Assembly: GCA_017798145.1 (NCBI GenBank)
Contig: CP059069.1
Coordinates: 2,031,226-2,095,225, forward strand
DNA from: Akkermansiaceae bacterium
GTDB taxonomy: Bacteria > Verrucomicrobiota > Verrucomicrobiia > Verrucomicrobiales > Akkermansiaceae
Length of the DNA stretch: 64,000 bases
Direction: 5' to 3'
The notes under the pieces were generated by a model. It did no database searches. It worked only from the letters and a program-made list of their open reading frames with translations, and was not told the DNA's origin. Positions 1 to 64,000 of this stretch are shown here, piece by piece. The position numbers and the translations under genes were made by a program. How positions within the stretch are numbered: position 1 is the stretch's first letter; each line of letters opens with the position of its first letter.

Positions 1-35
1 CACGGCGCGGAAGGGACGAACCCTTCCGCGCCGTG
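1..35 (-). terminator. Hairpin terminator of the truncated PEP-CTERM gene
   Basis: A perfect 15-bp inverted repeat (CACGGCGCGGAAGGG and its complement) encloses the loop ACGAA. It lies 28 bases past the stop codon of the minus-strand gene ending at 63. There is no clear T-run, so it could be a processing or stabilising hairpin. Confidence 0.7.
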
Positions 36-62
36 GGATGAGTGAGATGCGTAGAACCGCGC

Positions 63-1679
63 TCAGCGGCGGCGGTGCAGCAGGAGCAGGGCGCCGAGAC
101 CGCCGAGAAGGGCCGCCACATTGGGCTCTGGCACGGCCATCAGGGCAATGTCATTGCCACCGGTGAAAGTGCTTCCTGCCGAGTCGGCTATGTAGCTGAT
201 CTGCCAATCCAGGCCGCCGTAGTTGGAAACCACCGCCCCTTGTGCGAAGCCTGTGTAGGTGCCGCTGATGGCATCCGTGCTGTCGTTGAGCAGGAGGAAC
301 ACCATGTCATTCACCGCGTAGGTGCCGCTGAACAGCGTGGTGAGGCTGCCATTGGTGATGTCCACCGTTCCGGCTGTGATGATCTGGTCATGCTGGGTGC
401 CGGCGGTGAGCCCGCTGATCTCGGCGGCATACGTGCCTGCCTGGATGTAGTTGCCGGTGTTGAGGATGCCCGGGCTGTTGCCGGGAGCCACGAAGCCACC
501 GCTCTGGATGGTGAGCGCACCGACGGAGCCCGAACCTCCAATCGTCGCACCGGAGGCGACGGTTGTCTGCACGCTGGTGGTGATGTTGCCATTGACGATG
601 AGCGTACCGCCGGAGACGTCGGTCGCGCCTGTGTAGGCGTTGCTGGTGCCGGTCAGTGTGAGGGTGTCGGCACCCGTCTTGGTCAACGCGAGGTTGCCAG
701 CCAACTTGCCGCCGTAGCTGGACGGGGAGGCGGCGGCTGTGTTCACCGTGAGGGTCGATGCGGTGGACGAGCTGTTGTTGACGCTGTTGAAACTCGCCGA
801 ACCGGTGCTTAGAGAGAGTCCCGCCACTTCCTGGTTGAAACCGTTGAGGTCGAACTCGGTGGCGTTAGCCAGCGTGGACCCAGTCATGTTGAGCCTGGTG
901 CCAATCGGTAGGCGGTCGTTGCCTCCCGCGATCTGCAGCTTGCCGACAACCAGATTCGTATCGCCAAGATAGGTGTTGGCTCCGGAAAGGATCACGGTGG
1001 AGTCGGTGACGTTCGCCGTGCGGATGTTAAGCCCGGTGCTGACTACGCCGCTGTCGATCACGCCGCTGACCTCTAGGGTCGCGTTGGCCGATGCACCGAT
1101 ACGCGTTCCGGTGGAGCCGATGGTGACCGGTCCCTGCCACTTGTTGGTGCCGCTGAAGGAAGTCAAGGCGCCGCTGAAGTTGCCGCCACCGTTGATGATC
1201 AGGGATTCCCCTGCGTTCATGGTCACGCCTCCGTCGAGTTCCAGCCGGGCGACGGTCGTGCCGGTGCCACTCCCGTTCACCACGGTGCCTGCGGCCGTGC
1301 CTCCCAATGCGTTGGCGTGACCCACCTGCAGCGCCCCGCCATCGATGGTGGTGAGGCCGGTGTAGGTGTTGCCAGCTCCGGTGCCCATGATGAATCTGCC
1401 TGCTCCTTTTTTGGTAAGGGCGATGGCTCCGGTGATTTGACCGTTACCGGGTTCGGCACCTGTGGTGACGTTGCTGAAATTGTATTCGGCGCTGTTGTTG
1501 ATGGTCAGCGTGGCCGCTGTGGCGGAGCTTATCCGCTGGTTACGGTCAGCAGCCGTTGTGTTTTGGAGACCCGCGAGTTCCTGATCTTCTCCGTTCAGAT
1601 CAAAAGTAATCGAACGACCTCTCGGCGTGTCGCGTCCCCCACCTTTTTTGCGGACGCCTCGGAGAGGCATCCATGCCAC
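63..1679 (-). CDS. 5'-truncated PEP-CTERM protein with autotransporter-type beta-strand repeats
   Basis: A 538-residue frame rich in Gly, Thr, Ser and Asn, with recurring LTLTG, YTG and GGT-L elements typical of autotransporter-associated beta-strand repeats. It ends in a PEP-CTERM signal: VPEP at about residue 516, a hydrophobic Leu/Ala stretch and terminal HRRR. Such proteins are exported and sorted by an exosortase, but this frame has no signal peptide. It opens with a GTG and a basic, low-quality stretch (MAWMPLRGV...) and enters repeat sequence near residue 25. The start lies just past the terminator of the upstream PEP-CTERM gene. I infer that a deletion or rearrangement removed the 5' part; it is probably a pseudogene or a remnant fused to non-coding sequence. 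Confidence 0.7.
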   Translation of the reverse strand: MAWMPLRGVRKKGGGRDTPRGRSITFDLNGEDQELAGLQNTTAADRNQRISSATAATLTINNSAEYNFSNVTTGAEPGNGQITGAIALTKKGAGRFIMGTGAGNTYTGLTTIDGGALQVGHANALGGTAAGTVVNGSGTGTTVARLELDGGVTMNAGESLIINGGGNFSGALTSFSGTNKWQGPVTIGSTGTRIGASANATLEVSGVIDSGVVSTGLNIRTANVTDSTVILSGANTYLGDTNLVVGKLQIAGGNDRLPIGTRLNMTGSTLANATEFDLNGFNQEVAGLSLSTGSASFNSVNNSSSTASTLTVNTAAASPSSYGGKLAGNLALTKTGADTLTLTGTSNAYTGATDVSGGTLIVNGNITTSVQTTVASGATIGGSGSVGALTIQSGGFVAPGNSPGILNTGNYIQAGTYAAEISGLTAGTQHDQIITAGTVDITNGSLTTLFSGTYAVNDMVFLLLNDSTDAISGTYTGFAQGAVVSNYGGLDWQISYIADSAGSTFTGGNDIALMAVPEPNVAALLGGLGALLLLHRRR

Positions 1680-1685
1680 GGAAAA

Positions 1686-1709
1686 CGCCCGCTTCGGGTG
1701 AAGCGGGCG
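1686..1709 (-). terminator. Hairpin terminator between the two PEP-CTERM genes
   Basis: The repeat CGCCCGCTT / AAGCGGGCG encloses a 6-base loop (CGGGTG). It lies 35 bases past the stop of the minus-strand gene ending at 1744. It separates that gene from the truncated one and argues against co-transcription. Confidence 0.7.
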
Positions 1710-1743
1710 CTTGGGAGACCTCTTTGCTGAGGTTTGAATTTTC

Positions 1744-4167
1744 TTACCTGCGGCGGCGCAGCAGGAGCAGCGCGCCGAGGCCGCTGAGAAGGAACGTGGA
1801 GGGCTCGGGGATGATCACCGCGTTCAGGCTGCCGGAGGTGAAGTAACCCGACTTGCCGTTTCCGAAGTCGTAGGCCGTTCCCTCGCTCAGGAACACGGTG
1901 CCGCCGAAATCGATGGAGAACGTGCCGTCGATGAGTTCGTAGGTGCCCGGTGCGGCGTTGAGCCAGTCCCAGCCGACGATGTCCTGGAAGGTGAGGTCGC
2001 CCAAGGTGAGGCTGCCACCCGTCAGGCCGAGGATGCCGGTGCTGTTCGCGGCGATGGTAGCGTTGGTGAGATCAAGCTTGCCGCTCTTCTCGATCGTGAG
2101 GCCGCTGCCCAAGGTTCCGGAACTTCCGTTGCTACCGATCGTCCCGTCGGCCTGTACGGTGACCGCGCTGTTGGCAAGGGCGCCGCTGACATAGAGAGTG
2201 CCTGCAGACACAATAGTTGCTTCGGAGTAGGTGTTGGCGGCGTTCGAGAGGGTGAGCGCACCACTGCCCGTCTTGGTCAAAGCAATCGAGCCCGTGCCAT
2301 CCGTAACGGCTCCCGAGATGGAGGAAGAGTTGTTGTTTCCCCCGATCAACAGGGTGTGGACACCCGCACCGGTCGTCTTGAATCCGCCACCACCGGCATC
2401 CGTCACCGTGCCGAAGCTGTAGGTGCCGGCGGAATTCAGCTCAACCGGAATCGCGCTGCTGATCTGCAGCGTGCCGTTGGGGAGCGAAGCGCTCCCGTTC
2501 GCGAATCTCATGCCGAGGCCGCCGGAGCCGGCGCTGGTGGTCCGCGAAACCACGGTTCCGGTGAATGCGGAGTTGTCGCCGTTTAGGAATAGGCGGTACA
2601 CATCGCTGCCGTCGGATCCTTGGAGCGTGCCGCTGCCGGTAAGATCCCCGGCAAGAGTCAGATTGATCGGGTTGGACGTTTGCGCCGTCAGCGTCACCCC
2701 GGAATTGATTGCGATGTCGTTGCTTAGCACCACGCCGTTCGTTGTGGCGCCCAGAGTGGCATTGCCCGTCACCGTCACGGCGCCCGAACCGAGAGCGCTT
2801 CCCGACGCAACGAGGACAACGCCATCCGCGATGTTCGTTCCACCGGTGTAGGTGTTGGCCTTGTCGAGGACAAGCGTTCCGGATCCGAGCTTGCTCAGGC
2901 CGATGATGCCGCCGCTGGTTCCGGTTGAATCGGCGATGGCATCGCCCTGGGTGAAGGTGCCGCCTGTGGCGGTGCCGGTATCGAGGCCGAGCTTGGCTCC
3001 GGCCTGCAGCCCCGCTGTGGCGGAGCCCGCCACCGAGATGTTACCGAGCAGGGTGTTCAGGCTGGCGGCGGTGAACCCGTCGGTTCCCGCGGAATCGACG
3101 TTCAGCGCCAAGGTGGCGCCGCTCTTTACGTTGATCTTGGCAGCCGTCCAGTTGGCGGGGGTGTTATCGTAGAGCGAAGCCTGGTTGGCGTACTGTAGCG
3201 TGCCCGCGGCCACCACGGTGTTGCCGGTATAGCTGCCGGTTCCTGAAATAATGAGGGTGCCGTTGCCGTCCTTGGTCAGCCCCCTCGTGCCGGTGTCCTG
3301 GCTGACACCGCCGCTGAGGGTCACCGTGGAGCCCGGCGCGATGACCGTGAAAGTCCGCGTGCTTCCCACCAGTTTGACGTCCCCCGATATATCGAAGTCG
3401 TTCGTCCCGCCCAGCCTCAGCCCGCCGGTTTCCACATCAATGGCGTTCGGCAGGACGATCCCGCCGGTCGTGGCACGGAGCTGGGCGCCCCTAGAAAGCA
3501 CCTTGCCTGCGCCCAAGGCGTTGTTGTGCCCCACATCCAAGAAACCGCCGGAACCGGTGGCGGCGACATTGCTGGAGGACGCGTTGACCGTCCCGTTGCC
3601 CAAAATGAAGTCGCCGGTGAAAGCGCTATCGCCGGTGAGGGTGAGCGTGCCCGTGCCCAGCTTGGTGAATCCGAATCCGGTTCCGCTTATCGGACGGACG
3701 ATGTTCAGTCCCGCATTGCCGTTGATCGTGGCGGTCAGGTTGCCGACCAATGCGATGTCGCCCTTCACCGTGCCGATGGTGTGGGTGGCGCTGGCCGCAT
3801 CGACGGTGATTGATGGACTGGCGCCTCCGAACGTCAGGGTTCTTGCGGTGGACGAGCTGTCGGTGTTGCTGCTCGCAAGGAACAGCGTCATCGCCGTGGT
3901 CGCGCTGCTGTTGAAAGTCAGCGAGCCGATCGTCCGGTCGGCGTCACCCAGGACGCTCTGGTTGTTGTTGATGGCACTGTAAAAGATGATATTCGCGTTT
4001 TCGTCGAACGTAAGTGCGGGATCGCCCGCCCAGTTTGCGCTCAACTGCCACGCCCTGGAAATTCCCGCTCCTGCGTCCCACGTGTAGTCTACGGCGCGCG
4101 CGTGGGAAGCGGCGAGGATTATGGCGCTCGGGATGAGGAATCGGCGGATGGGCTGGCGGGTTTTCAT
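1744..4167 (-). CDS. PEP-CTERM surface protein with autotransporter-type beta-strand repeats
   Basis: An 807-residue exported protein. Residues 1-25 form a signal peptide (MKTRQPIRRFL, a hydrophobic core, then SHARA before VDYTWDAG). The body holds many Gly/Thr/Ser-rich beta-helix repeats with motifs such as LTKTGSGALTLS and GTLYVSG, the autotransporter-associated beta-strand repeat. The C-terminus is a PEP-CTERM sorting signal: IPEPSTF, a Leu-rich membrane segment, RRRR. The family model is processing by an exosortase and display at the surface or in an extracellular matrix; no exosortase gene lies in this window. The ATG at 4165-4167 has no strong Shine-Dalgarno sequence, but it fits the signal peptide exactly. 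The specific role is unknown. Confidence 0.9.
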   Translation of the reverse strand: MKTRQPIRRFLIPSAIILAASHARAVDYTWDAGAGISRAWQLSANWAGDPALTFDENANIIFYSAINNNQSVLGDADRTIGSLTFNSSATTAMTLFLASSNTDSSSTARTLTFGGASPSITVDAASATHTIGTVKGDIALVGNLTATINGNAGLNIVRPISGTGFGFTKLGTGTLTLTGDSAFTGDFILGNGTVNASSSNVAATGSGGFLDVGHNNALGAGKVLSRGAQLRATTGGIVLPNAIDVETGGLRLGGTNDFDISGDVKLVGSTRTFTVIAPGSTVTLSGGVSQDTGTRGLTKDGNGTLIISGTGSYTGNTVVAAGTLQYANQASLYDNTPANWTAAKINVKSGATLALNVDSAGTDGFTAASLNTLLGNISVAGSATAGLQAGAKLGLDTGTATGGTFTQGDAIADSTGTSGGIIGLSKLGSGTLVLDKANTYTGGTNIADGVVLVASGSALGSGAVTVTGNATLGATTNGVVLSNDIAINSGVTLTAQTSNPINLTLAGDLTGSGTLQGSDGSDVYRLFLNGDNSAFTGTVVSRTTSAGSGGLGMRFANGSASLPNGTLQISSAIPVELNSAGTYSFGTVTDAGGGGFKTTGAGVHTLLIGGNNNSSSISGAVTDGTGSIALTKTGSGALTLSNAANTYSEATIVSAGTLYVSGALANSAVTVQADGTIGSNGSSGTLGSGLTIEKSGKLDLTNATIAANSTGILGLTGGSLTLGDLTFQDIVGWDWLNAAPGTYELIDGTFSIDFGGTVFLSEGTAYDFGNGKSGYFTSGSLNAVIIPEPSTFLLSGLGALLLLRRRR

Positions 4168-4469
4168 AGCTTCTGGGGTTTTCGGAGGCGGCCAAAACGG
4201 CTGTCTTCCATGATGTTACAATCGATAAGGTTCATACCACAAAAAGCCGTCATATGCCGTCAAGCCCCGAATTCAAGGCATCCATATCGTATCAGGATAT
4301 GCGGTTCCGTGTCACCCGGTGGTGGTAATTCGCCCCTGACCACTCCATTTCATATCGCCGGATTCCATCCGGATTGACACGTTTCGGGCCGCAGCAACTG
4401 GGGCGCGGTTTCCGAAAGGGGCACGGATCAGAAACCGGGAGGCTCCGAACGATTCCGGTGCATCAAACC
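4168..4469. other. Intergenic region upstream of the large PEP-CTERM gene
   Basis: About 300 bases without a gene. It is more AT-rich than its surroundings and presumably holds the promoter of the minus-strand gene starting at 4167. An ATCGAT palindrome lies near 4214. No RNA gene or repeat is recognised. Confidence 0.4.
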
Positions 4470-4844
4470 TCACGCCAAGGGGTTCAGCAAGCCCGTCTCG
4501 CGGATATAGAAATCCGGATTGAGGTCGGCGAGGGGGGCGCGGAGTTTTTCGATTTCGGCGGCGGAGCCATGGACTTCGAGGCGGGCGAGATCCGCAAGTT
4601 CGAGGAATTTCGCCAGAAGGTCACCGACATTTTCAAGGTGGGCGAGCACCCCTTCCGCACCGACGTAGGCCTCGCGGCAGAAAGCCATGTCGCCGTTGCG
4701 CGAGAAATCGTAATAGAGGCAGCCCGGTTCGGTCGCGGTCTTTTCCACGAACGCCGGCATCAGCGCGGTGAAGGCGGCGAGGTTCCCCTCACGGATCTTG
4801 AAATACGGGTGGAGGCTGACGGCGTGGGACAAGGCTTCTGACAT
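4470..4844 (-). CDS. Antibiotic biosynthesis monooxygenase (ABM) domain protein
   Basis: About 124 residues from MSEALSHAV. The pattern, HPYFKIREG, then a helix with F-ALM-AFVEKTATEPGCLYYDF, then REAYVGAEGVLAHLENV, matches the ferredoxin-like ABM fold of YgiN-like quinol monooxygenases, small cytosolic dimers. The frame is open up to 4907, but the ATG at 4842-4844 is preferred: GGAAGGG precedes it at good spacing, and the extra 21 residues are basic and family-unlike. It follows the ankyrin gene on the same strand with a gap of about 60 bases. The substrate cannot be told from sequence. Confidence 0.75.
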   Translation of the reverse strand: MSEALSHAVSLHPYFKIREGNLAAFTALMPAFVEKTATEPGCLYYDFSRNGDMAFCREAYVGAEGVLAHLENVGDLLAKFLELADLARLEVHGSAAEIEKLRAPLADLNPDFYIRETGLLNPLA

Positions 4845-4903
4845 GGCCTGACCCTTCCGCCGCGATTCGCTTCGCACAAGGGGAAAAGCTGCCTGCGAGC
4901 CTT

Positions 4904-5698
4904 TCACGGGAGGTGTTCCGCCAGGATGCGAATGACTTCCGCATGGTTTCCCCGCTCGACGAGACCCTTCGAGTTGTCGATGTAGTTCTGCGCCATGTCG
5001 AAACCCTCCATGGATTGTTTGATCACTTCCAGCTGGTCTGGCTCCAAGTCCATGTCGCCGAACATATCGTCGAAATCAACCTGGATGTCTTCCTCCCTTA
5101 GAACGGCAATAACGCCGGGATCCGGCCCCTTTGAGGTGTTCTCTGCAATTTCCAGCGGTGTGCGCTCGTTCATCGTATCGCGCATGGTCGGGTCTGCCCC
5201 ATGCTCCAGCAGAAGGCGCACGGTTGACGGATGACCGGTATGCGCCGCTTCCATCAACGGGGTTTCCAACCCGTCGATATCAATCCGCCGATTCACATCC
5301 GCGCCCATGTCGATCAGGAGGCGGGCTTTCTCCACTTGCCCTCGAGCCGCCGCCATATGGAGTGGAGTCCAGCCGTGGATGCCGGCTCTATGGATGTCAG
5401 CGCCGACCCGAATCAGTTCAGCAACGATCGGAGCCGATGTGTCACCCTCGGATTCAATTGCAGTCAGAAGGCATGTGTATCCGTCATCGACCTCGACGTT
5501 CGGGTCAGCTCCGTGTTCGAGAAAGAGCCGCACCAATTCGATAATGTCGTATTCGATGGCGGTGAGCAGCGGTGTATTGCCCACATAGTCCCGCTCGTGG
5601 ATGTAACCGGGATCATCCAGCAACTTTTCCCGAATCGCACCGATGTCGCCGCGTTCAATGGCATCTGATGTCCATGTGTTGTTCTTGTCTCGGGGCAT
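4904..5698 (-). CDS. Ankyrin repeat protein
   Basis: About 264 residues from MPRDKNNTW. At least four ankyrin repeats are visible: GNTPLLTAIEYDIIELVRLFLEHGADP, TCLLTAIESEG, GWTPLHMAAARGQVEKARLLIDMGADVN, and TPLMEAAHTGHPSTVRLLLEHGADP. The C-terminal third (FDDMFGDMDLEPDQLEVI...) is acidic and helical. There is no signal peptide, so it is probably a cytosolic protein-binding scaffold. The frame is open to 5761, but the extra 21 residues do not look like protein. No partner can be named; it sits just upstream of the ABM-domain gene and may share its transcript. Confidence 0.8.
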   Translation of the reverse strand: MPRDKNNTWTSDAIERGDIGAIREKLLDDPGYIHERDYVGNTPLLTAIEYDIIELVRLFLEHGADPNVEVDDGYTCLLTAIESEGDTSAPIVAELIRVGADIHRAGIHGWTPLHMAAARGQVEKARLLIDMGADVNRRIDIDGLETPLMEAAHTGHPSTVRLLLEHGADPTMRDTMNERTPLEIAENTSKGPDPGVIAVLREEDIQVDFDDMFGDMDLEPDQLEVIKQSMEGFDMAQNYIDNSKGLVERGNHAEVIRILAEHLP

Positions 5699-5907
5699 GG
5701 GTTGAGAAGCGATCAGGTGTTCTTCCAGTTTCCAGCAAAAGGTGCGGATCTCAACGCACATGTGACAAAGGTCAGCATGCCCCTGTCAAGCTGTTGAGTT
5801 TGGCGATTGGCGAGGCCGCCGGGACTTTCCTTTGACGCATCCTGCGCCACCAGCTAAATATGGGTGTCGCGCGGGCACGTAGTCCCTGCGGCACACAAAC
5901 AATACCT

Positions 5908-7110
5908 ATGAAGCTCGCCATCCTCTCCTGTTCGCCGAAATGCTATTCCTCACGCCGCCTCATCGAGGCCGGCCGCAAGCGCGGCCACAAGATCGAAGTG
6001 CTCAACACGCTGCGCCTCGCCATCGGCCTCGATAAGGGCGATCCCGATCTCTACTACCACGGAAAAGCGCTGCGCACACCGGATGCCATCCTGCCCCGCA
6101 TCGGGACATCGATCACCCGCTACGGCACGGCGGTCGTCCGCCAGTTCGAGCAGATGGATGTCTTCACGCCGAACACCGCCGCCGGGATCAGCAACTCCCG
6201 CGACAAGCTCCGCTCCCTGCAGATCCTTTCCCGCCATGATGTCGGCATCCCGACCACCGCCTACGTCGATGACAAGCGCGATGTCGAGGACGCCCTGATT
6301 CGCGTCGGGGGCGCACCCGTCATCATCAAGCTGCTCGAAGGCACCCAGGGGGTCGGCGTCATCCTCGCCGACAAGATCGAGATCGCGAAAGCCATCGTCG
6401 AGACCCTGCAGAGCAGCAAGCAGCAGGTCCTTCTCCAGAAATTCGTCGCCGAAAGCAAAGGCAAGGACGTCCGCGCCTTCGTCATCGGAGACCGTGTCGT
6501 CGCCGCCATCCGCCGCGTCGCCCAGGGCCAGGAATTCCGCTCCAACGTCCACCGCGGTGGCAAGGCCGAGGCCATCACGCTCGATCCCGCCTACGAGGAA
6601 GCCGCCGTCCGCGCCGCCCAGATCATGGGTCTGCGCGTCTGCGGCGTGGATATGTTGGAAGGTAAGGACGGGCCGCAGATCATGGAGGTGAATTCCTCGC
6701 CCGGCTTCGAGGGCATCGAGGGGGCGACCGGCCTCGATATCGCCGGCGAGGTCATCGACTACATCGAGGATCAGGTGAAATTCCCAGACATCGATATCCG
6801 CCAGCGCCTCACCGTTTCCCGCGGCTATTCCGTCGCGGACATCCACCTCCCCGCCGGCAGCATGTATGTCGGCAAGACCCTTGAGGAGACCGGCTTGCGC
6901 GACCAGGACGTCGTCGTGCTCACGCTGAAACGGAAGTCCTCCGTCATTTCCAACCCCAAGGGCAGCCGCGTCCTCGAGGCGGATGACACACTCCTCTGCT
7001 ATGGGAAATCCGAGCACATGAAAGGCCTCATCCCCGTCAAAAAGAAGAAGCGCAGGAAAGTGAAGCGGCTTCCGAAACAGGCGTTGCCAAAAGACCAACC
7101 CGCAGGATGA
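5908..7110 (+). CDS. rimK: RimK-type ATP-grasp ligase with C-terminal RCK_C (TrkA-C) domain
   Basis: About 400 residues from MKLAILSCSP. The N-terminal pre-ATP-grasp region is followed by the ATP-grasp fold: SRDKLRSLQIL near residue 95, PVIIKLLEGTQGVGV near 135-150, the ligase core with DVRAFVIGDRVVAAIRR, and the metal-binding EVNSSPGFEGIE near 260-272. RimK enzymes add glutamate residues, classically to ribosomal protein S6. Residues of about 305-375 (SVADIHLP...GKTLEETGLRDQDVVVLTL) form an RCK_C-like domain, usually a ligand-sensing module, and a very basic tail follows (KKKKRRKVKR). The frame is open from 5860, but the ATG at 5908 gives the family N-terminus. Its stop overlaps the next ATG, so the two genes are translationally coupled. 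Confidence 0.9.
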   Translation: MKLAILSCSPKCYSSRRLIEAGRKRGHKIEVLNTLRLAIGLDKGDPDLYYHGKALRTPDAILPRIGTSITRYGTAVVRQFEQMDVFTPNTAAGISNSRDKLRSLQILSRHDVGIPTTAYVDDKRDVEDALIRVGGAPVIIKLLEGTQGVGVILADKIEIAKAIVETLQSSKQQVLLQKFVAESKGKDVRAFVIGDRVVAAIRRVAQGQEFRSNVHRGGKAEAITLDPAYEEAAVRAAQIMGLRVCGVDMLEGKDGPQIMEVNSSPGFEGIEGATGLDIAGEVIDYIEDQVKFPDIDIRQRLTVSRGYSVADIHLPAGSMYVGKTLEETGLRDQDVVVLTLKRKSSVISNPKGSRVLEADDTLLCYGKSEHMKGLIPVKKKKRRKVKRLPKQALPKDQPAG

Positions 7111-7553
7111 GCATGATCATCGGATGGAGAGAATGGGTCGAGTTCCCCGAATGGTCCGTCCGCATGCGGGCCAAGGCGGACACCGGCGCGTGCAGCTCCG
7201 CCATCGACTGCGCGGAGATCACCGAGCTCCCCGGCGACCGGGTCCGCTTCACCGTCCGGCTCGACCGGAAGGAAAAAAATCTCATCACGCTGGAAGGTGG
7301 CATCGTCGCACGGAAGAAAGTCCGCAGCAGCACCGGCCACCCCACCGACCGCATCTACGTCGAGACCACCCTGCGACTCGCCGGCATCGAGAAACGGATC
7401 ATCGTCTCCCTCGTCTCCCGCAAGCGCATGATACACCGCCTCCTGCTGGGCCGCGAGGCGCTTGGCAACGATTTCCTCGTCAACTCCTCCGTGGACCATT
7501 GGGCCACGCCGAAGCGCATCCCGAAAAAGCGGTTGCCTCGGAATGAACGGTGA
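7107..7553 (+). CDS. Retropepsin-like ATP-dependent zinc protease family protein (RimB-like)
   Basis: 148 residues. It shows the family core: GWREWVEFPEWSVRMRAKADTGACSSAID, with the DTG of the retropepsin fold, and later RKRMIHRLLLGREALGNDFLVNSS. This family is often encoded beside rimK, and in pseudomonads the RimB member acts with RimK on ribosomal protein S6. Here the ATG overlaps the stop of the ligase (ATGA), supporting a joint function. A second ATG six bases downstream is an equally possible start. No membrane segment or signal peptide is present. Protease activity in this family is inferred from the fold. Confidence 0.8.
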   Translation: MSMIIGWREWVEFPEWSVRMRAKADTGACSSAIDCAEITELPGDRVRFTVRLDRKEKNLITLEGGIVARKKVRSSTGHPTDRIYVETTLRLAGIEKRIIVSLVSRKRMIHRLLLGREALGNDFLVNSSVDHWATPKRIPKKRLPRNER

Positions 7554-7586
7554 TTTTCCCCGTGGAATGGCGCCGGCCGGCCCTGG

Positions 7587-9401
7587 CTAGCGGTTGCGGA
7601 AGCGTTCGCGACGCCGTTCGCCTTCCCTTCCCATCGCCTCCTCATCCTCGGGCAGCGCATCCCCTGTCATTTCCGAGAGCTCCTTGCGGAGTTTTCCGTT
7701 GGCTTCCTTGAACGTTCTGTGGGCTTCGGTAATCTGATCGATTTTTTCCCAGACCTCACCGCGCCCGCGTATCACCCGTGAGAGGGAGCGCAGCTCCGAG
7801 GCAAGGCTCTTGGCGCGGCCTATGAGCTCGCGATCCCTGATCTCCGTATAGCGTTCCAGCCGATCCAGGTGGGTTCGCGCGTTGTCCTGGGCGCTGTCCA
7901 TCTCGCCGGCCGACTTGCTGCTGATATCATCGTAATTCATGTCCACGAACTCCTGGAAGGGATCGATCGCCTGGAGGATTTCCGCAGCTAGGATTTTCTT
8001 GTCCAACATGCGCGGGCGCGCCCCGGAGCCCTGCAGGGCAAGCAGCTTGGCGGAAAGGTGGTAGGGCGCGGCCTCGCTGATATCCATGAGCCGCTTGCGG
8101 ATGTGGATGTTCGCGAGATAGGAGCCGAGTGCGCCGGATTCGGACTTGTCCCTGATCTCCTTGAACCTCGCATGGATCGCAGCTTGGTTTTCATCGGGAA
8201 CCTTGGCGCAGAGGGCGATGGCATCCTGCGGGCTGGAGGCGGCGAGCACCTCGTATTTGAGGAAAAACTCTGGCTTCTCGAGGGCGAGGACAGCCATCAG
8301 GTATTCCTCCGCGCCCTTAGGCACGATGAGCCTTCCGCCCGGGCCATCGACGAGCGCCTCCAGCTTGCTCCAGAAATACGAGGGCAGGGCGAGATTGTCC
8401 GGCCCGTCGAGCCTGGCGATGATGGTTGCCTCCGGGGCAATGCCGGTGATGGCGGCGTTTGCAAGGATGAGGCCGGGGCCTGTCATGTCGTCCTGGTTGC
8501 GGGTGTTCGAGTAATTTCGGGCGGTGCCGGTGTGGATCCGCACCCGGCCTGCGGGCAGGCGGCTGCCATGGATGCCCTCCAGCGCCATCTGGATGGGGCG
8601 CGATACGTTATCCCTTGTGGTGTCCTCGAATCCCTCGCGACAGGTGACATCAAGCCGCAACCTCGGGCCATTGTCCCAATCCTCATGCTCGCGCTCGCTT
8701 GCCTCCATGCTCACGGTCGTAGGCCTGAGTATGAATTTCCGGGCACCCTCGTCGTAGTCGTATAGCACCGCCCCGATGCTGGCGGCATAGGGCCGGAGCT
8801 TTGAGGCAAGGGTTGGGGTGGTCTCGTTTTCCGGCTCTTTTTCCTCCTCTGCGGGCTCGCGGATCACAGGCTTCCTTTCCTCGAAAGACGCAAGCGGCGC
8901 GACCCAGCCGTCCCATTTCCCGCGCTCCCCGGCATCGCGAAGGGAAACGGCGGTGGGATGCCCGGGATCGAGTGCGGAGGCCGCATCGCCGAGCAGATCC
9001 GCGAAGCTGTTCCCGTCCTTGCCAGCCTCCGCAGAGGCGAGCCAATCGAAGCTTTCCCAGATCCGCGATTTCGCACGGGTGAGTTTTCCATCGTCGGGTG
9101 CGTTCCGGGAATGGCCTTTTGCGATGTCTGTCAGGCAGCTGCGGGCGGAGGAATTGGCCGGATCCAGGGTGAGGGCGAGGGCGAGGGTCTGGGCGGAGGC
9201 GCGCCGGAGCCGAGGGGAATCGGGATCCCCGGCCTGCGCGAGGGCTGTGAGATCGCGGGAGAGGCTGACCATGGAATCCGTGTCGAGGGGAAGCCTGTCC
9301 CGGTGGAACGGAGGGCAAACATCCTTCGGCATGGGGAAGGGCGCGGCCTGCCCGGCATAGGCCAGCAGCACGGCCAACAGAGGGATGAGAAGCCTTTTCA
9401 T
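7587..9401 (-). CDS. Exported protein with a degenerate Lon (S16)-like domain
   Basis: About 604 residues from MKRLLIPLLAVLLAYAGQAA, a clear signal peptide. Residues of roughly 65-190 are helical and Ala-rich. A central region of about 270-400 resembles the Lon C-terminal protease domain: RVRIHTG, then DMTGPGLILANAAITG (compare KDGPSAGITMATALVSA of Lon), then GGRLIVPKGAEEY and a final DAIAL helix. The catalytic Ser and Lys do not appear to be kept. The C-terminal 150 residues are charged and probably coiled coil (ELIGRAKSLASELRSLSRVI...). A start four codons upstream (9413) is possible. The function is unknown; I infer a non-catalytic, envelope-located Lon-fold protein. It converges on the protease gene that ends at 7553. 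Confidence 0.65.
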   Translation of the reverse strand: MKRLLIPLLAVLLAYAGQAAPFPMPKDVCPPFHRDRLPLDTDSMVSLSRDLTALAQAGDPDSPRLRRASAQTLALALTLDPANSSARSCLTDIAKGHSRNAPDDGKLTRAKSRIWESFDWLASAEAGKDGNSFADLLGDAASALDPGHPTAVSLRDAGERGKWDGWVAPLASFEERKPVIREPAEEEKEPENETTPTLASKLRPYAASIGAVLYDYDEGARKFILRPTTVSMEASEREHEDWDNGPRLRLDVTCREGFEDTTRDNVSRPIQMALEGIHGSRLPAGRVRIHTGTARNYSNTRNQDDMTGPGLILANAAITGIAPEATIIARLDGPDNLALPSYFWSKLEALVDGPGGRLIVPKGAEEYLMAVLALEKPEFFLKYEVLAASSPQDAIALCAKVPDENQAAIHARFKEIRDKSESGALGSYLANIHIRKRLMDISEAAPYHLSAKLLALQGSGARPRMLDKKILAAEILQAIDPFQEFVDMNYDDISSKSAGEMDSAQDNARTHLDRLERYTEIRDRELIGRAKSLASELRSLSRVIRGRGEVWEKIDQITEAHRTFKEANGKLRKELSEMTGDALPEDEEAMGREGERRRERFRNR

Positions 9402-9559
9402 GGGAAGTTCCATACGTCCGGGATGATGCCATTCCTACCGCCGGGAGCAAGGCAACATTGCAGGCAGGCCGCCGTTTTCCATCCACGGACAGTCACATTG
9501 GCGGCCGGTGACAGGAAAATTTTGATTTTGCGGGGATACATGGGAGCTTCGGGGCGATC

Positions 9560-10381
9560 ATGCTTCGCTCACGTTTCCTCTCTCTCCTCACCATCACAAC
9601 CGCATCGCTGGCAGGAGGCGCGGCCTCCGCACTGGCCGCGCCTGCTGCGAGGTTCACGCTACGCAAGGACATCGCATTCACACCGGAGGACTGGCACGAA
9701 CGGCTGGAGGCGGATCTTTATGTCCCGGACTCCGCACCCGCGCCCGCCGTGCTGCTGATCCATGGCGGCGGCTGGAACGGCAGGGAACGCCGCTCCGATA
9801 TGGCTGGCATCGCCCGACTACTCGCGAAGCGCGGCTACTTCGTCATGAACACCACCTACCGCCTGACCCCGGAGTGGAAATTCCCCGCACAGGCGGATGA
9901 CATCCGCCTGGCGCTGCGCTTCATGCGGGAAAACGCTGCGGATCTCAACATCGATCCGGGCCGCATCGCCACCTTCGGCTACTCGGCGGGCGGGCATCTC
10001 GCGGCCTTGGCCGGATTTGACAAATCCAACCGGATCAAGGCCATCGTCGCCGGCGGGGCTCCCTCCGACCTGCGCTTCTGGCCGGACGGGCGCCTTACCG
10101 GCCTGCTGCTCGGCGGGCCAGTCAAGGGCAACGAGGCGCTCTACCGCGCCGCCTCCCCGGTGGAGCACGTGGAAAGGGGCGGGCCGCCGGTTTTCATCTA
10201 CCACGGCACGGCGGACGATCTCGTTCCCATGGAGCATCCCAAGGCCTTGATCGCCGCGCTTGAACGCAAGGGGGTGCCGCACGAAACTTACTGGATCGAA
10301 GGCCGCTCCCACATCATGGCGCACCTTTTCCCTGCGGCCGCGATCCGCCGCGCCGCCGAATTCCTGGATGCGAATCTCTGA
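9560..10381 (+). CDS. Exported alpha/beta hydrolase (BD-FAE/esterase-lipase type)
   Basis: 273 residues with a signal peptide (residues 1-27, ending ASALA). The alpha/beta hydrolase landmarks are complete: HGGGWNG oxyanion motif near 75, nucleophile elbow GYSAGGH near 150, Asp in HGTADDLVP near 220 and His in GRSHIMAH near 253. This matches the feruloyl esterase/carboxylesterase group of periplasmic enzymes that remove acyl groups from glycans or small esters. It is followed after 4 bases by the DoxX-like gene, so it probably starts an operon. Confidence 0.85.
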   Translation: MLRSRFLSLLTITTASLAGGAASALAAPAARFTLRKDIAFTPEDWHERLEADLYVPDSAPAPAVLLIHGGGWNGRERRSDMAGIARLLAKRGYFVMNTTYRLTPEWKFPAQADDIRLALRFMRENAADLNIDPGRIATFGYSAGGHLAALAGFDKSNRIKAIVAGGAPSDLRFWPDGRLTGLLLGGPVKGNEALYRAASPVEHVERGGPPVFIYHGTADDLVPMEHPKALIAALERKGVPHETYWIEGRSHIMAHLFPAAAIRRAAEFLDANL

Positions 10382-10385
10382 TGCC

Positions 10386-10805
10386 ATGAAACCCTGCCCG
10401 CGCACCTTGTCCCGCATCCTGCTCGCCATTGCGTTCATCGCGGCCGGGGCGAACCATTTCCGCGATCCGGCGACCTACCTGTCGATGATGCCGCCCTGGC
10501 TCCCGTTTCACGAAACGCTCAATCTCATCAGCGGAGCGGCCGAGATCGCAGGCGGAGTCGGCTTGCTGCTGCCAAAGTTCAGGAATGCGGCGGGCATCGG
10601 GCTCATCCTCCTGCTCATCGCCATTTTCCCCGCGAACATCCACATCGCCCTCAACGGTTGGCCCGGCATGGACATTCCGCGCTGGGTGCTGTGGGCGAGG
10701 CTGCCTTTCCAGTTGCTTTTCATCGCATGGGTGGTCTTTTCATGCCCCGGCCTGCCCGCATACCTCAGGGGGCTGATGCCCGCTCGCATCTTCCGCAATA
10801 AGTGA
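10386..10805 (+). CDS. DoxX-family membrane protein
   Basis: 139 residues from MKPCPRTLSRILLAI. Four hydrophobic segments are visible (near residues 9-24, 45-65, 70-90 and 110-130), with the DoxX signature GANHFRDP after the first helix and LISGAAEIAGGVGLLLPKFRNAAG around helix two. DoxX proteins are small inner-membrane proteins of poorly defined redox or quinone-linked role. The frame extends upstream to 10260, but that part overlaps the hydrolase in another frame and is not family-like. The spacing of 4 bases to the hydrolase indicates an operon. Confidence 0.8.
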   Translation: MKPCPRTLSRILLAIAFIAAGANHFRDPATYLSMMPPWLPFHETLNLISGAAEIAGGVGLLLPKFRNAAGIGLILLLIAIFPANIHIALNGWPGMDIPRWVLWARLPFQLLFIAWVVFSCPGLPAYLRGLMPARIFRNK

Positions 10806-10816
10806 TACCATCGTTC

Positions 10817-11407
10817 ATGTCCTATAAAATCGTCCTCCAGACCCTGCCGCTCATCCTGCTTGCCCTCCTTGCAGTCCTGATCCTGATCCCCGCCTGCGCC
10901 CCATACCCTGACACCGCCGCCAGGACAAAAGAATACAAGTCCGTCCTGGCCGCCACCGGGGCGGAGTCCTCCGCAACCGGCTCCCTTGCGCCATTCACCA
11001 CCTTCCTCCAGAATATCAGCGACAAGGACTATGTCCGGGAAAACACCGCCAAGGTCTATGCGGAGGACGCCTACCTCAACGACACCCTCGTCACACACCA
11101 CGGGCCGGAGGAAATCATGGCGTATTTCCACAACACCGCCGATACGATGACCTCCTACCAGGTCACCATCGACGACATCGCCAGCAACGGCGCGGAGCAC
11201 TACGTCCGCTGGACGATGGTGTTCTCCGCACCGAAGCTCAACGGTGGGAAACCGGTGGAGTCCGTCGGCGTTTCCCACGTCCGCCTAAACGCCGAGGGCA
11301 AGGTCACGATGCACCAGGACTTCTGGGATTCCGGCATGAACATCTACGGCCAGATCCCCGTCCTCGGCGGCGTGATCGAAACCATACGCCGCCGCTTTGA
11401 AAAGTAA
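10817..11407 (+). CDS. SnoaL/NTF2-like domain protein, membrane-anchored or lipoprotein
   Basis: About 196 residues from MSYKIVLQTLPL. The N-terminus is hydrophobic and ends LILIPACAPY, a lipobox-like Cys with an unusual Pro at -2. The rest resembles an NTF2-fold (SnoaL-like) domain: FLQNISDKDYVRENTAKVYAEDAYLNDTLVTHHG, EEIMAYFHNTADTM, and HYVRWTMVFSAPKLNGGKPVESVGVSHVRLNAEGKVTMHQDFWD. A GTG at 10802 overlapping the DoxX stop is an alternative start. It is followed 12 bases later by the desaturase. It may bind a hydrophobic ligand; the function is unknown. Confidence 0.7.
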   Translation: MSYKIVLQTLPLILLALLAVLILIPACAPYPDTAARTKEYKSVLAATGAESSATGSLAPFTTFLQNISDKDYVRENTAKVYAEDAYLNDTLVTHHGPEEIMAYFHNTADTMTSYQVTIDDIASNGAEHYVRWTMVFSAPKLNGGKPVESVGVSHVRLNAEGKVTMHQDFWDSGMNIYGQIPVLGGVIETIRRRFEK

Positions 11408-11419
11408 CCGCCCGCAGCC

Positions 11420-12376
11420 ATGACCCCACGCATCCGCGCTTTCACAACTCTCATCGGAAACTGGTGGGACTCCGACTACCGCGCCCCCGGTTCGCCCGAT
11501 CCATCCACACTTCCCGACAAGGTCGATTGGCAGCGCACCGTGCCTTTCATCTTCCTCCACATCGGCTGTCTTGCGGTGTTCTGGGTGGGCACCAGCCCGG
11601 TGCCGGTCATCGCGGCGGTCGCGCTCTATTTCATCCGCATGTTCGCGATCACCGGTTTCTACCACCGGTATTTCTCTCACCGCAGCTACAAGACCTCGCG
11701 GACGTTCCAGTTTCTCCTCGCCGTTTTGGGAAACACCTCGATGCAGCGCGGCTCGCTTTGGTGGGCGGCCACCCACCGACACCACCACAAGCACTCCGAC
11801 GAGGAGGAGGACATCCACTCGCCTCGAATCTCCGGTTTCCTCTGGTCCCACATCGGCTGGCTCACCTCGAAACGCAATTTCCCCACCAACTACAAGGCCA
11901 TCCCCGACCTCGTTAAATTCCCCGAGCTCGTCTGGCTCAACCGCTACGACCAGGTCGTGCCCATCGCCTTCGGCATCGTCATGCTCGCCATCGGCTGGGC
12001 GCTGGAAACCTTCGCCCCATCGCTCGGCACCACCATGTGGCAGTTCTTCGTCTGGACTTTCTTCATCTCCACCACCGTACTGCTCCACGGCACCCTGTTC
12101 ATCAACTCACTCGCCCATGTCTGGGGAAAACGGAAGTTCGATACCGAGGACGACTCGCGCAACAACTTCTTCCTCGCCCTCATCACCCTCGGCGAGGGGT
12201 GGCACAACAACCACCACCGCTTCCCCCACTCCACCCGCCAGGGCTTCCTCCCCCATGAGATCGACCCCACCTACTACATCCTCCGCATCCTGGAAAAATT
12301 CCGCCTCGTCTGGGATCTCCGCCCCGTCCCTCAGGCCGTCATGGAGGAGGCGAAATCCCTAAGATCGAAATCCTAA
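11420..12376 (+). CDS. Acyl-CoA/acyl-lipid delta-9-type fatty acid desaturase
   Basis: 318 residues. The three histidine boxes of membrane di-iron desaturases are all present: HRYFSH (about 83-88), HRHHHKH (about 119-125) and EGWHNNHH (about 254-261). Hydrophobic pairs lie near residues 40-75 and 180-220. The enzyme puts a cis double bond into an acyl chain, using electrons passed by a redox partner. It lies directly upstream of an FAD oxidoreductase, DUF1365 and a cyclopropane-synthase-type methyltransferase, so its unsaturated product is a likely substrate for the later enzymes. Its TAA stop forms the edge of a palindromic repeat. Confidence 0.9.
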   Translation: MTPRIRAFTTLIGNWWDSDYRAPGSPDPSTLPDKVDWQRTVPFIFLHIGCLAVFWVGTSPVPVIAAVALYFIRMFAITGFYHRYFSHRSYKTSRTFQFLLAVLGNTSMQRGSLWWAATHRHHHKHSDEEEDIHSPRISGFLWSHIGWLTSKRNFPTNYKAIPDLVKFPELVWLNRYDQVVPIAFGIVMLAIGWALETFAPSLGTTMWQFFVWTFFISTTVLLHGTLFINSLAHVWGKRKFDTEDDSRNNFFLALITLGEGWHNNHHRFPHSTRQGFLPHEIDPTYYILRILEKFRLVWDLRPVPQAVMEEAKSLRSKS

Positions 12377-12452
12377 CCACAGAGACGCAGAGAACACAGA
12401 GGCAAGAATTTGAGTGATATCTTCCTCTGTGAACTCAGTGCCCTCCGTGGTT
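12375..12452. repeat. Intergenic palindromic repeat (ACAGAG type)
   Basis: An imperfect inverted repeat opens with AACCACAGAGACGCAGAGAA and closes with CCTCTGTGAACTCAGTG followed by CCGTGGTT. The ends are near-complementary and the whole can fold as one long hairpin. It starts on the stop codon of the desaturase gene. From memory, similar ACAGAG-rich elements are scattered in many environmental bacterial genomes. It could act as an attenuator between the desaturase and the FAD oxidoreductase. Confidence 0.65.
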
Positions 12453-12496
12453 AAAAAATCTTCCCAATCGCATTCAACAAATAACCTCCAACCTTC

Positions 12497-13753
12497 TTGC
12501 CCCGCCCGAAAACAGCCATCATCGGCACCGGCATCTCCGGCCTCGCCTGCGCCCATTTCCTGAAAGAAGAGTCCGACCTCACCCTCTTCGAGAAGGACAA
12601 CCGCATCGGCGGCCACTCAAACACCGTCGAGGTTGAGGAAGACGGCCGGATGCTGCCGCTCGATACCGGCTTCATGGTCTACAACGAGGTCACCTACCCG
12701 CACCTCACCCGGCTCTTCAAGGAGCTTTCCGTCGATACCAAGCCGACCGCGATGTCCTTCTCCGTCCAGCACGTAAAGGACGGCATCGAACTCAACGGCG
12801 GATCGCTCAACCTCCTTTTCTCCCAGCGCAAGAACCTGATCCGCCCCCGCTTCTGGAAAATGCTCCTCCAGATCAACCGCTTCAACAAGGAAACCGTCGA
12901 GGAACTCGCCAACCCCCAATTCGGCGACATGCCCCTCGCCGAATACGTCGCGAAGCGCGGCTACGGCGATGACATGCTGAAATGGTATCTCTCCCCCATG
13001 GCCGCCGCCGTCTGGTCTTCGCCGCCGGAACGCATCGATACCTTCCCCGCCCGCACCCTTATGCGCTTCTGGCACAACCACGGCTTCCTCGGCCTCGACA
13101 CCCAGCACCCCTGGCGCACCGTCTCCGGCGGCTCCCGCGAGTATGTGAAAACCATCACCGCCCCTTTCGCCGACCGCATCGTGAAAGGCAACGCCGTGGC
13201 ATCTGTCACCGGCACCCGCCTCACCCTCGCCGATGGCAGCAGCCATGGCTTCGACCGGGTCATCTTCGCCTCCCACGGCGACCAATCCCTCACCCTCCTC
13301 TCCGATCCCACCGCGCTGGAGAAAGACATACTCGGGAATTTCCACTACCAGCCGAACCGCGCCGTAGTCCACACCGACCCCCGCTTCATGCCCCGCACCC
13401 GCCGTGCATGGGCATCATGGAACTACCACATCTCCGGTGGCGGAAAACACTCCACCCACTACTGGATGAACAGCCTCCAGGGCGTCTCCGAAAAACAAAA
13501 CTACTTCGTCTCCATCAACCCGCCCGATGGCCTCGATCCCTCCAGTATCATCCACGAACTCAACTACGAGCACCCCCTCTTCACCACAGACGCCATCACA
13601 TCCCAATCGCGCATCCCCCAACTCCACGAAGCGGCCCGCACCACCCGCCGCCACTACTGCGGCGCATGGCAGCGCTACGGCTTCCATGAGGACGGCATCT
13701 GGTCCGCACACCGCCTCTGTGAAGACATCCTCAACCGGGACCCTTGGTCATGA
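12497..13753 (+). CDS. FAD/NAD(P)-binding amine-oxidase-like oxidoreductase
   Basis: 418 residues. It opens with a Rossmann dinucleotide-binding motif, AIIGTGISGLACAHFL, with the acidic FEKDNRIGGHSNTVE at the end of the second strand. This is the predicted NAD/FAD-binding protein group that accompanies cyclopropane-synthase-type methyltransferases. LPLDTGFMVYNEVTYPHL and the C-terminal GAWQRYGFHEDG are typical. The only start upstream of the Rossmann fold is the TTG at 12497, because a stop lies 12-14 bases before it. Its stop overlaps the next ATG. Relatives take part in making methyl-branched or furan fatty acids in other bacteria; here a redox step on an acyl chain is inferred. Confidence 0.8.
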   Translation: MPRPKTAIIGTGISGLACAHFLKEESDLTLFEKDNRIGGHSNTVEVEEDGRMLPLDTGFMVYNEVTYPHLTRLFKELSVDTKPTAMSFSVQHVKDGIELNGGSLNLLFSQRKNLIRPRFWKMLLQINRFNKETVEELANPQFGDMPLAEYVAKRGYGDDMLKWYLSPMAAAVWSSPPERIDTFPARTLMRFWHNHGFLGLDTQHPWRTVSGGSREYVKTITAPFADRIVKGNAVASVTGTRLTLADGSSHGFDRVIFASHGDQSLTLLSDPTALEKDILGNFHYQPNRAVVHTDPRFMPRTRRAWASWNYHISGGGKHSTHYWMNSLQGVSEKQNYFVSINPPDGLDPSSIIHELNYEHPLFTTDAITSQSRIPQLHEAARTTRRHYCGAWQRYGFHEDGIWSAHRLCEDILNRDPWS

Positions 13754-14499
13754 GCGCCCCCTTTCTCTACGAATGCCGCGTGAACCACACCCGCATCTCC
13801 CCGAAGAAACACGCCTTCACCTACCGCGTCTTCATGCTCGCCATCGACCTCGATGACTTCCCGAAACTTCCCCTCCTCTCCAGAAACCGCTTCAACCTGT
13901 TCTCCATAGACGACCGCGACCACATCCACACCGATCCGGAAAAATCCACACGCGACAACCTCACCGCATGGCTCGCGGAAAACGGAACCGATGTCCCCGC
14001 AGACGCCCGCATCACCCTCCTCACCTTCCCCCGCGTCCTCGGCTACGCCTTCAACCCGGTATCTTTCTACTATATCCACAGTAGATCCGGCGAGCCCATC
14101 TCCGCCGTCGCCGAGGTCACCAACACCTACCGGGAGATGAAACTTTATCCCCTCGGCGTGCCGGACACGGAAGGGAAATTCGACCGCCTCATCGCCAAGG
14201 ATTTCTACGTCTCCCCCTTCTCCGATCCCAACGACGCCTTCCATTTCCGCATCGCCCAGCCCGGCGATAAGTGGCACGTTTCCATCAACAATCTCACCGA
14301 CGGCAAGCCCACCCTCCTCTCCTCCATCACCGGCGACCGCCGCGACATCACCACCCCACGTCTCGCTCTTTTTGCGGTGAAGTATCCCCTCATCTCGCTC
14401 TCCATCATCTTCCGCATCCACCTCCACGCCCTCTTCCTCTTCCTGAAGAAAATCCCCCACTTCCCGAAATCCACGCCGATCACGGGCCGTGGGCTTTAG
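13750..14499 (+). CDS. DUF1365 family protein
   Basis: 249 residues from MSAPFLYECRVNHTRISPKKHAFTYRVFM, the usual DUF1365 N-terminus. GYAFNPVSFYYIH near residue 100 and EVTNTYRE near 125 are the characteristic conserved blocks. DUF1365 genes are regularly found between an FAD oxidoreductase and a cyclopropane-fatty-acid-synthase-like gene, exactly as here, but no reaction is established. The ATG at 13750 overlaps the preceding stop (ATGA), so coupling is likely. A TTG six bases upstream is less likely. Confidence 0.85.
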   Translation: MSAPFLYECRVNHTRISPKKHAFTYRVFMLAIDLDDFPKLPLLSRNRFNLFSIDDRDHIHTDPEKSTRDNLTAWLAENGTDVPADARITLLTFPRVLGYAFNPVSFYYIHSRSGEPISAVAEVTNTYREMKLYPLGVPDTEGKFDRLIAKDFYVSPFSDPNDAFHFRIAQPGDKWHVSINNLTDGKPTLLSSITGDRRDITTPRLALFAVKYPLISLSIIFRIHLHALFLFLKKIPHFPKSTPITGRGL

Positions 14500-14524
14500 C
14501 ACGCAGCCACAATCCAAGCCTCCC

Positions 14525-15805
14525 ATGAACACAACATCCCCAGCACTTGGCGAACTTAGCGACTTGGCGGTTCAGAAATCCAAGCCCAACCCGGCCACCT
14601 TCCCCGAGCGCATCGTTCTCTCACTCTTCGGAAAATTCACACAAGGCGGCCTCTCGCTCAGCTACCCGGACGGTCGCAGCCTCCACTTCGGCGAGGAGGG
14701 GGCGCCCATCACCGCCCGCATCATTCTCAACGACCCCACCGAATTTTTCAAACGCGCCACCTTCTACGGCAACATCGGCATGGGCGAGGCCTACACCGAC
14801 GGCATCTGGGACACCCCGGACATCGCCGCCGTGATCTCGTTCTTTGCCCTGAACATGATTTCCATCCAGGGCGACGACACCGATTCCTCCACGCTTCCCG
14901 GCGTGAACCTCCTGAAGGTCGTCAACTGGTTCCGCCACCTCAAGCGCTCCAACACCGTCGAAACCTCCCGCCGCAACATCGCGGAGCACTACGACCTCGG
15001 AAACGAATTCTACTCCCTCTGGCTCGATGAAACGATGACCTACTCCTCCGCGAAGTTCACCCCTGAGACCAAAACCCTCGCCGAGGCACAGACGGAGAAA
15101 TACGACGCCCTCTGCCGCAAACTGAAACTCAAGCCCACAGACCACGTCCTGGAGATCGGCTGCGGCTGGGGCGGATTCTCCCACCACGCCGCGAAACACT
15201 ACGGCTGCAAGGTCACCGCCGTCACCATCTCCGAAGCCCAGGCCGCCTACGCCCGCGCCCGCATCGAAAAGGCCGGCCTCTCCGATCTCGTCGAGATCCG
15301 CATCCAGGACTACCGCCACATCACCGGGAAATTCGACAAGATCGCATCCATCGAGATGCTCGAAGCCGTCGGCCACAAATTCCACGAATCCTTCTTCGCG
15401 AAATGCCAGGAAGTCCTCACCCCCCACGGACTGCTGGGAGTCCAGTATATCACCGTCCCGGACAACCGATACCAATCGCTCACCAAAGGCGTCGATTGGA
15501 TCCAGAAGGTCATCTTCCCCGGATCGCTCCTGCTCTCCGTCGGGCGTGTCAACGAAGCCATCAACAAGACCGGCAACATGTTCCTCCACCACCTCGAAGA
15601 CCTCGGCCTCGACTACGCCCGCACCCTTTCCACCTGGCACGAAACCTTCAACGCCAAGCTCGACCAGATCCGCCCCCTCGGCTTCGACGAACCCTTCATC
15701 CGCACCTGGAACTACTACCTGAAATACTGCGAAGCCGGCTTCGCCACCCGCAACATCTCCGTCGTCCAGGCGGTCTACACGCGGCCGAACAATTTGAAAA
15801 TTTAG
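14525..15805 (+). CDS. cfa: Cyclopropane-fatty-acyl-phospholipid synthase family methyltransferase
   Basis: 426 residues from MNTTSPALGEL. The N-terminal domain (to about 165) is the lipid-binding part of the family. The SAM-binding motif LEIGCGWGGFS follows near residue 213, then EMLEAVGHKFHESFF and QYITVPDNRY, and the C-terminal CEAGFATRNISVVQ block. The enzyme transfers a methylene or methyl group from S-adenosylmethionine to an unsaturated phospholipid acyl chain at the inner membrane. It is the last gene of the desaturase/FAD/DUF1365 run. A GTG at 14489 overlapping the previous gene is a less likely start. A truncated, closely similar copy lies at about 22397-23194. Confidence 0.9.
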   Translation: MNTTSPALGELSDLAVQKSKPNPATFPERIVLSLFGKFTQGGLSLSYPDGRSLHFGEEGAPITARIILNDPTEFFKRATFYGNIGMGEAYTDGIWDTPDIAAVISFFALNMISIQGDDTDSSTLPGVNLLKVVNWFRHLKRSNTVETSRRNIAEHYDLGNEFYSLWLDETMTYSSAKFTPETKTLAEAQTEKYDALCRKLKLKPTDHVLEIGCGWGGFSHHAAKHYGCKVTAVTISEAQAAYARARIEKAGLSDLVEIRIQDYRHITGKFDKIASIEMLEAVGHKFHESFFAKCQEVLTPHGLLGVQYITVPDNRYQSLTKGVDWIQKVIFPGSLLLSVGRVNEAINKTGNMFLHHLEDLGLDYARTLSTWHETFNAKLDQIRPLGFDEPFIRTWNYYLKYCEAGFATRNISVVQAVYTRPNNLKI

Positions 15806-16132
15806 GTTCCAAGAAATAATCCCAAAATCAGAACGTCGCTCGTCTCCGCGCCCCTTTGTGACCTTTGACTTCATTCTTCAGTCCAAACATGCTGGCTTCG
15901 CGAAAGTGAATGACTCGCTAGAGCTCGCATGGTTTTGCGCCTTTGGTTTGGGGTGAAAGACACTGCCGACGGATCGATTTTTTCTCCGCCGGGTCGTCTC
16001 CCACATCGCGATCATGCCGGACATAGCTCAGCCAGGAGAATATCGTCAATCGACCAAATACCTCTCTTCTCTGGACAGTGGAATCCGTGTTCGGTACGCT
16101 CGGGCGCAAGAATTGGTATGCTTGGAGGATTC
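15806..16132. other. Intergenic region upstream of the sensor kinase
   Basis: No gene is visible. A GGAGGA ribosome-binding site at 16124-16129 precedes the kinase ATG. AATCGACCAAA at 16048-16058 resembles short elements seen upstream of the nearby PEP-CTERM genes. No terminator for the methyltransferase gene is evident. Confidence 0.4.
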
Positions 16133-18151
16133 ATGCTTTCGGACCAGGCGGCCCGGCGCTCCGGCACTGCGCGGGGGCGTTGGGTGCGGCTCACTGCGTG
16201 TTGCCTCGTATTGGTGCCGGCAATGGTCACGGGTTCACCGCTGCTGCCGTCGCTGACCGCTCCCATCCGCAGGGAGATTGGGAAGGTCGAGGCGGAGCTG
16301 GCCTCGCTCCCCGTGTTTCCGATCAACACCAGCCCGTGGAGCCTGGGCTACAGCTCCGAACAGCATTCCGAACCCGAGCTTCCGGTGGTGATCGAGGTCA
16401 CCTTCCCGGTACCCGAGGCCATCGAACTGGTGGCCCTCATGCCCAGTTCGATCACCGACCAGCGAAACGAGATGCAATCGTGGGGCTTCCCGATCCGGTT
16501 CATGATCGAGCGCGTTTTGCCGGACGGGCACACCGAGGTCCTTGCCGATTTCCGCGGGAAGGATTTCCCGAAACCGGGACTGGATCCGCAGTTTTTCAGC
16601 TGTCCCGGCGGTGTGCCGACCGCCGGCCTGCGTATCACGGTCACCGAACCCGCACCCAACGCCACCTGGTGGCGGACTTCGCGGGTCGTCTCCTTCAGTG
16701 AGCTTTACGCATTTGCCGGCAGTCGGAACGTGGCCTTGAACGCCGCGGTGAAGGCGTCCTCTTCCAATGAATTCGGCTTCATGTGGTCCACCCGGTTCCT
16801 GACTGACGGATTCAGCCTGTTTTCCCCCCTCTTCCACGATCTCGAGGATCCGGAGAACAACATCATCGGGCACGGCCTCGAGGATTTGCAACTGGATCTC
16901 GACCTTGGTGAGCTCCGCCGGATCGATGAATTCCACCTGTGGCCGGTCGTGCATGACATCCAGCACAACTACCCGCCGGCGAGCGGCATCGGCTTTCCGT
17001 CCAGGATCCGCATTCAATCGTCCCTCACGCCTGATTTTTCCGAGGCCGAGGTGATCTACAACGGTCGCGACTTCAAGGGACTCGATCTTATCTACCGGCC
17101 GGGGGCGGGGCCTTTCATGCACCGGGCCAAGCCCTCCGAGGGCCGCTACCTGCGGTTCAACCTTGCCGGAGGATTTCCCGATTTCATCAGCCGCCCCCCG
17201 GCACGCAAGTCCCGCATCGCTCTGAGCGAGATCGAGATTTTCGACAATGGTGAAATTGTTTCCCGGGGTGCAAAGGTTCGTGCCTGGAACGTTGCCGATA
17301 TCGACCAGAGAGGGGCGAAGAACCTGACCGACGGGCGAAGCAACGAAGGAAAGATCCTCCCGCTGCGAGAATGGCTGGACAAGTTCAAGCGGCGGACGGA
17401 ACTGGAGCTGGCGCTGGTGAACCTGCGCACGGATCTCGACACCGCCCAGCTCCGCGAAGAGCGCCGGTTCCGAACACTGCTGCTGCTGGCGATCGGCTTG
17501 ATCGCGATCCTGCTTCAACTGGTCTGGCTGATCCGGGTGGCGGCCCGCCGGCGCGCCGGCCGGATGCGGGAGCGCATCGCCTGCGACCTTCACGACGAGA
17601 TCGGGGCCAACCTCAGCAGCATGGCACACACCGCCGAACTTATTGCCGAGAGCATCGAGAGGCCGAGCCCCACCCAGGCACGCCTTCTCGGCAACCTCGT
17701 GGAGAGCGCCCGCTTCACCTCGCGAGAGACCAAGCATTTCATCCGCTTCATCGAGGGGGAGAACCACGACCACGACATCGCCGAGCAATTCACCCGGGTG
17801 GCCGACCAGATCCTGGGAACGATTCCCGCGACCTTTTCCCTGAACGACACGCGCAGCTTCAACGCGCTCGACCCAGTGACGAAGTGGAACCTGCTTCTGT
17901 TCTATAAGGAGGCACTTAACAATGTGATCAAGCACGCCGGGGCGAAGGCAGTCACCGTCTCGACACAACGGCAGGGCACGAGGCTGGAACTCGAGGTGGC
18001 GGATAATGGACGCGGCATGCCCAAGGATACAACGTCGTGCCGGCACCTCGAGGAACGCGCGGCCATGCTGCGGGGAAGGTTGGAGATCGACAGCCGGCCC
18101 AGGGAGGGCACGCGGATCCGGCTTCAATTCAAACAATACCGGAAAACATGA
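16133..18151 (+). CDS. Membrane sensor histidine kinase with discoidin-like extracellular region
   Basis: About 672 residues. A signal/anchor lies near residues 18-35 (VRLTACCLVLVPAMVTG). Residues of about 40-430 are extracellular and contain two beta-rich segments; NVALNAAVKASSSNEFGFMWS is reminiscent of F5/8 (discoidin) carbohydrate-binding domains. A transmembrane helix lies near 448-468. It is followed by a HisKA_3 box with phospho-acceptor His in ACDLHDEIGANLSS (about 486) and an HATPase domain with NNVIKHAG (about 595) and DNGRGMP (about 625). This is the NarL/LuxR-partner kinase type. The chosen ATG follows GGAGGA; frames open further upstream are not protein-like. It is coupled to the regulator by ATGA overlap. 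I infer that it senses an extracellular glycan-like ligand. Confidence 0.85.
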   Translation: MLSDQAARRSGTARGRWVRLTACCLVLVPAMVTGSPLLPSLTAPIRREIGKVEAELASLPVFPINTSPWSLGYSSEQHSEPELPVVIEVTFPVPEAIELVALMPSSITDQRNEMQSWGFPIRFMIERVLPDGHTEVLADFRGKDFPKPGLDPQFFSCPGGVPTAGLRITVTEPAPNATWWRTSRVVSFSELYAFAGSRNVALNAAVKASSSNEFGFMWSTRFLTDGFSLFSPLFHDLEDPENNIIGHGLEDLQLDLDLGELRRIDEFHLWPVVHDIQHNYPPASGIGFPSRIRIQSSLTPDFSEAEVIYNGRDFKGLDLIYRPGAGPFMHRAKPSEGRYLRFNLAGGFPDFISRPPARKSRIALSEIEIFDNGEIVSRGAKVRAWNVADIDQRGAKNLTDGRSNEGKILPLREWLDKFKRRTELELALVNLRTDLDTAQLREERRFRTLLLLAIGLIAILLQLVWLIRVAARRRAGRMRERIACDLHDEIGANLSSMAHTAELIAESIERPSPTQARLLGNLVESARFTSRETKHFIRFIEGENHDHDIAEQFTRVADQILGTIPATFSLNDTRSFNALDPVTKWNLLLFYKEALNNVIKHAGAKAVTVSTQRQGTRLELEVADNGRGMPKDTTSCRHLEERAAMLRGRLEIDSRPREGTRIRLQFKQYRKT

Positions 18152-18792
18152 ACCAAAGCATCGGCATCGTCATCGTGGAGGATAACTCAACCTACGCACG
18201 CTCGCTTCTCGAGATTCTGGAGGCCACCGAAGACATGCACTGCATCGCAAGCTATTCGAGCGCCGGGGAGTGCAGGGAAACCTTCGCAAGTGACCCTCCG
18301 GCTGGCTTGGACATCGTCCTACTCGACTTGAAACTTCCCGACCAGGGGGGACTCTCACTAGTCCCGATGCTACGGGAGCGGGTGCCGGAGGCCGGCATCA
18401 TGGTGCTGACCCAGAACGACGATTACCGATCGGTGCTCGAGGCAATCCAGTTGGGTGTGGTTGGATACATTCTCAAAGACACCCCGGTCGCGGACCTGCG
18501 GCGCTCCATCCGCGAAGTCCGGGACGGTGGCAGCGTGATCGATCCCCAACTGTCGCGTTTGGTGCTGAAGGCGTTTCGCGACCGGGAGAGCGCTGAAAAC
18601 AGCCCACTGAGTGAACGCGAGCGGCAGGTGCTCGAACTCATGGCGATGGGCTATGTGAAGAAGGAGGTCGCGCAGCAACTGGGCATCAGCTACAGCGCGG
18701 TGGCCCTGTACACGTCAAACATCTACGAGAAGCTCCAAGTGCCGAACGTCGCCGCAGCCGTCGCCGCGGCGATTCGGAAGGGCTTGATCTGA
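18148..18792 (+). CDS. LuxR/NarL-family response regulator
   Basis: 214 residues from MNQSIGIVIVEDN. The receiver domain has the acidic pair in VIVEDN, phospho-acceptor Asp60 in VLLDLKLPD, TQNDD and the conserved Lys in YILKDTP. The C-terminal LuxR helix-turn-helix (SERERQVLELMAMGYVKKEVAQQLG...) spans about 148-205. It is the cognate partner of the upstream HisKA_3 kinase, whose stop overlaps its ATG. The direct neighbours downstream are PEP-CTERM genes, which are plausible targets. Confidence 0.9.
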   Translation: MNQSIGIVIVEDNSTYARSLLEILEATEDMHCIASYSSAGECRETFASDPPAGLDIVLLDLKLPDQGGLSLVPMLRERVPEAGIMVLTQNDDYRSVLEAIQLGVVGYILKDTPVADLRRSIREVRDGGSVIDPQLSRLVLKAFRDRESAENSPLSERERQVLELMAMGYVKKEVAQQLGISYSAVALYTSNIYEKLQVPNVAAAVAAAIRKGLI

Positions 18793-18826
18793 CGAGCAAG
18801 GGCACTCGTGGACACGGCGGATCCCT

Positions 18827-18842
18827 CGGCCCGCAAGGGCCG
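18827..18842. terminator. Short GC hairpin between convergent genes
   Basis: CGGCCC, a GCAA tetraloop and GGGCCG lie between the stop of the response regulator and the stop of the convergent PEP-CTERM gene. There is no T-run, so it is only a candidate terminator. Confidence 0.35.
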
Positions 18843-18931
18843 GGGCGAGGCCGACTCGATTCAAGTCCCCGAGGCCTTCGAGGTCATGCGCTAGGTGCAG
18901 AAATTGAAAGGCAGCGGCGGAGGTCTCGCGC

Positions 18932-19603
18932 TCAGGCGCGGCGGCGGCGGAAGGCCAGCAGTCCGACTCCGGCGAGGGCGATTAGCGAGGTCGATGGCTC
19001 GGGAATCGCAATCACGGAGACCGTGATACCGTCGATGGCGAATCGCGTGTCGCCGGAGGTGCCTGCACCGAATGCCAGTGTGGTTCCAGTTCCGGTAACA
19101 TCGATGGCTTGAGAACCGGTTGATGCGCTAACGGCGAACAACGTGCTACTACCGCCATTGATGGTGTATGACTCATTCGTATCCGCAAAAAGGATGGAAA
19201 TGCTCGTAATTTCAAGTGTTTCGCCAACACCCAGACCGGAGAAGTTGCTGATGGTGAAGGTCATCGATTCGAGGGCGCTGCCGTTGACATTGTTGTCCAC
19301 TCCCACCGATGCAGAGCCTCCGTTGACACCGAAGCCAAGATTTTGACCCTGAATAGTGCTACTGGCAGTAATCCCGAGGTCGAAGGTGATCGGCCCGCCG
19401 GTGGTGGTGAACGTGCCGGATGTGTAGGAAGTGGACTCCCCGATGCCCGTTACGTTGATGGATGCAGCCGGGTTGACCTGAGTGAGCTGCGTCGTACTAG
19501 GGGAATTCCCAAAGTCGACGACCACAGCCGCATTTGCGGCGCCAGACGCGATCACGAGGCAGCCGATGATGGCGGCGATGGAGCGATTTTTCTTTGATTT
19601 CAT
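18932..19603 (-). CDS. Small PEP-CTERM sorting-domain protein
   Basis: About 223 residues from MKSKKNRSIAAIIGCLVIASGAANA, a signal peptide cut before AVVVDFG. The body is a beta-rich, Thr/Ser/Gly domain (TFTISNFSGLGVGETLEITSISILFAD) without a family I recognise. The C-terminus IPEPSTSLIALAGVGLLAFRRRR is a textbook PEP-CTERM signal. The frame is open to 19771, but the extra 56 residues are not protein-like and precede the signal peptide. It converges on the response regulator gene. Confidence 0.85.
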   Translation of the reverse strand: MKSKKNRSIAAIIGCLVIASGAANAAVVVDFGNSPSTTQLTQVNPAASINVTGIGESTSYTSGTFTTTGGPITFDLGITASSTIQGQNLGFGVNGGSASVGVDNNVNGSALESMTFTISNFSGLGVGETLEITSISILFADTNESYTINGGSSTLFAVSASTGSQAIDVTGTGTTLAFGAGTSGDTRFAIDGITVSVIAIPEPSTSLIALAGVGLLAFRRRRA

Positions 19604-20022
19604 AGTCAGTATGGGGTGTTGATTTGATCGTGAGGATCGGTGATCTCTTTCTTGAAACGAGCCATCTTGAATGGTGGAAAACCGTGTTTTTATCGCGGTC
19701 GATTTTCCCCAAGTATCCGGGCTTTGCAATATGGCCAATCGACTAAAATTCACTTCCCTTCCGTCTGGCACCGGCGTGGGAGGATCGTCACCGGCCCGTT
19801 CGCCTCCAGCCGCGCGAATCTCCGCACGTGGAGCGGATCCGGGAAGGTCTAGGTCAAGCCGCCGGTCGATTCCGGACTGACGTCGACAAGATGCAGCGGA
19901 ATTTATTTTTCATCACAAGATCCTGTTGGGCGGGCGGATACCAGAGCCAGAGATTACCGCGTCCGGCAGTGATCCTGCATGGGATCCTTGGAGAAATGGA
20001 AAACAAAAACCGTTCGAGGGTG
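19604..20022. other. Intergenic region between two minus-strand PEP-CTERM genes
   Basis: No gene is seen. On the minus strand it carries GAAAATCGACCGCG (19695-19708) and TTTTAGTCGATTGG (about 19735-19748) upstream of the small PEP-CTERM gene. Similar AATCGAY elements recur upstream of other genes in this block. No clear terminator for the gene ending at 20023 was found. Confidence 0.4.
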
Positions 20023-20886
20023 TCAGCGGCGGCGAAGGAGCAGGACCAGGGCGCCGAAAGCTCCCAGCAAGGCTGCGGAGGGTTCGGGGATCACCACGAT
20101 GGATCCGTTGCCGCTGAAGCTGGAACCCAAGGTATTTGCGGTGTAGGTGCCGGGACCGATGGCGGTGATACCATCGAGCAGGTCGCCTTCGTTGAAGGTC
20201 AGGGTCTGGCCGTTGTTGACCTGCAGGATCGAACTGTTGAGCAGCGTGAAGGTGTCTTGGAAGTGGTAGTTCACGCCGAAATCAATCGTAAGGCCGAAAT
20301 CAGCGTTGAGGGCGGCATAGGAATTGGGGGTGTCTCCGACCGTGATGGTGCCGGTGTAGGCCGATATGCCGGAGATGGAAACACGGTTGGTGTTCTCATT
20401 GTTGTCCCGCTCGGCGAAAAACAAATTACCGCTGCCCGTCAGAGTCGCGTTGATGTTGAAGATGTTGGTTAAGCCGAGGGCGAATTCATTGTTGCCGCTC
20501 ACCACGAGGTTGGTGGCATTGAGCGTGGCGGAACCAGGCCCATTCGCACCGTGATCCATCAACGCGCCCTGCATGATGATGTCTCCATTGATGGTGCTGG
20601 AACTGTTGATGTTTTTCAGCAGCACCCGAGCCCCGGGTGAAACCGTGAGACTGTCGCCCGCGAACGTGGAGTTGCTGCCGGCCAAATCGTTGTTCATGCG
20701 GAGAATGGTGCCCGCTCCGAGAGTGACGTAGTCATTTCCCGCCGTTGGGAGAGCCGCCGGAGAACCCCAGATCGCATTGTCCCAGTCCTGGTTGCTGACA
20801 GTCTGGGTAATGACTGCCGCATGGAGGGATGCCGCCGTGGATAGGATCGCTAGCCCGGAGAGTTTGGAGAATGTGGTGAATTTCAT
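20023..20886 (-). CDS. PEP-CTERM protein with beta-strand repeat body
   Basis: 287 residues from MKFTTFSKLSGLAILSTAASLHA, a signal peptide. The mature part is Asn/Thr/Gly-rich with phrases such as TLTGSGNLFFAERDN and AYTGTITVGDTPNSYAALNADFG, typical of short autotransporter-repeat-like PEP-CTERM proteins. It ends VIPEPSAALLGAFGALVLLLRRR. It is predicted to be exported and handled by an exosortase. The frame extends nine codons upstream, but the ATG at 20884-20886 starts the signal peptide. Confidence 0.85.
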   Translation of the reverse strand: MKFTTFSKLSGLAILSTAASLHAAVITQTVSNQDWDNAIWGSPAALPTAGNDYVTLGAGTILRMNNDLAGSNSTFAGDSLTVSPGARVLLKNINSSSTINGDIIMQGALMDHGANGPGSATLNATNLVVSGNNEFALGLTNIFNINATLTGSGNLFFAERDNNENTNRVSISGISAYTGTITVGDTPNSYAALNADFGLTIDFGVNYHFQDTFTLLNSSILQVNNGQTLTFNEGDLLDGITAIGPGTYTANTLGSSFSGNGSIVVIPEPSAALLGAFGALVLLLRRR

Positions 20887-21350
20887 GGTGGGTGGGGATT
20901 CGAGGGTGCTCATCGTTCTGCACGCTAGAAATGGTCTAACCGTCAGAATATGAGACCGTATAGTCCCACAAATTTTTGCCCTGTCGATTTAGTCATTCTA
21001 CCAATTTTGGGTAGGGATTCGATGCTCGACCGCGGCGACCGACAAAGGCACCGCGAGGGTCTTGGAACCATGCCTTTGTTTTCCTTTCGCCGTCCGTTAG
21101 ACCTAATCAGCCTACCTTCAAGACTGAAACAACTGTATGCCTTCCAAACGGTCGCCGAAACCAACTGACTCGTTGCTTCCCCCCCGCTTCGGCAACTGCT
21201 GGATCTTTTCTGGATGCCCATCCTACAAGGAACTGTTGACCTAGACTATGCCGAAAATCGATACAGAAACACCAAATATAGTCAAACGACCATATTCTCA
21301 AATTGATGGTTTCATGCAGAATAGGGCTGAACCTCCTACCAAAAGCATTC
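20887..21350. promoter_or_regulatory. Divergent promoter region of two PEP-CTERM genes
   Basis: This AT-rich 464-base region lies between divergently read PEP-CTERM genes. It contains CTGTCGATTTAG (20981-20992; AAATCGACAG on the minus strand) and, toward the plus-strand gene, GAAAATCGATAC (21253-21264). No RNA gene is seen. Promoter boxes cannot be assigned with certainty. Confidence 0.4.
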
Positions 21351-22067
21351 ATGAATACAAAAATTCTTTTAATCACAACAGGAACTTGTATCGCAAGTCA
21401 CGTGAACGCGGCCATCATCGCGCAAGACGACTTCACCTATGCGGACGGCTTTTTGCATGGCAACGGATCCGCAGGCGCGGGATGGGCAGGCGGCTGGGTA
21501 TTGGATTCAGGTTCGGGTGTCACGGTTGAAAACGGTGCCGTGGCAGACAGCGTGAGCGGTGACCGTACGCGAAGGAATCTCACCGACACGCAAGGCACCG
21601 ACGGCACGACGATCTACATCGGCTTCGACCACGAATTCGGCACCCACTACAGCGCGATCGAATTCAATTTAGGCAACGCCAACGACACGAACTTCCGCTT
21701 GGAGTTCAATAATGGCTTCTTGGGCGGCACACAATTCAGGGCTAACGCAGCGGGCGGTGACGCGCTCTACGTGGTCAACGAAGCGGGCATTCGACGCTAC
21801 GTGATCCAGGTCGATTACGGTGTCGGCGATGCGGATACGGCAACCCTGTTCGACAATGGTGTGAACGTCGGTTCCATCGACACGACGAGCACGGGTGGCT
21901 TCGCGTTCAACCAAATTTCCTTCGGTTCTTTCGGAGGCGGTAGCCTTGACCACACGGACAACTTGATCATCGCCACAACCTTCGCCGAAGCGATTCCCGA
22001 GCCTTCGAGCGCGGTGCTTGTGCTGGGAGGGATGATGACTTTGATGCTGGGCCACCGACGGCGCTAG
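21351..22067 (+). CDS. PEP-CTERM sorting-domain protein
   Basis: About 238 residues from MNTKILLITTGTCIASHVNA, a signal peptide. The body (AIIAQDDFTYADGFLHGNGSAGAG..., FDHEFGTHYSAIEFNLG, YVIQVDYGVGDADTATLFDNG) looks like a beta-sandwich of LamG/concanavalin type, common in this phylum. The end is AIPEPSSAVLVLGGMMTLMLGHRRR, a PEP-CTERM signal. The frame is open from 21303, but the earlier residues precede the signal peptide. Confidence 0.85.
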   Translation: MNTKILLITTGTCIASHVNAAIIAQDDFTYADGFLHGNGSAGAGWAGGWVLDSGSGVTVENGAVADSVSGDRTRRNLTDTQGTDGTTIYIGFDHEFGTHYSAIEFNLGNANDTNFRLEFNNGFLGGTQFRANAAGGDALYVVNEAGIRRYVIQVDYGVGDADTATLFDNGVNVGSIDTTSTGGFAFNQISFGSFGGGSLDHTDNLIIATTFAEAIPEPSSAVLVLGGMMTLMLGHRRR

Positions 22068-22396
22068 AAGTCGATTGATTGGCTATGGTCGGGTGACGGG
22101 ATCACGACCCGTCGGCTTGTGGCGGGGGCAGTTTTGGTGGTTTTCGGAGGAATGTTCAGGCCATCAATTTCCTTGTCGTTTCAACCACCAATTGTGTGGC
22201 CTGTAGGCGGCTGGTGTTGATATCCGTTCGCGTTTTGCGCAGGACATTGAAAGGCCATCCCATGCTGTGTTTGTATCACTGGACTGTTTCATGCAGAAAG
22301 ATGGGATGGGCGCTCGGCGTTTCTGAGAGTTCAACACCAGCAGTACTCCCGAATCAAAAGCAGCCAATTACAAAGGGACAGACAAAATGTAGTAAT
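22068..22396. other. Non-coding junction region before the truncated methyltransferase copy
   Basis: No supported gene is present. An inverted repeat, GACGGG/CCCGTC with a 7-base loop at 22095-22113, may end the PEP-CTERM transcript. Further on, CAAAGGGACAGACAAAATG (22370-22388) resembles ends of mobile repeats in other genomes, from memory only. At about 22396 the sequence abruptly becomes homologous to the interior of the methyltransferase gene at 15009. Confidence 0.45.
22095..22113 (+). terminator. Candidate hairpin terminator after a PEP-CTERM gene
   Basis: GACGGG and CCCGTC with loop ATCACGA lie 28 bases past the stop at 22067. There is no T-tract, hence the low confidence. Confidence 0.4.
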
Positions 22397-23194
22397 TTCT
22401 ACTCCCTCTGGCTCGACGAGACCATGACCTACTCGTCTGCGAAATTCACCCCGGACACCACAACCCTCGCCGAAGCCCAGACCGAGAAATACGACGCCCT
22501 CTGCCGCAAGCTCCAACTCAAACCCACCGACCACGTCCTCGAAATCGGCTGCGGCTGGGGAGGATTCTCCTGCCATGCCGCCGCGACATACGGCTGCAAG
22601 GTCACCGCCGTCACCATCTCCGAGGCACAGGCCGCCTACGCACGCGCCCGCGTCGAAAAGGCAGGCCTCTCCGACCTCGTCGAGATCCGCATCCAGGACT
22701 ACCGCCTCATCACCGGCACCTTCGACAAGATCGCCTCCATCGAAATGCTCGAAGCAGTCGGCCATAAGTTCCACGAATCCTTCTTCTCGAAATGCCACGA
22801 GGTCATGGCACCGAACGGACTACTAGCCGTCCAGTACATCACCGTCCCCGACATCCGCTACAAATCCCTCACCAAGGGCGTCGATTGGATCCAAAAAGTC
22901 ATCTTCCCAGGCTCCCTCCTCCTCTCCGTCGGCCGCGTCAACGAGGTCATCAACAAAACCGGCAACCTTTTCCTAAACAACCTGGAAGACCTTGGAGCAG
23001 ACTACGCCCGCACCCTTTCCACCTGGCATGACACTTTCAACGCAAAGCTCGGGGAGATCAAAAAGCTCGGCTTCGACACCCCATTCATCCGCACCTGGAA
23101 CTACTACCTGAAATACTGCGAGGCCGGCTTCGCGACCCGCAACATCTCCGTCGTCCAGGCAGTCTACACGCGCCCGAACAATATGAGACTCTAA
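22196..23194 (+). CDS. Truncated cyclopropane-fatty-acid-synthase-like methyltransferase (probable pseudogene)
   Basis: From about residue 68 (FYSLWLDETMTYSSAKF) to the end, the frame is nearly identical to the last 265 residues of the complete methyltransferase at 14525-15805. It includes LEIGCGWGGFS, EMLEAVGHKFHESFF and CEAGFATRNISVVQ. The first 67 residues are unrelated and lack family features, and the N-terminal 165-residue domain of the complete copy is missing. The nominal GTG start is arbitrary. The break sits at about 22396, so this is a 5'-truncated paralogue. It may keep SAM binding, but the lost lipid-binding domain makes it unlikely to work. It could still be transcribed from neighbouring sequence. 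Confidence 0.75.
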   Translation: MACRRLVLISVRVLRRTLKGHPMLCLYHWTVSCRKMGWALGVSESSTPAVLPNQKQPITKGQTKCSNFYSLWLDETMTYSSAKFTPDTTTLAEAQTEKYDALCRKLQLKPTDHVLEIGCGWGGFSCHAAATYGCKVTAVTISEAQAAYARARVEKAGLSDLVEIRIQDYRLITGTFDKIASIEMLEAVGHKFHESFFSKCHEVMAPNGLLAVQYITVPDIRYKSLTKGVDWIQKVIFPGSLLLSVGRVNEVINKTGNLFLNNLEDLGADYARTLSTWHDTFNAKLGEIKKLGFDTPFIRTWNYYLKYCEAGFATRNISVVQAVYTRPNNMRL

Positions 23195-23267
23195 GCCAAT
23201 GAGCGGCTGTCTTCGGCTGTCGTGATGAATCAAACGGGCATCCGGAGGCTGGCCACCTTGTTGTGTA

Positions 23268-23630
23268 TCAAGCTCCCACAGCCTCCCGCACGATCTCGGG
23301 ATGCTTCGCCGCGATCTTGAGCAGGGTTCGCGCCGCGCCGCTGGGTTGGATGGTTCCGCGCTCCCATTTGCGGACGGTGCCGAGGGAGACGCCCAACATG
23401 CGAGCGAAGCCTTCCTGGGTGACGTTGATCTCCCTGCGGATCCTGGCCGCCTCGGTCTTCGCTTTCCATGCGCGTGCCTGCGCCACCCGGTGGGCTTCCG
23501 GTTTGATCGCCTCCCGCTTGATGGTGCCATCCGCGCGCTTGGTTACCTTCCAGACGCGTCCCGGCGCGATCTCACCCCTCTCTATGGCGAGGGCTTCACG
23601 TTCGAGGACTTCGATTTCACGCTTTTTCAT
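23268..23630 (-). CDS. HigA-like helix-turn-helix antitoxin
   Basis: 120 residues. The C-terminal half is a Cro/C1-type HTH: RREINVTQEGFARMLGVSLGTVRKWERGTIQPSGAARTLL, residues of about 64-105. The N-terminal half is charged and probably flexible (KPEAHRVAQARAWKAKTEAA). The ATG at 23628-23630 overlaps the stop of the upstream toxin gene, giving the toxin-first HigBA order. It would neutralise the toxin and repress the operon. Confidence 0.85.
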   Translation of the reverse strand: MKKREIEVLEREALAIERGEIAPGRVWKVTKRADGTIKREAIKPEAHRVAQARAWKAKTEAARIRREINVTQEGFARMLGVSLGTVRKWERGTIQPSGAARTLLKIAAKHPEIVREAVGA

Positions 23631-24043
23631 GGGTCTAGTTCGTTTTGGATTTTCTGGATTTCGGCTTTGGATAGGTCGGCTTGGTTCGATTTCTCGTAGA
23701 TTCGGCAGAACTGGATTTTTTCGGGATCGACATACCAGTAGTAGATCACCCGCGAGCCACCGCGTTTGCCCTTGCCGCCGCTGGCCACACGGATTTTCCG
23801 CAAGCCCTTGGAACCCGGAATGACATCGCCGGCATCCGGCGTGTCGATCAGAAGATCCTGAAGCCCGAAATAGTCCTCTTCGCGGAGAATCTGGAGCACG
23901 GCTTTGGTGAACGCTGGTGACTCGCTGAAGATCACGTCCCGAAGCTTACACGGGCGAATTCCCAGAGCAAGGAATAAATGAGCATTAAGGGTATTATTAG
24001 ACGGCAACAGATCATCGTCTTCGCGCGGGGAGTCATGACTCAC
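23627..24043 (-). CDS. RelE/HigB-type toxin (mRNA interferase)
   Basis: Up to 138 residues. The recognisable toxin begins near RDVIFSESPAFTKAVLQIL and continues LRKIRVASGGKGKRGGSRVIYYWYV and CRIYEKSNQADLSKAEIQKI, the RelE/HigB fold with the basic KGKRGGSRV stretch. The first 33 residues after the nominal GTG at 24043 are not family-like. A GTG at the V of RDVIF, or a codon near it, may be the true start. The stop overlaps the antitoxin ATG. It is predicted to cut mRNA at the ribosome. Confidence 0.8.
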   Translation of the reverse strand: MSHDSPREDDDLLPSNNTLNAHLFLALGIRPCKLRDVIFSESPAFTKAVLQILREEDYFGLQDLLIDTPDAGDVIPGSKGLRKIRVASGGKGKRGGSRVIYYWYVDPEKIQFCRIYEKSNQADLSKAEIQKIQNELDP

Positions 24044-24113
24044 TTTCTTTCACTGCGAGTTGGATCTTTCGATTGAGATTTTTTCCAGCACGCTATGATA
24101 CAGAAGATTTTCC

Positions 24114-24626
24114 ATGCCGCACACTCCGCCATCCCGCCTCCATCGCTGGATCATCGCGCCCATCCGCGACCAGCTCACGCGCGGCGTCACCCCCGAGAAA
24201 CTCTCCTGGACCATAGCCCTCGGCGTCACGCTCGGCATCTTCCCCATCATGGGCAGCACCTCCCTCGTCTGTTTCATCGCCGGCTATTTCCTGAAGCTCA
24301 ACCAGGCAATCCTCCACCTTTTCAAATCCCTGACCTACCCCCTCCACCTCGCCCTCATCCTCGTCTTCATCCGCCTCGGCCAGTACATGAATGGCGTCCC
24401 GCCCATCCCGTTTTCCATCCCGCAAATGCTCGTCCAGTTCAAGGAAAGCCCCGCCCGGTTCGCCCGCGATTTCGGCATGGCCGCCCTCTACGGCATCGAG
24501 GCATGGGCCATCGCCGCGCTCATCCTCATCCCGCTGATCCGCATCGTCTCCCTCCCGCTCCTGAAAAAACTGATACCCTCGAAAAATGGGGCAGTTGGAG
24601 CTCCGCCCCCTGTTGCAAAGGATTGA
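24114..24626 (+). CDS. DUF2062 family membrane protein
   Basis: 170 residues with the DUF2062 landmarks: SWTIALGVTLGIFPIMGSTSLVCFIAGYFLKLNQ near 31-64 and a second hydrophobic pair near 130-155. These are small inner-membrane proteins of unknown role. It lies between the toxin-antitoxin pair and the convergent ATP synthase operon, and appears to be a single-gene unit. Confidence 0.8.
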   Translation: MPHTPPSRLHRWIIAPIRDQLTRGVTPEKLSWTIALGVTLGIFPIMGSTSLVCFIAGYFLKLNQAILHLFKSLTYPLHLALILVFIRLGQYMNGVPPIPFSIPQMLVQFKESPARFARDFGMAALYGIEAWAIAALILIPLIRIVSLPLLKKLIPSKNGAVGAPPPVAKD

Positions 24627-24702
24627 GGGAACCCGGAAACCGTCCGGATATGGACGACGCATCTTGGGATGGATCCCCGTGAAATCAGCGCCCCCCCGGC
24701 TC

Positions 24703-25116
24703 TCAGTGCATGTGCTTGCGCTTGAACCTCAGCGCGGCGCTCTGCTTGGCGATGATGCCCTGCAGGTAGGCGACCTCCTCGGCGTCCATGCTGTGCTCGA
24801 TGTTGAGCAGCTTCTCCTCGGCGCGCTTGATTGCCTCTTCGGTCGCTGACTCGTCGATCTCGCTCTCGCCAAGGGCCATGTCTGTCAGGACGACGGCCTT
24901 GTCCTGGGAGATTTCCGCAAATCCGGATCCGATGGCGATGGTGATGACCTGGCCTTCGCGAAGGTAGCGCAGCTCGCCGGGCTGGAGGGCCGTCACGAGT
25001 CCGGCGTGGCTCGGCAGGATGCCCATCTCCCCATCCGCTCCGGGCAGATAGACGTTCTCGACGGTATCCGAGAAAATCTTTTTCTCAGGCGTGACGATTT
25101 CGAGGTGGAGGGGCAT
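24703..25116 (-). CDS. atpC: F1Fo ATP synthase subunit epsilon
   Basis: 137 residues. The N-terminal beta-sandwich MPLHLEIVTPEKKIFSDTVENVYLPGADGEMGILPSHAGLVTAL is diagnostic, and the C-terminal pair of helices (ESEIDESATEEAIKRAEEKLL...) follows. It is part of the central stalk and regulates ATPase activity. It is the last gene of the operon, 45 bases after atpD; that spacer holds repeated GCTGAAA phrases. Confidence 0.93.
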   Translation of the reverse strand: MPLHLEIVTPEKKIFSDTVENVYLPGADGEMGILPSHAGLVTALQPGELRYLREGQVITIAIGSGFAEISQDKAVVLTDMALGESEIDESATEEAIKRAEEKLLNIEHSMDAEEVAYLQGIIAKQSAALRFKRKHMH

Positions 25117-25126
25117 GAAGGTAAAT

Positions 25127-25157
25127 GCTGAAAGGCTGAAAACTGAAAGGCTGAAAT
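25127..25157. repeat. Tandem CTGAAA phrase in the atpC-atpD spacer
   Basis: GCTGAAAGG occurs twice, separated by CTGAAAA, in a 31-base run with no coding potential. It is one of several short repeated texts in the spacers of this operon. Confidence 0.6.
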
Positions 25158-25161
25158 CCCG

Positions 25162-26640
<1,479 letters not shown>

Positions 26641-26649
26641 TCAGTTAAC

Positions 26650-26733
26650 AGTGATCAGGGATCAGTGGGTCGTTTGGCGGGGTGTATTGGTAATTGGGAA
26701 GTTTCATTGGCAGAGCACTGATCACTGATCACT
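26650..26733. repeat. Inverted repeat in the atpG-atpD spacer
   Basis: Two 18-base arms, AGTGATCAGGGATCAGTG (26650-26667) and CACTGATCACTGATCACT (26716-26733), match at 17 of 18 positions as an inverted repeat with 48 bases between them. The right arm is itself a tandem of GATCACT. It could form a strong mRNA hairpin between atpG and atpD. Confidence 0.75.
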
Positions 26734-26747
26734 GCTCACTTGGCACT

Positions 26748-27608
26748 CTACTCCATCGCTTTCATGGCGGTGGTGATCTCCAGGAGCTCGGCGGTGATCG
26801 CGGCCTGGCGGACCTTGTTGTATTCGAGGGTGAGTTCCTTGATGAATTTCTTGGCGTTGTCGGTGGCGGCCTTCATGGCGACCATGCGGGCGGAGTGCTC
26901 TGTGGCACGCGCTTCGAGAAGCGCCTGATAGACCTGGAAATTGACGTAAAGCGGTAGGATGGAAGCGAGAACCTCCTTGGGGGAAGGCTCGAAGAGGTGG
27001 TCGGCCGCACTTCCTGCGATCAGACCCTCGTCTCCCGAGGCCGCAGGCGGCTGGACGGGCAGGAGGGTGATCGTTTCGGGAACCTGCGTGAGGGTGTTCA
27101 CGAAGCGGTTGTAGGTGATCGAGACCTTGTCGTATTTCCCTTCGAGGAACTGCTTGGAAAGGAAAGAGGCGATGGCGCGGGCTTCGGCGAAAGGAACCGG
27201 ATCGGGAACCTGGAAATCCGCGAGGATGTGCTTTTTGGTCTTCTCCAGCATGATGCGGAGTTTCCGTCCGACGGTGACGTAGTCGGCGGTTTCGGAGGTC
27301 GTGGCGCGGAGCTTCTTGGCGACGTTCGTATTGAGCGGGCCGCAAAGCCCCTTGTCGGTGGAGATGACGAGGACGAGTTCGCGGTCGCCCTCACGCACTT
27401 CAAGGAGCGGGTGGGTGGCATCTTCACTTTCACCCGCCGCGATGTCGCTGAGGACGGCGTTGAGCTGTGAGGAATAATCCCGGCCGGCGAGAGCCTGGTC
27501 CTGGGCTTTCTTCATCTTCGCGGCCGCGACGAGCTGCATCGCCCGGGTGATCTGGGCGGTGTTCTTGACCGATTTGATTCGGCGGCGGATGTCTCGGAGG
27601 TTGGCCAT
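26748..27608 (-). CDS. atpG: F1Fo ATP synthase subunit gamma
   Basis: 286 residues. The N-terminal MANLRDIRRRIKSVKNTAQITRAMQLVAAAKM and the C-terminal LTLEYNKVRQAAITAELLEITTAMKAM helices, which form the rotating coiled coil, are both present, as is VISTDKGLCGPLNTN. It is the central shaft that couples c-ring rotation to catalysis. Confidence 0.95.
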   Translation of the reverse strand: MANLRDIRRRIKSVKNTAQITRAMQLVAAAKMKKAQDQALAGRDYSSQLNAVLSDIAAGESEDATHPLLEVREGDRELVLVISTDKGLCGPLNTNVAKKLRATTSETADYVTVGRKLRIMLEKTKKHILADFQVPDPVPFAEARAIASFLSKQFLEGKYDKVSITYNRFVNTLTQVPETITLLPVQPPAASGDEGLIAGSAADHLFEPSPKEVLASILPLYVNFQVYQALLEARATEHSARMVAMKAATDNAKKFIKELTLEYNKVRQAAITAELLEITTAMKAME

Positions 27609-27701
27609 GTTATTTTAAAGGATATTGGATATTTGTGATTCGATATTGGGTGTTCGGCTCGGGAATTGGCTCCCTAATTTCCAATCTCGAATTTCCAATG
27701 T

Positions 27702-29243
<1,542 letters not shown>

Positions 29244-29314
29244 TTTTGGAAGGTTGCTAGTGTGAAGTTGTCAGTTTTCAGGAAGAAAATCAGAATGTTG
29301 GGAGGCGGGTCGGG

Positions 29315-29707
29315 TCAGAATGCCTTCGAAAGGCGGTCGAGGCGGCCTGCGACGGAGCCGTCGAGGACGTCGTCACCGACCTTGATGCGGAGTCCGCCGA
29401 GGAGGTCGGGGTTGGTCTTGAACTGGATGTTTAGGTTGGAGCCGTATTGCTTGGCGAGGTCGGTGGCGATGCGCTGGCCGTCGTTGGCGCTGAGGACGGT
29501 TGCGCTTTCCACGAGAACCTCGCGGCGTGCCATTTCGAGGCGGGCGAGTCGCTGGATCGCGGCGAGGATTGCGCGGTAGTCGCGTGGCTGGGAGGCGATG
29601 AGTTTCGAGACGAGGTCGCGCAGCCTGTTGTCATCAAGCTGTCCGTTCACCTGGCACAGGCCATAAAGGCGGCGGGCGGTGGCGGCTGCGACTTTGGAGA
29701 TTTTCAT
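29315..29707 (-). CDS. atpH: F1Fo ATP synthase subunit delta (short form)
   Basis: 130 residues, against about 175-180 in most bacteria. The C-terminal part is well kept (TNPDLLGGLRIKVGDDVLDGSVAGRLDRLSKAF). The N-terminal helical domain that contacts alpha is shortened; the protein starts MKISKVAAATARRLYGLCQ. Its position between atpF and atpA is canonical. It links F1 to the peripheral stalk. I see no upstream in-frame extension, so the short form appears genuine. Confidence 0.88.
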   Translation of the reverse strand: MKISKVAAATARRLYGLCQVNGQLDDNRLRDLVSKLIASQPRDYRAILAAIQRLARLEMARREVLVESATVLSANDGQRIATDLAKQYGSNLNIQFKTNPDLLGGLRIKVGDDVLDGSVAGRLDRLSKAF

Positions 29708-29733
29708 CGTGGTGGAACGGAAAAGGGGGTGGA

Positions 29734-30294
29734 TCAGTTGGCGACCTTGGAGAGCGCCTCTTCGTTGATGCGGTGCTGGTCTTCGGCGGTGAGCACCTTG
29801 CCGGTGACCTGTGAGGTGGTGGCGGCGACGAGGCGGCCGAACTCGCGCTTGAGTTCTGCGGAGATACGCTCGCGGTCGGCGTTCCCTGCGGCCTCCGCCT
29901 TGGCGAGGATCTGCTGGGCATGGGCGATGGCCTCCTGCGATTTCTGCTCGGAGAAGGCGGCTGCGCCCTCTTTCGCCTCGGTGATGAGGCGGATCGCGTC
30001 TTCGTTGGCCTTGGCGATCGCGGCGGCGGTGGTCGCTTCGGACTCGGCGAGCTGTTTCTCGATGCGCTTTAGCTTCTCCTCACCGGCGAGGATGCGCTCG
30101 CGGCGCTGCTCAAGCATGGATTGGATTGGACCGAAGGCGAATTTCTTCAGAAGGAAGATCACGATCGCAAAGCTGATGAACTGGGAGATGAGCTGCGGCC
30201 AGTAGACTTTGAAATTGCGTGTGATATCCCCGACTACGCCTTCTGATTCGGCGGCAGGAGCAGCGGCGGCTAGGAAATCGAAAATCGGGAGCAT
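29734..30294 (-). CDS. atpF: F1Fo ATP synthase subunit b
   Basis: 186 residues. One membrane helix lies near residues 32-52 (LISQFISFAIVIFLLKKFAFGPI), followed by a long charged helix rich in Ala, Glu and Lys (RRERILAGEEKLKRIEKQLAESEATTAA), the dimeric peripheral stalk. The N-terminal 25 residues are hydrophobic and Ala-rich. It lies between atpE and atpH. Confidence 0.92.
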   Translation of the reverse strand: MLPIFDFLAAAAPAAESEGVVGDITRNFKVYWPQLISQFISFAIVIFLLKKFAFGPIQSMLEQRRERILAGEEKLKRIEKQLAESEATTAAAIAKANEDAIRLITEAKEGAAAFSEQKSQEAIAHAQQILAKAEAAGNADRERISAELKREFGRLVAATTSQVTGKVLTAEDQHRINEEALSKVAN

Positions 30295-30369
30295 GGTCGG
30301 GGAAAAGAATGATTGGGGACAGGGAGGACAGGGGCTTGGCTGGCAAACCCCTGTCCGGGAAGCGGTTGG

Positions 30370-30597
30370 TTACTTGGCAAGGAAGATCGCGAAGAACACG
30401 ATACCTTCGATAAGCGCTGCAAGAATGATCGAGAGCGTAAGGATCGGGCCGGATGCGCCGGGATTGCGGCCGGTGGCTTCAGCGGCTTTCGAGCCGAGGA
30501 GGCCGATGCCGATGGCTGCGCCGAGGGCTGCTGCTGCGACTGCGAAGTGCCAGGTGTTGAAGTTGCTGGCGGCTTGGGCGAGGATTTCAAATGTCAT
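30370..30597 (-). CDS. atpE: F1Fo ATP synthase subunit c
   Basis: 75 residues in two membrane helices: AVAAAALGAAIGIGLLGSKAAEA with the Gly/Ala packing motif, the polar loop TGRNPGA, and a second helix with the ion-binding Glu in AALIEGIVFF. The residue after the Glu is Gly and helix one has no Gln, so proton rather than sodium coupling is likely. It forms the c-ring. Confidence 0.93.
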   Translation of the reverse strand: MTFEILAQAASNFNTWHFAVAAAALGAAIGIGLLGSKAAEATGRNPGASGPILTLSIILAALIEGIVFFAIFLAK

Positions 30598-30675
30598 GGT
30601 TCAGTTTGGTTTGTGTTGGTTTGCCAGCCCCCACGGTCTTTGCCATGGTCAGACTGGGAAAGTGTCTGGAAATTT

Positions 30676-31575
30676 TTAGTGCGGATGCTCGTCATGGTCC
30701 TCGCCATGGTCGCAGATGAGCTTGAGGAAAACGGAGGTGAGCAGCATGAAAACAAGCGCCTGGATGAGGCCGACGAGGAGCTCCAGGAAATAGAACGGGA
30801 TGACCGGAATCCAACCGAACCACTCTCCGATGTGGCCTGTTCCAAAAAGGAGCATCACGTTTTCCAGAATGCTCTCTCCGGCATAGACGTTTCCATAAAG
30901 GCGGAAGGAAAGGGCCACGGGGCGGAAAAGGATGGAGATCACTTCAAGCACACCCACGAATCCGAAGACCAGGATCATCGGGACGAGGATGAAGCCGACG
31001 AATTTCCCTTTCGGAGCGAAGATGTGTGCGAGGAAGCCTTTGAGGTTGTTTTCACGGATGGCCCAGTAGAACCAGAGCAGGGCGAAGGTGACTGACATGG
31101 CGATGGTCATGTTCAGATCCGCGTTTCCACCGCGCAGGAACGGGCGGAACACATCGTGGGATTCCACACCGCTGCCGGTGAGCTTGAATCCCACGGTGCC
31201 GACACCGGGGATGAGCCCGAACCAGTTGACGAAGAGGATGAGGATAAAGATGGAGCCGAAGAACCAGAAGGTCTTCTTCACGAGGGCCGGGCCGAGGATT
31301 CCCTCAAGGAAATTGTAGAGGCTTTCCACAAGCCACTCGACGGTGTTCTGGAAGCCTGCCGGGATGAGTTTCATGTTCTTGGTCGCAAGCTGCGCGATCA
31401 GGATAATGAAAGCGGCAACGATCCAGACCATGATCATGGAATTGGTGACGACCAGCGGCCCCACTTTGAAAATCTCCTCGGCATGGAGGGGAAGATGGTC
31501 ATGCCCACCTTCCGCGCCGAACGCCGATGCGAGGCCGAGCAGCCAGATAGAGATCATTGCGGTGAAACGGGTCAT
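30676..31575 (-). CDS. atpB: F1Fo ATP synthase subunit a
   Basis: 299 residues. The N-terminus (MTRFTAMISIWLLGLASAFGAEGGHDH) looks like a signal peptide followed by a His-rich stretch. Membrane helices follow, with the essential Arg in SFRLYGNVYAGES near 225 and a C-terminal helix ending in a His/Asp/Glu-rich tail. It forms the proton half-channels against the c-ring. It is the first gene of the operon; no atpI is seen upstream. Confidence 0.93.
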   Translation of the reverse strand: MTRFTAMISIWLLGLASAFGAEGGHDHLPLHAEEIFKVGPLVVTNSMIMVWIVAAFIILIAQLATKNMKLIPAGFQNTVEWLVESLYNFLEGILGPALVKKTFWFFGSIFILILFVNWFGLIPGVGTVGFKLTGSGVESHDVFRPFLRGGNADLNMTIAMSVTFALLWFYWAIRENNLKGFLAHIFAPKGKFVGFILVPMILVFGFVGVLEVISILFRPVALSFRLYGNVYAGESILENVMLLFGTGHIGEWFGWIPVIPFYFLELLVGLIQALVFMLLTSVFLKLICDHGEDHDEHPH

Positions 31576-31965
31576 TGGAAAGTGATGGGGAGTCCGTTGG
31601 GAATGAGCGCCGGGTGATACCGATCCCCCCTATCCACCGCAAGAGATATTTGTGAAAAATTTCACAAGGTCTGCGTTTTTCTTCTAAAATGTCCGATTTT
31701 ACAGGGATTGTGGATCTTGCGGGAATTCACTTATTTTCCGACCGGTGCCGCTCTTCTGCCGTCCCGGGCGGTTTCCACCGGTGGGCGGAGGGGAGGCGGC
31801 CACGCCCTCCGAATCTGTTAGATCGGCATGATGGGCTGCGGGTAGTGCCGGCCGTACAAGCGGGAATGCCCCGCAAAGTCAAGCGGCGTGGTGAAAAAAA
31901 ACCTCACAGAAACATCGGCTTTTCTCTTGCAAAGGGGGTGCCGCCTCATCAAAACGACTCCTGCC
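31576..31965. other. Divergent intergenic region between the ATP synthase operon and the HU gene
   Basis: 390 bases without a supported gene. It must hold promoters for both directions. Besides the CRP-type palindrome at 31651-31666 it contains an AT-rich stretch at 31669-31700. Reading frames across it are not protein-like. Confidence 0.5.
31651..31666. promoter_or_regulatory. CRP/FNR-family-type operator upstream of the ATP synthase operon
   Basis: The sequence TGTGA-N6-TCACA matches the classical CRP consensus exactly, inside a longer palindrome TTGTGAAA-AA-TTTCACAA (31650-31667). It lies 76 bases upstream of the atpB start, a promoter-like distance. A CRP/FNR-family regulator is inferred; none is encoded in this window. 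Confidence 0.5.
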
Positions 31966-32241
31966 ATGAACAAAGCAGACCTTGTAGAAGCCATCCAAAA
32001 AGCCCTCGGAGCAGACGCCACCAAGCGTTCCGCTGAAGAAGCCCTCGACGCAGTCCTCTCCTCCATCGCCAAAGGCGTGAAGAAGGACTCGAAAGTCCAG
32101 ATCATCGGATTCGGAACTTTCGAAGTGAAGAAGCGCGCAGCCCGCATGGGACGCAACCCGAAAACCGGAGCAGCCCTCAAAATCGCCGCCTCGAAGTCGG
32201 TCGGTTTCAAGGCATCCTCCGTGCTGAAGGGAAGCCTGTGA
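31966..32241 (+). CDS. hup: HU family DNA-binding protein
   Basis: 91 residues from MNKADLVEAIQKAL. The HU/IHF fold is complete: the N-terminal helices, VQIIGFGTFEVKKRAARMGRNPKTGAALKI, and the C-terminal KSVGFKASSVLK. The RMGRNPKTG arm binds the minor groove and bends DNA. The frame is open from 31888, but the ATG at 31966 gives the conserved start. The gene ends just before a strong terminator. Confidence 0.93.
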   Translation: MNKADLVEAIQKALGADATKRSAEEALDAVLSSIAKGVKKDSKVQIIGFGTFEVKKRAARMGRNPKTGAALKIAASKSVGFKASSVLKGSL

Positions 32242-32285
32242 TACACCGGCGGGCAACCGCCGGAAAATGATCATCAACAAACCCG

Positions 32286-32316
32286 AAAACCCCGCCCGCA
32301 TGCCGGACGGGGTTTT
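32286..32316. terminator. Bidirectional rho-independent terminator
   Basis: AAAACCCCG pairs with CGGGGTTTT around a GC-rich centre. The plus strand is followed by TTTTCTTTTT and the minus-strand side by AAAAC. It lies between the convergent HU and tRNA-dihydrouridine synthase genes and can serve both. Confidence 0.85.
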
Positions 32317-32343
32317 CTTTTTCACATGGCGGCGGGACGCGCC

Positions 32344-33372
32344 TCAGCGGAGCAACTCCCGGAAGCCGCAGAAGACCCGCGATTCCTGCGGGGGCATGGT
32401 TGGCAGCGGATCGTCGCTGCCGAGGTGTGCGCCGCATAGCGAGGAAAATTCCGCAGGTGTTTTCATGCGGCGGATGGCGTGGCTGAAATCCCCGGAAATG
32501 CCCTCGCAGATGTAAACCATGGTCTTTTTCATGCGCTGGACGTGGAGCAGGGGATCGAAATCCGGATGCTCGCGGGCGAGCTCTTCGGAAAGCTCCATGA
32601 TGTATCCGTGCAGATCCCGGTGACTGGGCCTGGCGATGGGCTGCCCGGCAAACGCAGCGGAGATCTGCCCGTAGAGCCATGGGTTCCGGATCGCGCCGCG
32701 CCCCACCATCAGGCCGGCCGCTCCGGTTTTGCGGTGGAGGGCGAGGGCGGTTTGCGTATCGACCACATTCCCATTGGCGATGACAGGGCAGGGCATCGTC
32801 TCCACGGCGAGCCGGACGCATTCCGGCTTCACCGGGGTGGCGTAGCGGTCAGCGACGGTGCGGCCATGGATGGTGAGCCCGTCGATGGCATGGCGTTTGA
32901 AAACCTCCAGCAACCCCGGGAACTCATCGGGCTCGTGGTAGCCGAGCCGAGTCTTCACGGTGAGGCGCCCGGGGACGGCATCGCGGAGGGCGCCGAGGAT
33001 TTCGTGGATCGTTTCCGGTGATCTGAGCAGGCCGCCGCCCGCATCCTTGCGGCAGACGACGGGTGCGGGGCAGCCGAGATTCAGATCGATCCCGGCGATG
33101 GGATACCGGGAAAGCTCGCGGGCGGAGCGGACGAGGTTCGGGATATCGCGGCCTATCATCTGCGCGAAGATGGGGCGGCCGGTTTCATTTTCGGAAATCG
33201 AGCGGAGAATGTATCGGTTGAGCCGCGAGTCCGGGTGAATGCGAAAATACTCGGTGACGAACCAATCCGGCAGGCTGCGCCGCCCGAGTACCCGCATGAA
33301 GGGCAAGTCCGTGACGTCCTGCATCGGCGCAAGTACAAGCGCGGGGCGTTTTTCTGGTATGAGGTCGCGCAT
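32344..33372 (-). CDS. dus: tRNA-dihydrouridine synthase family protein
   Basis: 342 residues of a TIM-barrel flavoenzyme. LVLAPMQDVTDLPFM, the signature DLNLGCPAPVVCRKDAGGGLL with the catalytic Cys region, the TVKTRLGYHEP Lys, IHGRTVADRY, and GLMVGRGAIRNPWL for FMN phosphate are all visible. It reduces uridine to dihydrouridine in tRNA with NADPH. Which Dus subclass it belongs to cannot be fixed by eye. It is divergent from the PUR-alpha-like gene with 31 bases between them. Confidence 0.9.
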   Translation of the reverse strand: MRDLIPEKRPALVLAPMQDVTDLPFMRVLGRRSLPDWFVTEYFRIHPDSRLNRYILRSISENETGRPIFAQMIGRDIPNLVRSARELSRYPIAGIDLNLGCPAPVVCRKDAGGGLLRSPETIHEILGALRDAVPGRLTVKTRLGYHEPDEFPGLLEVFKRHAIDGLTIHGRTVADRYATPVKPECVRLAVETMPCPVIANGNVVDTQTALALHRKTGAAGLMVGRGAIRNPWLYGQISAAFAGQPIARPSHRDLHGYIMELSEELAREHPDFDPLLHVQRMKKTMVYICEGISGDFSHAIRRMKTPAEFSSLCGAHLGSDDPLPTMPPQESRVFCGFRELLR

Positions 33373-33403
33373 GTGCCGGAATCAGGAATTGGTTTGACAA
33401 TCA

Positions 33404-33658
33404 ATGCCCCCAACCAATGCTGGCAGCGAACAACTTACTGGGATTAAAGTGGATAGCGACCTTTTGCATACGGAAAAAATTCTCTCGGACAGGAAGACAT
33501 TCTTCCTCGATCTCAAGCAGAACTCACGGGGGATGGTGGTGAAAATCACCGAGGATGTCGGCGGAAACAGGGACACCATCATGGTGCCAGCGGAAATCCT
33601 CGGGGATTTCATCGCGGCGCTGACGGATATCAAGCTGACGGCGGACGAGCAGGAGTGA
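33404..33658 (+). CDS. PUR-alpha-like nucleic-acid-binding protein (DUF3276/PurA type)
   Basis: 84 residues. The pattern EKILSDRKTFFLDLKQNSRGMVVKITEDVG, followed by DTIMVPAEILGDFIAALTDIKL, matches one PUR repeat (beta strands plus a helix) as in the bacterial PurA/DUF3276 proteins, which bind single-stranded DNA or RNA as dimers. The first 18 residues are weakly conserved. It is followed 16 bases later by the PIN/TRAM gene. I recognise the fold by pattern; no target is known. Confidence 0.65.
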   Translation: MPPTNAGSEQLTGIKVDSDLLHTEKILSDRKTFFLDLKQNSRGMVVKITEDVGGNRDTIMVPAEILGDFIAALTDIKLTADEQE

Positions 33659-33674
33659 GCATCCCGCCACACCC

Positions 33675-34742
33675 ATGAACCGCTCTTCCGTCAACATCGC
33701 CAGGCTTGTCTATTTGCTGGTCTGCCAAGCGGCCGGTGTCGCCATCGCCCTAAGCACCAAGGGCACGCCCTTTGAGATGTCAGTGACCCTGGGTCTGCTC
33801 ATCGGGCTGGCCATCGGCTTTTGCTTCATCGGCATCGAGAGGCTCATGGAGGGATTCACCCTGCGCGGCTTTTCCACCGCCACCTTCGGACTCGGAGTCG
33901 GGCTTTTCTGCGCATGGCTGCTGACACGGGTGCAGATCTCCGGGCTGCTGGAGCTCGCCTTCCGCGACCGCGTCGAAAGCACGCAGGACGGGGAAACCCT
34001 CGTCAACTCCCTGCGGCTGGCGCTGGATGTGACGCTTTTCGCCAGCCTCGGCTTCCTCGGCATGGTGCTGGCACTGCGCAGCAACCGGGATGATTTCGCC
34101 TTCATCATCCCCTACGTCCGTTTCCGCCAGGACGCCAGCTCCGGACAGCCCATCGTGCTCGACGCAGAGGCGGTGATGGACGGGCGCATCCTCGGGCTGC
34201 TGTCTTCCGGCTTCATCAGCGGGCGGCTCATCGTCGCACAGTTCGTCCTCGAGGAGATCCAGACACTCGCCAACGAGGGGTCCAACGGCATACGCCAGCG
34301 GGCGCAGCGGGGGCTGGAAAACCTTGAGAAAATGCAGGCCGCCCCGGAAATTCAGGTCTCCCTCCATGAGGGCAGGATCACCGACGAGTCGCAGACGCAC
34401 CACGCCCGCCTCATCAGCACCGCCAAGTTTTTCGGGGCACGCCTGCTCACCCTTGAGGAAAACCTGACCAAGATCGCGCGCCTGCAGGGCATCGCCGTGC
34501 TCAACCTCAATGACCTCGACCAGGCGCTGCGCCCATCGGTCGGGGTTGGGGACAGGCTGCGGGTGGCTCTCGTCAGGCCGGGCAAGGAGGATCACCAGGG
34601 TGTCGGCTACCTGCCGGATGGGTCGATGATCGTCGTCAACCAGGCTGCGGATAGGATAGGCGAAACGATTGATGCCGTGGTCGTGACAACCTTGCAGACA
34701 GGCACCGGCACGCTGATTTTTGCGGAGCGAGACTACACCTAG
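33675..34742 (+). CDS. PIN/TRAM-domain membrane protein (YacL-like)
   Basis: 355 residues. Four hydrophobic segments lie in the first 135 residues. They are followed by a PIN domain: IVLDAEAVMDGRILGLLSSGFISG near 155-178, then LEEIQTLANEG, and the TKFFGARLLTLEENLTKIA-type second half. A TRAM domain (GVGDRLRVALVRPGKEDHQGVGYLPDGSMIVV) follows near 290-345. PIN domains are RNases with an Asp cluster; the Asp at about 158 and others are present. It resembles Bacillus YacL. Its cellular role is not established. Confidence 0.85.
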   Translation: MNRSSVNIARLVYLLVCQAAGVAIALSTKGTPFEMSVTLGLLIGLAIGFCFIGIERLMEGFTLRGFSTATFGLGVGLFCAWLLTRVQISGLLELAFRDRVESTQDGETLVNSLRLALDVTLFASLGFLGMVLALRSNRDDFAFIIPYVRFRQDASSGQPIVLDAEAVMDGRILGLLSSGFISGRLIVAQFVLEEIQTLANEGSNGIRQRAQRGLENLEKMQAAPEIQVSLHEGRITDESQTHHARLISTAKFFGARLLTLEENLTKIARLQGIAVLNLNDLDQALRPSVGVGDRLRVALVRPGKEDHQGVGYLPDGSMIVVNQAADRIGETIDAVVVTTLQTGTGTLIFAERDYT

Positions 34743-34779
34743 GCGAGGGTGAAAGACGTAAGTGATCGCCGGGGGAATC

Positions 34780-36756
34780 CTAAACACCACGGCGTTCAAC
34801 CATTGCGACAGCCCGGTCAATGACCGAACCCGGCACATTGATTCCCAGGTCTCTCGCCAGTTTTGGAATCGCGATCTCGGGGGCGGCCAGCAATTCTTCA
34901 TAATCAGCCGACAGGCAGGGATTTCCCCTCCCGATCCAATCGTCGATGCACTTATGGATGACTCGCTGCATCCTTTCCGGCTCCGGGAACCACCCGCGCC
35001 GCTCCAAGCCACGGATGGACTTTTCCAACGGCCTTTTCGCATGGATGAAAACCGTATCCTTGCCCCATGCCCTTCCTGTTTCAGGCAGGCACAGTCCGAG
35101 CAAGGGGTGTTTGACGCACAGCGCCGGCGCTTCCGTTCTGATCCGCGAGTGCCACTCGGCGAGCTCTGACACAAGTTGGTCGGGCGTAATACGCAGCGCC
35201 GTCCCCGGTTCATCAATGGCACGCACAAGGATGTCCCGCAGCGAAGCGGATTCGAAGAAATCCTCTCGGGTTGGCCTGGCGATATTGTACCCGAAACATT
35301 CCATGATCGATGACAAGAGCGAGGAGCCGGAGTCATAGGTGCCGATGATCGCGCAAGTCTGGCTTAACGCTTCTCCCCTTTCATTGCGCAGCCCTCCCGG
35401 CACACCGACTTTCCGATAAATCTTTTGGGTGCCGCGATACAGGGGCACCAGCGACTCTACGAATGCGGCTTCGAAAGCCTGAATGGCTTCCTTCGGTCGG
35501 CGGTGTGGCGAAATACTTCCTCCCCAGTCGTAATCGTCGAAAATCAGAATCCCACCGGGCCTCAGAAGCGGCCAGGACAGAACCGCATCCGTCAGAACAT
35601 CCGCTCCGCGGTGACTGCCATCGATGAACACCACATCGAAACTTTCCACCGCACCATCTGCGAGCATTCTTGTGAGAACTTCGAGCGACTTGCCCACATG
35701 CAGCCGCACCCGCCCCCCATGGCAGCCGCGGCGCGTGTTTTCCTCGAATAGCGCCCGCGTGTGCGGACCGACCTGTGGGGTCGTCGGATCTGCCAAATAA
35801 GGATCGATGGTATCCACCGTGGAATCCGGGTGGGTGAAAATTGAGTCCAGCATCACATTCGCACTGACACCATCGAAAGCGCCGATCTCCAGTGCCCGGA
35901 CGGGATGAGGACTGGCCACCCAGCGCAGCCAGACCCCGGGAAGCAACCGGTACCAGCCCCATTTCTTGTAATCGCGATACTTGCCGAGAGGGATTTTCTG
36001 CGGTTCGGATGTCGTCATCGTGAGTGGGTGATTTTGAAGTCGCGGAGCTGGTCTCGGGCTTTCCGCTGCCATTCCACGCAGTGCAGGCGAAGTTGTCCCT
36101 GTCCAACCCGCAGCGAGATCCCTTGCCACCCACGGGGCAAGCAGTTCCCTCAGGCCGTCCTCCCAGGGTGGCTTTGCTGCCATCCGGTGTTCCCAGGGCA
36201 TTTCCGGATAATTCCTGCCGGTGAGATGGCGCAGAACCGCTGGCATGATATGTAGATCGCCCAGCCCGAGGCAGGCAGCAAAGCACTCCTCCCGGCTACC
36301 CAGCCAAAGTGACTGCGGATCCGTATGCCATGCAATGGCCGGCGCCCTGCGGTAATCCGCGAGCCGTTCGCAGAAGTCGCGGAAAGACCGTGCCGGTGCC
36401 TCGCGCTCCCGGAGCACGCGGTGCTGGTAACAGGAACGTATCCGCTCGTATGGATCCCGATGCACAGCAATCACTGGCAAACCCCTATCGAAGGCAGCCT
36501 TGCAAGTCATCCGCAGACCCGCTGCGCCACTCCACTTGTGCGTGGCTTCGCCGGCCTTCGGTTCACGGCCATGCCTGAGGTGGAAGAGGAACCCAACGAT
36601 GCTCAGCGTCCCCACCTTAGGAGCAGCGGCGATGCCGAAGCCCAGTTCAACATCAACAAATACTTCCCTGTTCGCTGGCGAGGGCGGCATGTCCCGGTTG
36701 CCATCGCAGTGCGCCGGGTCTCCGGCGCTTCGCCCGTTTGCCGATCCATCCCCCAT
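34780..36756 (-). CDS. Sulfotransferase-methyltransferase-sulfotransferase three-domain fusion
   Basis: About 658 residues in one uninterrupted frame. Domain 1 (about 25-240) is sulfotransferase-like: AAAPKVGTLSIVGFL is the PAPS phosphate loop and VIAVHRDPYERIRSCYQHR the 3'-phosphate motif. Domain 2 (about 250-440) is a class I methyltransferase: ALEIGAFDGVSANVML, DVVFIDGSHRGADVLTDAV and LRPGGILIFDDYDW. Domain 3 (about 440-658) is again sulfotransferase-like: IIGTYDSGSSLLSSIMECFG and HAKRPLEKSIRGLERRGWFP. The ATG at 36756 lies two bases after the stop of the upstream lipoprotein gene. The frame extends upstream in overlap with that gene and is not used. It could modify a surface glycan or small molecule; the substrate is unknown. 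Confidence 0.7.
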   Translation of the reverse strand: MGDGSANGRSAGDPAHCDGNRDMPPSPANREVFVDVELGFGIAAAPKVGTLSIVGFLFHLRHGREPKAGEATHKWSGAAGLRMTCKAAFDRGLPVIAVHRDPYERIRSCYQHRVLREREAPARSFRDFCERLADYRRAPAIAWHTDPQSLWLGSREECFAACLGLGDLHIMPAVLRHLTGRNYPEMPWEHRMAAKPPWEDGLRELLAPWVARDLAAGWTGTTSPALRGMAAESPRPAPRLQNHPLTMTTSEPQKIPLGKYRDYKKWGWYRLLPGVWLRWVASPHPVRALEIGAFDGVSANVMLDSIFTHPDSTVDTIDPYLADPTTPQVGPHTRALFEENTRRGCHGGRVRLHVGKSLEVLTRMLADGAVESFDVVFIDGSHRGADVLTDAVLSWPLLRPGGILIFDDYDWGGSISPHRRPKEAIQAFEAAFVESLVPLYRGTQKIYRKVGVPGGLRNERGEALSQTCAIIGTYDSGSSLLSSIMECFGYNIARPTREDFFESASLRDILVRAIDEPGTALRITPDQLVSELAEWHSRIRTEAPALCVKHPLLGLCLPETGRAWGKDTVFIHAKRPLEKSIRGLERRGWFPEPERMQRVIHKCIDDWIGRGNPCLSADYEELLAAPEIAIPKLARDLGINVPGSVIDRAVAMVERRGV

Positions 36757-36758
36757 CT

Positions 36759-38219
36759 TCAGTTCCCATTCTGCCTCTCCGCTTTGGCAATGGCGGCCTC
36801 GATGCGTTGCTTGGTCTTCGTATTCCGGATGTAGGATGCCCACTGGCGGGCGGTCGCCGTATCACCTTGTCCCATGGCTTGGGTGGCGAATGCCGCAGCC
36901 ACATATTGCGACTTCTCGGCTGGCAGGGATTTCCAATTCTCCTGATACCACTCTTGCGCCTTGTTGAAATCCTTCGAAACCCAGGTCACCATCGCCTCCT
37001 CGAGCCAGTAATCGGCGTAATTTGATTCCCCGGAAACGATGGCCTGTACCGTGCCCGCCGGATCCGTGCTCGCCTCCTTGCGCAGAGTATCCCGCTCGGC
37101 AGTCCATATTTCGCCCTCTATCTGCTTCCTTGCTGACGCATCAACAATCGATTCCGCCCACTTCCGGGCATCTTCCAAATTTTTCGTTCGGATTGAAACC
37201 TTGGCAAATCCACTAACGAGTTCGTCCTTTGTCGGCTGGGAAAACTCCTTCAGATGGATTTGATACCACAATTCTGCAGCCTTCGGATCAAACTGCAACC
37301 ACCGCACAAATACCCTCTCGATTCCCTCAGGTTTCCTGCTATCAATAACAATTGACATCGCCCGAGCTGGGTCAACTTTCGCCATCAATCCCGCCACATC
37401 TACTAACATTCTTGAGTCTTCTGTTTTGCTCTCGTCGGAGTTCAGGATAGCCCAAACCTCAAACGGAGCGTCCTCCGCGACCTTAAGGAGCAAATCCGAA
37501 ACCATATGCCCCTCGCCCCCAAGAGCCGAATCACAAGCTTTTGCTATCTGCAAAGCGCCATCCAACTCCCCGCTTACATCTTCCCCCTTAGTTACCAAAG
37601 CCTGTATGCGCATACCCAAACCATTGAGTAAAATAGGAAGCGAATCTGCATCCAATACCTTCATAATGCAATTCAAATCCTTCAAATCGTCCATTCTTGC
37701 AATTGCGCACGATATTCCAGCACTGGCAGATGCTAGTTCCGACGTCTCAGTGAGTTTGCTTCTGAGTGCCAGCAAATCGCCAATTGAAGTGGTCTTGGAC
37801 GAAAAAACATCCATCAATAAGATGTCGCGGAAGTCCCCTGGGCCAAATGATGCTGTAACAAGACCCATCGCAGCCTCTGCCCCATCCGTTGCGCACATTT
37901 GCGATAAAACTATTTTTAGCAAGTAGGCTCTTTCGTGTTGCGAACCTTGGAACCCGACTGCGGCATTCCACTTTTCCGCAGTATTTTGGTTGCCCATATC
38001 TTCGATCATCCGTTTTATGTCGGAGAAACCATTAAGATTTTTTGGGATCGGCTTACCTCTTACCTCCCGGGATTCCGGGACTTGTGTGCGACGCGACAAT
38101 TCAGGGGTGGGCTTTCGCGCCGATCTGTCATTCTTATCTTGCCGGGTGTCTTCCTGGCATCCTACGAAGAGCAAAATCCCCATCAGCTTTGCAATCGTAG
38201 TGAAATGAAAGGAACTCAT
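36759..38219 (-). CDS. Lipoprotein of unknown function with helical repeats
   Basis: About 486 residues from MSSFHFTTIAKLMGILLFVGC, a lipoprotein signal with the lipobox Cys at 21, followed by a charged linker. The rest is helical with Trp/Ala motifs such as ARKWAESIVD, DYWLEEAMVTWV and NKAQEWYQENW that recur like TPR or Sel1 units. An AAGGGTGG just before the ATG supports this start over the longer frame to 38312. It lies directly before the sulfotransferase fusion. The 5' half (37.3-38.3 kb) is noticeably AT-richer than the surroundings. The function is unknown. Confidence 0.7.
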   Translation of the reverse strand: MSSFHFTTIAKLMGILLFVGCQEDTRQDKNDRSARKPTPELSRRTQVPESREVRGKPIPKNLNGFSDIKRMIEDMGNQNTAEKWNAAVGFQGSQHERAYLLKIVLSQMCATDGAEAAMGLVTASFGPGDFRDILLMDVFSSKTTSIGDLLALRSKLTETSELASASAGISCAIARMDDLKDLNCIMKVLDADSLPILLNGLGMRIQALVTKGEDVSGELDGALQIAKACDSALGGEGHMVSDLLLKVAEDAPFEVWAILNSDESKTEDSRMLVDVAGLMAKVDPARAMSIVIDSRKPEGIERVFVRWLQFDPKAAELWYQIHLKEFSQPTKDELVSGFAKVSIRTKNLEDARKWAESIVDASARKQIEGEIWTAERDTLRKEASTDPAGTVQAIVSGESNYADYWLEEAMVTWVSKDFNKAQEWYQENWKSLPAEKSQYVAAAFATQAMGQGDTATARQWASYIRNTKTKQRIEAAIAKAERQNGN

Positions 38220-38331
38220 CCACCCTTCAACAGTGAAAGATTCTGACTTTGACGCCATAGATAGATTACGGCACCAATTTTTTATGAAATTAAGATCGAT
38301 GCGCTTTTTCATAATACTATTAGATTATTCA

Positions 38332-38691
38332 TTATCTGGTGTCGCACATCTGAGCGGTTAATTCACTTTTATGTAACGAGCACACCACGAATTGATCCTG
38401 CGCAATTCCGGTATCAGGATCCGGCGTGATGGATTTTCCACAAATTTCTGAATTGTTTGCACATGATGCTTTCGCATTCGCATACCAACAAAGAGTCCAA
38501 GCGTATACATCACCAATTAATATATCTTTGGTTTTGACGACGCAGGGCTTAGGTGGGGGTGGCGGGTTATAGTTACTGGCCCGCACCAGCCCCGAGAAAA
38601 TGGTCATACTGGATACGGCAACGGCGGCGACGACGCTGCGCTTGATGAAGGATCGGCGTGTGAGGTTGCTGGACGTCTGAATGTCGTTCAT
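38332..38691 (-). CDS. Small Tat-exported Cys-rich protein
   Basis: About 119 residues from MNDIQTSSNLTRRSFIKRS, a Tat signal (RRSFIK) with a hydrophobic stretch VVAAVAVSSMTIFSGLVRA. The mature part begins with a Pro run (NYNPPPPPKP) and holds six Cys (CVVK, LCWY, SCANN, EICG, VCSL, MCDT) in about 75 residues, suggesting disulfides or metal binding. No family is recognised. The gene is AT-richer than its neighbours. It is divergent from the COG0523 GTPase gene. Confidence 0.6.
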   Translation of the reverse strand: MNDIQTSSNLTRRSFIKRSVVAAVAVSSMTIFSGLVRASNYNPPPPPKPCVVKTKDILIGDVYAWTLCWYANAKASCANNSEICGKSITPDPDTGIAQDQFVVCSLHKSELTAQMCDTR

Positions 38692-38762
38692 AGTTTTTTG
38701 GAAAAGGTTAGAAATAACCATTGACAGAAGTGTGGGGGGGGGGAGGCAAGTTTTATTTCGTG

Positions 38763-39926
38763 ATGAGTGAATTTATTTTTACGGAGGCAGGGAGCGAAGA
38801 CCGCCGGATGGTGCTGATCGGTGGCTTCCTGGGAGCGGGAAAAACGACCTTGATCGGTCATCTCAGCCGCTGGCTGGAGCGGAGCGGCCTGCAGGTGGGG
38901 CTGGTCACGAACGATCAGGGTAAGGGTTTGATGGATACGGATTCCGCCAGGCGGGTAAGCTCACCGGGCGGAGTGGAGGAAATCACCGGGGGGTGTTTTT
39001 GCTGTCGCCTCGATGATCTGGTGGGTGCGGTGGAGCGCATGGACAGGGAAAGCCGCCCCGATGTGATTGTGGCGGAGCCGGTGGGCAGCTGCACCGATCT
39101 GGTCGCGACAGTCATCCTGCCGCTGGAGGCGGTTTACCAGGTTCCTTTCACGCTTTCCCCTTACTCCGTGGTCTTGGACGCCCGGCGTGCGCTTGCGACT
39201 TTGGGCGGGCGGCGCAATGCGAGGGATTTCCACCGGGACGTGGGCTATGTGTACCGGAAGCAGATCGAGGAGGCTGAGTGGCTGGTGGTGAACAAAACGG
39301 ATCTTCTGGAGGGAGAGGATCTCCAGGATCTGGAGTCGCGGCTGGCTGGGGCATATCCGGGGAAACGGGTGTTCCTCGTTTCGGGCAAATCGGGCGTGGG
39401 ATTGGAAGAGTGGTTCGCGGCGCTGATCGGCGCCCGGAGTGCGCCGAAGGATGTAATGGAGGTGGACTACGAACGCTATGCACGTGGCGAGGCCATGCTG
39501 GGCTGGGTCAACTCCGAGGCACGCTGCCGCGTGATCGGTGCTGCGGAGGACGGCTTCGATTGGGGAGCTTGGCTCATGGAAACGGGAGGGAAAATTTCGG
39601 AGGAACTCGCCCGGCAGGGCAACGAGGTGGGGCACTTCAAGATGAGCGTGGAGACAGGGAGCCGCCGCTGGCGTCTGCACCAGGTGATGAGCGGCGAGAA
39701 CCCGCTCCTCCATGAGGATGCACTCATGACACCAACGGAGGAAGAAGGTCGCCTGCTGGTGAACCTGCGCGCCGAGGGAGATGCGGAAATGCTGGAGTCA
39801 ATCGTCGATTCCGCCTTCCGCAATCAGGATCTCGTATCGGTCGGGTTCCTGAACCGTGCCGCGTTCCAACCAGCGAAACCGGTACCCACCCACCGGATTG
39901 CTGCGTTGGCACCGCCGTTGGCGTGA
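38763..39926 (+). CDS. COG0523 (CobW/G3E) metal-linked GTPase
   Basis: About 387 residues from MSEFIFTEAG. It has Walker A GGFLGAGKTTL near residue 20, the metal-binding GGCFCCRLDDL (CxCC) near 76-86, the AEPVGSCTDL switch, and NKTDLLEG for guanine specificity near 175. The C-terminal half is not the usual CobW C domain. COG0523 proteins act as metal chaperones or insertases for zinc, cobalt or nitrile hydratase-type enzymes. The metal and client are unknown here, as no metal-uptake gene is adjacent. The glycosyltransferase gene follows 52 bases later. Confidence 0.8.
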   Translation: MSEFIFTEAGSEDRRMVLIGGFLGAGKTTLIGHLSRWLERSGLQVGLVTNDQGKGLMDTDSARRVSSPGGVEEITGGCFCCRLDDLVGAVERMDRESRPDVIVAEPVGSCTDLVATVILPLEAVYQVPFTLSPYSVVLDARRALATLGGRRNARDFHRDVGYVYRKQIEEAEWLVVNKTDLLEGEDLQDLESRLAGAYPGKRVFLVSGKSGVGLEEWFAALIGARSAPKDVMEVDYERYARGEAMLGWVNSEARCRVIGAAEDGFDWGAWLMETGGKISEELARQGNEVGHFKMSVETGSRRWRLHQVMSGENPLLHEDALMTPTEEEGRLLVNLRAEGDAEMLESIVDSAFRNQDLVSVGFLNRAAFQPAKPVPTHRIAALAPPLA

Positions 39927-39978
39927 TGCTCCCTCCTACTGGACTCAAATATCCGATCGAAAAGACAAGAAACAAAAT

Positions 39979-42075
39979 ATGGGCTGGACCGACGCATTTC
40001 CCGTTTTCACCGAAGAGATGGTGGATGATTTCGAAGCATTCGCGACTCCGGAGGATAGGGCGCAATTGGAAGACTGGTATGGCACGGAGCGTGTGCTCAA
40101 TGCACAGCCGGCAAAGCAGGACATCTTGAGCATGTCGCTATTCTGGAAAAACGTGCGCGAGGGCGATCCCGAACTGCCCGCTCCGACGCGGGAGATTCTC
40201 CGGAACGCGCAGGAAATGGGTTTGCCGACACGTTTCAATCCCTGGGATCATTATGTGAAGCCGCTCCTCGAGTTGGTTCCAGAGCTATCAGTGAGGTTTC
40301 CCGGTGTTGCATTCCGCGTGTATCTCGCCAAGGACATGGAGTTCCTTGCCGACGAATTGGCTGCCGCGGGAAGTGAGGTGCATGTGATGAAAAGCTCCTC
40401 GATCCATTTCGCGCCCGGCGGCCTGTGGCGTTTCCTGCCTTTCAGCGAGGAGGGCAAGCGGGTGACGGTGATCGACGTGGACCGGCTCAACGAATTGGAG
40501 GCCGATCTGTTGCGCTCAAGAACAATGGGGGAAGCCGGCCTGGGTGCATGGCGCGTCCCCGTCCCTTCAGACCTGGGCAGGGACAGGAAGGTGTGTTACC
40601 TGCCGTTCATGGGCTGCCAGTTCGGCGTGCTAGGCGGTCTGATGGATGCTCGGCAACTGCTGGACGCATTCACCTGGCATGCGTTGTGCGGGAATGTCGA
40701 TCCCATGGTGATCTTCCCCGGCTGCGGACCGCTGGAACTCCAAGCACACAAATGGCCGGTTTACGGGTTCGACGAGTTCTTCATGACCGTCGCCGCCTAT
40801 CCGCGGCTTGCCCAGCACGGGATGCTGACTTTCGTTCCGACCTTCACGAAGTCGCAGTTGCTTTCGCTGGATGTGGAATACGTCACCTGGGGAAACCCGA
40901 ACAGCGAACTGGTCTATTTCCCGGCGGAGGGGTGCTGCGGGATGGCTGAGGATGCGCCTGACGCTTGGGTCGCGCCTCAAACGGCCCAAGATTTCCCGGC
41001 ACCAGTCGCGGCATCCGATAGTCAGACGCCGGAAGAGCCGGGGCCGATGCCGAAGGTGGCGTTCCTATTCCTGACGCAGGGTGATGTCCATCATCCCCAG
41101 GTGTGGGAGGAATATTTTGAAAAGGCGAATGGTCACGCGGTCATCCACGCCCACACCCAAGACATCAGCCGTCTGTCCGATCACTCGCTTCTGGCGAGCC
41201 GCCAGATCCGCAACAAGGTGGAGACGCAATGGGGAACGCTTTCACTCGTCATGGCGACACGTGAACTGCTCATGGCCGCGCTCGGAGACAAGGAGGTCAC
41301 CCATTTCGTGCTGGTTTCCGAAAGTTGCGTACCGGTGCGGCCTTTCGCCGCGCTGAGTTCCAGCCTCCGGCTCGGCGCCCGCTCGCGGATGAAGGTCAAA
41401 CCTTGGGGGGAAGTGAGGAGGACAAACATTCTCAAGGCGCAGCGCCTGGAGAACCTGCCCGGTATCCGCAAGGAACTCGCCCACTTCCAGGAGCAATGGA
41501 TGTGCCTGAGCCGGGAGGATGCGCTGCTCGTTACAACAAAGGATTGGACTTCTTCATTCGATAGGGTCTTTGCACCGGACGAAGCCTATTTTGCCACGGT
41601 TCTAGCGGCATCCGGCAAGGCACCGCTGCAGGCTGTGGCAAACCGCCCTATCACTTGGACGGACTGGAAGGATGGGGGCGCGCATCCCGGGGAGTTCCAA
41701 CGTGTGCCGCCCCGCGTCGTCGCACAGATCGCGGAAAGCGGCTGCTTTTTTGCGAGAAAATTCCACAAGGGTCGGACATCGGAAGGTGGGGGCTGCATCG
41801 GACGTAAAAGGCGCAATCCGGATCGACACCCTAATTTTCGCCGAGCGCAGCGCATCCTAGACCAGCTCGAAAACGGTCACTTCCGGGCGGACGTTGAAGC
41901 GCACCTGATGGAGGTAGCCGAGGGCACGGTTTATGTAGAGGTCACGCCCGCCCTTGAGGCTGAAATGCCCGGCGGTGTAAAGTTTGTTCGCCACGGGGAG
42001 AACCGGTGGGGCAAGGAAGGGCGGCTTGCACTGGCCGCCGTGGGTGTGGCCGGAGAGGATCCAGCCTTGGTATGA
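39979..42075 (+). CDS. Glycosyltransferase fusion with C-terminal core-2/I-branching (GT14) domain
   Basis: About 698 residues from MGWTDAFPVFTEEM. The N-terminal half (to about 345) looks like a GT-A-type transferase: VAFRVYLAKDMEFLADEL, GGLWRFLPFSEEGKRVTVIDVDR and a C-rich EGCCGM. After a Pro-rich linker, VAFLFLTQGDVHHPQVWEEYF, IRNKVETQWGTLSLVMATREL and THFVLVSESCVPVRPF are the core-2/I-branching beta-1,6-GlcNAc transferase pattern. The natural end is probably FARKFHKG plus a short tail near 41807; the last 90 residues run antisense through the phosphatase gene, which suggests a one-base frameshift. A cytosolic role in building a surface glycan is inferred. Confidence 0.7.
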   Translation: MGWTDAFPVFTEEMVDDFEAFATPEDRAQLEDWYGTERVLNAQPAKQDILSMSLFWKNVREGDPELPAPTREILRNAQEMGLPTRFNPWDHYVKPLLELVPELSVRFPGVAFRVYLAKDMEFLADELAAAGSEVHVMKSSSIHFAPGGLWRFLPFSEEGKRVTVIDVDRLNELEADLLRSRTMGEAGLGAWRVPVPSDLGRDRKVCYLPFMGCQFGVLGGLMDARQLLDAFTWHALCGNVDPMVIFPGCGPLELQAHKWPVYGFDEFFMTVAAYPRLAQHGMLTFVPTFTKSQLLSLDVEYVTWGNPNSELVYFPAEGCCGMAEDAPDAWVAPQTAQDFPAPVAASDSQTPEEPGPMPKVAFLFLTQGDVHHPQVWEEYFEKANGHAVIHAHTQDISRLSDHSLLASRQIRNKVETQWGTLSLVMATRELLMAALGDKEVTHFVLVSESCVPVRPFAALSSSLRLGARSRMKVKPWGEVRRTNILKAQRLENLPGIRKELAHFQEQWMCLSREDALLVTTKDWTSSFDRVFAPDEAYFATVLAASGKAPLQAVANRPITWTDWKDGGAHPGEFQRVPPRVVAQIAESGCFFARKFHKGRTSEGGGCIGRKRRNPDRHPNFRRAQRILDQLENGHFRADVEAHLMEVAEGTVYVEVTPALEAEMPGGVKFVRHGENRWGKEGRLALAAVGVAGEDPALV

Positions 42076-42696
42076 TTGCCAATCGCCCTGATCGACCGTA
42101 TCCGGATTGTGGCTCAGGACCAGCGAGGCGCGCCCGGGATCCAGCGAGGCGAGCCCTTTTTCCAAATCGATCCGCTCCGCCCACGAATCGTCCAGCCCCA
42201 TGATCTGGAGGCCGCTGATATCGAGCGTTTCGTTGCGCAAAACCGGGATGCCGCGCTCTCCGAGTGCACGGATGATTTTCTGCGCCCACTCCTCCTCCAG
42301 GAAGCTGACACCGTAATCATGGTTCCCCAGGCTGGCGACCGTCCCGATCTCGCCCTTCGGCAAATGCGGGAAAACCCGCGCCATGCTGCCCTCCGTCTCC
42401 GCATCCACTGACACGAAATCCCCTGTGTACACAACGATATCCGGCCTCAGGGCGGCAACCCTTTTGAAACTCTCTATCAGATAATTTTCGGACACAAGGC
42501 CGCCGCAGTGGATATCGCTGATCTGGACGAGAGTCTTGCCCTTCAGTCCTGCGGGGAGATCCCTGACCGGTAGATTCCGCTCCACCAGCTCCAGCCAGAA
42601 AGGCTCCACCAAGGCTGTATGGCCCAGCGTCGCCGCACCTCCGCCATACACGGCCAGCCTCAGCATACGCCGCCGCGTAAAAAGTTTTCCCTTCAT
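41857..42696 (-). CDS. Tat-exported metallophosphoesterase
   Basis: 279 residues. The N-terminus MKGKLFTRRRMLRLAVYGGGAA is Tat-like. The calcineurin-type motifs are complete: VQISDIHCGG, YTGDFVSVD, SLGNHDYG, LVLSHNPD and SGHTHGGQ. It is a di-metal phosphatase, of the UDP-2,3-diacylglucosamine hydrolase-like/YkuE group; the substrate is unknown. It is divergent from the phosphotransferase gene 60 bases away. Confidence 0.88.
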   Translation of the reverse strand: MKGKLFTRRRMLRLAVYGGGAATLGHTALVEPFWLELVERNLPVRDLPAGLKGKTLVQISDIHCGGLVSENYLIESFKRVAALRPDIVVYTGDFVSVDAETEGSMARVFPHLPKGEIGTVASLGNHDYGVSFLEEEWAQKIIRALGERGIPVLRNETLDISGLQIMGLDDSWAERIDLEKGLASLDPGRASLVLSHNPDTVDQGDWQSYQGWILSGHTHGGQCKPPFLAPPVLPVANKLYTAGHFSLKGGRDLYINRALGYLHQVRFNVRPEVTVFELV

Positions 42697-42755
42697 GCCC
42701 GTAAATGCCTAGCCTCGCCCCTCGCCCCGCTCAACCCTTCATTTCTACCCTAACC

Positions 42756-43772
42756 ATGGAACTCCAGCAAATCGCCGCCCGCTTCATCCTGCCGGGCCCC
42801 GTCGTCGCACATGAGGAAATCACCACCGGCCTCATCAACACCACCTACGCCATCACCTGCCGGAGCGGCAAAAAGGATGTCCGTTTCATCCTCCAGTCCA
42901 TCAACTCCGCCGTCTTCCCGGAGCCGGAGAGGGTCATGGAAAACATCTTCCACGTCACCCTCCACATCGGCTCACGGGATCCCGGCACCGAGCAGATCCA
43001 GCTCATCCCCATCCACGAAGGCCGCAGCTGGCTGCGCCTGCCCAACAATACCATCTGGCGCTGCTACCCCTACCACGAGGAAACGGAATCCTACGACAAG
43101 ATCGACTCGCCGGAGCTCGCCTTCCGCGCCGCCGCCGCCTTCGGCCGCTTCCAGTCCCGCCTCTCGGATCTCGATCCCTCCACCCTCCATGAGACCATCC
43201 CGAATTTCCACCACACCCCCACCTACTTCGCGAAACTCCTCGCCGCCGTGAAATCCGATCCCGTAGGCCGCCTCGCCGGAGCGCAGGCAGAGGTCGATTT
43301 CATCCTCTCCAAGGAAAGCCTCACCACCGCCCTCACCGGCGCAGGCCTGCCCGTCCGCATCACCCACAACGACACGAAAATCTCCAACATCCTCTTCCCA
43401 ACAGATCCCGCCCTCCCCCCCATCGTCATCGACCTCGATACGGTCATGCCCGGCCTGTCCCTCTTCGATTACGGCGACATGGTCCGCTCCGCCGCATCCA
43501 GCGCCGCCGAGGACGAGCCGGATCTCGAAAAGGTCTTCATCATCAACCAGCTGCGCGACGCCCTCACCGAAGGCTATCTCTCCACCGCCGGCGATTTCCT
43601 CACACCCCGGGAAAAAGCCCTGCTGCCCCTCTCTCCCAAGGTCATCACCCTGGAGCTCGCCACCCGCTTCCTCACCGACCACCTCCTCGGCGACAAGTAT
43701 TTCCGCGTGAAATTCCCCGACCACAACCTCGTCCGAGCACGCAACCAGCTTGCGCTGCTGAAATCGATGTGA
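42756..43772 (+). CDS. Aminoglycoside-phosphotransferase-fold kinase (NahK-like)
   Basis: 338 residues from MELQQIAARFI. The protein-kinase-like APH fold shows TTGLINTTYAI (nucleotide loop), the catalytic THNDTKISNILF (H-x-D-x-x-x-x-N) near 220, and the metal-binding IDLDTVMPGLSLFDYGD near 242. The combination matches N-acetylhexosamine 1-kinase-like enzymes, which phosphorylate GlcNAc or GalNAc at C1. This would suit the glycan-related genes nearby. The ATG at 42756 is preferred to 42705, which lacks family sequence. Confidence 0.78.
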   Translation: MELQQIAARFILPGPVVAHEEITTGLINTTYAITCRSGKKDVRFILQSINSAVFPEPERVMENIFHVTLHIGSRDPGTEQIQLIPIHEGRSWLRLPNNTIWRCYPYHEETESYDKIDSPELAFRAAAAFGRFQSRLSDLDPSTLHETIPNFHHTPTYFAKLLAAVKSDPVGRLAGAQAEVDFILSKESLTTALTGAGLPVRITHNDTKISNILFPTDPALPPIVIDLDTVMPGLSLFDYGDMVRSAASSAAEDEPDLEKVFIINQLRDALTEGYLSTAGDFLTPREKALLPLSPKVITLELATRFLTDHLLGDKYFRVKFPDHNLVRARNQLALLKSM

Positions 43773-44080
43773 ACCGCATCACGTTTTCCAGCGTATCCCA
43801 GACCTAAGTCAGGCCTCCATCACCGACGCTGGTGCGCCGGGGTGAACCCTGCATCCCGAATTTTCCGATCATGGCAGAAGCGGTTGAATGGAACCGCACC
43901 GGGAACCCTGCGAAACGCTGCCGCCTCGAATTACGGCTCCCTACGCTCGCGGGTCTACGCGATTTCGGCGCAGACCTTTTCCGGCTGGCGATGAGGCACC
44001 TCACGCGTAACACATAACACATCGGATGCAGGCTGCTTGGAGAGCCGACGCCCGGCCCGGAGGCGGGGGGAAGTGGTTCC
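43773..44080. other. Intergenic region between the NahK-like kinase and the sulfatase
   Basis: No gene, tRNA or family-like frame is recognised. It contains a small hairpin (CACCGACGCTGGTG, 43821-43834). The GC-rich, phrase-like text may be decayed sequence. Confidence 0.35.
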
Positions 44081-45487
44081 CTAATTGCTCAAGCTGTCCG
44101 GCCACGGATGTGGGGCCTTCGTCGTCCACGCCGGCCGGGAAGCGGCGGTGAGATCCGCGTCGCGCTTTTTCATGAGAGCGGTGAGTTCGGCGACCTTGTC
44201 GGGAAGCCTTTCGGCGAGGTTGTTCTGCTCCCCGAGATCCTCATCGAGCTTGAAGAGGAAGGTTCCGACGGTCTTTTCGAAATAGCTCTTCTGGCCTTCG
44301 GGCAGGATGAGGAGTTTCCACGGCCCCTTGCGGATGCCGGTCAGCAGGCCCCGGCTGGAGTAGTAGAGAAACTCGTCACGCGGGGACGGCCCGTCGCCGG
44401 TGAGCTCTGCGGAGATGTCCATGCCGTCAATGATGTGGTCGGTGGGGAGGGACTCCCCGGCGAGGGCGGCGATGGTGGGGAGAAGGTCGATGGTGGAGGC
44501 CAGTTCGTCGCTGCTGCTGCCGGCGGGGACGCGCCCCGGGGCCCAGATGATGGCGGGGACCCGTTGGCCGCCCTCGAAGTTGGTCCCCTTGCCGGCGCGG
44601 AGCGGTTTGGCCGAGCCGCCGTGATTCTTGAACTGGAGCCAAGGGCCGTTGTCGCTGGTGAAGATCACCCAGGTGTTGTCGGCGAGGCCTTCCCGGCGCA
44701 CCGCATCCATGAGGCGGCCCACCTCGGCGTCGATGTGTTCGATGACGCACTTGTAGGCGTTCCGCGGGTCGGGGTCGTAGGCGTCCTCGGGGACGAAAAG
44801 CGGGATGTGGGGCATGCTGTGCGGCAGGTAGAGGAAGAACGGCCGTTCCTTGTTGGCGGTGACGAACTCGATCGCCTTGTCGGTGTAGCGGCGGGTTATG
44901 GTGCGCTGATTGACCGGGAGCTCGATGATCTCCTCGTTGCTGACGAGGGGCGTCTTCCAGGCCTTCGTCTCGCGATCCTGGTTGATCCACGATTCGTCGC
45001 TCGGCACCCGCGTCTTGCCCTCGTAGGCGGTGTGGTTCATGTCGTTCGAGTAGGGGATCCCGTAATAACTGTCGAAGCCCTGGGCGCGGGGGAGCACCTC
45101 CGGGTAATGACCGAGGTGCCACTTGCCGATGCAGGCGGTGGCGTAGCCGGCGGCCTTCAGGTGGTCGGCGATGGTGCGCTCCTCCGGGTTGAGCCCCCGT
45201 TGGCTTGTGGGGAAGATGACTCCCTGGTGCATGTTGATGCGCTTCGGGTAACAACCGGTCAGGAGTCCGGCGCGGGAAGGGGTGCAGACCGGGCTGGGAA
45301 CCATGAAGTTCGTCAGCCGGCGCCCTTCCTTCGCCATCCGGTCGAGGTGCGGGGTCCGGATCGCCTCCGAGCCGAAGGAGCCGAGGTCGTTGAAACCCTG
45401 GTCGTCGGTGAAGATGATGATGAAATTCGGCTTGGCCGCCGCGCAGAGCGGCAGGAGGGCGAGGAGGAGCAGGAGTATCGGTTTCAA
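44081..45487 (-). CDS. Arylsulfatase-type sulfatase (S1 family)
   Basis: 468 residues if started at the TTG of 45485-45487, which gives an ideal signal peptide (KPILLLLLALLPLCAAA). The longer frame starts with another TTG at 45565. NFIIIFTDDQGFNDLG supplies the metal-binding Asp pair. CTPSRAGLLTG (C-x-P-S-R) is the formylglycine site, to be oxidised by a maturase not encoded here. GKWHLGHYPE and FTSDNGPWL follow. It is exported and removes sulfate esters from glycans or other compounds. The MBL-fold gene upstream on the same strand is 317 bases away. Confidence 0.88.
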   Translation of the reverse strand: MKPILLLLLALLPLCAAAKPNFIIIFTDDQGFNDLGSFGSEAIRTPHLDRMAKEGRRLTNFMVPSPVCTPSRAGLLTGCYPKRINMHQGVIFPTSQRGLNPEERTIADHLKAAGYATACIGKWHLGHYPEVLPRAQGFDSYYGIPYSNDMNHTAYEGKTRVPSDESWINQDRETKAWKTPLVSNEEIIELPVNQRTITRRYTDKAIEFVTANKERPFFLYLPHSMPHIPLFVPEDAYDPDPRNAYKCVIEHIDAEVGRLMDAVRREGLADNTWVIFTSDNGPWLQFKNHGGSAKPLRAGKGTNFEGGQRVPAIIWAPGRVPAGSSSDELASTIDLLPTIAALAGESLPTDHIIDGMDISAELTGDGPSPRDEFLYYSSRGLLTGIRKGPWKLLILPEGQKSYFEKTVGTFLFKLDEDLGEQNNLAERLPDKVAELTALMKKRDADLTAASRPAWTTKAPHPWPDSLSN

Positions 45488-45804
45488 TGGACTGACTGCG
45501 AGGAATTTGCTTTCGCCGGTGGCTCCTGAAACAGCATCCGAGTCGGGCCGGGATATGGGGGACAAGGAGATTTCGGAGCGGAGATCTTTGCCCGGCAGCG
45601 TAGCCCTCCGGGTCGCCTTGCCAAGATCGTTTTTGGGAGCGGTTTTCTTGCGAATCTTTGCCGGCTCTCAGGAGACGTCGGGCATCAGAGTCCGGACGTG
45701 ATCGGTGGCGGTTGTGTCATGGCATTCCTGCCGCCTGTCTTGGAGACAGACGGCATATGTTCGTATTCGATAACCCGCCGATAGAAAACAAAGTGGGGCT
45801 TTTC
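45488..45804. other. Intergenic region between the sulfatase and the MBL-fold gene
   Basis: No gene is supported. Apart from the hairpin at 45729-45755 no structure is recognised. The sulfatase promoter is presumably on the minus strand here. Confidence 0.35.
45729..45755. repeat. Palindrome/hairpin downstream of the MBL-fold gene
   Basis: TGCCGCCTGTCT, a TGG loop and AGACAGACGGCA form a 12-base stem with one mismatch. It lies 50 bases past the stop of the minus-strand gene at 45805. It may be a terminator or a dispersed intergenic palindrome. Confidence 0.5.
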
Positions 45805-46836
45805 TCAGAAATCCCACCGATGCGACTCGGCCACCCATTGGTAGCCCTTGCGGCCGTTGGGGATGACGACGCCGAGGCCGGGCCAGGGGAGGTGGAAGCC
45901 GTAGGTGCGCTCGCGGGTGGTTGCGATTTCGGCGAAGACTTTTTTCCGCGTCGCGATGGCGGCTTCCGGGTTGTGGTCGAAGTCGATGAACCAGCCGGGG
46001 TTCTCGAACATGAGCACGTGGTTGTGGGCGAGATCGGAGATGTGGAGGAGGGACTCGCCTTCGGAGCTGATGCGGAAGATCGCGTGGCCGTCGGTGTGGC
46101 CCGGGGCGGAGAGGATCGTGATCGCGCCGTCGAGGATCCGGTCGCCGTCCTTGTGGATCACGAGGTTGGGCTGGAGGGTGTCGAAGGAGTTGCGGACATT
46201 TCTGATCATCGCGGGGATGTCGTCGGTGCGGTGGGATTTCGAGAAATCCGGTTCCTTGGCGCGCCAGAAGTCGAGCTCCTCGCGGAGCACGTGGACCGCG
46301 GCGTTGGGGAAAAGGATTTCGCCGCCGCTCGCGAGGCCGCCGATGTGGTCGATGTGCGAGTGGCTTAGCAGCGCGTGGGTGACATCCGCGAAGGCGATGC
46401 CGATGGAATCCATCGCGTCGGCAAGCCAGCCCCAGGTAGTTTTCTGGTGGGGGCCGAAGCCGGCGTCCACGAGGATGATCTCCTTGTCCTTCCGCAGGAG
46501 CAGGATGTTCACATAGAGCGTCATGTCATCCGGGCGTTCCCCGAGGGCGGCGAGAGCTTTGGACATATCCGGCCTATCATCCGGTGGCCACATCTTGTTG
46601 GTTACGCCCTTGGTGAAAGTCCCGTAGCCGTCGCTGATCGACCATGCCTCGAATTTTCCGATGAAGAACTTGTAGATGTAGGGGTTGGAGATCGTCTTTT
46701 CAGGGATCGCGTTGCCCGCTCCATCCGTTGCGGCCTGCTTGGCGGCGAGGGGGGCCGCCAGGCCGAGCGTGGCGAAGGCCGCGCCAAGGCCGCCGATGAA
46801 TTCGCGGCGGGAAGGTTCCGTGGGGGTGTTTTCCAT
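45805..46836 (-). CDS. Tat-exported MBL-fold metallo-hydrolase
   Basis: 343 residues. The Tat signal SRREFIGGLGAAFATLGLAAPLAA ends near residue 32. The metallo-beta-lactamase motif HSHIDHIGG lies near 155-163, preceded by ILVDAGFG and followed by APGHTDGHAIF and LHISDLAH. It binds two metals and hydrolyses an ester, lactone or similar bond in the periplasm; relatives include lactonases and methyl parathion hydrolase-like enzymes. It lies between the two sulfatase genes but on the minus strand. Confidence 0.82.
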   Translation of the reverse strand: MENTPTEPSRREFIGGLGAAFATLGLAAPLAAKQAATDGAGNAIPEKTISNPYIYKFFIGKFEAWSISDGYGTFTKGVTNKMWPPDDRPDMSKALAALGERPDDMTLYVNILLLRKDKEIILVDAGFGPHQKTTWGWLADAMDSIGIAFADVTHALLSHSHIDHIGGLASGGEILFPNAAVHVLREELDFWRAKEPDFSKSHRTDDIPAMIRNVRNSFDTLQPNLVIHKDGDRILDGAITILSAPGHTDGHAIFRISSEGESLLHISDLAHNHVLMFENPGWFIDFDHNPEAAIATRKKVFAEIATTRERTYGFHLPWPGLGVVIPNGRKGYQWVAESHRWDF

Positions 46837-47028
46837 GGAAATAGAACGGTGGGTGGTGGGATGAAGTTTCGCTGGAGGGAAACTTTGCTGAGCCTTGTGT
46901 CGCGTTCTGGCTCGCGATCCGTCGGGGAGGTCTGGCGCTTCGTTGTTTCATTGGAAGGGTTGCACCTGCGTAGGTTCCGGAAATATGATCGATTCCCATC
47001 GTCAGGCTCGTAGGTTTTGCCCATGCCC

Positions 47029-48429
47029 ATGAAATTCCTGACGATCCTGTTATGCCTGTCCGGCTTCGCCATCGCGGCGGAAAAGCCGAACGTCCTTTTT
47101 CTTTTCGCCGACGACATGACCTGGAAGGCGGTGAACGCCCTTTCCGACGAGGACATCGACACACCGAACCTCGACCGCCTCGCCGCACGCGGCACGAGCT
47201 TCTCCCATGCCTACAACTCCGGAGGCTGGCACGGCGCGATCTGCGTCGCCAGCCGCACGATGCTCAACACCGGACTCCAGATGTGGAGGGCGAAGGAGGC
47301 GGAAAAACGGCTGAAGCAGGATTTCGTGGCAACCAAGCGCACTTGGTCCCAGCAGATGTCCGCCGCCGGTTACCGCACCTGCATGTCCGGCAAGTGGCAC
47401 GTCGGCATGCCGACCAAGGCGATCTTCGACGAGGTTCTCAACGAACGCCCCGGCATGCCGTCCGACGGCAAGTCCGCCTACGAACGCCCGGTCGAGGGCC
47501 AGCCCGATCCCTGGAGCCCCACCGACACTTCACTGGGCGGATTCTGGAAAGGCGGGAAACACTGGAGCGAGGTGATCGTCGACGACTTCGAGACCTTCCT
47601 CGGCTCAAAGGACACGCGGCCGTGGTTCATGTATCTCGCCTTCAACGCGCCGCACGACCCGCGTCAGTCGCCGCAGGAGTTCCTCGACCTCTATCCGCTC
47701 GATCGCATGAAAGTCCCCGCGAATTTCCTGCCGGTCTATCCCTACCGCGATCCAATGGGCGCACCCCAGAGCCTGCGCGATGAAAAGCTCGCGCCCTCAC
47801 CGCGCACGGAGTTCGCCGTAAAGACCCACCGCCGCGAATACTACGCGCTCGTCACCCATCTCGATGCACAGATCGGCCGCATCCTCGACCGGCTTGAGAA
47901 AGACCCGGCAGGTGCGAACACCTACATCTTCTTCACCGCCGACCACGGGCTTTCCTGCGGCGAGCACGGCCTGATGGGGAAACAGAACATGTACGGCGAG
48001 GCATTGCGCGTGCCCTTCATCGTCGCCGGCCCCGGCGTGCCGGAGGGCAAGAAAATCGACAGCCCGATCTACCTCCAGGATGTGATGCCCACCTCGCTCG
48101 CCCTCGCCGGCGCGGAGATTCCGGAAAGCGTCGAGTTCGAGGATCTGCGCCCGATTTGGGAAGGAAAGGGCACACCCCGCACCTGCGCCTACGGAGCCTA
48201 CATGGATTCCCAGCGCATGATCGAGAAGGACGGCAAGAAGCTCATCCTCTACCCCAAGGCCAAGGTCGCACGCGTGTTCGACCTCGTGAAAGACCCCGTC
48301 GAAAAGGACGATCTCTTCGCCACGCCGGAAGGCAGGAAAATCGCCTCGGAACTGTTTCCCGTCCTCCTGGCCGAGCAGAAGCGTTTCGGCGATCCCATGG
48401 ATCTGAAAGCGATCTACCCGGAGCTTTAG
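47029..48429 (+). CDS. Sulfatase with CxAxR formylglycine motif
   Basis: 466 residues from MKFLTILLCLSGFAIA, a signal peptide. NVLFLFADDMTWKAVNAL carries the metal Asp pair. ICVASRTMLNTG places the modified Cys in C-V-A-S-R, the Ala variant of the C-x-(P/A)-x-R motif. GKWHVGMP, FTADHGLSCGEHGLMGK and the C-terminal FDLVKDPVEKDDLFATPEG follow. It is an S1-type periplasmic sulfatase, with features of the choline-sulfatase/iduronate-sulfatase-like group. Earlier ATGs at 47017 and 47023 are possible. It lies upstream of the sugar ABC operon. Confidence 0.86.
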   Translation: MKFLTILLCLSGFAIAAEKPNVLFLFADDMTWKAVNALSDEDIDTPNLDRLAARGTSFSHAYNSGGWHGAICVASRTMLNTGLQMWRAKEAEKRLKQDFVATKRTWSQQMSAAGYRTCMSGKWHVGMPTKAIFDEVLNERPGMPSDGKSAYERPVEGQPDPWSPTDTSLGGFWKGGKHWSEVIVDDFETFLGSKDTRPWFMYLAFNAPHDPRQSPQEFLDLYPLDRMKVPANFLPVYPYRDPMGAPQSLRDEKLAPSPRTEFAVKTHRREYYALVTHLDAQIGRILDRLEKDPAGANTYIFFTADHGLSCGEHGLMGKQNMYGEALRVPFIVAGPGVPEGKKIDSPIYLQDVMPTSLALAGAEIPESVEFEDLRPIWEGKGTPRTCAYGAYMDSQRMIEKDGKKLILYPKAKVARVFDLVKDPVEKDDLFATPEGRKIASELFPVLLAEQKRFGDPMDLKAIYPEL

Positions 48430-48520
48430 GAGCCGCCTGTCCCGGCGTTTCCCGGGGATAAATCATTGCCGAGGCTGCCGGAAAATCCGAACTTCCCCGT
48501 AAGAACGAAAACCCACTTCC

Positions 48521-49591
48521 ATGAAAGCCCGCATCCTCCTCATGGTGGCCTCCCTCGCATTGAGCGTCGCGATCGGCCTCGCACTCTCCCGCAGCGGGGG
48601 GAAACCCGGCGTAAAAGTTAAGAAGGACCGCATCCGCATCGGCTTCAGCATGGACACCCTCAAGGAGGCGCGGTGGCAGAAGGACAGGGATGTCTTCGTC
48701 GCTAGGGCGGAGGCCATGGGTGCCGAAGTGCTGGTGCAATCCGCCAACAGCAACGACACGAAACAGATGCAGGACGTGCAGGGGCTGATCAGCCGGGGGG
48801 TTGACGTGCTGGTGATCGTCCCGCACGACGGGAAGGCGATGGGCAAGGCGGTCGATGCCGCCGCGGAAAACGGGATCCCGGTGATCGCCTACGACCGGAT
48901 GATCACCGGCACGGAAAATCTCGGGCTCTATGTTTCCTTCGACAACGTGAAGGTCGGCGAAGCCCAGGCGCAATACCTCGTCGATACCGTCCTCAGGGAG
49001 AAAGGGAAAATCCGCATCGTCCGGATCTACGGTTCGCCGGCGGACAACAACGCCAAGCTTTTCAAACAGGGACAGGACAAGATCCTCGATCCGCTCATCA
49101 AATCCGGTGCCATCGAGGTGATCCACGAGGACTGGGCCACGGACTGGCGGCCCGAGGTGGCGAAACAGATCACCAATGCCGCGATCACCCGCAACGGCCC
49201 GGACTTCGATGCGATCCTCGCCTCCAACGACGGCACAGCGGGTGGCGCCATCCAGGCGCTTTCCGAAGAGGGGCTGGCGGGGAAAATCGCCGTGACCGGG
49301 CAGGATGCCGATCTGCCCGCGCTCCAGCGAATCGTCGCCGGAACCCAGGCCATGACGATCTACAAACCGATCAGCCTCCTCGCCGAAAAAGCGGCGGAGG
49401 TCGCCGTGGAGCTGGCGGAAAGGAAACCGGTCATTGCTCCCGGCGGCGTGGACAACGGCGCGAAAACGGTGCCCTCCATCCTTGTCGATGTTTCGACGGT
49501 CACGAAGGGAAACATCCGCGAAACCGTGGTGAAGGACGGCTTCCACACGGAGGCGGAGATTTACCGAAACGCCCCCGCAGATGGCCGCTGA
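48521..49591 (+). CDS. xylF: Sugar ABC transporter substrate-binding protein (XylF-like)
   Basis: 356 residues. An N-terminal hydrophobic stretch (ILLMVASLALSVAIGLALS) acts as a signal or anchor. IRIGFSMDTLKEARWQKDRDVFV, GVDVLVIVPHDGKAMGKAVDAAAENGIPVIAYDRMI and LASNDGTAGGAIQALSEEGL are the conserved blocks of periplasmic-binding-protein-like XylF. It captures an aldopentose or similar sugar. It overlaps the ATPase gene by 11 bases. Confidence 0.85.
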   Translation: MKARILLMVASLALSVAIGLALSRSGGKPGVKVKKDRIRIGFSMDTLKEARWQKDRDVFVARAEAMGAEVLVQSANSNDTKQMQDVQGLISRGVDVLVIVPHDGKAMGKAVDAAAENGIPVIAYDRMITGTENLGLYVSFDNVKVGEAQAQYLVDTVLREKGKIRIVRIYGSPADNNAKLFKQGQDKILDPLIKSGAIEVIHEDWATDWRPEVAKQITNAAITRNGPDFDAILASNDGTAGGAIQALSEEGLAGKIAVTGQDADLPALQRIVAGTQAMTIYKPISLLAEKAAEVAVELAERKPVIAPGGVDNGAKTVPSILVDVSTVTKGNIRETVVKDGFHTEAEIYRNAPADGR

Positions 49592-51107
49592 ACCCATCCT
49601 CGAAACCCGCGCGCTGACCAAGCGTTTTCCCGGCGTGGTCGCGCTGGACGGCGTTTCCTTCGATCTGCGCCCCGGCGAGATCCATGCCCTCTGCGGCGAG
49701 AACGGCGCGGGCAAATCCACCCTGATCAAGACCCTTTCCGGCATCCATCCCGCCGGCAGCTACGAGGGCGAGATCCGGGTGGACGGCCAAGCGGCCCATT
49801 TCAGGAACATCGCGGATGCGGGCAAGGCTGGCCTTGCGGTCATCTATCAGGAGCTCGCCCTCGTGGACGATCTCACCGTGGCGGAAAACATTTTCCTCGG
49901 CAACGAACCCATCCGCCTGGGCCTCGTGGACTGGGACAGAATCTACCGCGATGCCGCGGCCCTGCTGGAGCGGTTCAAACTGGATATCGACCCCTCCGCC
50001 CGCACCGGCGACCTGGGCACCGGCATGAAACAGCTGGTGGAAATCGTCAAAGCCCTCTCGAAAAACGGGCGCATCCTCATCCTCGACGAACCCACCGCCG
50101 CCCTCACCGAGGCGGAGGTGGATGTGTTGCTGGAAATCCTCCGCAAGCTCCGCGCCGACGGCCTGACCGCGATCTACATCTCCCACAAGCTCGATGAGGT
50201 GTTCGCCATCGCGGACCGCATCACCGTCCTGCGCGACGGGAAATCCATCACCACCCTGGATGCCGCCGCCTCAAGCCCCGGCGAGGTGATCCGCCACATG
50301 GTCGGAAGGAGGATCGAAGACCTTTTCCCAAAACGGGAAAGCGCTCCCGGCGGGGTGCTGCTCTCCGTGAAAAACCTCACCGTCCGGAACAGCGAAGGCC
50401 GGGAGTTTCTCCACGACATTTCCTTCGATGTCCGCGCGGGTGAAGTCCTCGGCATCGGCGGCCTCATGGGATCGGGCCGCTCCGAAACGCTGATGCACCT
50501 CTTCGGCGCGTGGGGACGGCGGGTTTCCGGAACCGTCGAACTGGACGGGAAACCGATGGACGGCGCGACCCCGCGGCAGGCGATATCCAAAGGCCTCGCC
50601 ATGGTCACGGAAGACCGCAAGCGCTTCGGGCTCCACCTCGACCAGAGCGTCGGCTTCAACCTCTCGCTCTCCTCACTGGACTCGGCTTTCATCGACCCCA
50701 ACCGCGAGGTGAAACGCAACGGCGAGATTTTCCGCAGCCTGCGCGTCAAAGCTCCCTCGCTGGAAACCGTGGTCGGCACGCTGTCCGGGGGGAACCAGCA
50801 GAAGGTCGTCATCGGAAAGGCGCTTCTAACCGATCCGCGCATCGTCTTCCTCGACGAACCCACGCGCGGGATCGACGTCGGCGCGAAGATTGAAGTCTAC
50901 GGATTCATCAACCGCCTCACGGAAGAAGGGAAGGCGGTGGTCCTCGTTTCCAGCGAACTGCCCGAGCTGATCGGAATGAGCGACCGGATCGTGATGCTCG
51001 CCGAAGGCCGGGTGGGAGGGGTTTTCCGCCGCGAGGAGGCAACCCAGGAGCGCCTGCTCGCCGCCGCCATCCGTTTTCACAAGGACGCAGTCACCACACA
51101 CTCATGA
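49581..51107 (+). CDS. xylG: Sugar ABC transporter ATP-binding protein (XylG-like, two ABC domains)
   Basis: 508 residues with two ABC cassettes. The first has Walker A GENGAGKSTL near 36 and ILDEPTAALTEAEVD. The second has the degenerate GLMGSGRSE and FLDEPTRGIDVGAK, and LSGGNQQKVVIGKAL is its signature. The order matches monosaccharide importers (XylG/RbsA). It starts within the last codons of xylF and its last codons overlap the permease start, so all three are coupled. Confidence 0.88.
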   Translation: MAAEPILETRALTKRFPGVVALDGVSFDLRPGEIHALCGENGAGKSTLIKTLSGIHPAGSYEGEIRVDGQAAHFRNIADAGKAGLAVIYQELALVDDLTVAENIFLGNEPIRLGLVDWDRIYRDAAALLERFKLDIDPSARTGDLGTGMKQLVEIVKALSKNGRILILDEPTAALTEAEVDVLLEILRKLRADGLTAIYISHKLDEVFAIADRITVLRDGKSITTLDAAASSPGEVIRHMVGRRIEDLFPKRESAPGGVLLSVKNLTVRNSEGREFLHDISFDVRAGEVLGIGGLMGSGRSETLMHLFGAWGRRVSGTVELDGKPMDGATPRQAISKGLAMVTEDRKRFGLHLDQSVGFNLSLSSLDSAFIDPNREVKRNGEIFRSLRVKAPSLETVVGTLSGGNQQKVVIGKALLTDPRIVFLDEPTRGIDVGAKIEVYGFINRLTEEGKAVVLVSSELPELIGMSDRIVMLAEGRVGGVFRREEATQERLLAAAIRFHKDAVTTHS

Positions 51108-52225
51108 AAACGCGCGACTTCTCACTCCTCATCGCACTCGCCCTGCTGTGGTCGTTTTTCGCATGGCAAGTGCCGGACTTCCTCAGTGCGCGGAACATGA
51201 CCATGCTTTCCATCGAGCTGTCCACCACCGCCGTCGCCGCGCTGGGCATGCTGCTGGTCATCCTCCTCGCCCACATCGATCTCTCGGTCGGTTCGGCCAT
51301 CGGCCTCACCGGCGGGATCGCGGCCACTCTGGTTTTCAACCACCAGTGGTCGGCTCCTGCGGCGATGGGGGTTTCGCTCCTCGCGGGCGTGGCGATCTAT
51401 TCCGCGATGGGGCTCATCGTCGCGAAGGAGCGCATCCCCGCCTTCATCATCACGCTCGGCGGGCTGCTGATACTCAAAGGGCTTTTCTGGAAAGTGATCG
51501 GGAACCAGACGGTGCCGGTGAAGGCCGGTGATGCGGAAAACATGCTGAGCATGCTCACCACCTGGTATCTCCCGCTGTGGGCGAGCATAGCCCTCGTTGC
51601 CCTGACGGTGGCCGTCCTCTGCATCGCCCGGATCCGCAGCCGCGCGAAACGGCGCGAATACGGCTTCGACGTGGAGCCGGGCGAGCTGGCCTTTTCCAAG
51701 CTCTTCATCACCGCGCAGGTGCTCATCCTCGCGCTCATCGTGCTTCACCAATTCCGCGGCGTTCCCCTGAGCCTGGTGGTGCTCGCCGCCGTCGCTCTCG
51801 TCATCTGGGTCATCACGAACCACACCCGCTTCGGGAGATACCTTTACGCGATCGGCGGCAACGAGGAGGCGGCTGTCGTCAGCGGCGTGCCGGTGAAGGC
51901 GGTCACCGTCGGTGCGTTCATGATCGCCGGCATCACGGCCACGATCACCGGCTTCATGCAGACGGCCTACAGCGGCGCGTCCACCACCACCACCGGGGAA
52001 CTGATGGAGCTCGACGCCATCGCCGCCTGCGTGATCGGCGGCACCTCCCTCGCGGGCGGACGCGGCACCGTCCCCGGAGTCCTCGCCGGCGCGTTCCTCA
52101 TCGCCACGCTGATGAACGGCATGACCCTGATGGCGGTTTCCCCCGAAATGAAATTCATCGCCCGGGGTTCCGTCCTCGCCCTCGCTGTCTGGATGGACGT
52201 CCGCCTCTCCCGCCGGGGCGGATAG
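51104..52225 (+). CDS. xylH: Sugar ABC transporter permease (XylH-like)
   Basis: 373 residues with about ten hydrophobic segments. It has the family blocks GMLLVILLAHIDLSVGSAIGLTG near 47-68, RIPAFIITLGGLLILKG, TRFGRYLYAIGGNEEAAVVSGVP and GGTSLAGGRGTVPGVLAGAFLI. An extended loop with a basic stretch (RSRAKRREYGF) matches XylH rather than RbsC. It forms the membrane channel for XylFG. No xylose isomerase or kinase gene is adjacent. Confidence 0.87.
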   Translation: MKTRDFSLLIALALLWSFFAWQVPDFLSARNMTMLSIELSTTAVAALGMLLVILLAHIDLSVGSAIGLTGGIAATLVFNHQWSAPAAMGVSLLAGVAIYSAMGLIVAKERIPAFIITLGGLLILKGLFWKVIGNQTVPVKAGDAENMLSMLTTWYLPLWASIALVALTVAVLCIARIRSRAKRREYGFDVEPGELAFSKLFITAQVLILALIVLHQFRGVPLSLVVLAAVALVIWVITNHTRFGRYLYAIGGNEEAAVVSGVPVKAVTVGAFMIAGITATITGFMQTAYSGASTTTTGELMELDAIAACVIGGTSLAGGRGTVPGVLAGAFLIATLMNGMTLMAVSPEMKFIARGSVLALAVWMDVRLSRRGG

Positions 52226-52446
52226 GAAGGCCGATTCCCTCCCGGTGGCCGGTCTTTGCAACGAAGGCTCCGCCTCCGGTAACTCACCGGCGACATCTAT
52301 CAGACGCCCTCGATCCGCTCACCAAGGAACAGCTCATCGTCGCTCCACCAACCCCGCGCCAAGGACAAGCGTCATGCGCGGATGGCGGTAATTGCCATGG
52401 ATCGACGGATATTGTCGCGTCCTTTTGCGATCCAAAAAATGGGTGA

Positions 52447-52488
52447 AAATGGAGGTAATTGGTTGAAATTGGATGGAAATGGAGGTAA
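52447..52488. repeat. Direct repeats before the Fic gene
   Basis: AAATGGAGGTAA occurs at 52447-52458 and again at 52477-52488, exactly 30 bases apart. The intervening text (TTGGTTGAAATTGGATGG) is similar in style. It could be an operator for the DNA-binding domain of the Fic protein; the second copy also supplies the GGAGG ribosome-binding site. Confidence 0.5.
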
Positions 52489-52496
52489 GCTTGCTT

Positions 52497-53573
52497 ATGC
52501 GGATTCCCATTCCACCTGATTTCCAACCGACCAATGAGGTTCTCACCCTGATCGCCGCAATCGACGAATTCAAGGGCGAGTGGCGGGCTCTCGGCGGCCT
52601 CGACCCGGTGATCCTGCATTCCTTGCGGCGAATCGCCACCATCGAGAGCGCCGGATCATCGACCCGGATCGAAGGGGCGAAACTAAGCGACGGCGAGGTC
52701 GGGAAGCTGCTGGGAAGCCTCGGCCGGGAATCCTTCCAAACCCGCGACGAGCAGGAGGTTGCTGGCTACGCGTACGCCATGGAGTCCATCCAGACCGCAT
52801 GGCCGGATCTGCGCGTTTCCGAAAGCATCCTGCTCCAGCTACACCGCGATCTGCTCCGCTACAGCGACAAGGATGAGCGCCACAGGGGCAATTGGAAGAC
52901 CTCCGAGAACCACGTGGCGGCATTCGATGCCGGGGGCAAACAGATCGGCATTGTCTTCGAGACCGCCACACCGTTCGAGACGCCGCTACTGATGGAAAAG
53001 CTCCTGGCTTGGCACGCCAGGGAAGAGGCGGATCCCGTCCTCCATCCCCTCCTCCGGATCGCCGTCTTCAACGTTGTATTCCTGGCGATTCACCCGTTTC
53101 AGGATGGCAACGGCCGGCTCTCGCGTGTCCTGGCCAATCTCATGCTCCTCCGGGCGGGCTACGCATATGCATCCTACACCTCGCTGGAGAGCGTGATCGA
53201 GCACAACAAGGAAGGCTACTACCTCGCCCTGCGCCGCACACAGACATCCTTCGGACAGGAAACCGATTGGGAGCCTTGGGTGCTGTTCTTCCTACGATCC
53301 CTGAGATCTCAGGTCGAACGCCTGCGCGTCCGACTCGCGGAATCCCCTGCGGCGAGCGGTCATCCGGCAACAGCCGCTGGCCTTTCGCCGCTTGCAGGTC
53401 GCCTCCTCAGGCTGCTTGAAGCCCACGAAACCCTGTCGGTCGGCGCCGCCGCCGAAGCCCTCGGTGCAAACCGGAACACCCTGAAAGACAAATTCGCCGA
53501 ACTGATCGAAAACGGCCATGCCCAACTCCACGGAAAAGGACGCGGCGCGCACTACCGCCCTGCCAGCAAGTGA
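52497..53573 (+). CDS. Fic family protein with C-terminal winged helix
   Basis: 358 residues. The inhibitory motif (S/T)xxxE(G/N) appears as SSTRIEG near 54-60, so it is the type with an N-terminal self-inhibiting helix. The catalytic Fic motif HPFQDGNGRLSR lies near 199-210. The last 70 residues (LSVGAAAEALGANRNTLKDKFAELIENGHAQLHG) form a winged-helix-like domain. Fic proteins move AMP or another nucleotide part onto a hydroxyl side chain. The ATG at 52497 follows GGAGG at a spacing of about 11; an ATG at 52473 is possible. Confidence 0.85.
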   Translation: MRIPIPPDFQPTNEVLTLIAAIDEFKGEWRALGGLDPVILHSLRRIATIESAGSSTRIEGAKLSDGEVGKLLGSLGRESFQTRDEQEVAGYAYAMESIQTAWPDLRVSESILLQLHRDLLRYSDKDERHRGNWKTSENHVAAFDAGGKQIGIVFETATPFETPLLMEKLLAWHAREEADPVLHPLLRIAVFNVVFLAIHPFQDGNGRLSRVLANLMLLRAGYAYASYTSLESVIEHNKEGYYLALRRTQTSFGQETDWEPWVLFFLRSLRSQVERLRVRLAESPAASGHPATAAGLSPLAGRLLRLLEAHETLSVGAAAEALGANRNTLKDKFAELIENGHAQLHGKGRGAHYRPASK

Positions 53574-53641
53574 CATCCATAGGTGCGGTCATATTTCCTT
53601 TCCCCTTCCCAGCGGGTCGCTCCCCGTTGAAGCTCGCAGCC

Positions 53642-54466
53642 ATGAAGTCGCTCATCACTGCAAGCCTCCTCACCTTCTTCCTCCTCGCCCACACGGCCTG
53701 CCTTGCGCAGGAACCCGCCAAGCCGGACTTCTGGGATAAAATCCCGGCCTGCCCGAGCACGACCCCGCCCGCGGAGATCACCGACGACTATTGGCACGGC
53801 CAGTTCGAGCGCGTGAACAAGGAGGTCGCCGCAGCGGACGGCACGGAGCTCGTCTTCTTCGGAGACAGCATCACGTGGAGTTGGTCGCTCGGGCCGGCGA
53901 CTGGCAAAAAGGTCTGGGAGGAAACCTACGGGAAATACAAACCCATCAACATGGGCAACTCCGGCGACATCACCCCGGTGATGCTTCACCGCGTCAGCCA
54001 CGGCAACCTCGCCTTCCCCGCCGGCAAAGAGCCCAAGGTCGCCGTGCTGCTCTGCGGCACGAACAACTTCACGGTCAACCAAAGCGACGGCGGGAAAGTC
54101 CGCTGGGAGCTCGGCCCCGATTGCCCGCCGGAGGATGTCGCCGCAGGCATTCGCGCCATCGCCCAGGCTTTCCGCGAGAAGCTCCCTTCCACAAAGGTGA
54201 TCGTCCTCGGCATCCTGCCGGTGAAGCATACGGCGAAGCGCGCCAAATGTGAGAAGGTCAACGAGATCCTCGCTTCCCACGCCTATCCCAAAGGCGAGGT
54301 CGTGTTCCTGGATATCGGCAAGCACTTCCTCCTGCCCGACGGCTCCCAGAACGAGAAACTCTTCACCGACGGCACCCACCTCACCGAGGAAGGCTACCGC
54401 ACGTGGGCGAAAAGCATCGCCCCCGTCCTCGATGAAATGATGCAAGCCGCGCCGCTCAAACCCTAG
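53642..54466 (+). CDS. SGNH/GDSL hydrolase (exported esterase)
   Basis: 274 residues from MKSLITASLLTFFLLAHTACLA, a signal peptide. The four SGNH blocks are present: FFGDSITWSW (Ser), NMGNSGD (Gly), CGTNNF (Asn) and DGTHLTEEG (Asp-x-x-His) near 237. It removes acyl groups, probably acetyl, from glycans; similar proteins are abundant in this phylum. The frame is open from 53570, overlapping the Fic stop, but the signal peptide starts at 53642. Confidence 0.85.
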   Translation: MKSLITASLLTFFLLAHTACLAQEPAKPDFWDKIPACPSTTPPAEITDDYWHGQFERVNKEVAAADGTELVFFGDSITWSWSLGPATGKKVWEETYGKYKPINMGNSGDITPVMLHRVSHGNLAFPAGKEPKVAVLLCGTNNFTVNQSDGGKVRWELGPDCPPEDVAAGIRAIAQAFREKLPSTKVIVLGILPVKHTAKRAKCEKVNEILASHAYPKGEVVFLDIGKHFLLPDGSQNEKLFTDGTHLTEEGYRTWAKSIAPVLDEMMQAAPLKP

Positions 54467-54468
54467 AC

Positions 54469-54526
54469 TTGGAGTGCGTGGACTTGTCCGCGCTTTTGAA
54501 AGCGGCGACATGTCGCCGCACTCCAA
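54469..54526. repeat. Dispersed-type palindromic repeat
   Basis: TTGGAGTGCG at the start and CGCACTCCAA at the end are perfect inverted copies. Between them lie GGACTTGTCC and GGCGACATGTCGCC, each itself palindromic, around TTTTGAAA. It starts three bases past the stop of the SGNH hydrolase. From memory, sequences of this type (TGCGGCGAC...GTCGCC) recur in intergenic regions of Verrucomicrobiota. Confidence 0.65.
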
Positions 54527-54654
54527 ATTGAGCTTAGGCTCACTACGCCCTCCTTCCGTGTCCGATATGAGAAATATGTTACGATGAAGAACCCGACCCC
54601 AGCCAAGGACCGATTTCCGGCGTGAACGCGGCACATGGGTAGCGGAGTTAGGAC

Positions 54655-55896
54655 TCAGTTCCCCGCCTTCAGCATCCGCAGGTTCGCCTCGGCAAAGTGT
54701 TTGCCGATGAGGGCGAAGGTCTTGGCGCAGCCGAGGTAGTGATAGCCGGCGTTCGAGGCGCCGCGGTTCCAGAGAGCGAGCTCGGCGGGGCTGATGAGTT
54801 CGGCTTCGAATTTTTTCAGATACTCGTTCTTCTGTTCCTGGGTCATGTTGCCGTCGGCGTTCGGATGATCCTTGTGCTTGGAGTCGAGGAACCAGCGCAT
54901 CTGGTTCACCTGCCCGCGCTTCGCGTCGATGGCGCCGAGTTCATCGGACCAGGAGGGGGCGGTCTCGACGGCGATGACGTTTCCCTTGAACTCCGGCATG
55001 GCTGCGGGAGCCGCCATCGCTTTGCGGAAAGCCGTCATCTCCGGCGATGTGTCCTTGGTCCCGCCGACACCCATCACACCGATCACGAAAGGCATTTCCG
55101 GCGCGTCCAGATCCTTGCGCACGTCGCGGATGAAATGGGCGAGCAGTTCCGTGTAGAGGTCGTAGCGGTCCGGCTGCCCGTGCTTCGGGTAAACATGGCT
55201 GTCCACCATGTCGTTGAAGCCCTGGAACCAGGAGAAGCCCGCGAGTTCGTAGCCTTGGGACGGGTCGTAACCGGGGACGACCTGTTTCGGATCGGCCAAC
55301 GTTTTTTTCACGTGATCCATCATCAGCCGGTAGTAGTGGCCGGTCGCCTTGGCCTTCTCGGCCTTCCATTTTTCGAGGTCGGGCGGGATGCCGTGGCCTT
55401 CCTGCTTAGGGTAGTTTTCCAGCTGGAAGGTGCTCATCTCGTAAGGGCCGGCGGAAGGGGAACGGAAATCGGTGTGCAGGCTCTTGCCGCCCCATGCGGC
55501 CTTGATGATGAGCACCGGCTCGCCGAAGGCCGCGTCCATCGCGAGGCCGAAGGTGAACTCCGGCCCTATCTTGTCGCCGGGTTTGCTGGGATCCTGGCCC
55601 CACATCGATCCGTAACCGGCGGACAGCGGGCCGTGCAACTCGAAGTTGTTGTCGTTCGCTCCGGTGAGGTAGGAAATCCACGCGCCTTCGCAGACCGTGG
55701 GTTTCCCATCGGCCCCGCGCATCGCTTTGAGCAAGGGGGCGGTGGCCGGATCCTCGCCGATGTAACCGAAGGTCGAGACGTTCGCCGGGCCCTCCATGTT
55801 CGATTGGCCGGCGAGGATGAACACTTTGAGCGGCTTGGCCTCCGCGCAAAGGACGGCGAGCGATGCGGATGCGAGGAAGGCGATGGGGGTTTTCAT
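54655..55896 (-). CDS. Sialate O-acetylesterase-type carbohydrate esterase (SASA/CE6)
   Basis: About 413 residues from MKTPIAFLASASLAVLCAEA, a signal peptide. LKVFILAGQSNMEGPANV holds the catalytic Ser of the SASA fold. WGGKSLHTDFRSPSAGPYEM, ELAGFSWFQGFNDMV and the final helix region follow. It removes acetyl groups from acetylated polysaccharides or sialic acids in the periplasm. The longer frame to 56103 is not used because the signal peptide starts at 55896. It is divergent from the M6 peptidase, 112 bases away. Confidence 0.85.
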   Translation of the reverse strand: MKTPIAFLASASLAVLCAEAKPLKVFILAGQSNMEGPANVSTFGYIGEDPATAPLLKAMRGADGKPTVCEGAWISYLTGANDNNFELHGPLSAGYGSMWGQDPSKPGDKIGPEFTFGLAMDAAFGEPVLIIKAAWGGKSLHTDFRSPSAGPYEMSTFQLENYPKQEGHGIPPDLEKWKAEKAKATGHYYRLMMDHVKKTLADPKQVVPGYDPSQGYELAGFSWFQGFNDMVDSHVYPKHGQPDRYDLYTELLAHFIRDVRKDLDAPEMPFVIGVMGVGGTKDTSPEMTAFRKAMAAPAAMPEFKGNVIAVETAPSWSDELGAIDAKRGQVNQMRWFLDSKHKDHPNADGNMTQEQKNEYLKKFEAELISPAELALWNRGASNAGYHYLGCAKTFALIGKHFAEANLRMLKAGN

Positions 55897-56008
55897 GGTA
55901 ATTGCTGGCTGTCTTATCGCAGGGCAAAGATTCCAGAGCAAGCTCGACGTTGGGGATGCGCCGGAAGCCGTTGAAACAACCGGCACCCTCCCCGCGTTCA
56001 CTCCGGCG

Positions 56009-57115
56009 ATGAAACGCATCGCTTTTTTGCTCGGGCTTCTCGCCGTGCCCGGCCTCGCAACCGCAGGCCAAACCACCGTGGCCATCCCGCAGTTGGACTC
56101 CAAGGGTGACGTTTACAAGAGCGAGGGCGAGACCGACCCGCTGATCTACGAAAACGCTGTGGGGCGGAAGAAGGTCATCATGATGTATCTCGATTTCGAG
56201 GACGCGGTGATGGAAGAGGATACCCGCGAGCGAGGCGAAAAGGTGCTCGGCGGGGACACCTTCGAGAAACTTTTTGCGGCGCAATCGTATGGCAAGCTCA
56301 GCTTCGACATCTCGCACGTCCACGGCTGGCGCCGCCTGCCCGGCAAGGCGGGCGACTACAGCAGCAAGACCACCGATTCCCACCGCGAGCTTTTCGTGCA
56401 GGTCTTCGCCCTATACCCGGAGATCGATTTCCGCGAATACGACTATATCAACGCCAACATGCCCCGCATCGGCAACACCGCCTTCGGCGAACGCGAGGAC
56501 ATCGCCATCCCCTACCGCGGATCCAAAATCAAGGTCGCCATGAACCTGTCCAGCCCTAGCCCGTACGTCCTCGCCCACGAGGTCGCGCATCTCATGGGCC
56601 TTCCCGATCTCTACACCTACGGCGGTGTGGATGGGCCGAAAAACCCGGCCGGCCCCTGGGATCTGATGTCCAGCGCGGGCAACGCCAGCGGCTTCCTCGG
56701 CTGGCACCGCCACAAGCTCGAATGGCTCGATGCGGACAGGAAAACCTATCTCAGCGGCAGCGACACGAAACTCACCCTCACAGCCCTTGATGCCAAGTCC
56801 GGTATCTCCATGGTTGCGATCCCCGTTGATGATCCCGCGAAGCCGAGCAAGGTCTTCGTCATCGAGGTCGCCCAGGCACGCCGCTATGGGGACGGGAAAT
56901 CCATCCCCGCCGGAGGGGTGCTTGTTTACACCGTCGATGCCACCCTCGTTTCCGGCCACAATCCGGTCGTGGTGTATCCGAAGGAGGACATGAACAAGGC
57001 CCCTTTCCTGACAGGCGACCGGTTCGAGCACAAGGATGCGCCTTTCACGCTCGATGTGCTAGGCGGCAGCCCGGAGGAAGGCTATCGCCTCGATATCCGT
57101 TTCACCGGGCGGTAG
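56009..57115 (+). CDS. M6 family (immune inhibitor A-like) metallopeptidase
   Basis: 368 residues from MKRIAFLLGLLAVPGLATA, a signal peptide. HEVAHLMGLPDLY near 190 is the zinc-binding HExxH plus downstream Asp, and PWDLMSSAGNASGFLGWHR matches the M6 peptidase signature. ARRYGDGKSIPAGGVLVYTVD lies in the C-terminal part. It is predicted to be a secreted or periplasmic protease; no pro-domain or anchor is visible. The frame from 55796 overlaps the CE6 gene and is not family-like before the ATG at 56009. Confidence 0.85.
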   Translation: MKRIAFLLGLLAVPGLATAGQTTVAIPQLDSKGDVYKSEGETDPLIYENAVGRKKVIMMYLDFEDAVMEEDTRERGEKVLGGDTFEKLFAAQSYGKLSFDISHVHGWRRLPGKAGDYSSKTTDSHRELFVQVFALYPEIDFREYDYINANMPRIGNTAFGEREDIAIPYRGSKIKVAMNLSSPSPYVLAHEVAHLMGLPDLYTYGGVDGPKNPAGPWDLMSSAGNASGFLGWHRHKLEWLDADRKTYLSGSDTKLTLTALDAKSGISMVAIPVDDPAKPSKVFVIEVAQARRYGDGKSIPAGGVLVYTVDATLVSGHNPVVVYPKEDMNKAPFLTGDRFEHKDAPFTLDVLGGSPEEGYRLDIRFTGR

Positions 57116-57406
57116 CGGCAGCCGGCGCGGGGTGCGAAAGGGACTGCGGCGCGGGCTCCGGATCATTCCACCCGCCATCGCTCCATGAGGAAATGATCCC
57201 CTGGGGCCATCGCCCTTGGAAAAGGCTGAAACCCTGGCACAGGGATAGTGATGTATTGGATTGCCCTAAGTCCTGAGATCACTAGACTGAACCTTCCGTC
57301 CATCATCTCAGTTTCGGAATATCACGGTGATGAACCGGCACAACCCGCCCCAGATGGCAAACCCGCCTGAACAGGGAACCGGTTCAAGAAGTCACCCAAG
57401 GCCTCT

Positions 57407-60400
57407 ATGAAAAACCAGCCCGTTGCCAGCCGCCCAGGCGGTTTTGCCCTCATCGCCACCCTCACCCTGATGGTGCTGTTGGCAGTGCTGGCGCTCGGGC
57501 TGCTCAGCCTCAGTTCGATCAGCATGAGGTCGTCCGCCTCAGGCTCGGCTCTCTCGATCGCCGAGGCGAACGCCCGCATGGCCCTCGTGCTCGCCATAGG
57601 CGATCTCCAGAAACATGCAGGCGCCGATACCAGGGTCACGGCCAGGGCGGATATCCTGGATGAGAAAAACCCTCCGGTGCTCGGCGTCTGGAAAAGCTGG
57701 GAGGGTACGGATCATGAGGAATCGGGAAGACCCCGTGCACCGGACAGCTACGCAAGCGTGAAAAACAGCCGCTTCATCGCCTGGATGACATCCGGAAGCC
57801 AAGCCGGGATGCCCGACACAAGGCCCGGCACCGGCAAGGCCACCCTGGTGGGCGCAGGCTCAGCAACCAATCCCCATCAGCAGATCCACCTCCCCGCCAT
57901 CAAGCTGAGCAAGGCCGCCGGCAACGGGGCCTACGCATGGTGGGTGGCTGGCGAGAACATGAAAGCCCGCCTGCCCGTACCGGCCGATCCGCCGGGGCGC
58001 AGCCCCGGACAATGGGCGGCGGCCATGAAGTCGCACTCCACGGCCGACCCCAAGCCCTTCGGCCTGGATGCCCTGCTCAAGGATCCGGCACCTGCGAGGA
58101 AGGCGTTCACACACGGCCTGATGGATCTCGTCCATCCCGGCTCGCCGCGGATTTCCTCGGAGTTTTTCCACGACATCTCCGCGACCTCCGCCGGCCTGCT
58201 GACAAACGCGGCGACAGGCGGATGGAAAAAAGATCTGTCCCTTTTCACCGAGAACCAGGCGAAGATCGGAACCAAGGATCTGCCGCTGTTCCGGTTGACA
58301 CCGGAGAAAGACAGCTTCACCACCCTGGCGACCCAGGGCGACGTGAGGGGAAGCAAATCGGTGTTCTATCCATGGTCTTCCTACCGAGGCTCCACGAGCA
58401 GCATCCCCATCTACCAGCATGCCGCCGTGGCGAGCTGGAACAACCTGCTCGACTATGCCCTGCTTTACAAACAGGTGGATTCCGCCGCGAGATCCATCCC
58501 GACTTTCTCATCCCCCATTGATACCAACATCTTCCCCTTCCTCCACCAAGTCAGGATCATCCCTGTCATCGCCCGGATCCAGTGGGTGTATTCCCACAGC
58601 GCCGGATCGCCCATCGCCAACGGACCCAACATGGGGAAACAGGAGGCGCGGCTGCTGCTCACCCCCGTCATCACGATGTGGAACCCATACAACCTGGAGA
58701 TCACTTCGCCGACGCTCACGTTCGTCATTCCCAAGCCCATTCCCTCCGCCCTGAAATACAAGGTCGGCGCGGTGAAAAACACGAAATTCATGAGCGTGAT
58801 GGGTGGAAACCTCAACAACTCCCCCTCTCTCGGGCCCGGCACACTCCGCTATGGCATCCCAGCCGCCTTCACCCTCAAGCCGGGGGAAACGCGGATTTTC
58901 AGCCCGGCCTCCGAAACCCCCGCCACGGCAGGCACCCAGCTGGCCCTGAATCCCGGATACCGCAGCAGGGGAGGCCATTATTTCCCGCTCAAGAACGACG
59001 ACGGGGCACCGATCCATGCCGCCCCCACCGACACCATCAAGGCCGAAGCCGTTTTCGACACGATCTACAATGACAGGTCCATCGGCGTCGGCATCTACCT
59101 TGACATGATCATCGGCGGCCGCCGCCACCTCGCATACCGGATGACCTATGCGCCGGAGGTGGCTAGGGCGGTTTATCCCGAACTCAACGACATGTCCACC
59201 TCCCCTCCGATGGCCAACCTCGCCACCAACCCCTCGCCCTTCATGACCACGGTCTTCGGGGCGCGGATGGCGAGCCGAACCCACATCCCGCAAAGGGGCT
59301 TCGTGCAGTCCAGCCCTCTGGTGAACTACACGGCCATGGGCGGGAAAGACCTGGTCGAAAGCACCATACTCAGGAAATACCGCGGCTCGGATCATCCCGT
59401 GAACTCCCCCTTCGACTACAGCTTCAAGGCGATCACCGCAAACGACAGCAACGCACCCGGCGAGGACGCCACCACCCAGCGCGGCTATATCGTCACCGGC
59501 TTCAACAAGGCCGACGGGCTCTCCCGCTGTGTGATCGCAGAGCTACCCTCCCGGCCGCTGCAGTCCCTCGGCGAACTCCAGAACTGGGATCTGCGTTACG
59601 AAAACCCCGTCGCCCCCTTCGCCTTCAACATCATCGGCAACAGCGATGCCACTCCCCTCATCGCCGCCGATGCCGTCATCGCCGCCCACTCGGATGACCA
59701 GAACCTCCAGCACGACGATTCCTACTGCGCCAACCACCTCCTCTTCGACGACTGGTTCCTCTCCTCCATCGCCCCGGATCCGTCGAACTTCGGCACCAGC
59801 GGGAGGGACATGAAAACCGTTTTCGCCGATCTCATCGCTGGAAACCGGGATCTGCCGAATTCCGCATACCGCCCCATCCCCGGGGATAGGGGCGGCGATG
59901 CCAACAGGCTTTTCGCGGAACACATCGATACGGCGGACTCCTGGAAAACCGTCGCTTCCCGCATCGAGGTTGAGGGCATGTTCAACGTCAATTCCACTTC
60001 AACCACCGCATGGCGCGCCATCCTCGGCCACGCCCGCAACCGCAAGGTTCCCTACATGAAGGAAACCGGCGCAAGCTTCGGCATCTCCCTCTCCGGCGAG
60101 ACCGACCATGCGGTTTCCCGTTTCAGCGTGGCAGGGGACTCAGACACGGGCTCCAAAGGATCATCGGGGGCATTCCCGGGTGCCAACGAGTTCACCGGAT
60201 ACCGCATCCTCGACGATGCGATGATAGCCGCCCTCGCCGGGGATGTCGTCAGGCAGGTTCGCCTGCGCGGCCCCTTCCTGTCCCTCTCCGAATTTGTCAA
60301 CCGCCAGCTCTCCTCCGGAAACCTGGCGCTTGCGGGCACACTCCAGGCAGCCCTCGACGAGATCGCGAAAAAAGCGGCAACCAATCCCTACAAGGGCATC

Positions 60401-60781
60401 ACCGCTGTCATTTCCCGCCCCGCAACGGAAGACCCCCCCGGCGACGGCGAGGAATACGCCTTCAAGAAAGCAGCCGTGGGCGAAGGCACATACGGCCTCC
60501 CCGGCTGGACGCGGCAGGCGGACATCCTCCGCCCCCTTGCACCCATCCTGACGGTGCGCGACGACACCTTCACGATCCGCGCATACGGCGATGCCCGCGA
60601 CAACCAGGGCAACGTCCTCGCGAAAGCCGTCTGCGAGGCGACCGTCCGGCGTACCCGCGACTACACCGACCCTTCCGACCCCGCCGATCTGACCACCTAT
60701 CCCGCCTCGCCGCAGAACCGAAGCTTCGGGCGGCGCCTTGACACCGTCTCCTTCCGCTGGATCCCACCCGATGAAGTCTAA
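57407..60781 (+). CDS. Verru_Chthon cassette protein A
   Basis: 1124 residues. The N-terminus has the pilin-like signature GGFALIATLTLMVLLAVLALGLLSLSS followed by SISMRSSASGSALSIAEANARMALVLAIGDLQKHAGAD. This is the hallmark of the large Verru_Chthon cassette protein A, which is related to type II secretion/pilin-like (PilX-type) proteins. The rest is a long exported region (LTPVITMWNPYNLEI..., FNVNSTSTTAWRAILGH) of unknown role. The usual partners B, C and D are not in this window. The downstream small exported protein overlaps by 11 bases. Confidence 0.85.
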   Translation: MKNQPVASRPGGFALIATLTLMVLLAVLALGLLSLSSISMRSSASGSALSIAEANARMALVLAIGDLQKHAGADTRVTARADILDEKNPPVLGVWKSWEGTDHEESGRPRAPDSYASVKNSRFIAWMTSGSQAGMPDTRPGTGKATLVGAGSATNPHQQIHLPAIKLSKAAGNGAYAWWVAGENMKARLPVPADPPGRSPGQWAAAMKSHSTADPKPFGLDALLKDPAPARKAFTHGLMDLVHPGSPRISSEFFHDISATSAGLLTNAATGGWKKDLSLFTENQAKIGTKDLPLFRLTPEKDSFTTLATQGDVRGSKSVFYPWSSYRGSTSSIPIYQHAAVASWNNLLDYALLYKQVDSAARSIPTFSSPIDTNIFPFLHQVRIIPVIARIQWVYSHSAGSPIANGPNMGKQEARLLLTPVITMWNPYNLEITSPTLTFVIPKPIPSALKYKVGAVKNTKFMSVMGGNLNNSPSLGPGTLRYGIPAAFTLKPGETRIFSPASETPATAGTQLALNPGYRSRGGHYFPLKNDDGAPIHAAPTDTIKAEAVFDTIYNDRSIGVGIYLDMIIGGRRHLAYRMTYAPEVARAVYPELNDMSTSPPMANLATNPSPFMTTVFGARMASRTHIPQRGFVQSSPLVNYTAMGGKDLVESTILRKYRGSDHPVNSPFDYSFKAITANDSNAPGEDATTQRGYIVTGFNKADGLSRCVIAELPSRPLQSLGELQNWDLRYENPVAPFAFNIIGNSDATPLIAADAVIAAHSDDQNLQHDDSYCANHLLFDDWFLSSIAPDPSNFGTSGRDMKTVFADLIAGNRDLPNSAYRPIPGDRGGDANRLFAEHIDTADSWKTVASRIEVEGMFNVNSTSTTAWRAILGHARNRKVPYMKETGASFGISLSGETDHAVSRFSVAGDSDTGSKGSSGAFPGANEFTGYRILDDAMIAALAGDVVRQVRLRGPFLSLSEFVNRQLSSGNLALAGTLQAALDEIAKKAATNPYKGITAVISRPATEDPPGDGEEYAFKKAAVGEGTYGLPGWTRQADILRPLAPILTVRDDTFTIRAYGDARDNQGNVLAKAVCEATVRRTRDYTDPSDPADLTTYPASPQNRSFGRRLDTVSFRWIPPDEV

Positions 60782-61520
60782 CATGTTCATGGAACGCCGC
60801 ATTTCAATCTGCTCCCTCTGGTTTCTGGTCTCCGCAGTCTCGCCTCTGCCCGCCGCAGAGCGCACCTGCCGGGTGCTGTTCCTGGGAACCGCAGGCAGCG
60901 CCCCGGAGAGCCTGCAGCTCTTCGCAGGCAAGGGCTCACAGAAGATCGAGCTGCCCCGCATGAACCTCTCACCGGTTTACACCCTGCCGCCCGGGGACAT
61001 CACCTTGTTCCTTTTGGAAAACGCCCCGGAAAAACCGGAAGACATCCCCGCAGGCTCCCCCAAAGCCTTCCTCGCCGAGAGCATTTCGGATTTCTACCTG
61101 TTCATCTCCGACAACCGCGAAAATGAGGCACTGCCCTTTTCCATGCGCATCATCAAAGCGAACCCCGACAAATTCCGCGACGGACAGCTGCTCTGGTTCA
61201 ACCTGACCGGGAACCTCATCGCCGGGGAAATCGGCACGCGCAAACTCATGCTCCGGCCGATGGCCCGGCAGATAATGAGGGAACCCGCCAAGGCGACCGG
61301 GGACTACCCGGTCGACATCCAATACCGATTGCCGGGGGAAACGGACTCATGGCCGCTGTGCGCTACGAAATGGCTGCACAACCCTTCCGCCCGCATCATC
61401 ATGCTCATCCTCCCGGAATCCGGAACCCGCATACCGCGCATCATGAGCTTCACCGATTTCCGCGAAAAACCCGCCGAGCAGCCCTCCAGCCAACCGGGTT
61501 TGTCGCGGCAGGGACAATAA
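60771..61520 (+). CDS. Exported protein of unknown function linked to Verru_Chthon A
   Basis: About 250 residues. The first codons (MKSNMFMERRISICSLWFLVSAVSPLPAAE) form a signal peptide; ATGs at 60771, 60783 and 60789 are all possible starts. The body is beta-rich (CRVLFLGTAGSAPESLQLFAG, LPPGDITLFLLE, QLLWFNLTGNLIAGEIGTRKLML). I do not recognise a family, although similar proteins occur beside Verru_Chthon-type genes. It overlaps the cassette gene, so it is co-transcribed. Confidence 0.65.
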   Translation: MKSNMFMERRISICSLWFLVSAVSPLPAAERTCRVLFLGTAGSAPESLQLFAGKGSQKIELPRMNLSPVYTLPPGDITLFLLENAPEKPEDIPAGSPKAFLAESISDFYLFISDNRENEALPFSMRIIKANPDKFRDGQLLWFNLTGNLIAGEIGTRKLMLRPMARQIMREPAKATGDYPVDIQYRLPGETDSWPLCATKWLHNPSARIIMLILPESGTRIPRIMSFTDFREKPAEQPSSQPGLSRQGQ

Positions 61521-61605
61521 GGCCGGCGCAATCCGCCCTTGCCTGGGTTCCGTTTCGCAACTTTTATCTCAGCCATCCGGGAGAAACGTCGGAAACCACG
61601 CCACC

Positions 61606-62283
<678 letters not shown>

Positions 62284-62352
62284 CGCCCGGCATCCCGGCG
62301 GAGGCCTGATCCGTTTGCAATTTCCGCAGGAAAGGCTACGTATCGGGATCCC

Positions 62353-63714
62353 ATGAGCTCACAGCTATCATCCCGCCGCGGCTTCCTTCGCGGCTTTGGC
62401 GCGGCGGTTTCCCTGCCGGCACTGGAGGCCTTCCGCCCGCTGATGGCGGCCACGCAGACGGCGCGGGCGGTTGGCACAACTGCCAGCGGAGCCCCCCTGC
62501 GCATGGCATATCTCTACATCCCCAACGGGGTGAACGTGGCGAAATGGCGCCCCCAGGGAACCGGCTCCGGATACAAGATGGGTGCCTCTTTCGGGGAAAT
62601 GGAAAAACACCGTCAGGATTTCCAGATCTTCACCGGCTTCGAGCAGCAGAACGCGACCAACGGCGGCGACGGCCCCGGTGATCATGCGCGCGGCACCGCG
62701 GCTTTCCTGACCAGCGCCCGCCCGCGCAAGACCGCCGGCTCCGACATCAAGCTGGGCATTTCCGCGGACCAGGTGGCGGCGAACGCGGTTGCCTCGCACA
62801 CCCGCCTGGCCTCGCTGGAACTCTCCACCGATGGCGTCCGGAAATCCGGCAACTGCGATTCCGGCTACTCCTGCGCCTACCAGTTCAATCTCTCCTGGCG
62901 CTCGGAAAACCAGCCGATGACCCCGGAGGCGAACCCCCGCGCCGTCTTCGAGCGGCTCTTCGGCGGCGGCTCCGCGAAGGAACGCAACAACTCCCTTGGC
63001 CAGCGGCTTGCCTCCAAGAAATCCGTGCTCGATTTCATCGCACACGATGCCAGGGCCCTGCACCGCCACCTCGGGCGCACGGATCAGCACAAGCTCGACG
63101 AATACCTCACCGGAGTCCGCGAGATCGAGAAACAGATCGAGAAGGCCGAGGCGCTCGGAATCCCTGCGGATCCCGGCACACCCGCCCCGGAGGGCAAACC
63201 CGACGATTACAGGGATCACCTCCGCATGATGTTCGACATGATGGTGCTGGCCTTCAAAACCGATTCCACCCGCATCTCCAGTTTCCTGATGGCACATGAC
63301 GGATCGAACCGCTCCTTCGGCGACATCGGCGTGAACGACGGCCACCACAACCTCTCCCACCACCGCGGCAACGAGGACAACCTCCGCAAGATCGCCAAGA
63401 TCGACGAGTTCTACCTGGAGCAGCTTTCCTACTTCCTGGGGAAAATGAAGTCCACCGAGGACGTGGACGGGAAATCCCTGCTGCACAACTCGATGATCGT
63501 CTATGGCGGCTGCATTTCCGACGGCAACAAGCACAACCACGACGACCTGCCCATCATCCTCGCAGGCAACGGCGGGGGCGCATTCCAGCCCGGACGCCAC
63601 GTCGATCTCGGCGAGAACGTCCCGCTGGCCAACCTCTACCTCCGCATGCTCGACGAGTTCGGCGCCGGCGCGAAACGCTTCGGGGATTCCACCGGCTCGC
63701 TGCGCAAGGTCTGA
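62353..63714 (+). CDS. Tat-exported DUF1552 protein
   Basis: 453 residues. The Tat signal is SSRRGFLRGFGAAVSLPALEAF. The body has the DUF1552 blocks: RMAYLYIPNGVNVAKW, GDHARGTAAFLTSARP, SLELSTDGVRKSGNCDSGYSCAYQFNLSW, ISSFLMAHDGSNRSF and LAGNGGGAFQPGRHV. In planctomycetes and verrucomicrobia DUF1552 genes usually lie beside a cytochrome-c-domain DUF1592/1588/1587 gene; none is here. The reaction is not established. Confidence 0.88.
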   Translation: MSSQLSSRRGFLRGFGAAVSLPALEAFRPLMAATQTARAVGTTASGAPLRMAYLYIPNGVNVAKWRPQGTGSGYKMGASFGEMEKHRQDFQIFTGFEQQNATNGGDGPGDHARGTAAFLTSARPRKTAGSDIKLGISADQVAANAVASHTRLASLELSTDGVRKSGNCDSGYSCAYQFNLSWRSENQPMTPEANPRAVFERLFGGGSAKERNNSLGQRLASKKSVLDFIAHDARALHRHLGRTDQHKLDEYLTGVREIEKQIEKAEALGIPADPGTPAPEGKPDDYRDHLRMMFDMMVLAFKTDSTRISSFLMAHDGSNRSFGDIGVNDGHHNLSHHRGNEDNLRKIAKIDEFYLEQLSYFLGKMKSTEDVDGKSLLHNSMIVYGGCISDGNKHNHDDLPIILAGNGGGAFQPGRHVDLGENVPLANLYLRMLDEFGAGAKRFGDSTGSLRKV

Positions 63715-64000
63715 TCACAGCCCGCCGGGCCGGGAGATGAACCCGCATTCCAGGCCGAACCTTGCCGCGATCTTTTCCGAAAGAAAACGGACGCCGAAGG
63801 TCTCCGTGGCGTAATGGCCGGCGTAGATCACGTTGAGCCCGCGCTCCTCTGCCTCCACGTAGGTCCAGTGGGAGCCCTCGCCGGTGACAAACGCATCCAT
63901 CCCGGACGCGGCCACCCTGGCGACCTCCGAGCCGGCGCCCCCCGTGATGACCGCGACTTTCCGGATCTCCTCCCCACCCGCCGGGCAGAGAGTGACATCC
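63715..64000 (-). CDS. NIF3-family (YbgI-like) dinuclear metal protein, partial
   Basis: The frame continues past the window edge at 64000. About 95 C-terminal residues are seen: KVAVITGGAGSEVARVAASGMDAFVTGEGSHWTYVEAEERG and VIYAGHYATETFGVRFLSEKIAARFG. The GGAG and the GHYATE His/Glu are the metal ligands of the NIF3/YbgI fold. It converges on DUF1552, with the two stop codons directly adjacent. Confidence 0.82.
   Translation of the reverse strand, partial: DVTLCPAGGEEIRKVAVITGGAGSEVARVAASGMDAFVTGEGSHWTYVEAEERGLNVIYAGHYATETFGVRFLSEKIAARFGLECGFISRPGGL

Follow-up and report, generated by a model that had tools for sequence, protein, structure and literature searches.

A 658-codon frame in an Akkermansiaceae genome probably joins two coupled genes, for a sulfotransferase-like protein and for a methyltransferase fused to a second sulfotransferase-like domain

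Background

A comparable arrangement has been described in Pontiella sulfatireligans, where stf and met genes lie together with glycosyltransferases in one exopolymer cluster, putatively for a sulfated glycosaminoglycan (PMC7356697). Fusions of a sulfotransferase with a methyltransferase, including Methyltransf_24, were looked for in the open-licence literature and no account was found. The locus analyzed here is part of a 64,000-nucleotide stretch of DNA from an Akkermansiaceae bacterium (the window), in which one open frame comprises a sulfotransferase-like N-domain, a methyltransferase and a sulfotransferase-like C-domain (Table 1). The domains are of ordinary kinds and their arrangement is unusual.

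Table 1. Features of the locus, with residues of the 658-codon frame in parentheses
Feature	Position in window	Strand	Basis or remark
658-codon frame: N sulfotransferase-like, methyltransferase, C sulfotransferase-like	34780..36756	-	ORF reading
C-domain (residues 451-658), PF13469-like	34783..35406	-	Homology and hhalign
KRPLEKSIR, altered 3'-phosphate motif of C-domain	35011..35037	-	hhalign and alignment with L084
GTYDSGSS, degenerate P-loop of C-domain	35320..35343	-	GPYRSGTS at same place in L084
Class I SAM methyltransferase, O-methyltransferase-like (residues 247-450)	35407..36018	-	PF13578
ATGA at junction	36015..36018	-	ATG is residue 247; TGA in +1 frame
Junction tail (residues 223-246)	36019..36090	-	Codon usage favours +1 over reading frame
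N-domain (residues 30-222), PF03567-like	36091..36669	-	Homology and hhalign
HRDPYERIRS of N-domain	36433..36462	-	Aligns with VRNPWDRLVS of PF03567 proteins
PKVGTLSI of N-domain	36598..36621	-	Aligns with PKTAGQSI / PKCANSTV loop of PF03567 proteins
TPR-like lipoprotein gene	36759..38312	-	Ends two bases ahead of ATG of 658-codon frame
Small Tat-signal protein gene	38332..38721	-	Homologue near same lipoprotein gene in both relatives
CobW-type GTPase gene, divergent neighbour	38721..39926	+	PF02492
Core-2/I-branching-type glycosyltransferase gene	39856..42075	+	PF02485, E 2.5e-24

The frame and its surroundings

The frame starts at the ATG at 36756 and runs for 658 codons without a stop, while a GTG at 36843 offers an upstream alternative start giving 687 aa, but is located inside the lipoprotein gene. 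The latter is identified by a lipoprotein signal judged by eye and by a sub-threshold Pfam match to TPR. The two relatives, MAG Tous-C4TDCM (genome G163; locus L018, the same as L025) and Luteolibacter marinus NBU1238 (G157; L019, the same as L026), each have a homologue of it, with 31-32% identity, ahead of their N gene. The preliminary description of this DNA had reported a single open frame coupled to a lipoprotein gene, a class I methyltransferase in its middle and sulfatases in the same genome. All of this was borne out, with PF13578 matching the middle third and PF00884 matching two genes of the window (44081-45565 and 47017-48429).

On the divergent side, the CobW-type GTPase gene has a 57% identical counterpart at the same place in L. 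marinus, beside which a homologue of the branch-type glycosyltransferase gene is also in place; this conservation is visible in L. marinus only, as the Tous-C4TDCM contig starts too close. The glycosyltransferase gene probably has its true start at about 39974, and the first ~400 residues of its frame match no Pfam family at E<=1. Across 34780-42075, five ORFs have a third-position GC of 0.53-0.73, compared with 0.74-0.88 in 44 of the 50 other script-picked ORFs, for which foreign origin or weak expression is a possible explanation.

The host genome assembly consists of one contig of 4.39 Mb and is 98.5% complete. It encodes an APS kinase (E 1.2e-54), an enzyme of PAPS supply, and searches of it with PF00685, PF03567 and PF13469 gave no match, so that the two outer domains would be outliers missed by these models. 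The whole 658-residue protein likewise matched nothing in NCBIfam at E<=1.

The two sulfotransferase-like domains

Profile comparison places the two outer domains in different sulfotransferase branches, the N-domain being PF03567-like and the C-domain PF13469-like. The comparison sets were built from the longest frame through the middle of each locus, with no Pfam recheck. Two of the 15 PF03567 loci (L038 and L044) were dropped, where the script-picked frame looked wrong, as were nine of the 30 PF13469 loci, in which no P-loop pattern was found; this second omission biases the PF13469 set in favour of canonical P-loops. The PF03567 set was supplemented with two proteins of L034 and L035 and the PF13469 set with two of L034, for totals of 15 and 23. 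As controls, reversed profiles and 100 column shuffles were run for each of the four pairs, and none scored above 2.1.

The N-domain of the window protein has no Pfam match at E<=1 and thus falls under the PF03567 gathering cut-off, while its two relatives, 57-59% identical to it and encoded by separate genes, reach PF03567 at E 0.12 and 0.15 (12.6 and 12.9 bits, cut-off 22). In hhalign, the N-domain (three sequences) aligned with the 15 PF03567-type proteins at a probability of 97.2 over 170 columns (reversed profile 1.4; maximum of 100 shuffles 1.1), and with the 23 PF13469-type proteins at 49.9 over 23 columns around the 3'-phosphate motif. The position of PKVGTLSI is taken to be the 5'-phosphosulfate loop and that of HRDPYERIRS, invariant across the window N-domain and its two relatives, presumably corresponds to the 3'-phosphate-binding motif. 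A PDB sequence search with the N profile returned only 3rnl, a sulfotransferase, at E 0.17, and an AlphaFold2 model from a 2-row alignment had a mean pLDDT of 35.4, too low to be interpreted. These alignments support the placement of the N-domain in a PF03567-like branch with recognizable PAPS motifs.

The C-domain also has no Pfam match at E<=1 and lies under the PF13469 gathering cut-off, while a stand-alone gene product in G337, of the same order, shares 37% identity with it over 188 aa and reaches PF13469 at E 2.5e-5 (25.1 bits, cut-off 27). With hhalign, the C-domain (two sequences) aligned with the 23 PF13469-type proteins, a set chosen by P-loop pattern, at a probability of 96.1 over 175 columns (maximum of 100 shuffles 1.0), and with the PF03567-type proteins at 1.1 over 27 columns. 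A further relative, L084, matches PF13469 at E 4.5e-8, shares 24% identity with the C-domain (BLAST E 8e-6) and adjoins frames read by eye as glycosyltransferase-like. In the P-loop, arginine is replaced by aspartate in the window and by asparagine in G337, whose homologue carries LYNSGSS and RPLETSIR. In RPLEKSIR of the window, the residue opposite the usual serine is arginine by hhalign and glycine or glutamine beside L084, and never serine. The P-loop base and this serine are, we assume, the usual PAPS-site residues. A PDB sequence search with the C-domain gave nothing at E<=10, a search of viral contigs with the C profile gave 106 pattern matches with no relative among them, and an AlphaFold model of the methyltransferase-C part from a 2-row alignment had a mean pLDDT of 41.1, likewise too low for a reading of the fold. 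The evidence supports a PF13469-like branch with a degenerate P-loop, in which the C-domain probably serves as a docking domain or is vestigial.

Both flanks had been put forward as sulfotransferase modules, an identity that can be kept for each, with the reservation that they are not equivalent: they fall in different branches and the C-domain is degenerate. Two sulfotransferase activities in one protein are predicted to be unlikely, because the C-domain lacks the usual P-loop base in both the window and G337 and is truncated in the closest relative.

Two loci elsewhere deserve mention. In G337, the C-domain homologue and four genes above Pfam sulfotransferase cut-offs (PF03567, PF13469, PF00685 and PF17784) occur within 5 kb (L034:4105-9007). 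In G723, a 1735-aa frame (L089:5222-10429) has an N-terminal PF13469 sulfotransferase followed by WbsX, group 1 and family 2 glycosyltransferase domains, with PF13469, PF14307, PF00534 and PF00535 all above cut-off.

The methyltransferase domain

The middle third is, judged by its sequence, a class I methyltransferase. It matches PF13578 (Methyltransf_24) at E 2.2e-18 (67.5 bits against a cut-off of 26.3) and PF01596 (Methyltransf_3) at E 2.6e-7, also above cut-off, contains motif I as LEIGAFDG, and aligns with the O-methyltransferases 3r3h and 3cbg of the PDB at E 2e-5. Its counterpart in Tous-C4TDCM is 73% identical. In the same genus, a frame spanning 664 residues or more (open frame 916; L002:22-2016) combines an N-terminal part without a Pfam match with a methyltransferase-like part that is 33% identical to the window methyltransferase and below the Pfam cut-off.

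Distribution and gene structure in relatives

The genome samples searched (73 of the genus, 260 of the family, and 386, 387, 377 and 141 of the order or phylum) overlap. The whole protein found matches in 9 of the 73 genus genomes including its own, the other eight lying entirely within the methyltransferase, and in nine plasmid records, each spanning only residues 286-455 (the methyltransferase plus no more than five further residues). The N-domain alone was found at E<=0.01 in 4 of the 260 family genomes, namely its own, G163 (58%), G157 (58%) and G128, where the match is weak and contains stops; in the species genome collection, two loci were detected, L025 and L026. The C-domain was found in 4 of the 260 family genomes (its own, G163 at 3e-19, and weakly G169 and G061) and in 5 of 386 order genomes (its own, G337 at 1e-30, and three weak). 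In profile searches, the N-domain matched 5 genomes out of 387 and 1 out of 141, and the C-domain 6 out of 377, the best besides the window's own being 9.1e-5. Ten weak matches (G128, G169, G061, G272, G476, G160, G537, G615, G164 and G568) were kept outside the comparison. The preliminary description had proposed a search for the same architecture, and in none of these genus, family and order/phylum samples was a second genome found with all three parts in one frame, with the weak long-frame matches of G128, G061, G615, G164 and G568 left unread.

Both relatives whose neighbouring genes were read, which are the only two with a strong N-domain match, encode the N-domain as a separate gene, beside which a methyltransferase-C gene is present in only one. 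In Tous-C4TDCM, the N gene occupies 2143-2763 (206 aa) and shares four bases, ATGA, with the methyltransferase-C gene at 2760-3623 (287 aa). The latter has GGGAGG ahead of its ATG, and its C part lacks about 120 residues, the P-loop among them. The methyltransferase-C fusion is thus present in two genomes, that of the window and that of Tous-C4TDCM. In L. marinus, the N gene ends in CGATGA, its stop overlapping the ATG of the next gene, which is broken over three frames and occurs directly behind the N gene with a UDP-galactopyranose mutase remnant (PF03275; L026:6088-7087, equivalent to L019:7069-8068). The broken gene is homologous to residues 50-258 of a glycosyltransferase-like protein of G039, whose C-terminal part resembles the window methyltransferase (33% identity; PF13578 at 23.1 bits against a cut-off of 26.3).

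The junction

The methyltransferase starts with the ATG within CGATGACG, and the window junction reads CGATGA, with a TGA in the +1 frame at the position of the N stop in both relatives; an ATG is followed by A by chance about one time in four. Homology of the N-domain is kept in the reading frame to about residue 223, near which PF03567 proteins end. From there to residue 246, the three codon positions of the reading frame have a GC of 0.75/0.67/0.42, compared with 0.64/0.46/0.65 for the methyltransferase; in +1 this stretch has a normal pattern. Frame preference inside the N-domain and the methyltransferase is normal. In the codon model, +1 is favoured by 0.545 per codon. Of the 2939 leave-one-out coding windows, 6 are as extreme, and 71 if either shifted frame is counted; in an earlier in-sample run, superseded by this one, the figures were 0 among 1076 windows for all genes and 0.2% among 468 for nearby genes. 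Among 5000 dinucleotide shuffles, 172 reached the +1 preference and 304 the +1 score, and of 1274 intergenic windows 311 equalled or exceeded the tail in frame spread and 166 did so in the score of the best frame. The junction tail fits in-frame coding poorly. The choice between slipped coding and captured non-coding sequence is less certain, and a linker rich in proline, alanine, arginine and serine, as this tail is, may score poorly anyway. No purine-rich ribosome-binding site is visible upstream of the internal ATG in the window.

Origin and proposed role

The locus probably derives from two translationally coupled genes joined by a one-base slip, whose products tailor a surface polysaccharide; the confidence placed in this reading overlaps with that in a natural fusion and in an assembly artefact, both of which are branches of it. 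The first gene would encode a PF03567-like sulfotransferase moving sulfate from PAPS to a glycan, and the second a class I methyltransferase carrying, as a fusion, a PF13469-like domain stripped of the usual PAPS-site residues. We infer that the stop of the first gene was put out of frame by a net slip of one base within its dispensable tail, so that both genes are read as one, either through a very recent mutation, yielding a real sulfotransferase-methyltransferase-sulfotransferase protein, or through an assembly error. The N fusion, seen once, is probably recent or artefactual. The single polypeptide proposed in the preliminary description is therefore upheld as far as the open frame goes, and is called into question by the separate N genes of both relatives and by the ATGA kept with its stop out of frame. 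The junction of two genes by error, named there as the opposing case, finds partial backing in the same separate N genes and in the four-base ATGA overlap.

A sequencing error merging two genes that are intact and separate in the organism is possible, at somewhat less than an even chance. It would account for the separate N genes in both relatives and for the ATGA that persists at the junction with its TGA in +1, but the assembly is a single, 98.5% complete contig (error rate unmeasured), and the same locus shows apparently genuine decay in the relatives, in the broken gene of L. marinus and the truncated C-domain of Tous-C4TDCM, so that real frameshifts are expected there too.

A natural fusion, in which a real three-domain enzyme couples glycan sulfation and methylation in one polypeptide, is unlikely, being at odds with the unfused genes of both readable relatives, with the coding usage at the junction and with the failure to find a second three-part frame in the genus, family and order/phylum samples (five weak long-frame matches unread). 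On its side are the 658 open codons in such an assembly, the homology of all three domains to conserved cores in one frame, and the internal ATG without a ribosome-binding site, whereas Tous-C4TDCM has GGGAGG. Such a missing site would be expected of a settled real fusion, and to that extent counts against the preferred reading. We would likewise regard as doubtful a single polypeptide in which a PF03567-like sulfotransferase is active and is joined to an O-methyltransferase and to a dead, glycan-holding sulfotransferase-like domain, fused via a slip across the ATGA overlap and caught soon after.

A decaying locus, from which selection is gone and where neither activity is used, is improbable: the N-domain and methyltransferase cores are intact, with 57-73% identity across genera, and frame preference is normal within both, even though the C-domain is truncated in Tous-C4TDCM and has altered motifs, the gene after the N gene is broken over three frames in L. 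marinus, and the N-domain occurs in just 4 of 260 family genomes, once weakly. Two further candidates were rejected, namely two copies of one sulfotransferase domain, since hhalign puts the outer domains in different branches, and a chance open frame, since the methyltransferase is far above cut-off and separate genes elsewhere share 57-59% identity with the N-domain and 37% with the C-domain.

Under the preferred reading of two coupled genes joined by a slip, tailoring of a surface glycan is the probable role. The methyltransferase may methylate the same sugar that the N-domain would sulfate, or a neighbouring one, the C-domain would no longer be catalytic and may bind the acceptor, and the enzymes together would probably sulfate and O-methylate a surface polysaccharide. 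The sulfation and methylation of a surface polymer suggested earlier are thus retained as plausible glycan tailoring, with two sulfotransferase activities made unlikely by the C-domain motifs. The glycan context consists of the branch-type glycosyltransferase gene nearby, of the UDP-galactopyranose mutase remnant and broken gene that follow the N gene in L. marinus, and of C-domain relatives that adjoin glycosyltransferase-like frames (L084) or are fused with glycosyltransferases (G723). A complete glycan cluster was not found. A true three-part frame would be a fusion that has only just arisen, across an ATGA overlap; an artefactual one would illustrate that one base can yield an apparently new architecture.

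Comparison with known systems

The P. sulfatireligans cluster, from the same phylum, resembles this locus in having a sulfotransferase gene together with one or more methyltransferase genes; compared by description, it differs in that its genes are separate in the legend of Figure 5, and no fusion is mentioned in the passages on it (PMC7356697). The N-domain is like PF03567 (Sulfotransfer_2) in the 170-column profile alignment, the PKVG and RDPxxRxxS motifs and the domain end, and unlike it in scoring below the Pfam cut-off. The C-domain is like PF13469 (Sulfotransfer_3) over 175 columns, with the G337 homologue two bits under the cut-off, and unlike it in the P-loop change from arginine to aspartate and in having no serine in the 3'-phosphate motif. 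The two would thus represent divergent sulfotransferase-like branches missed by Pfam, in a genome blank for PF00685, PF03567 and PF13469 (PF17784 and others being outside that search). LEIGAFDG, FIDG and DDY of the window methyltransferase align with 3r3h and 3cbg, with Asp-Asp where these carry Asp-Asn. Compared with the O-methyltransferases of PF13578 and PF01596, the window methyltransferase has a C-terminal sulfotransferase-like fusion, and a methyltransferase fused to such a domain is an addition to the known arrangements.
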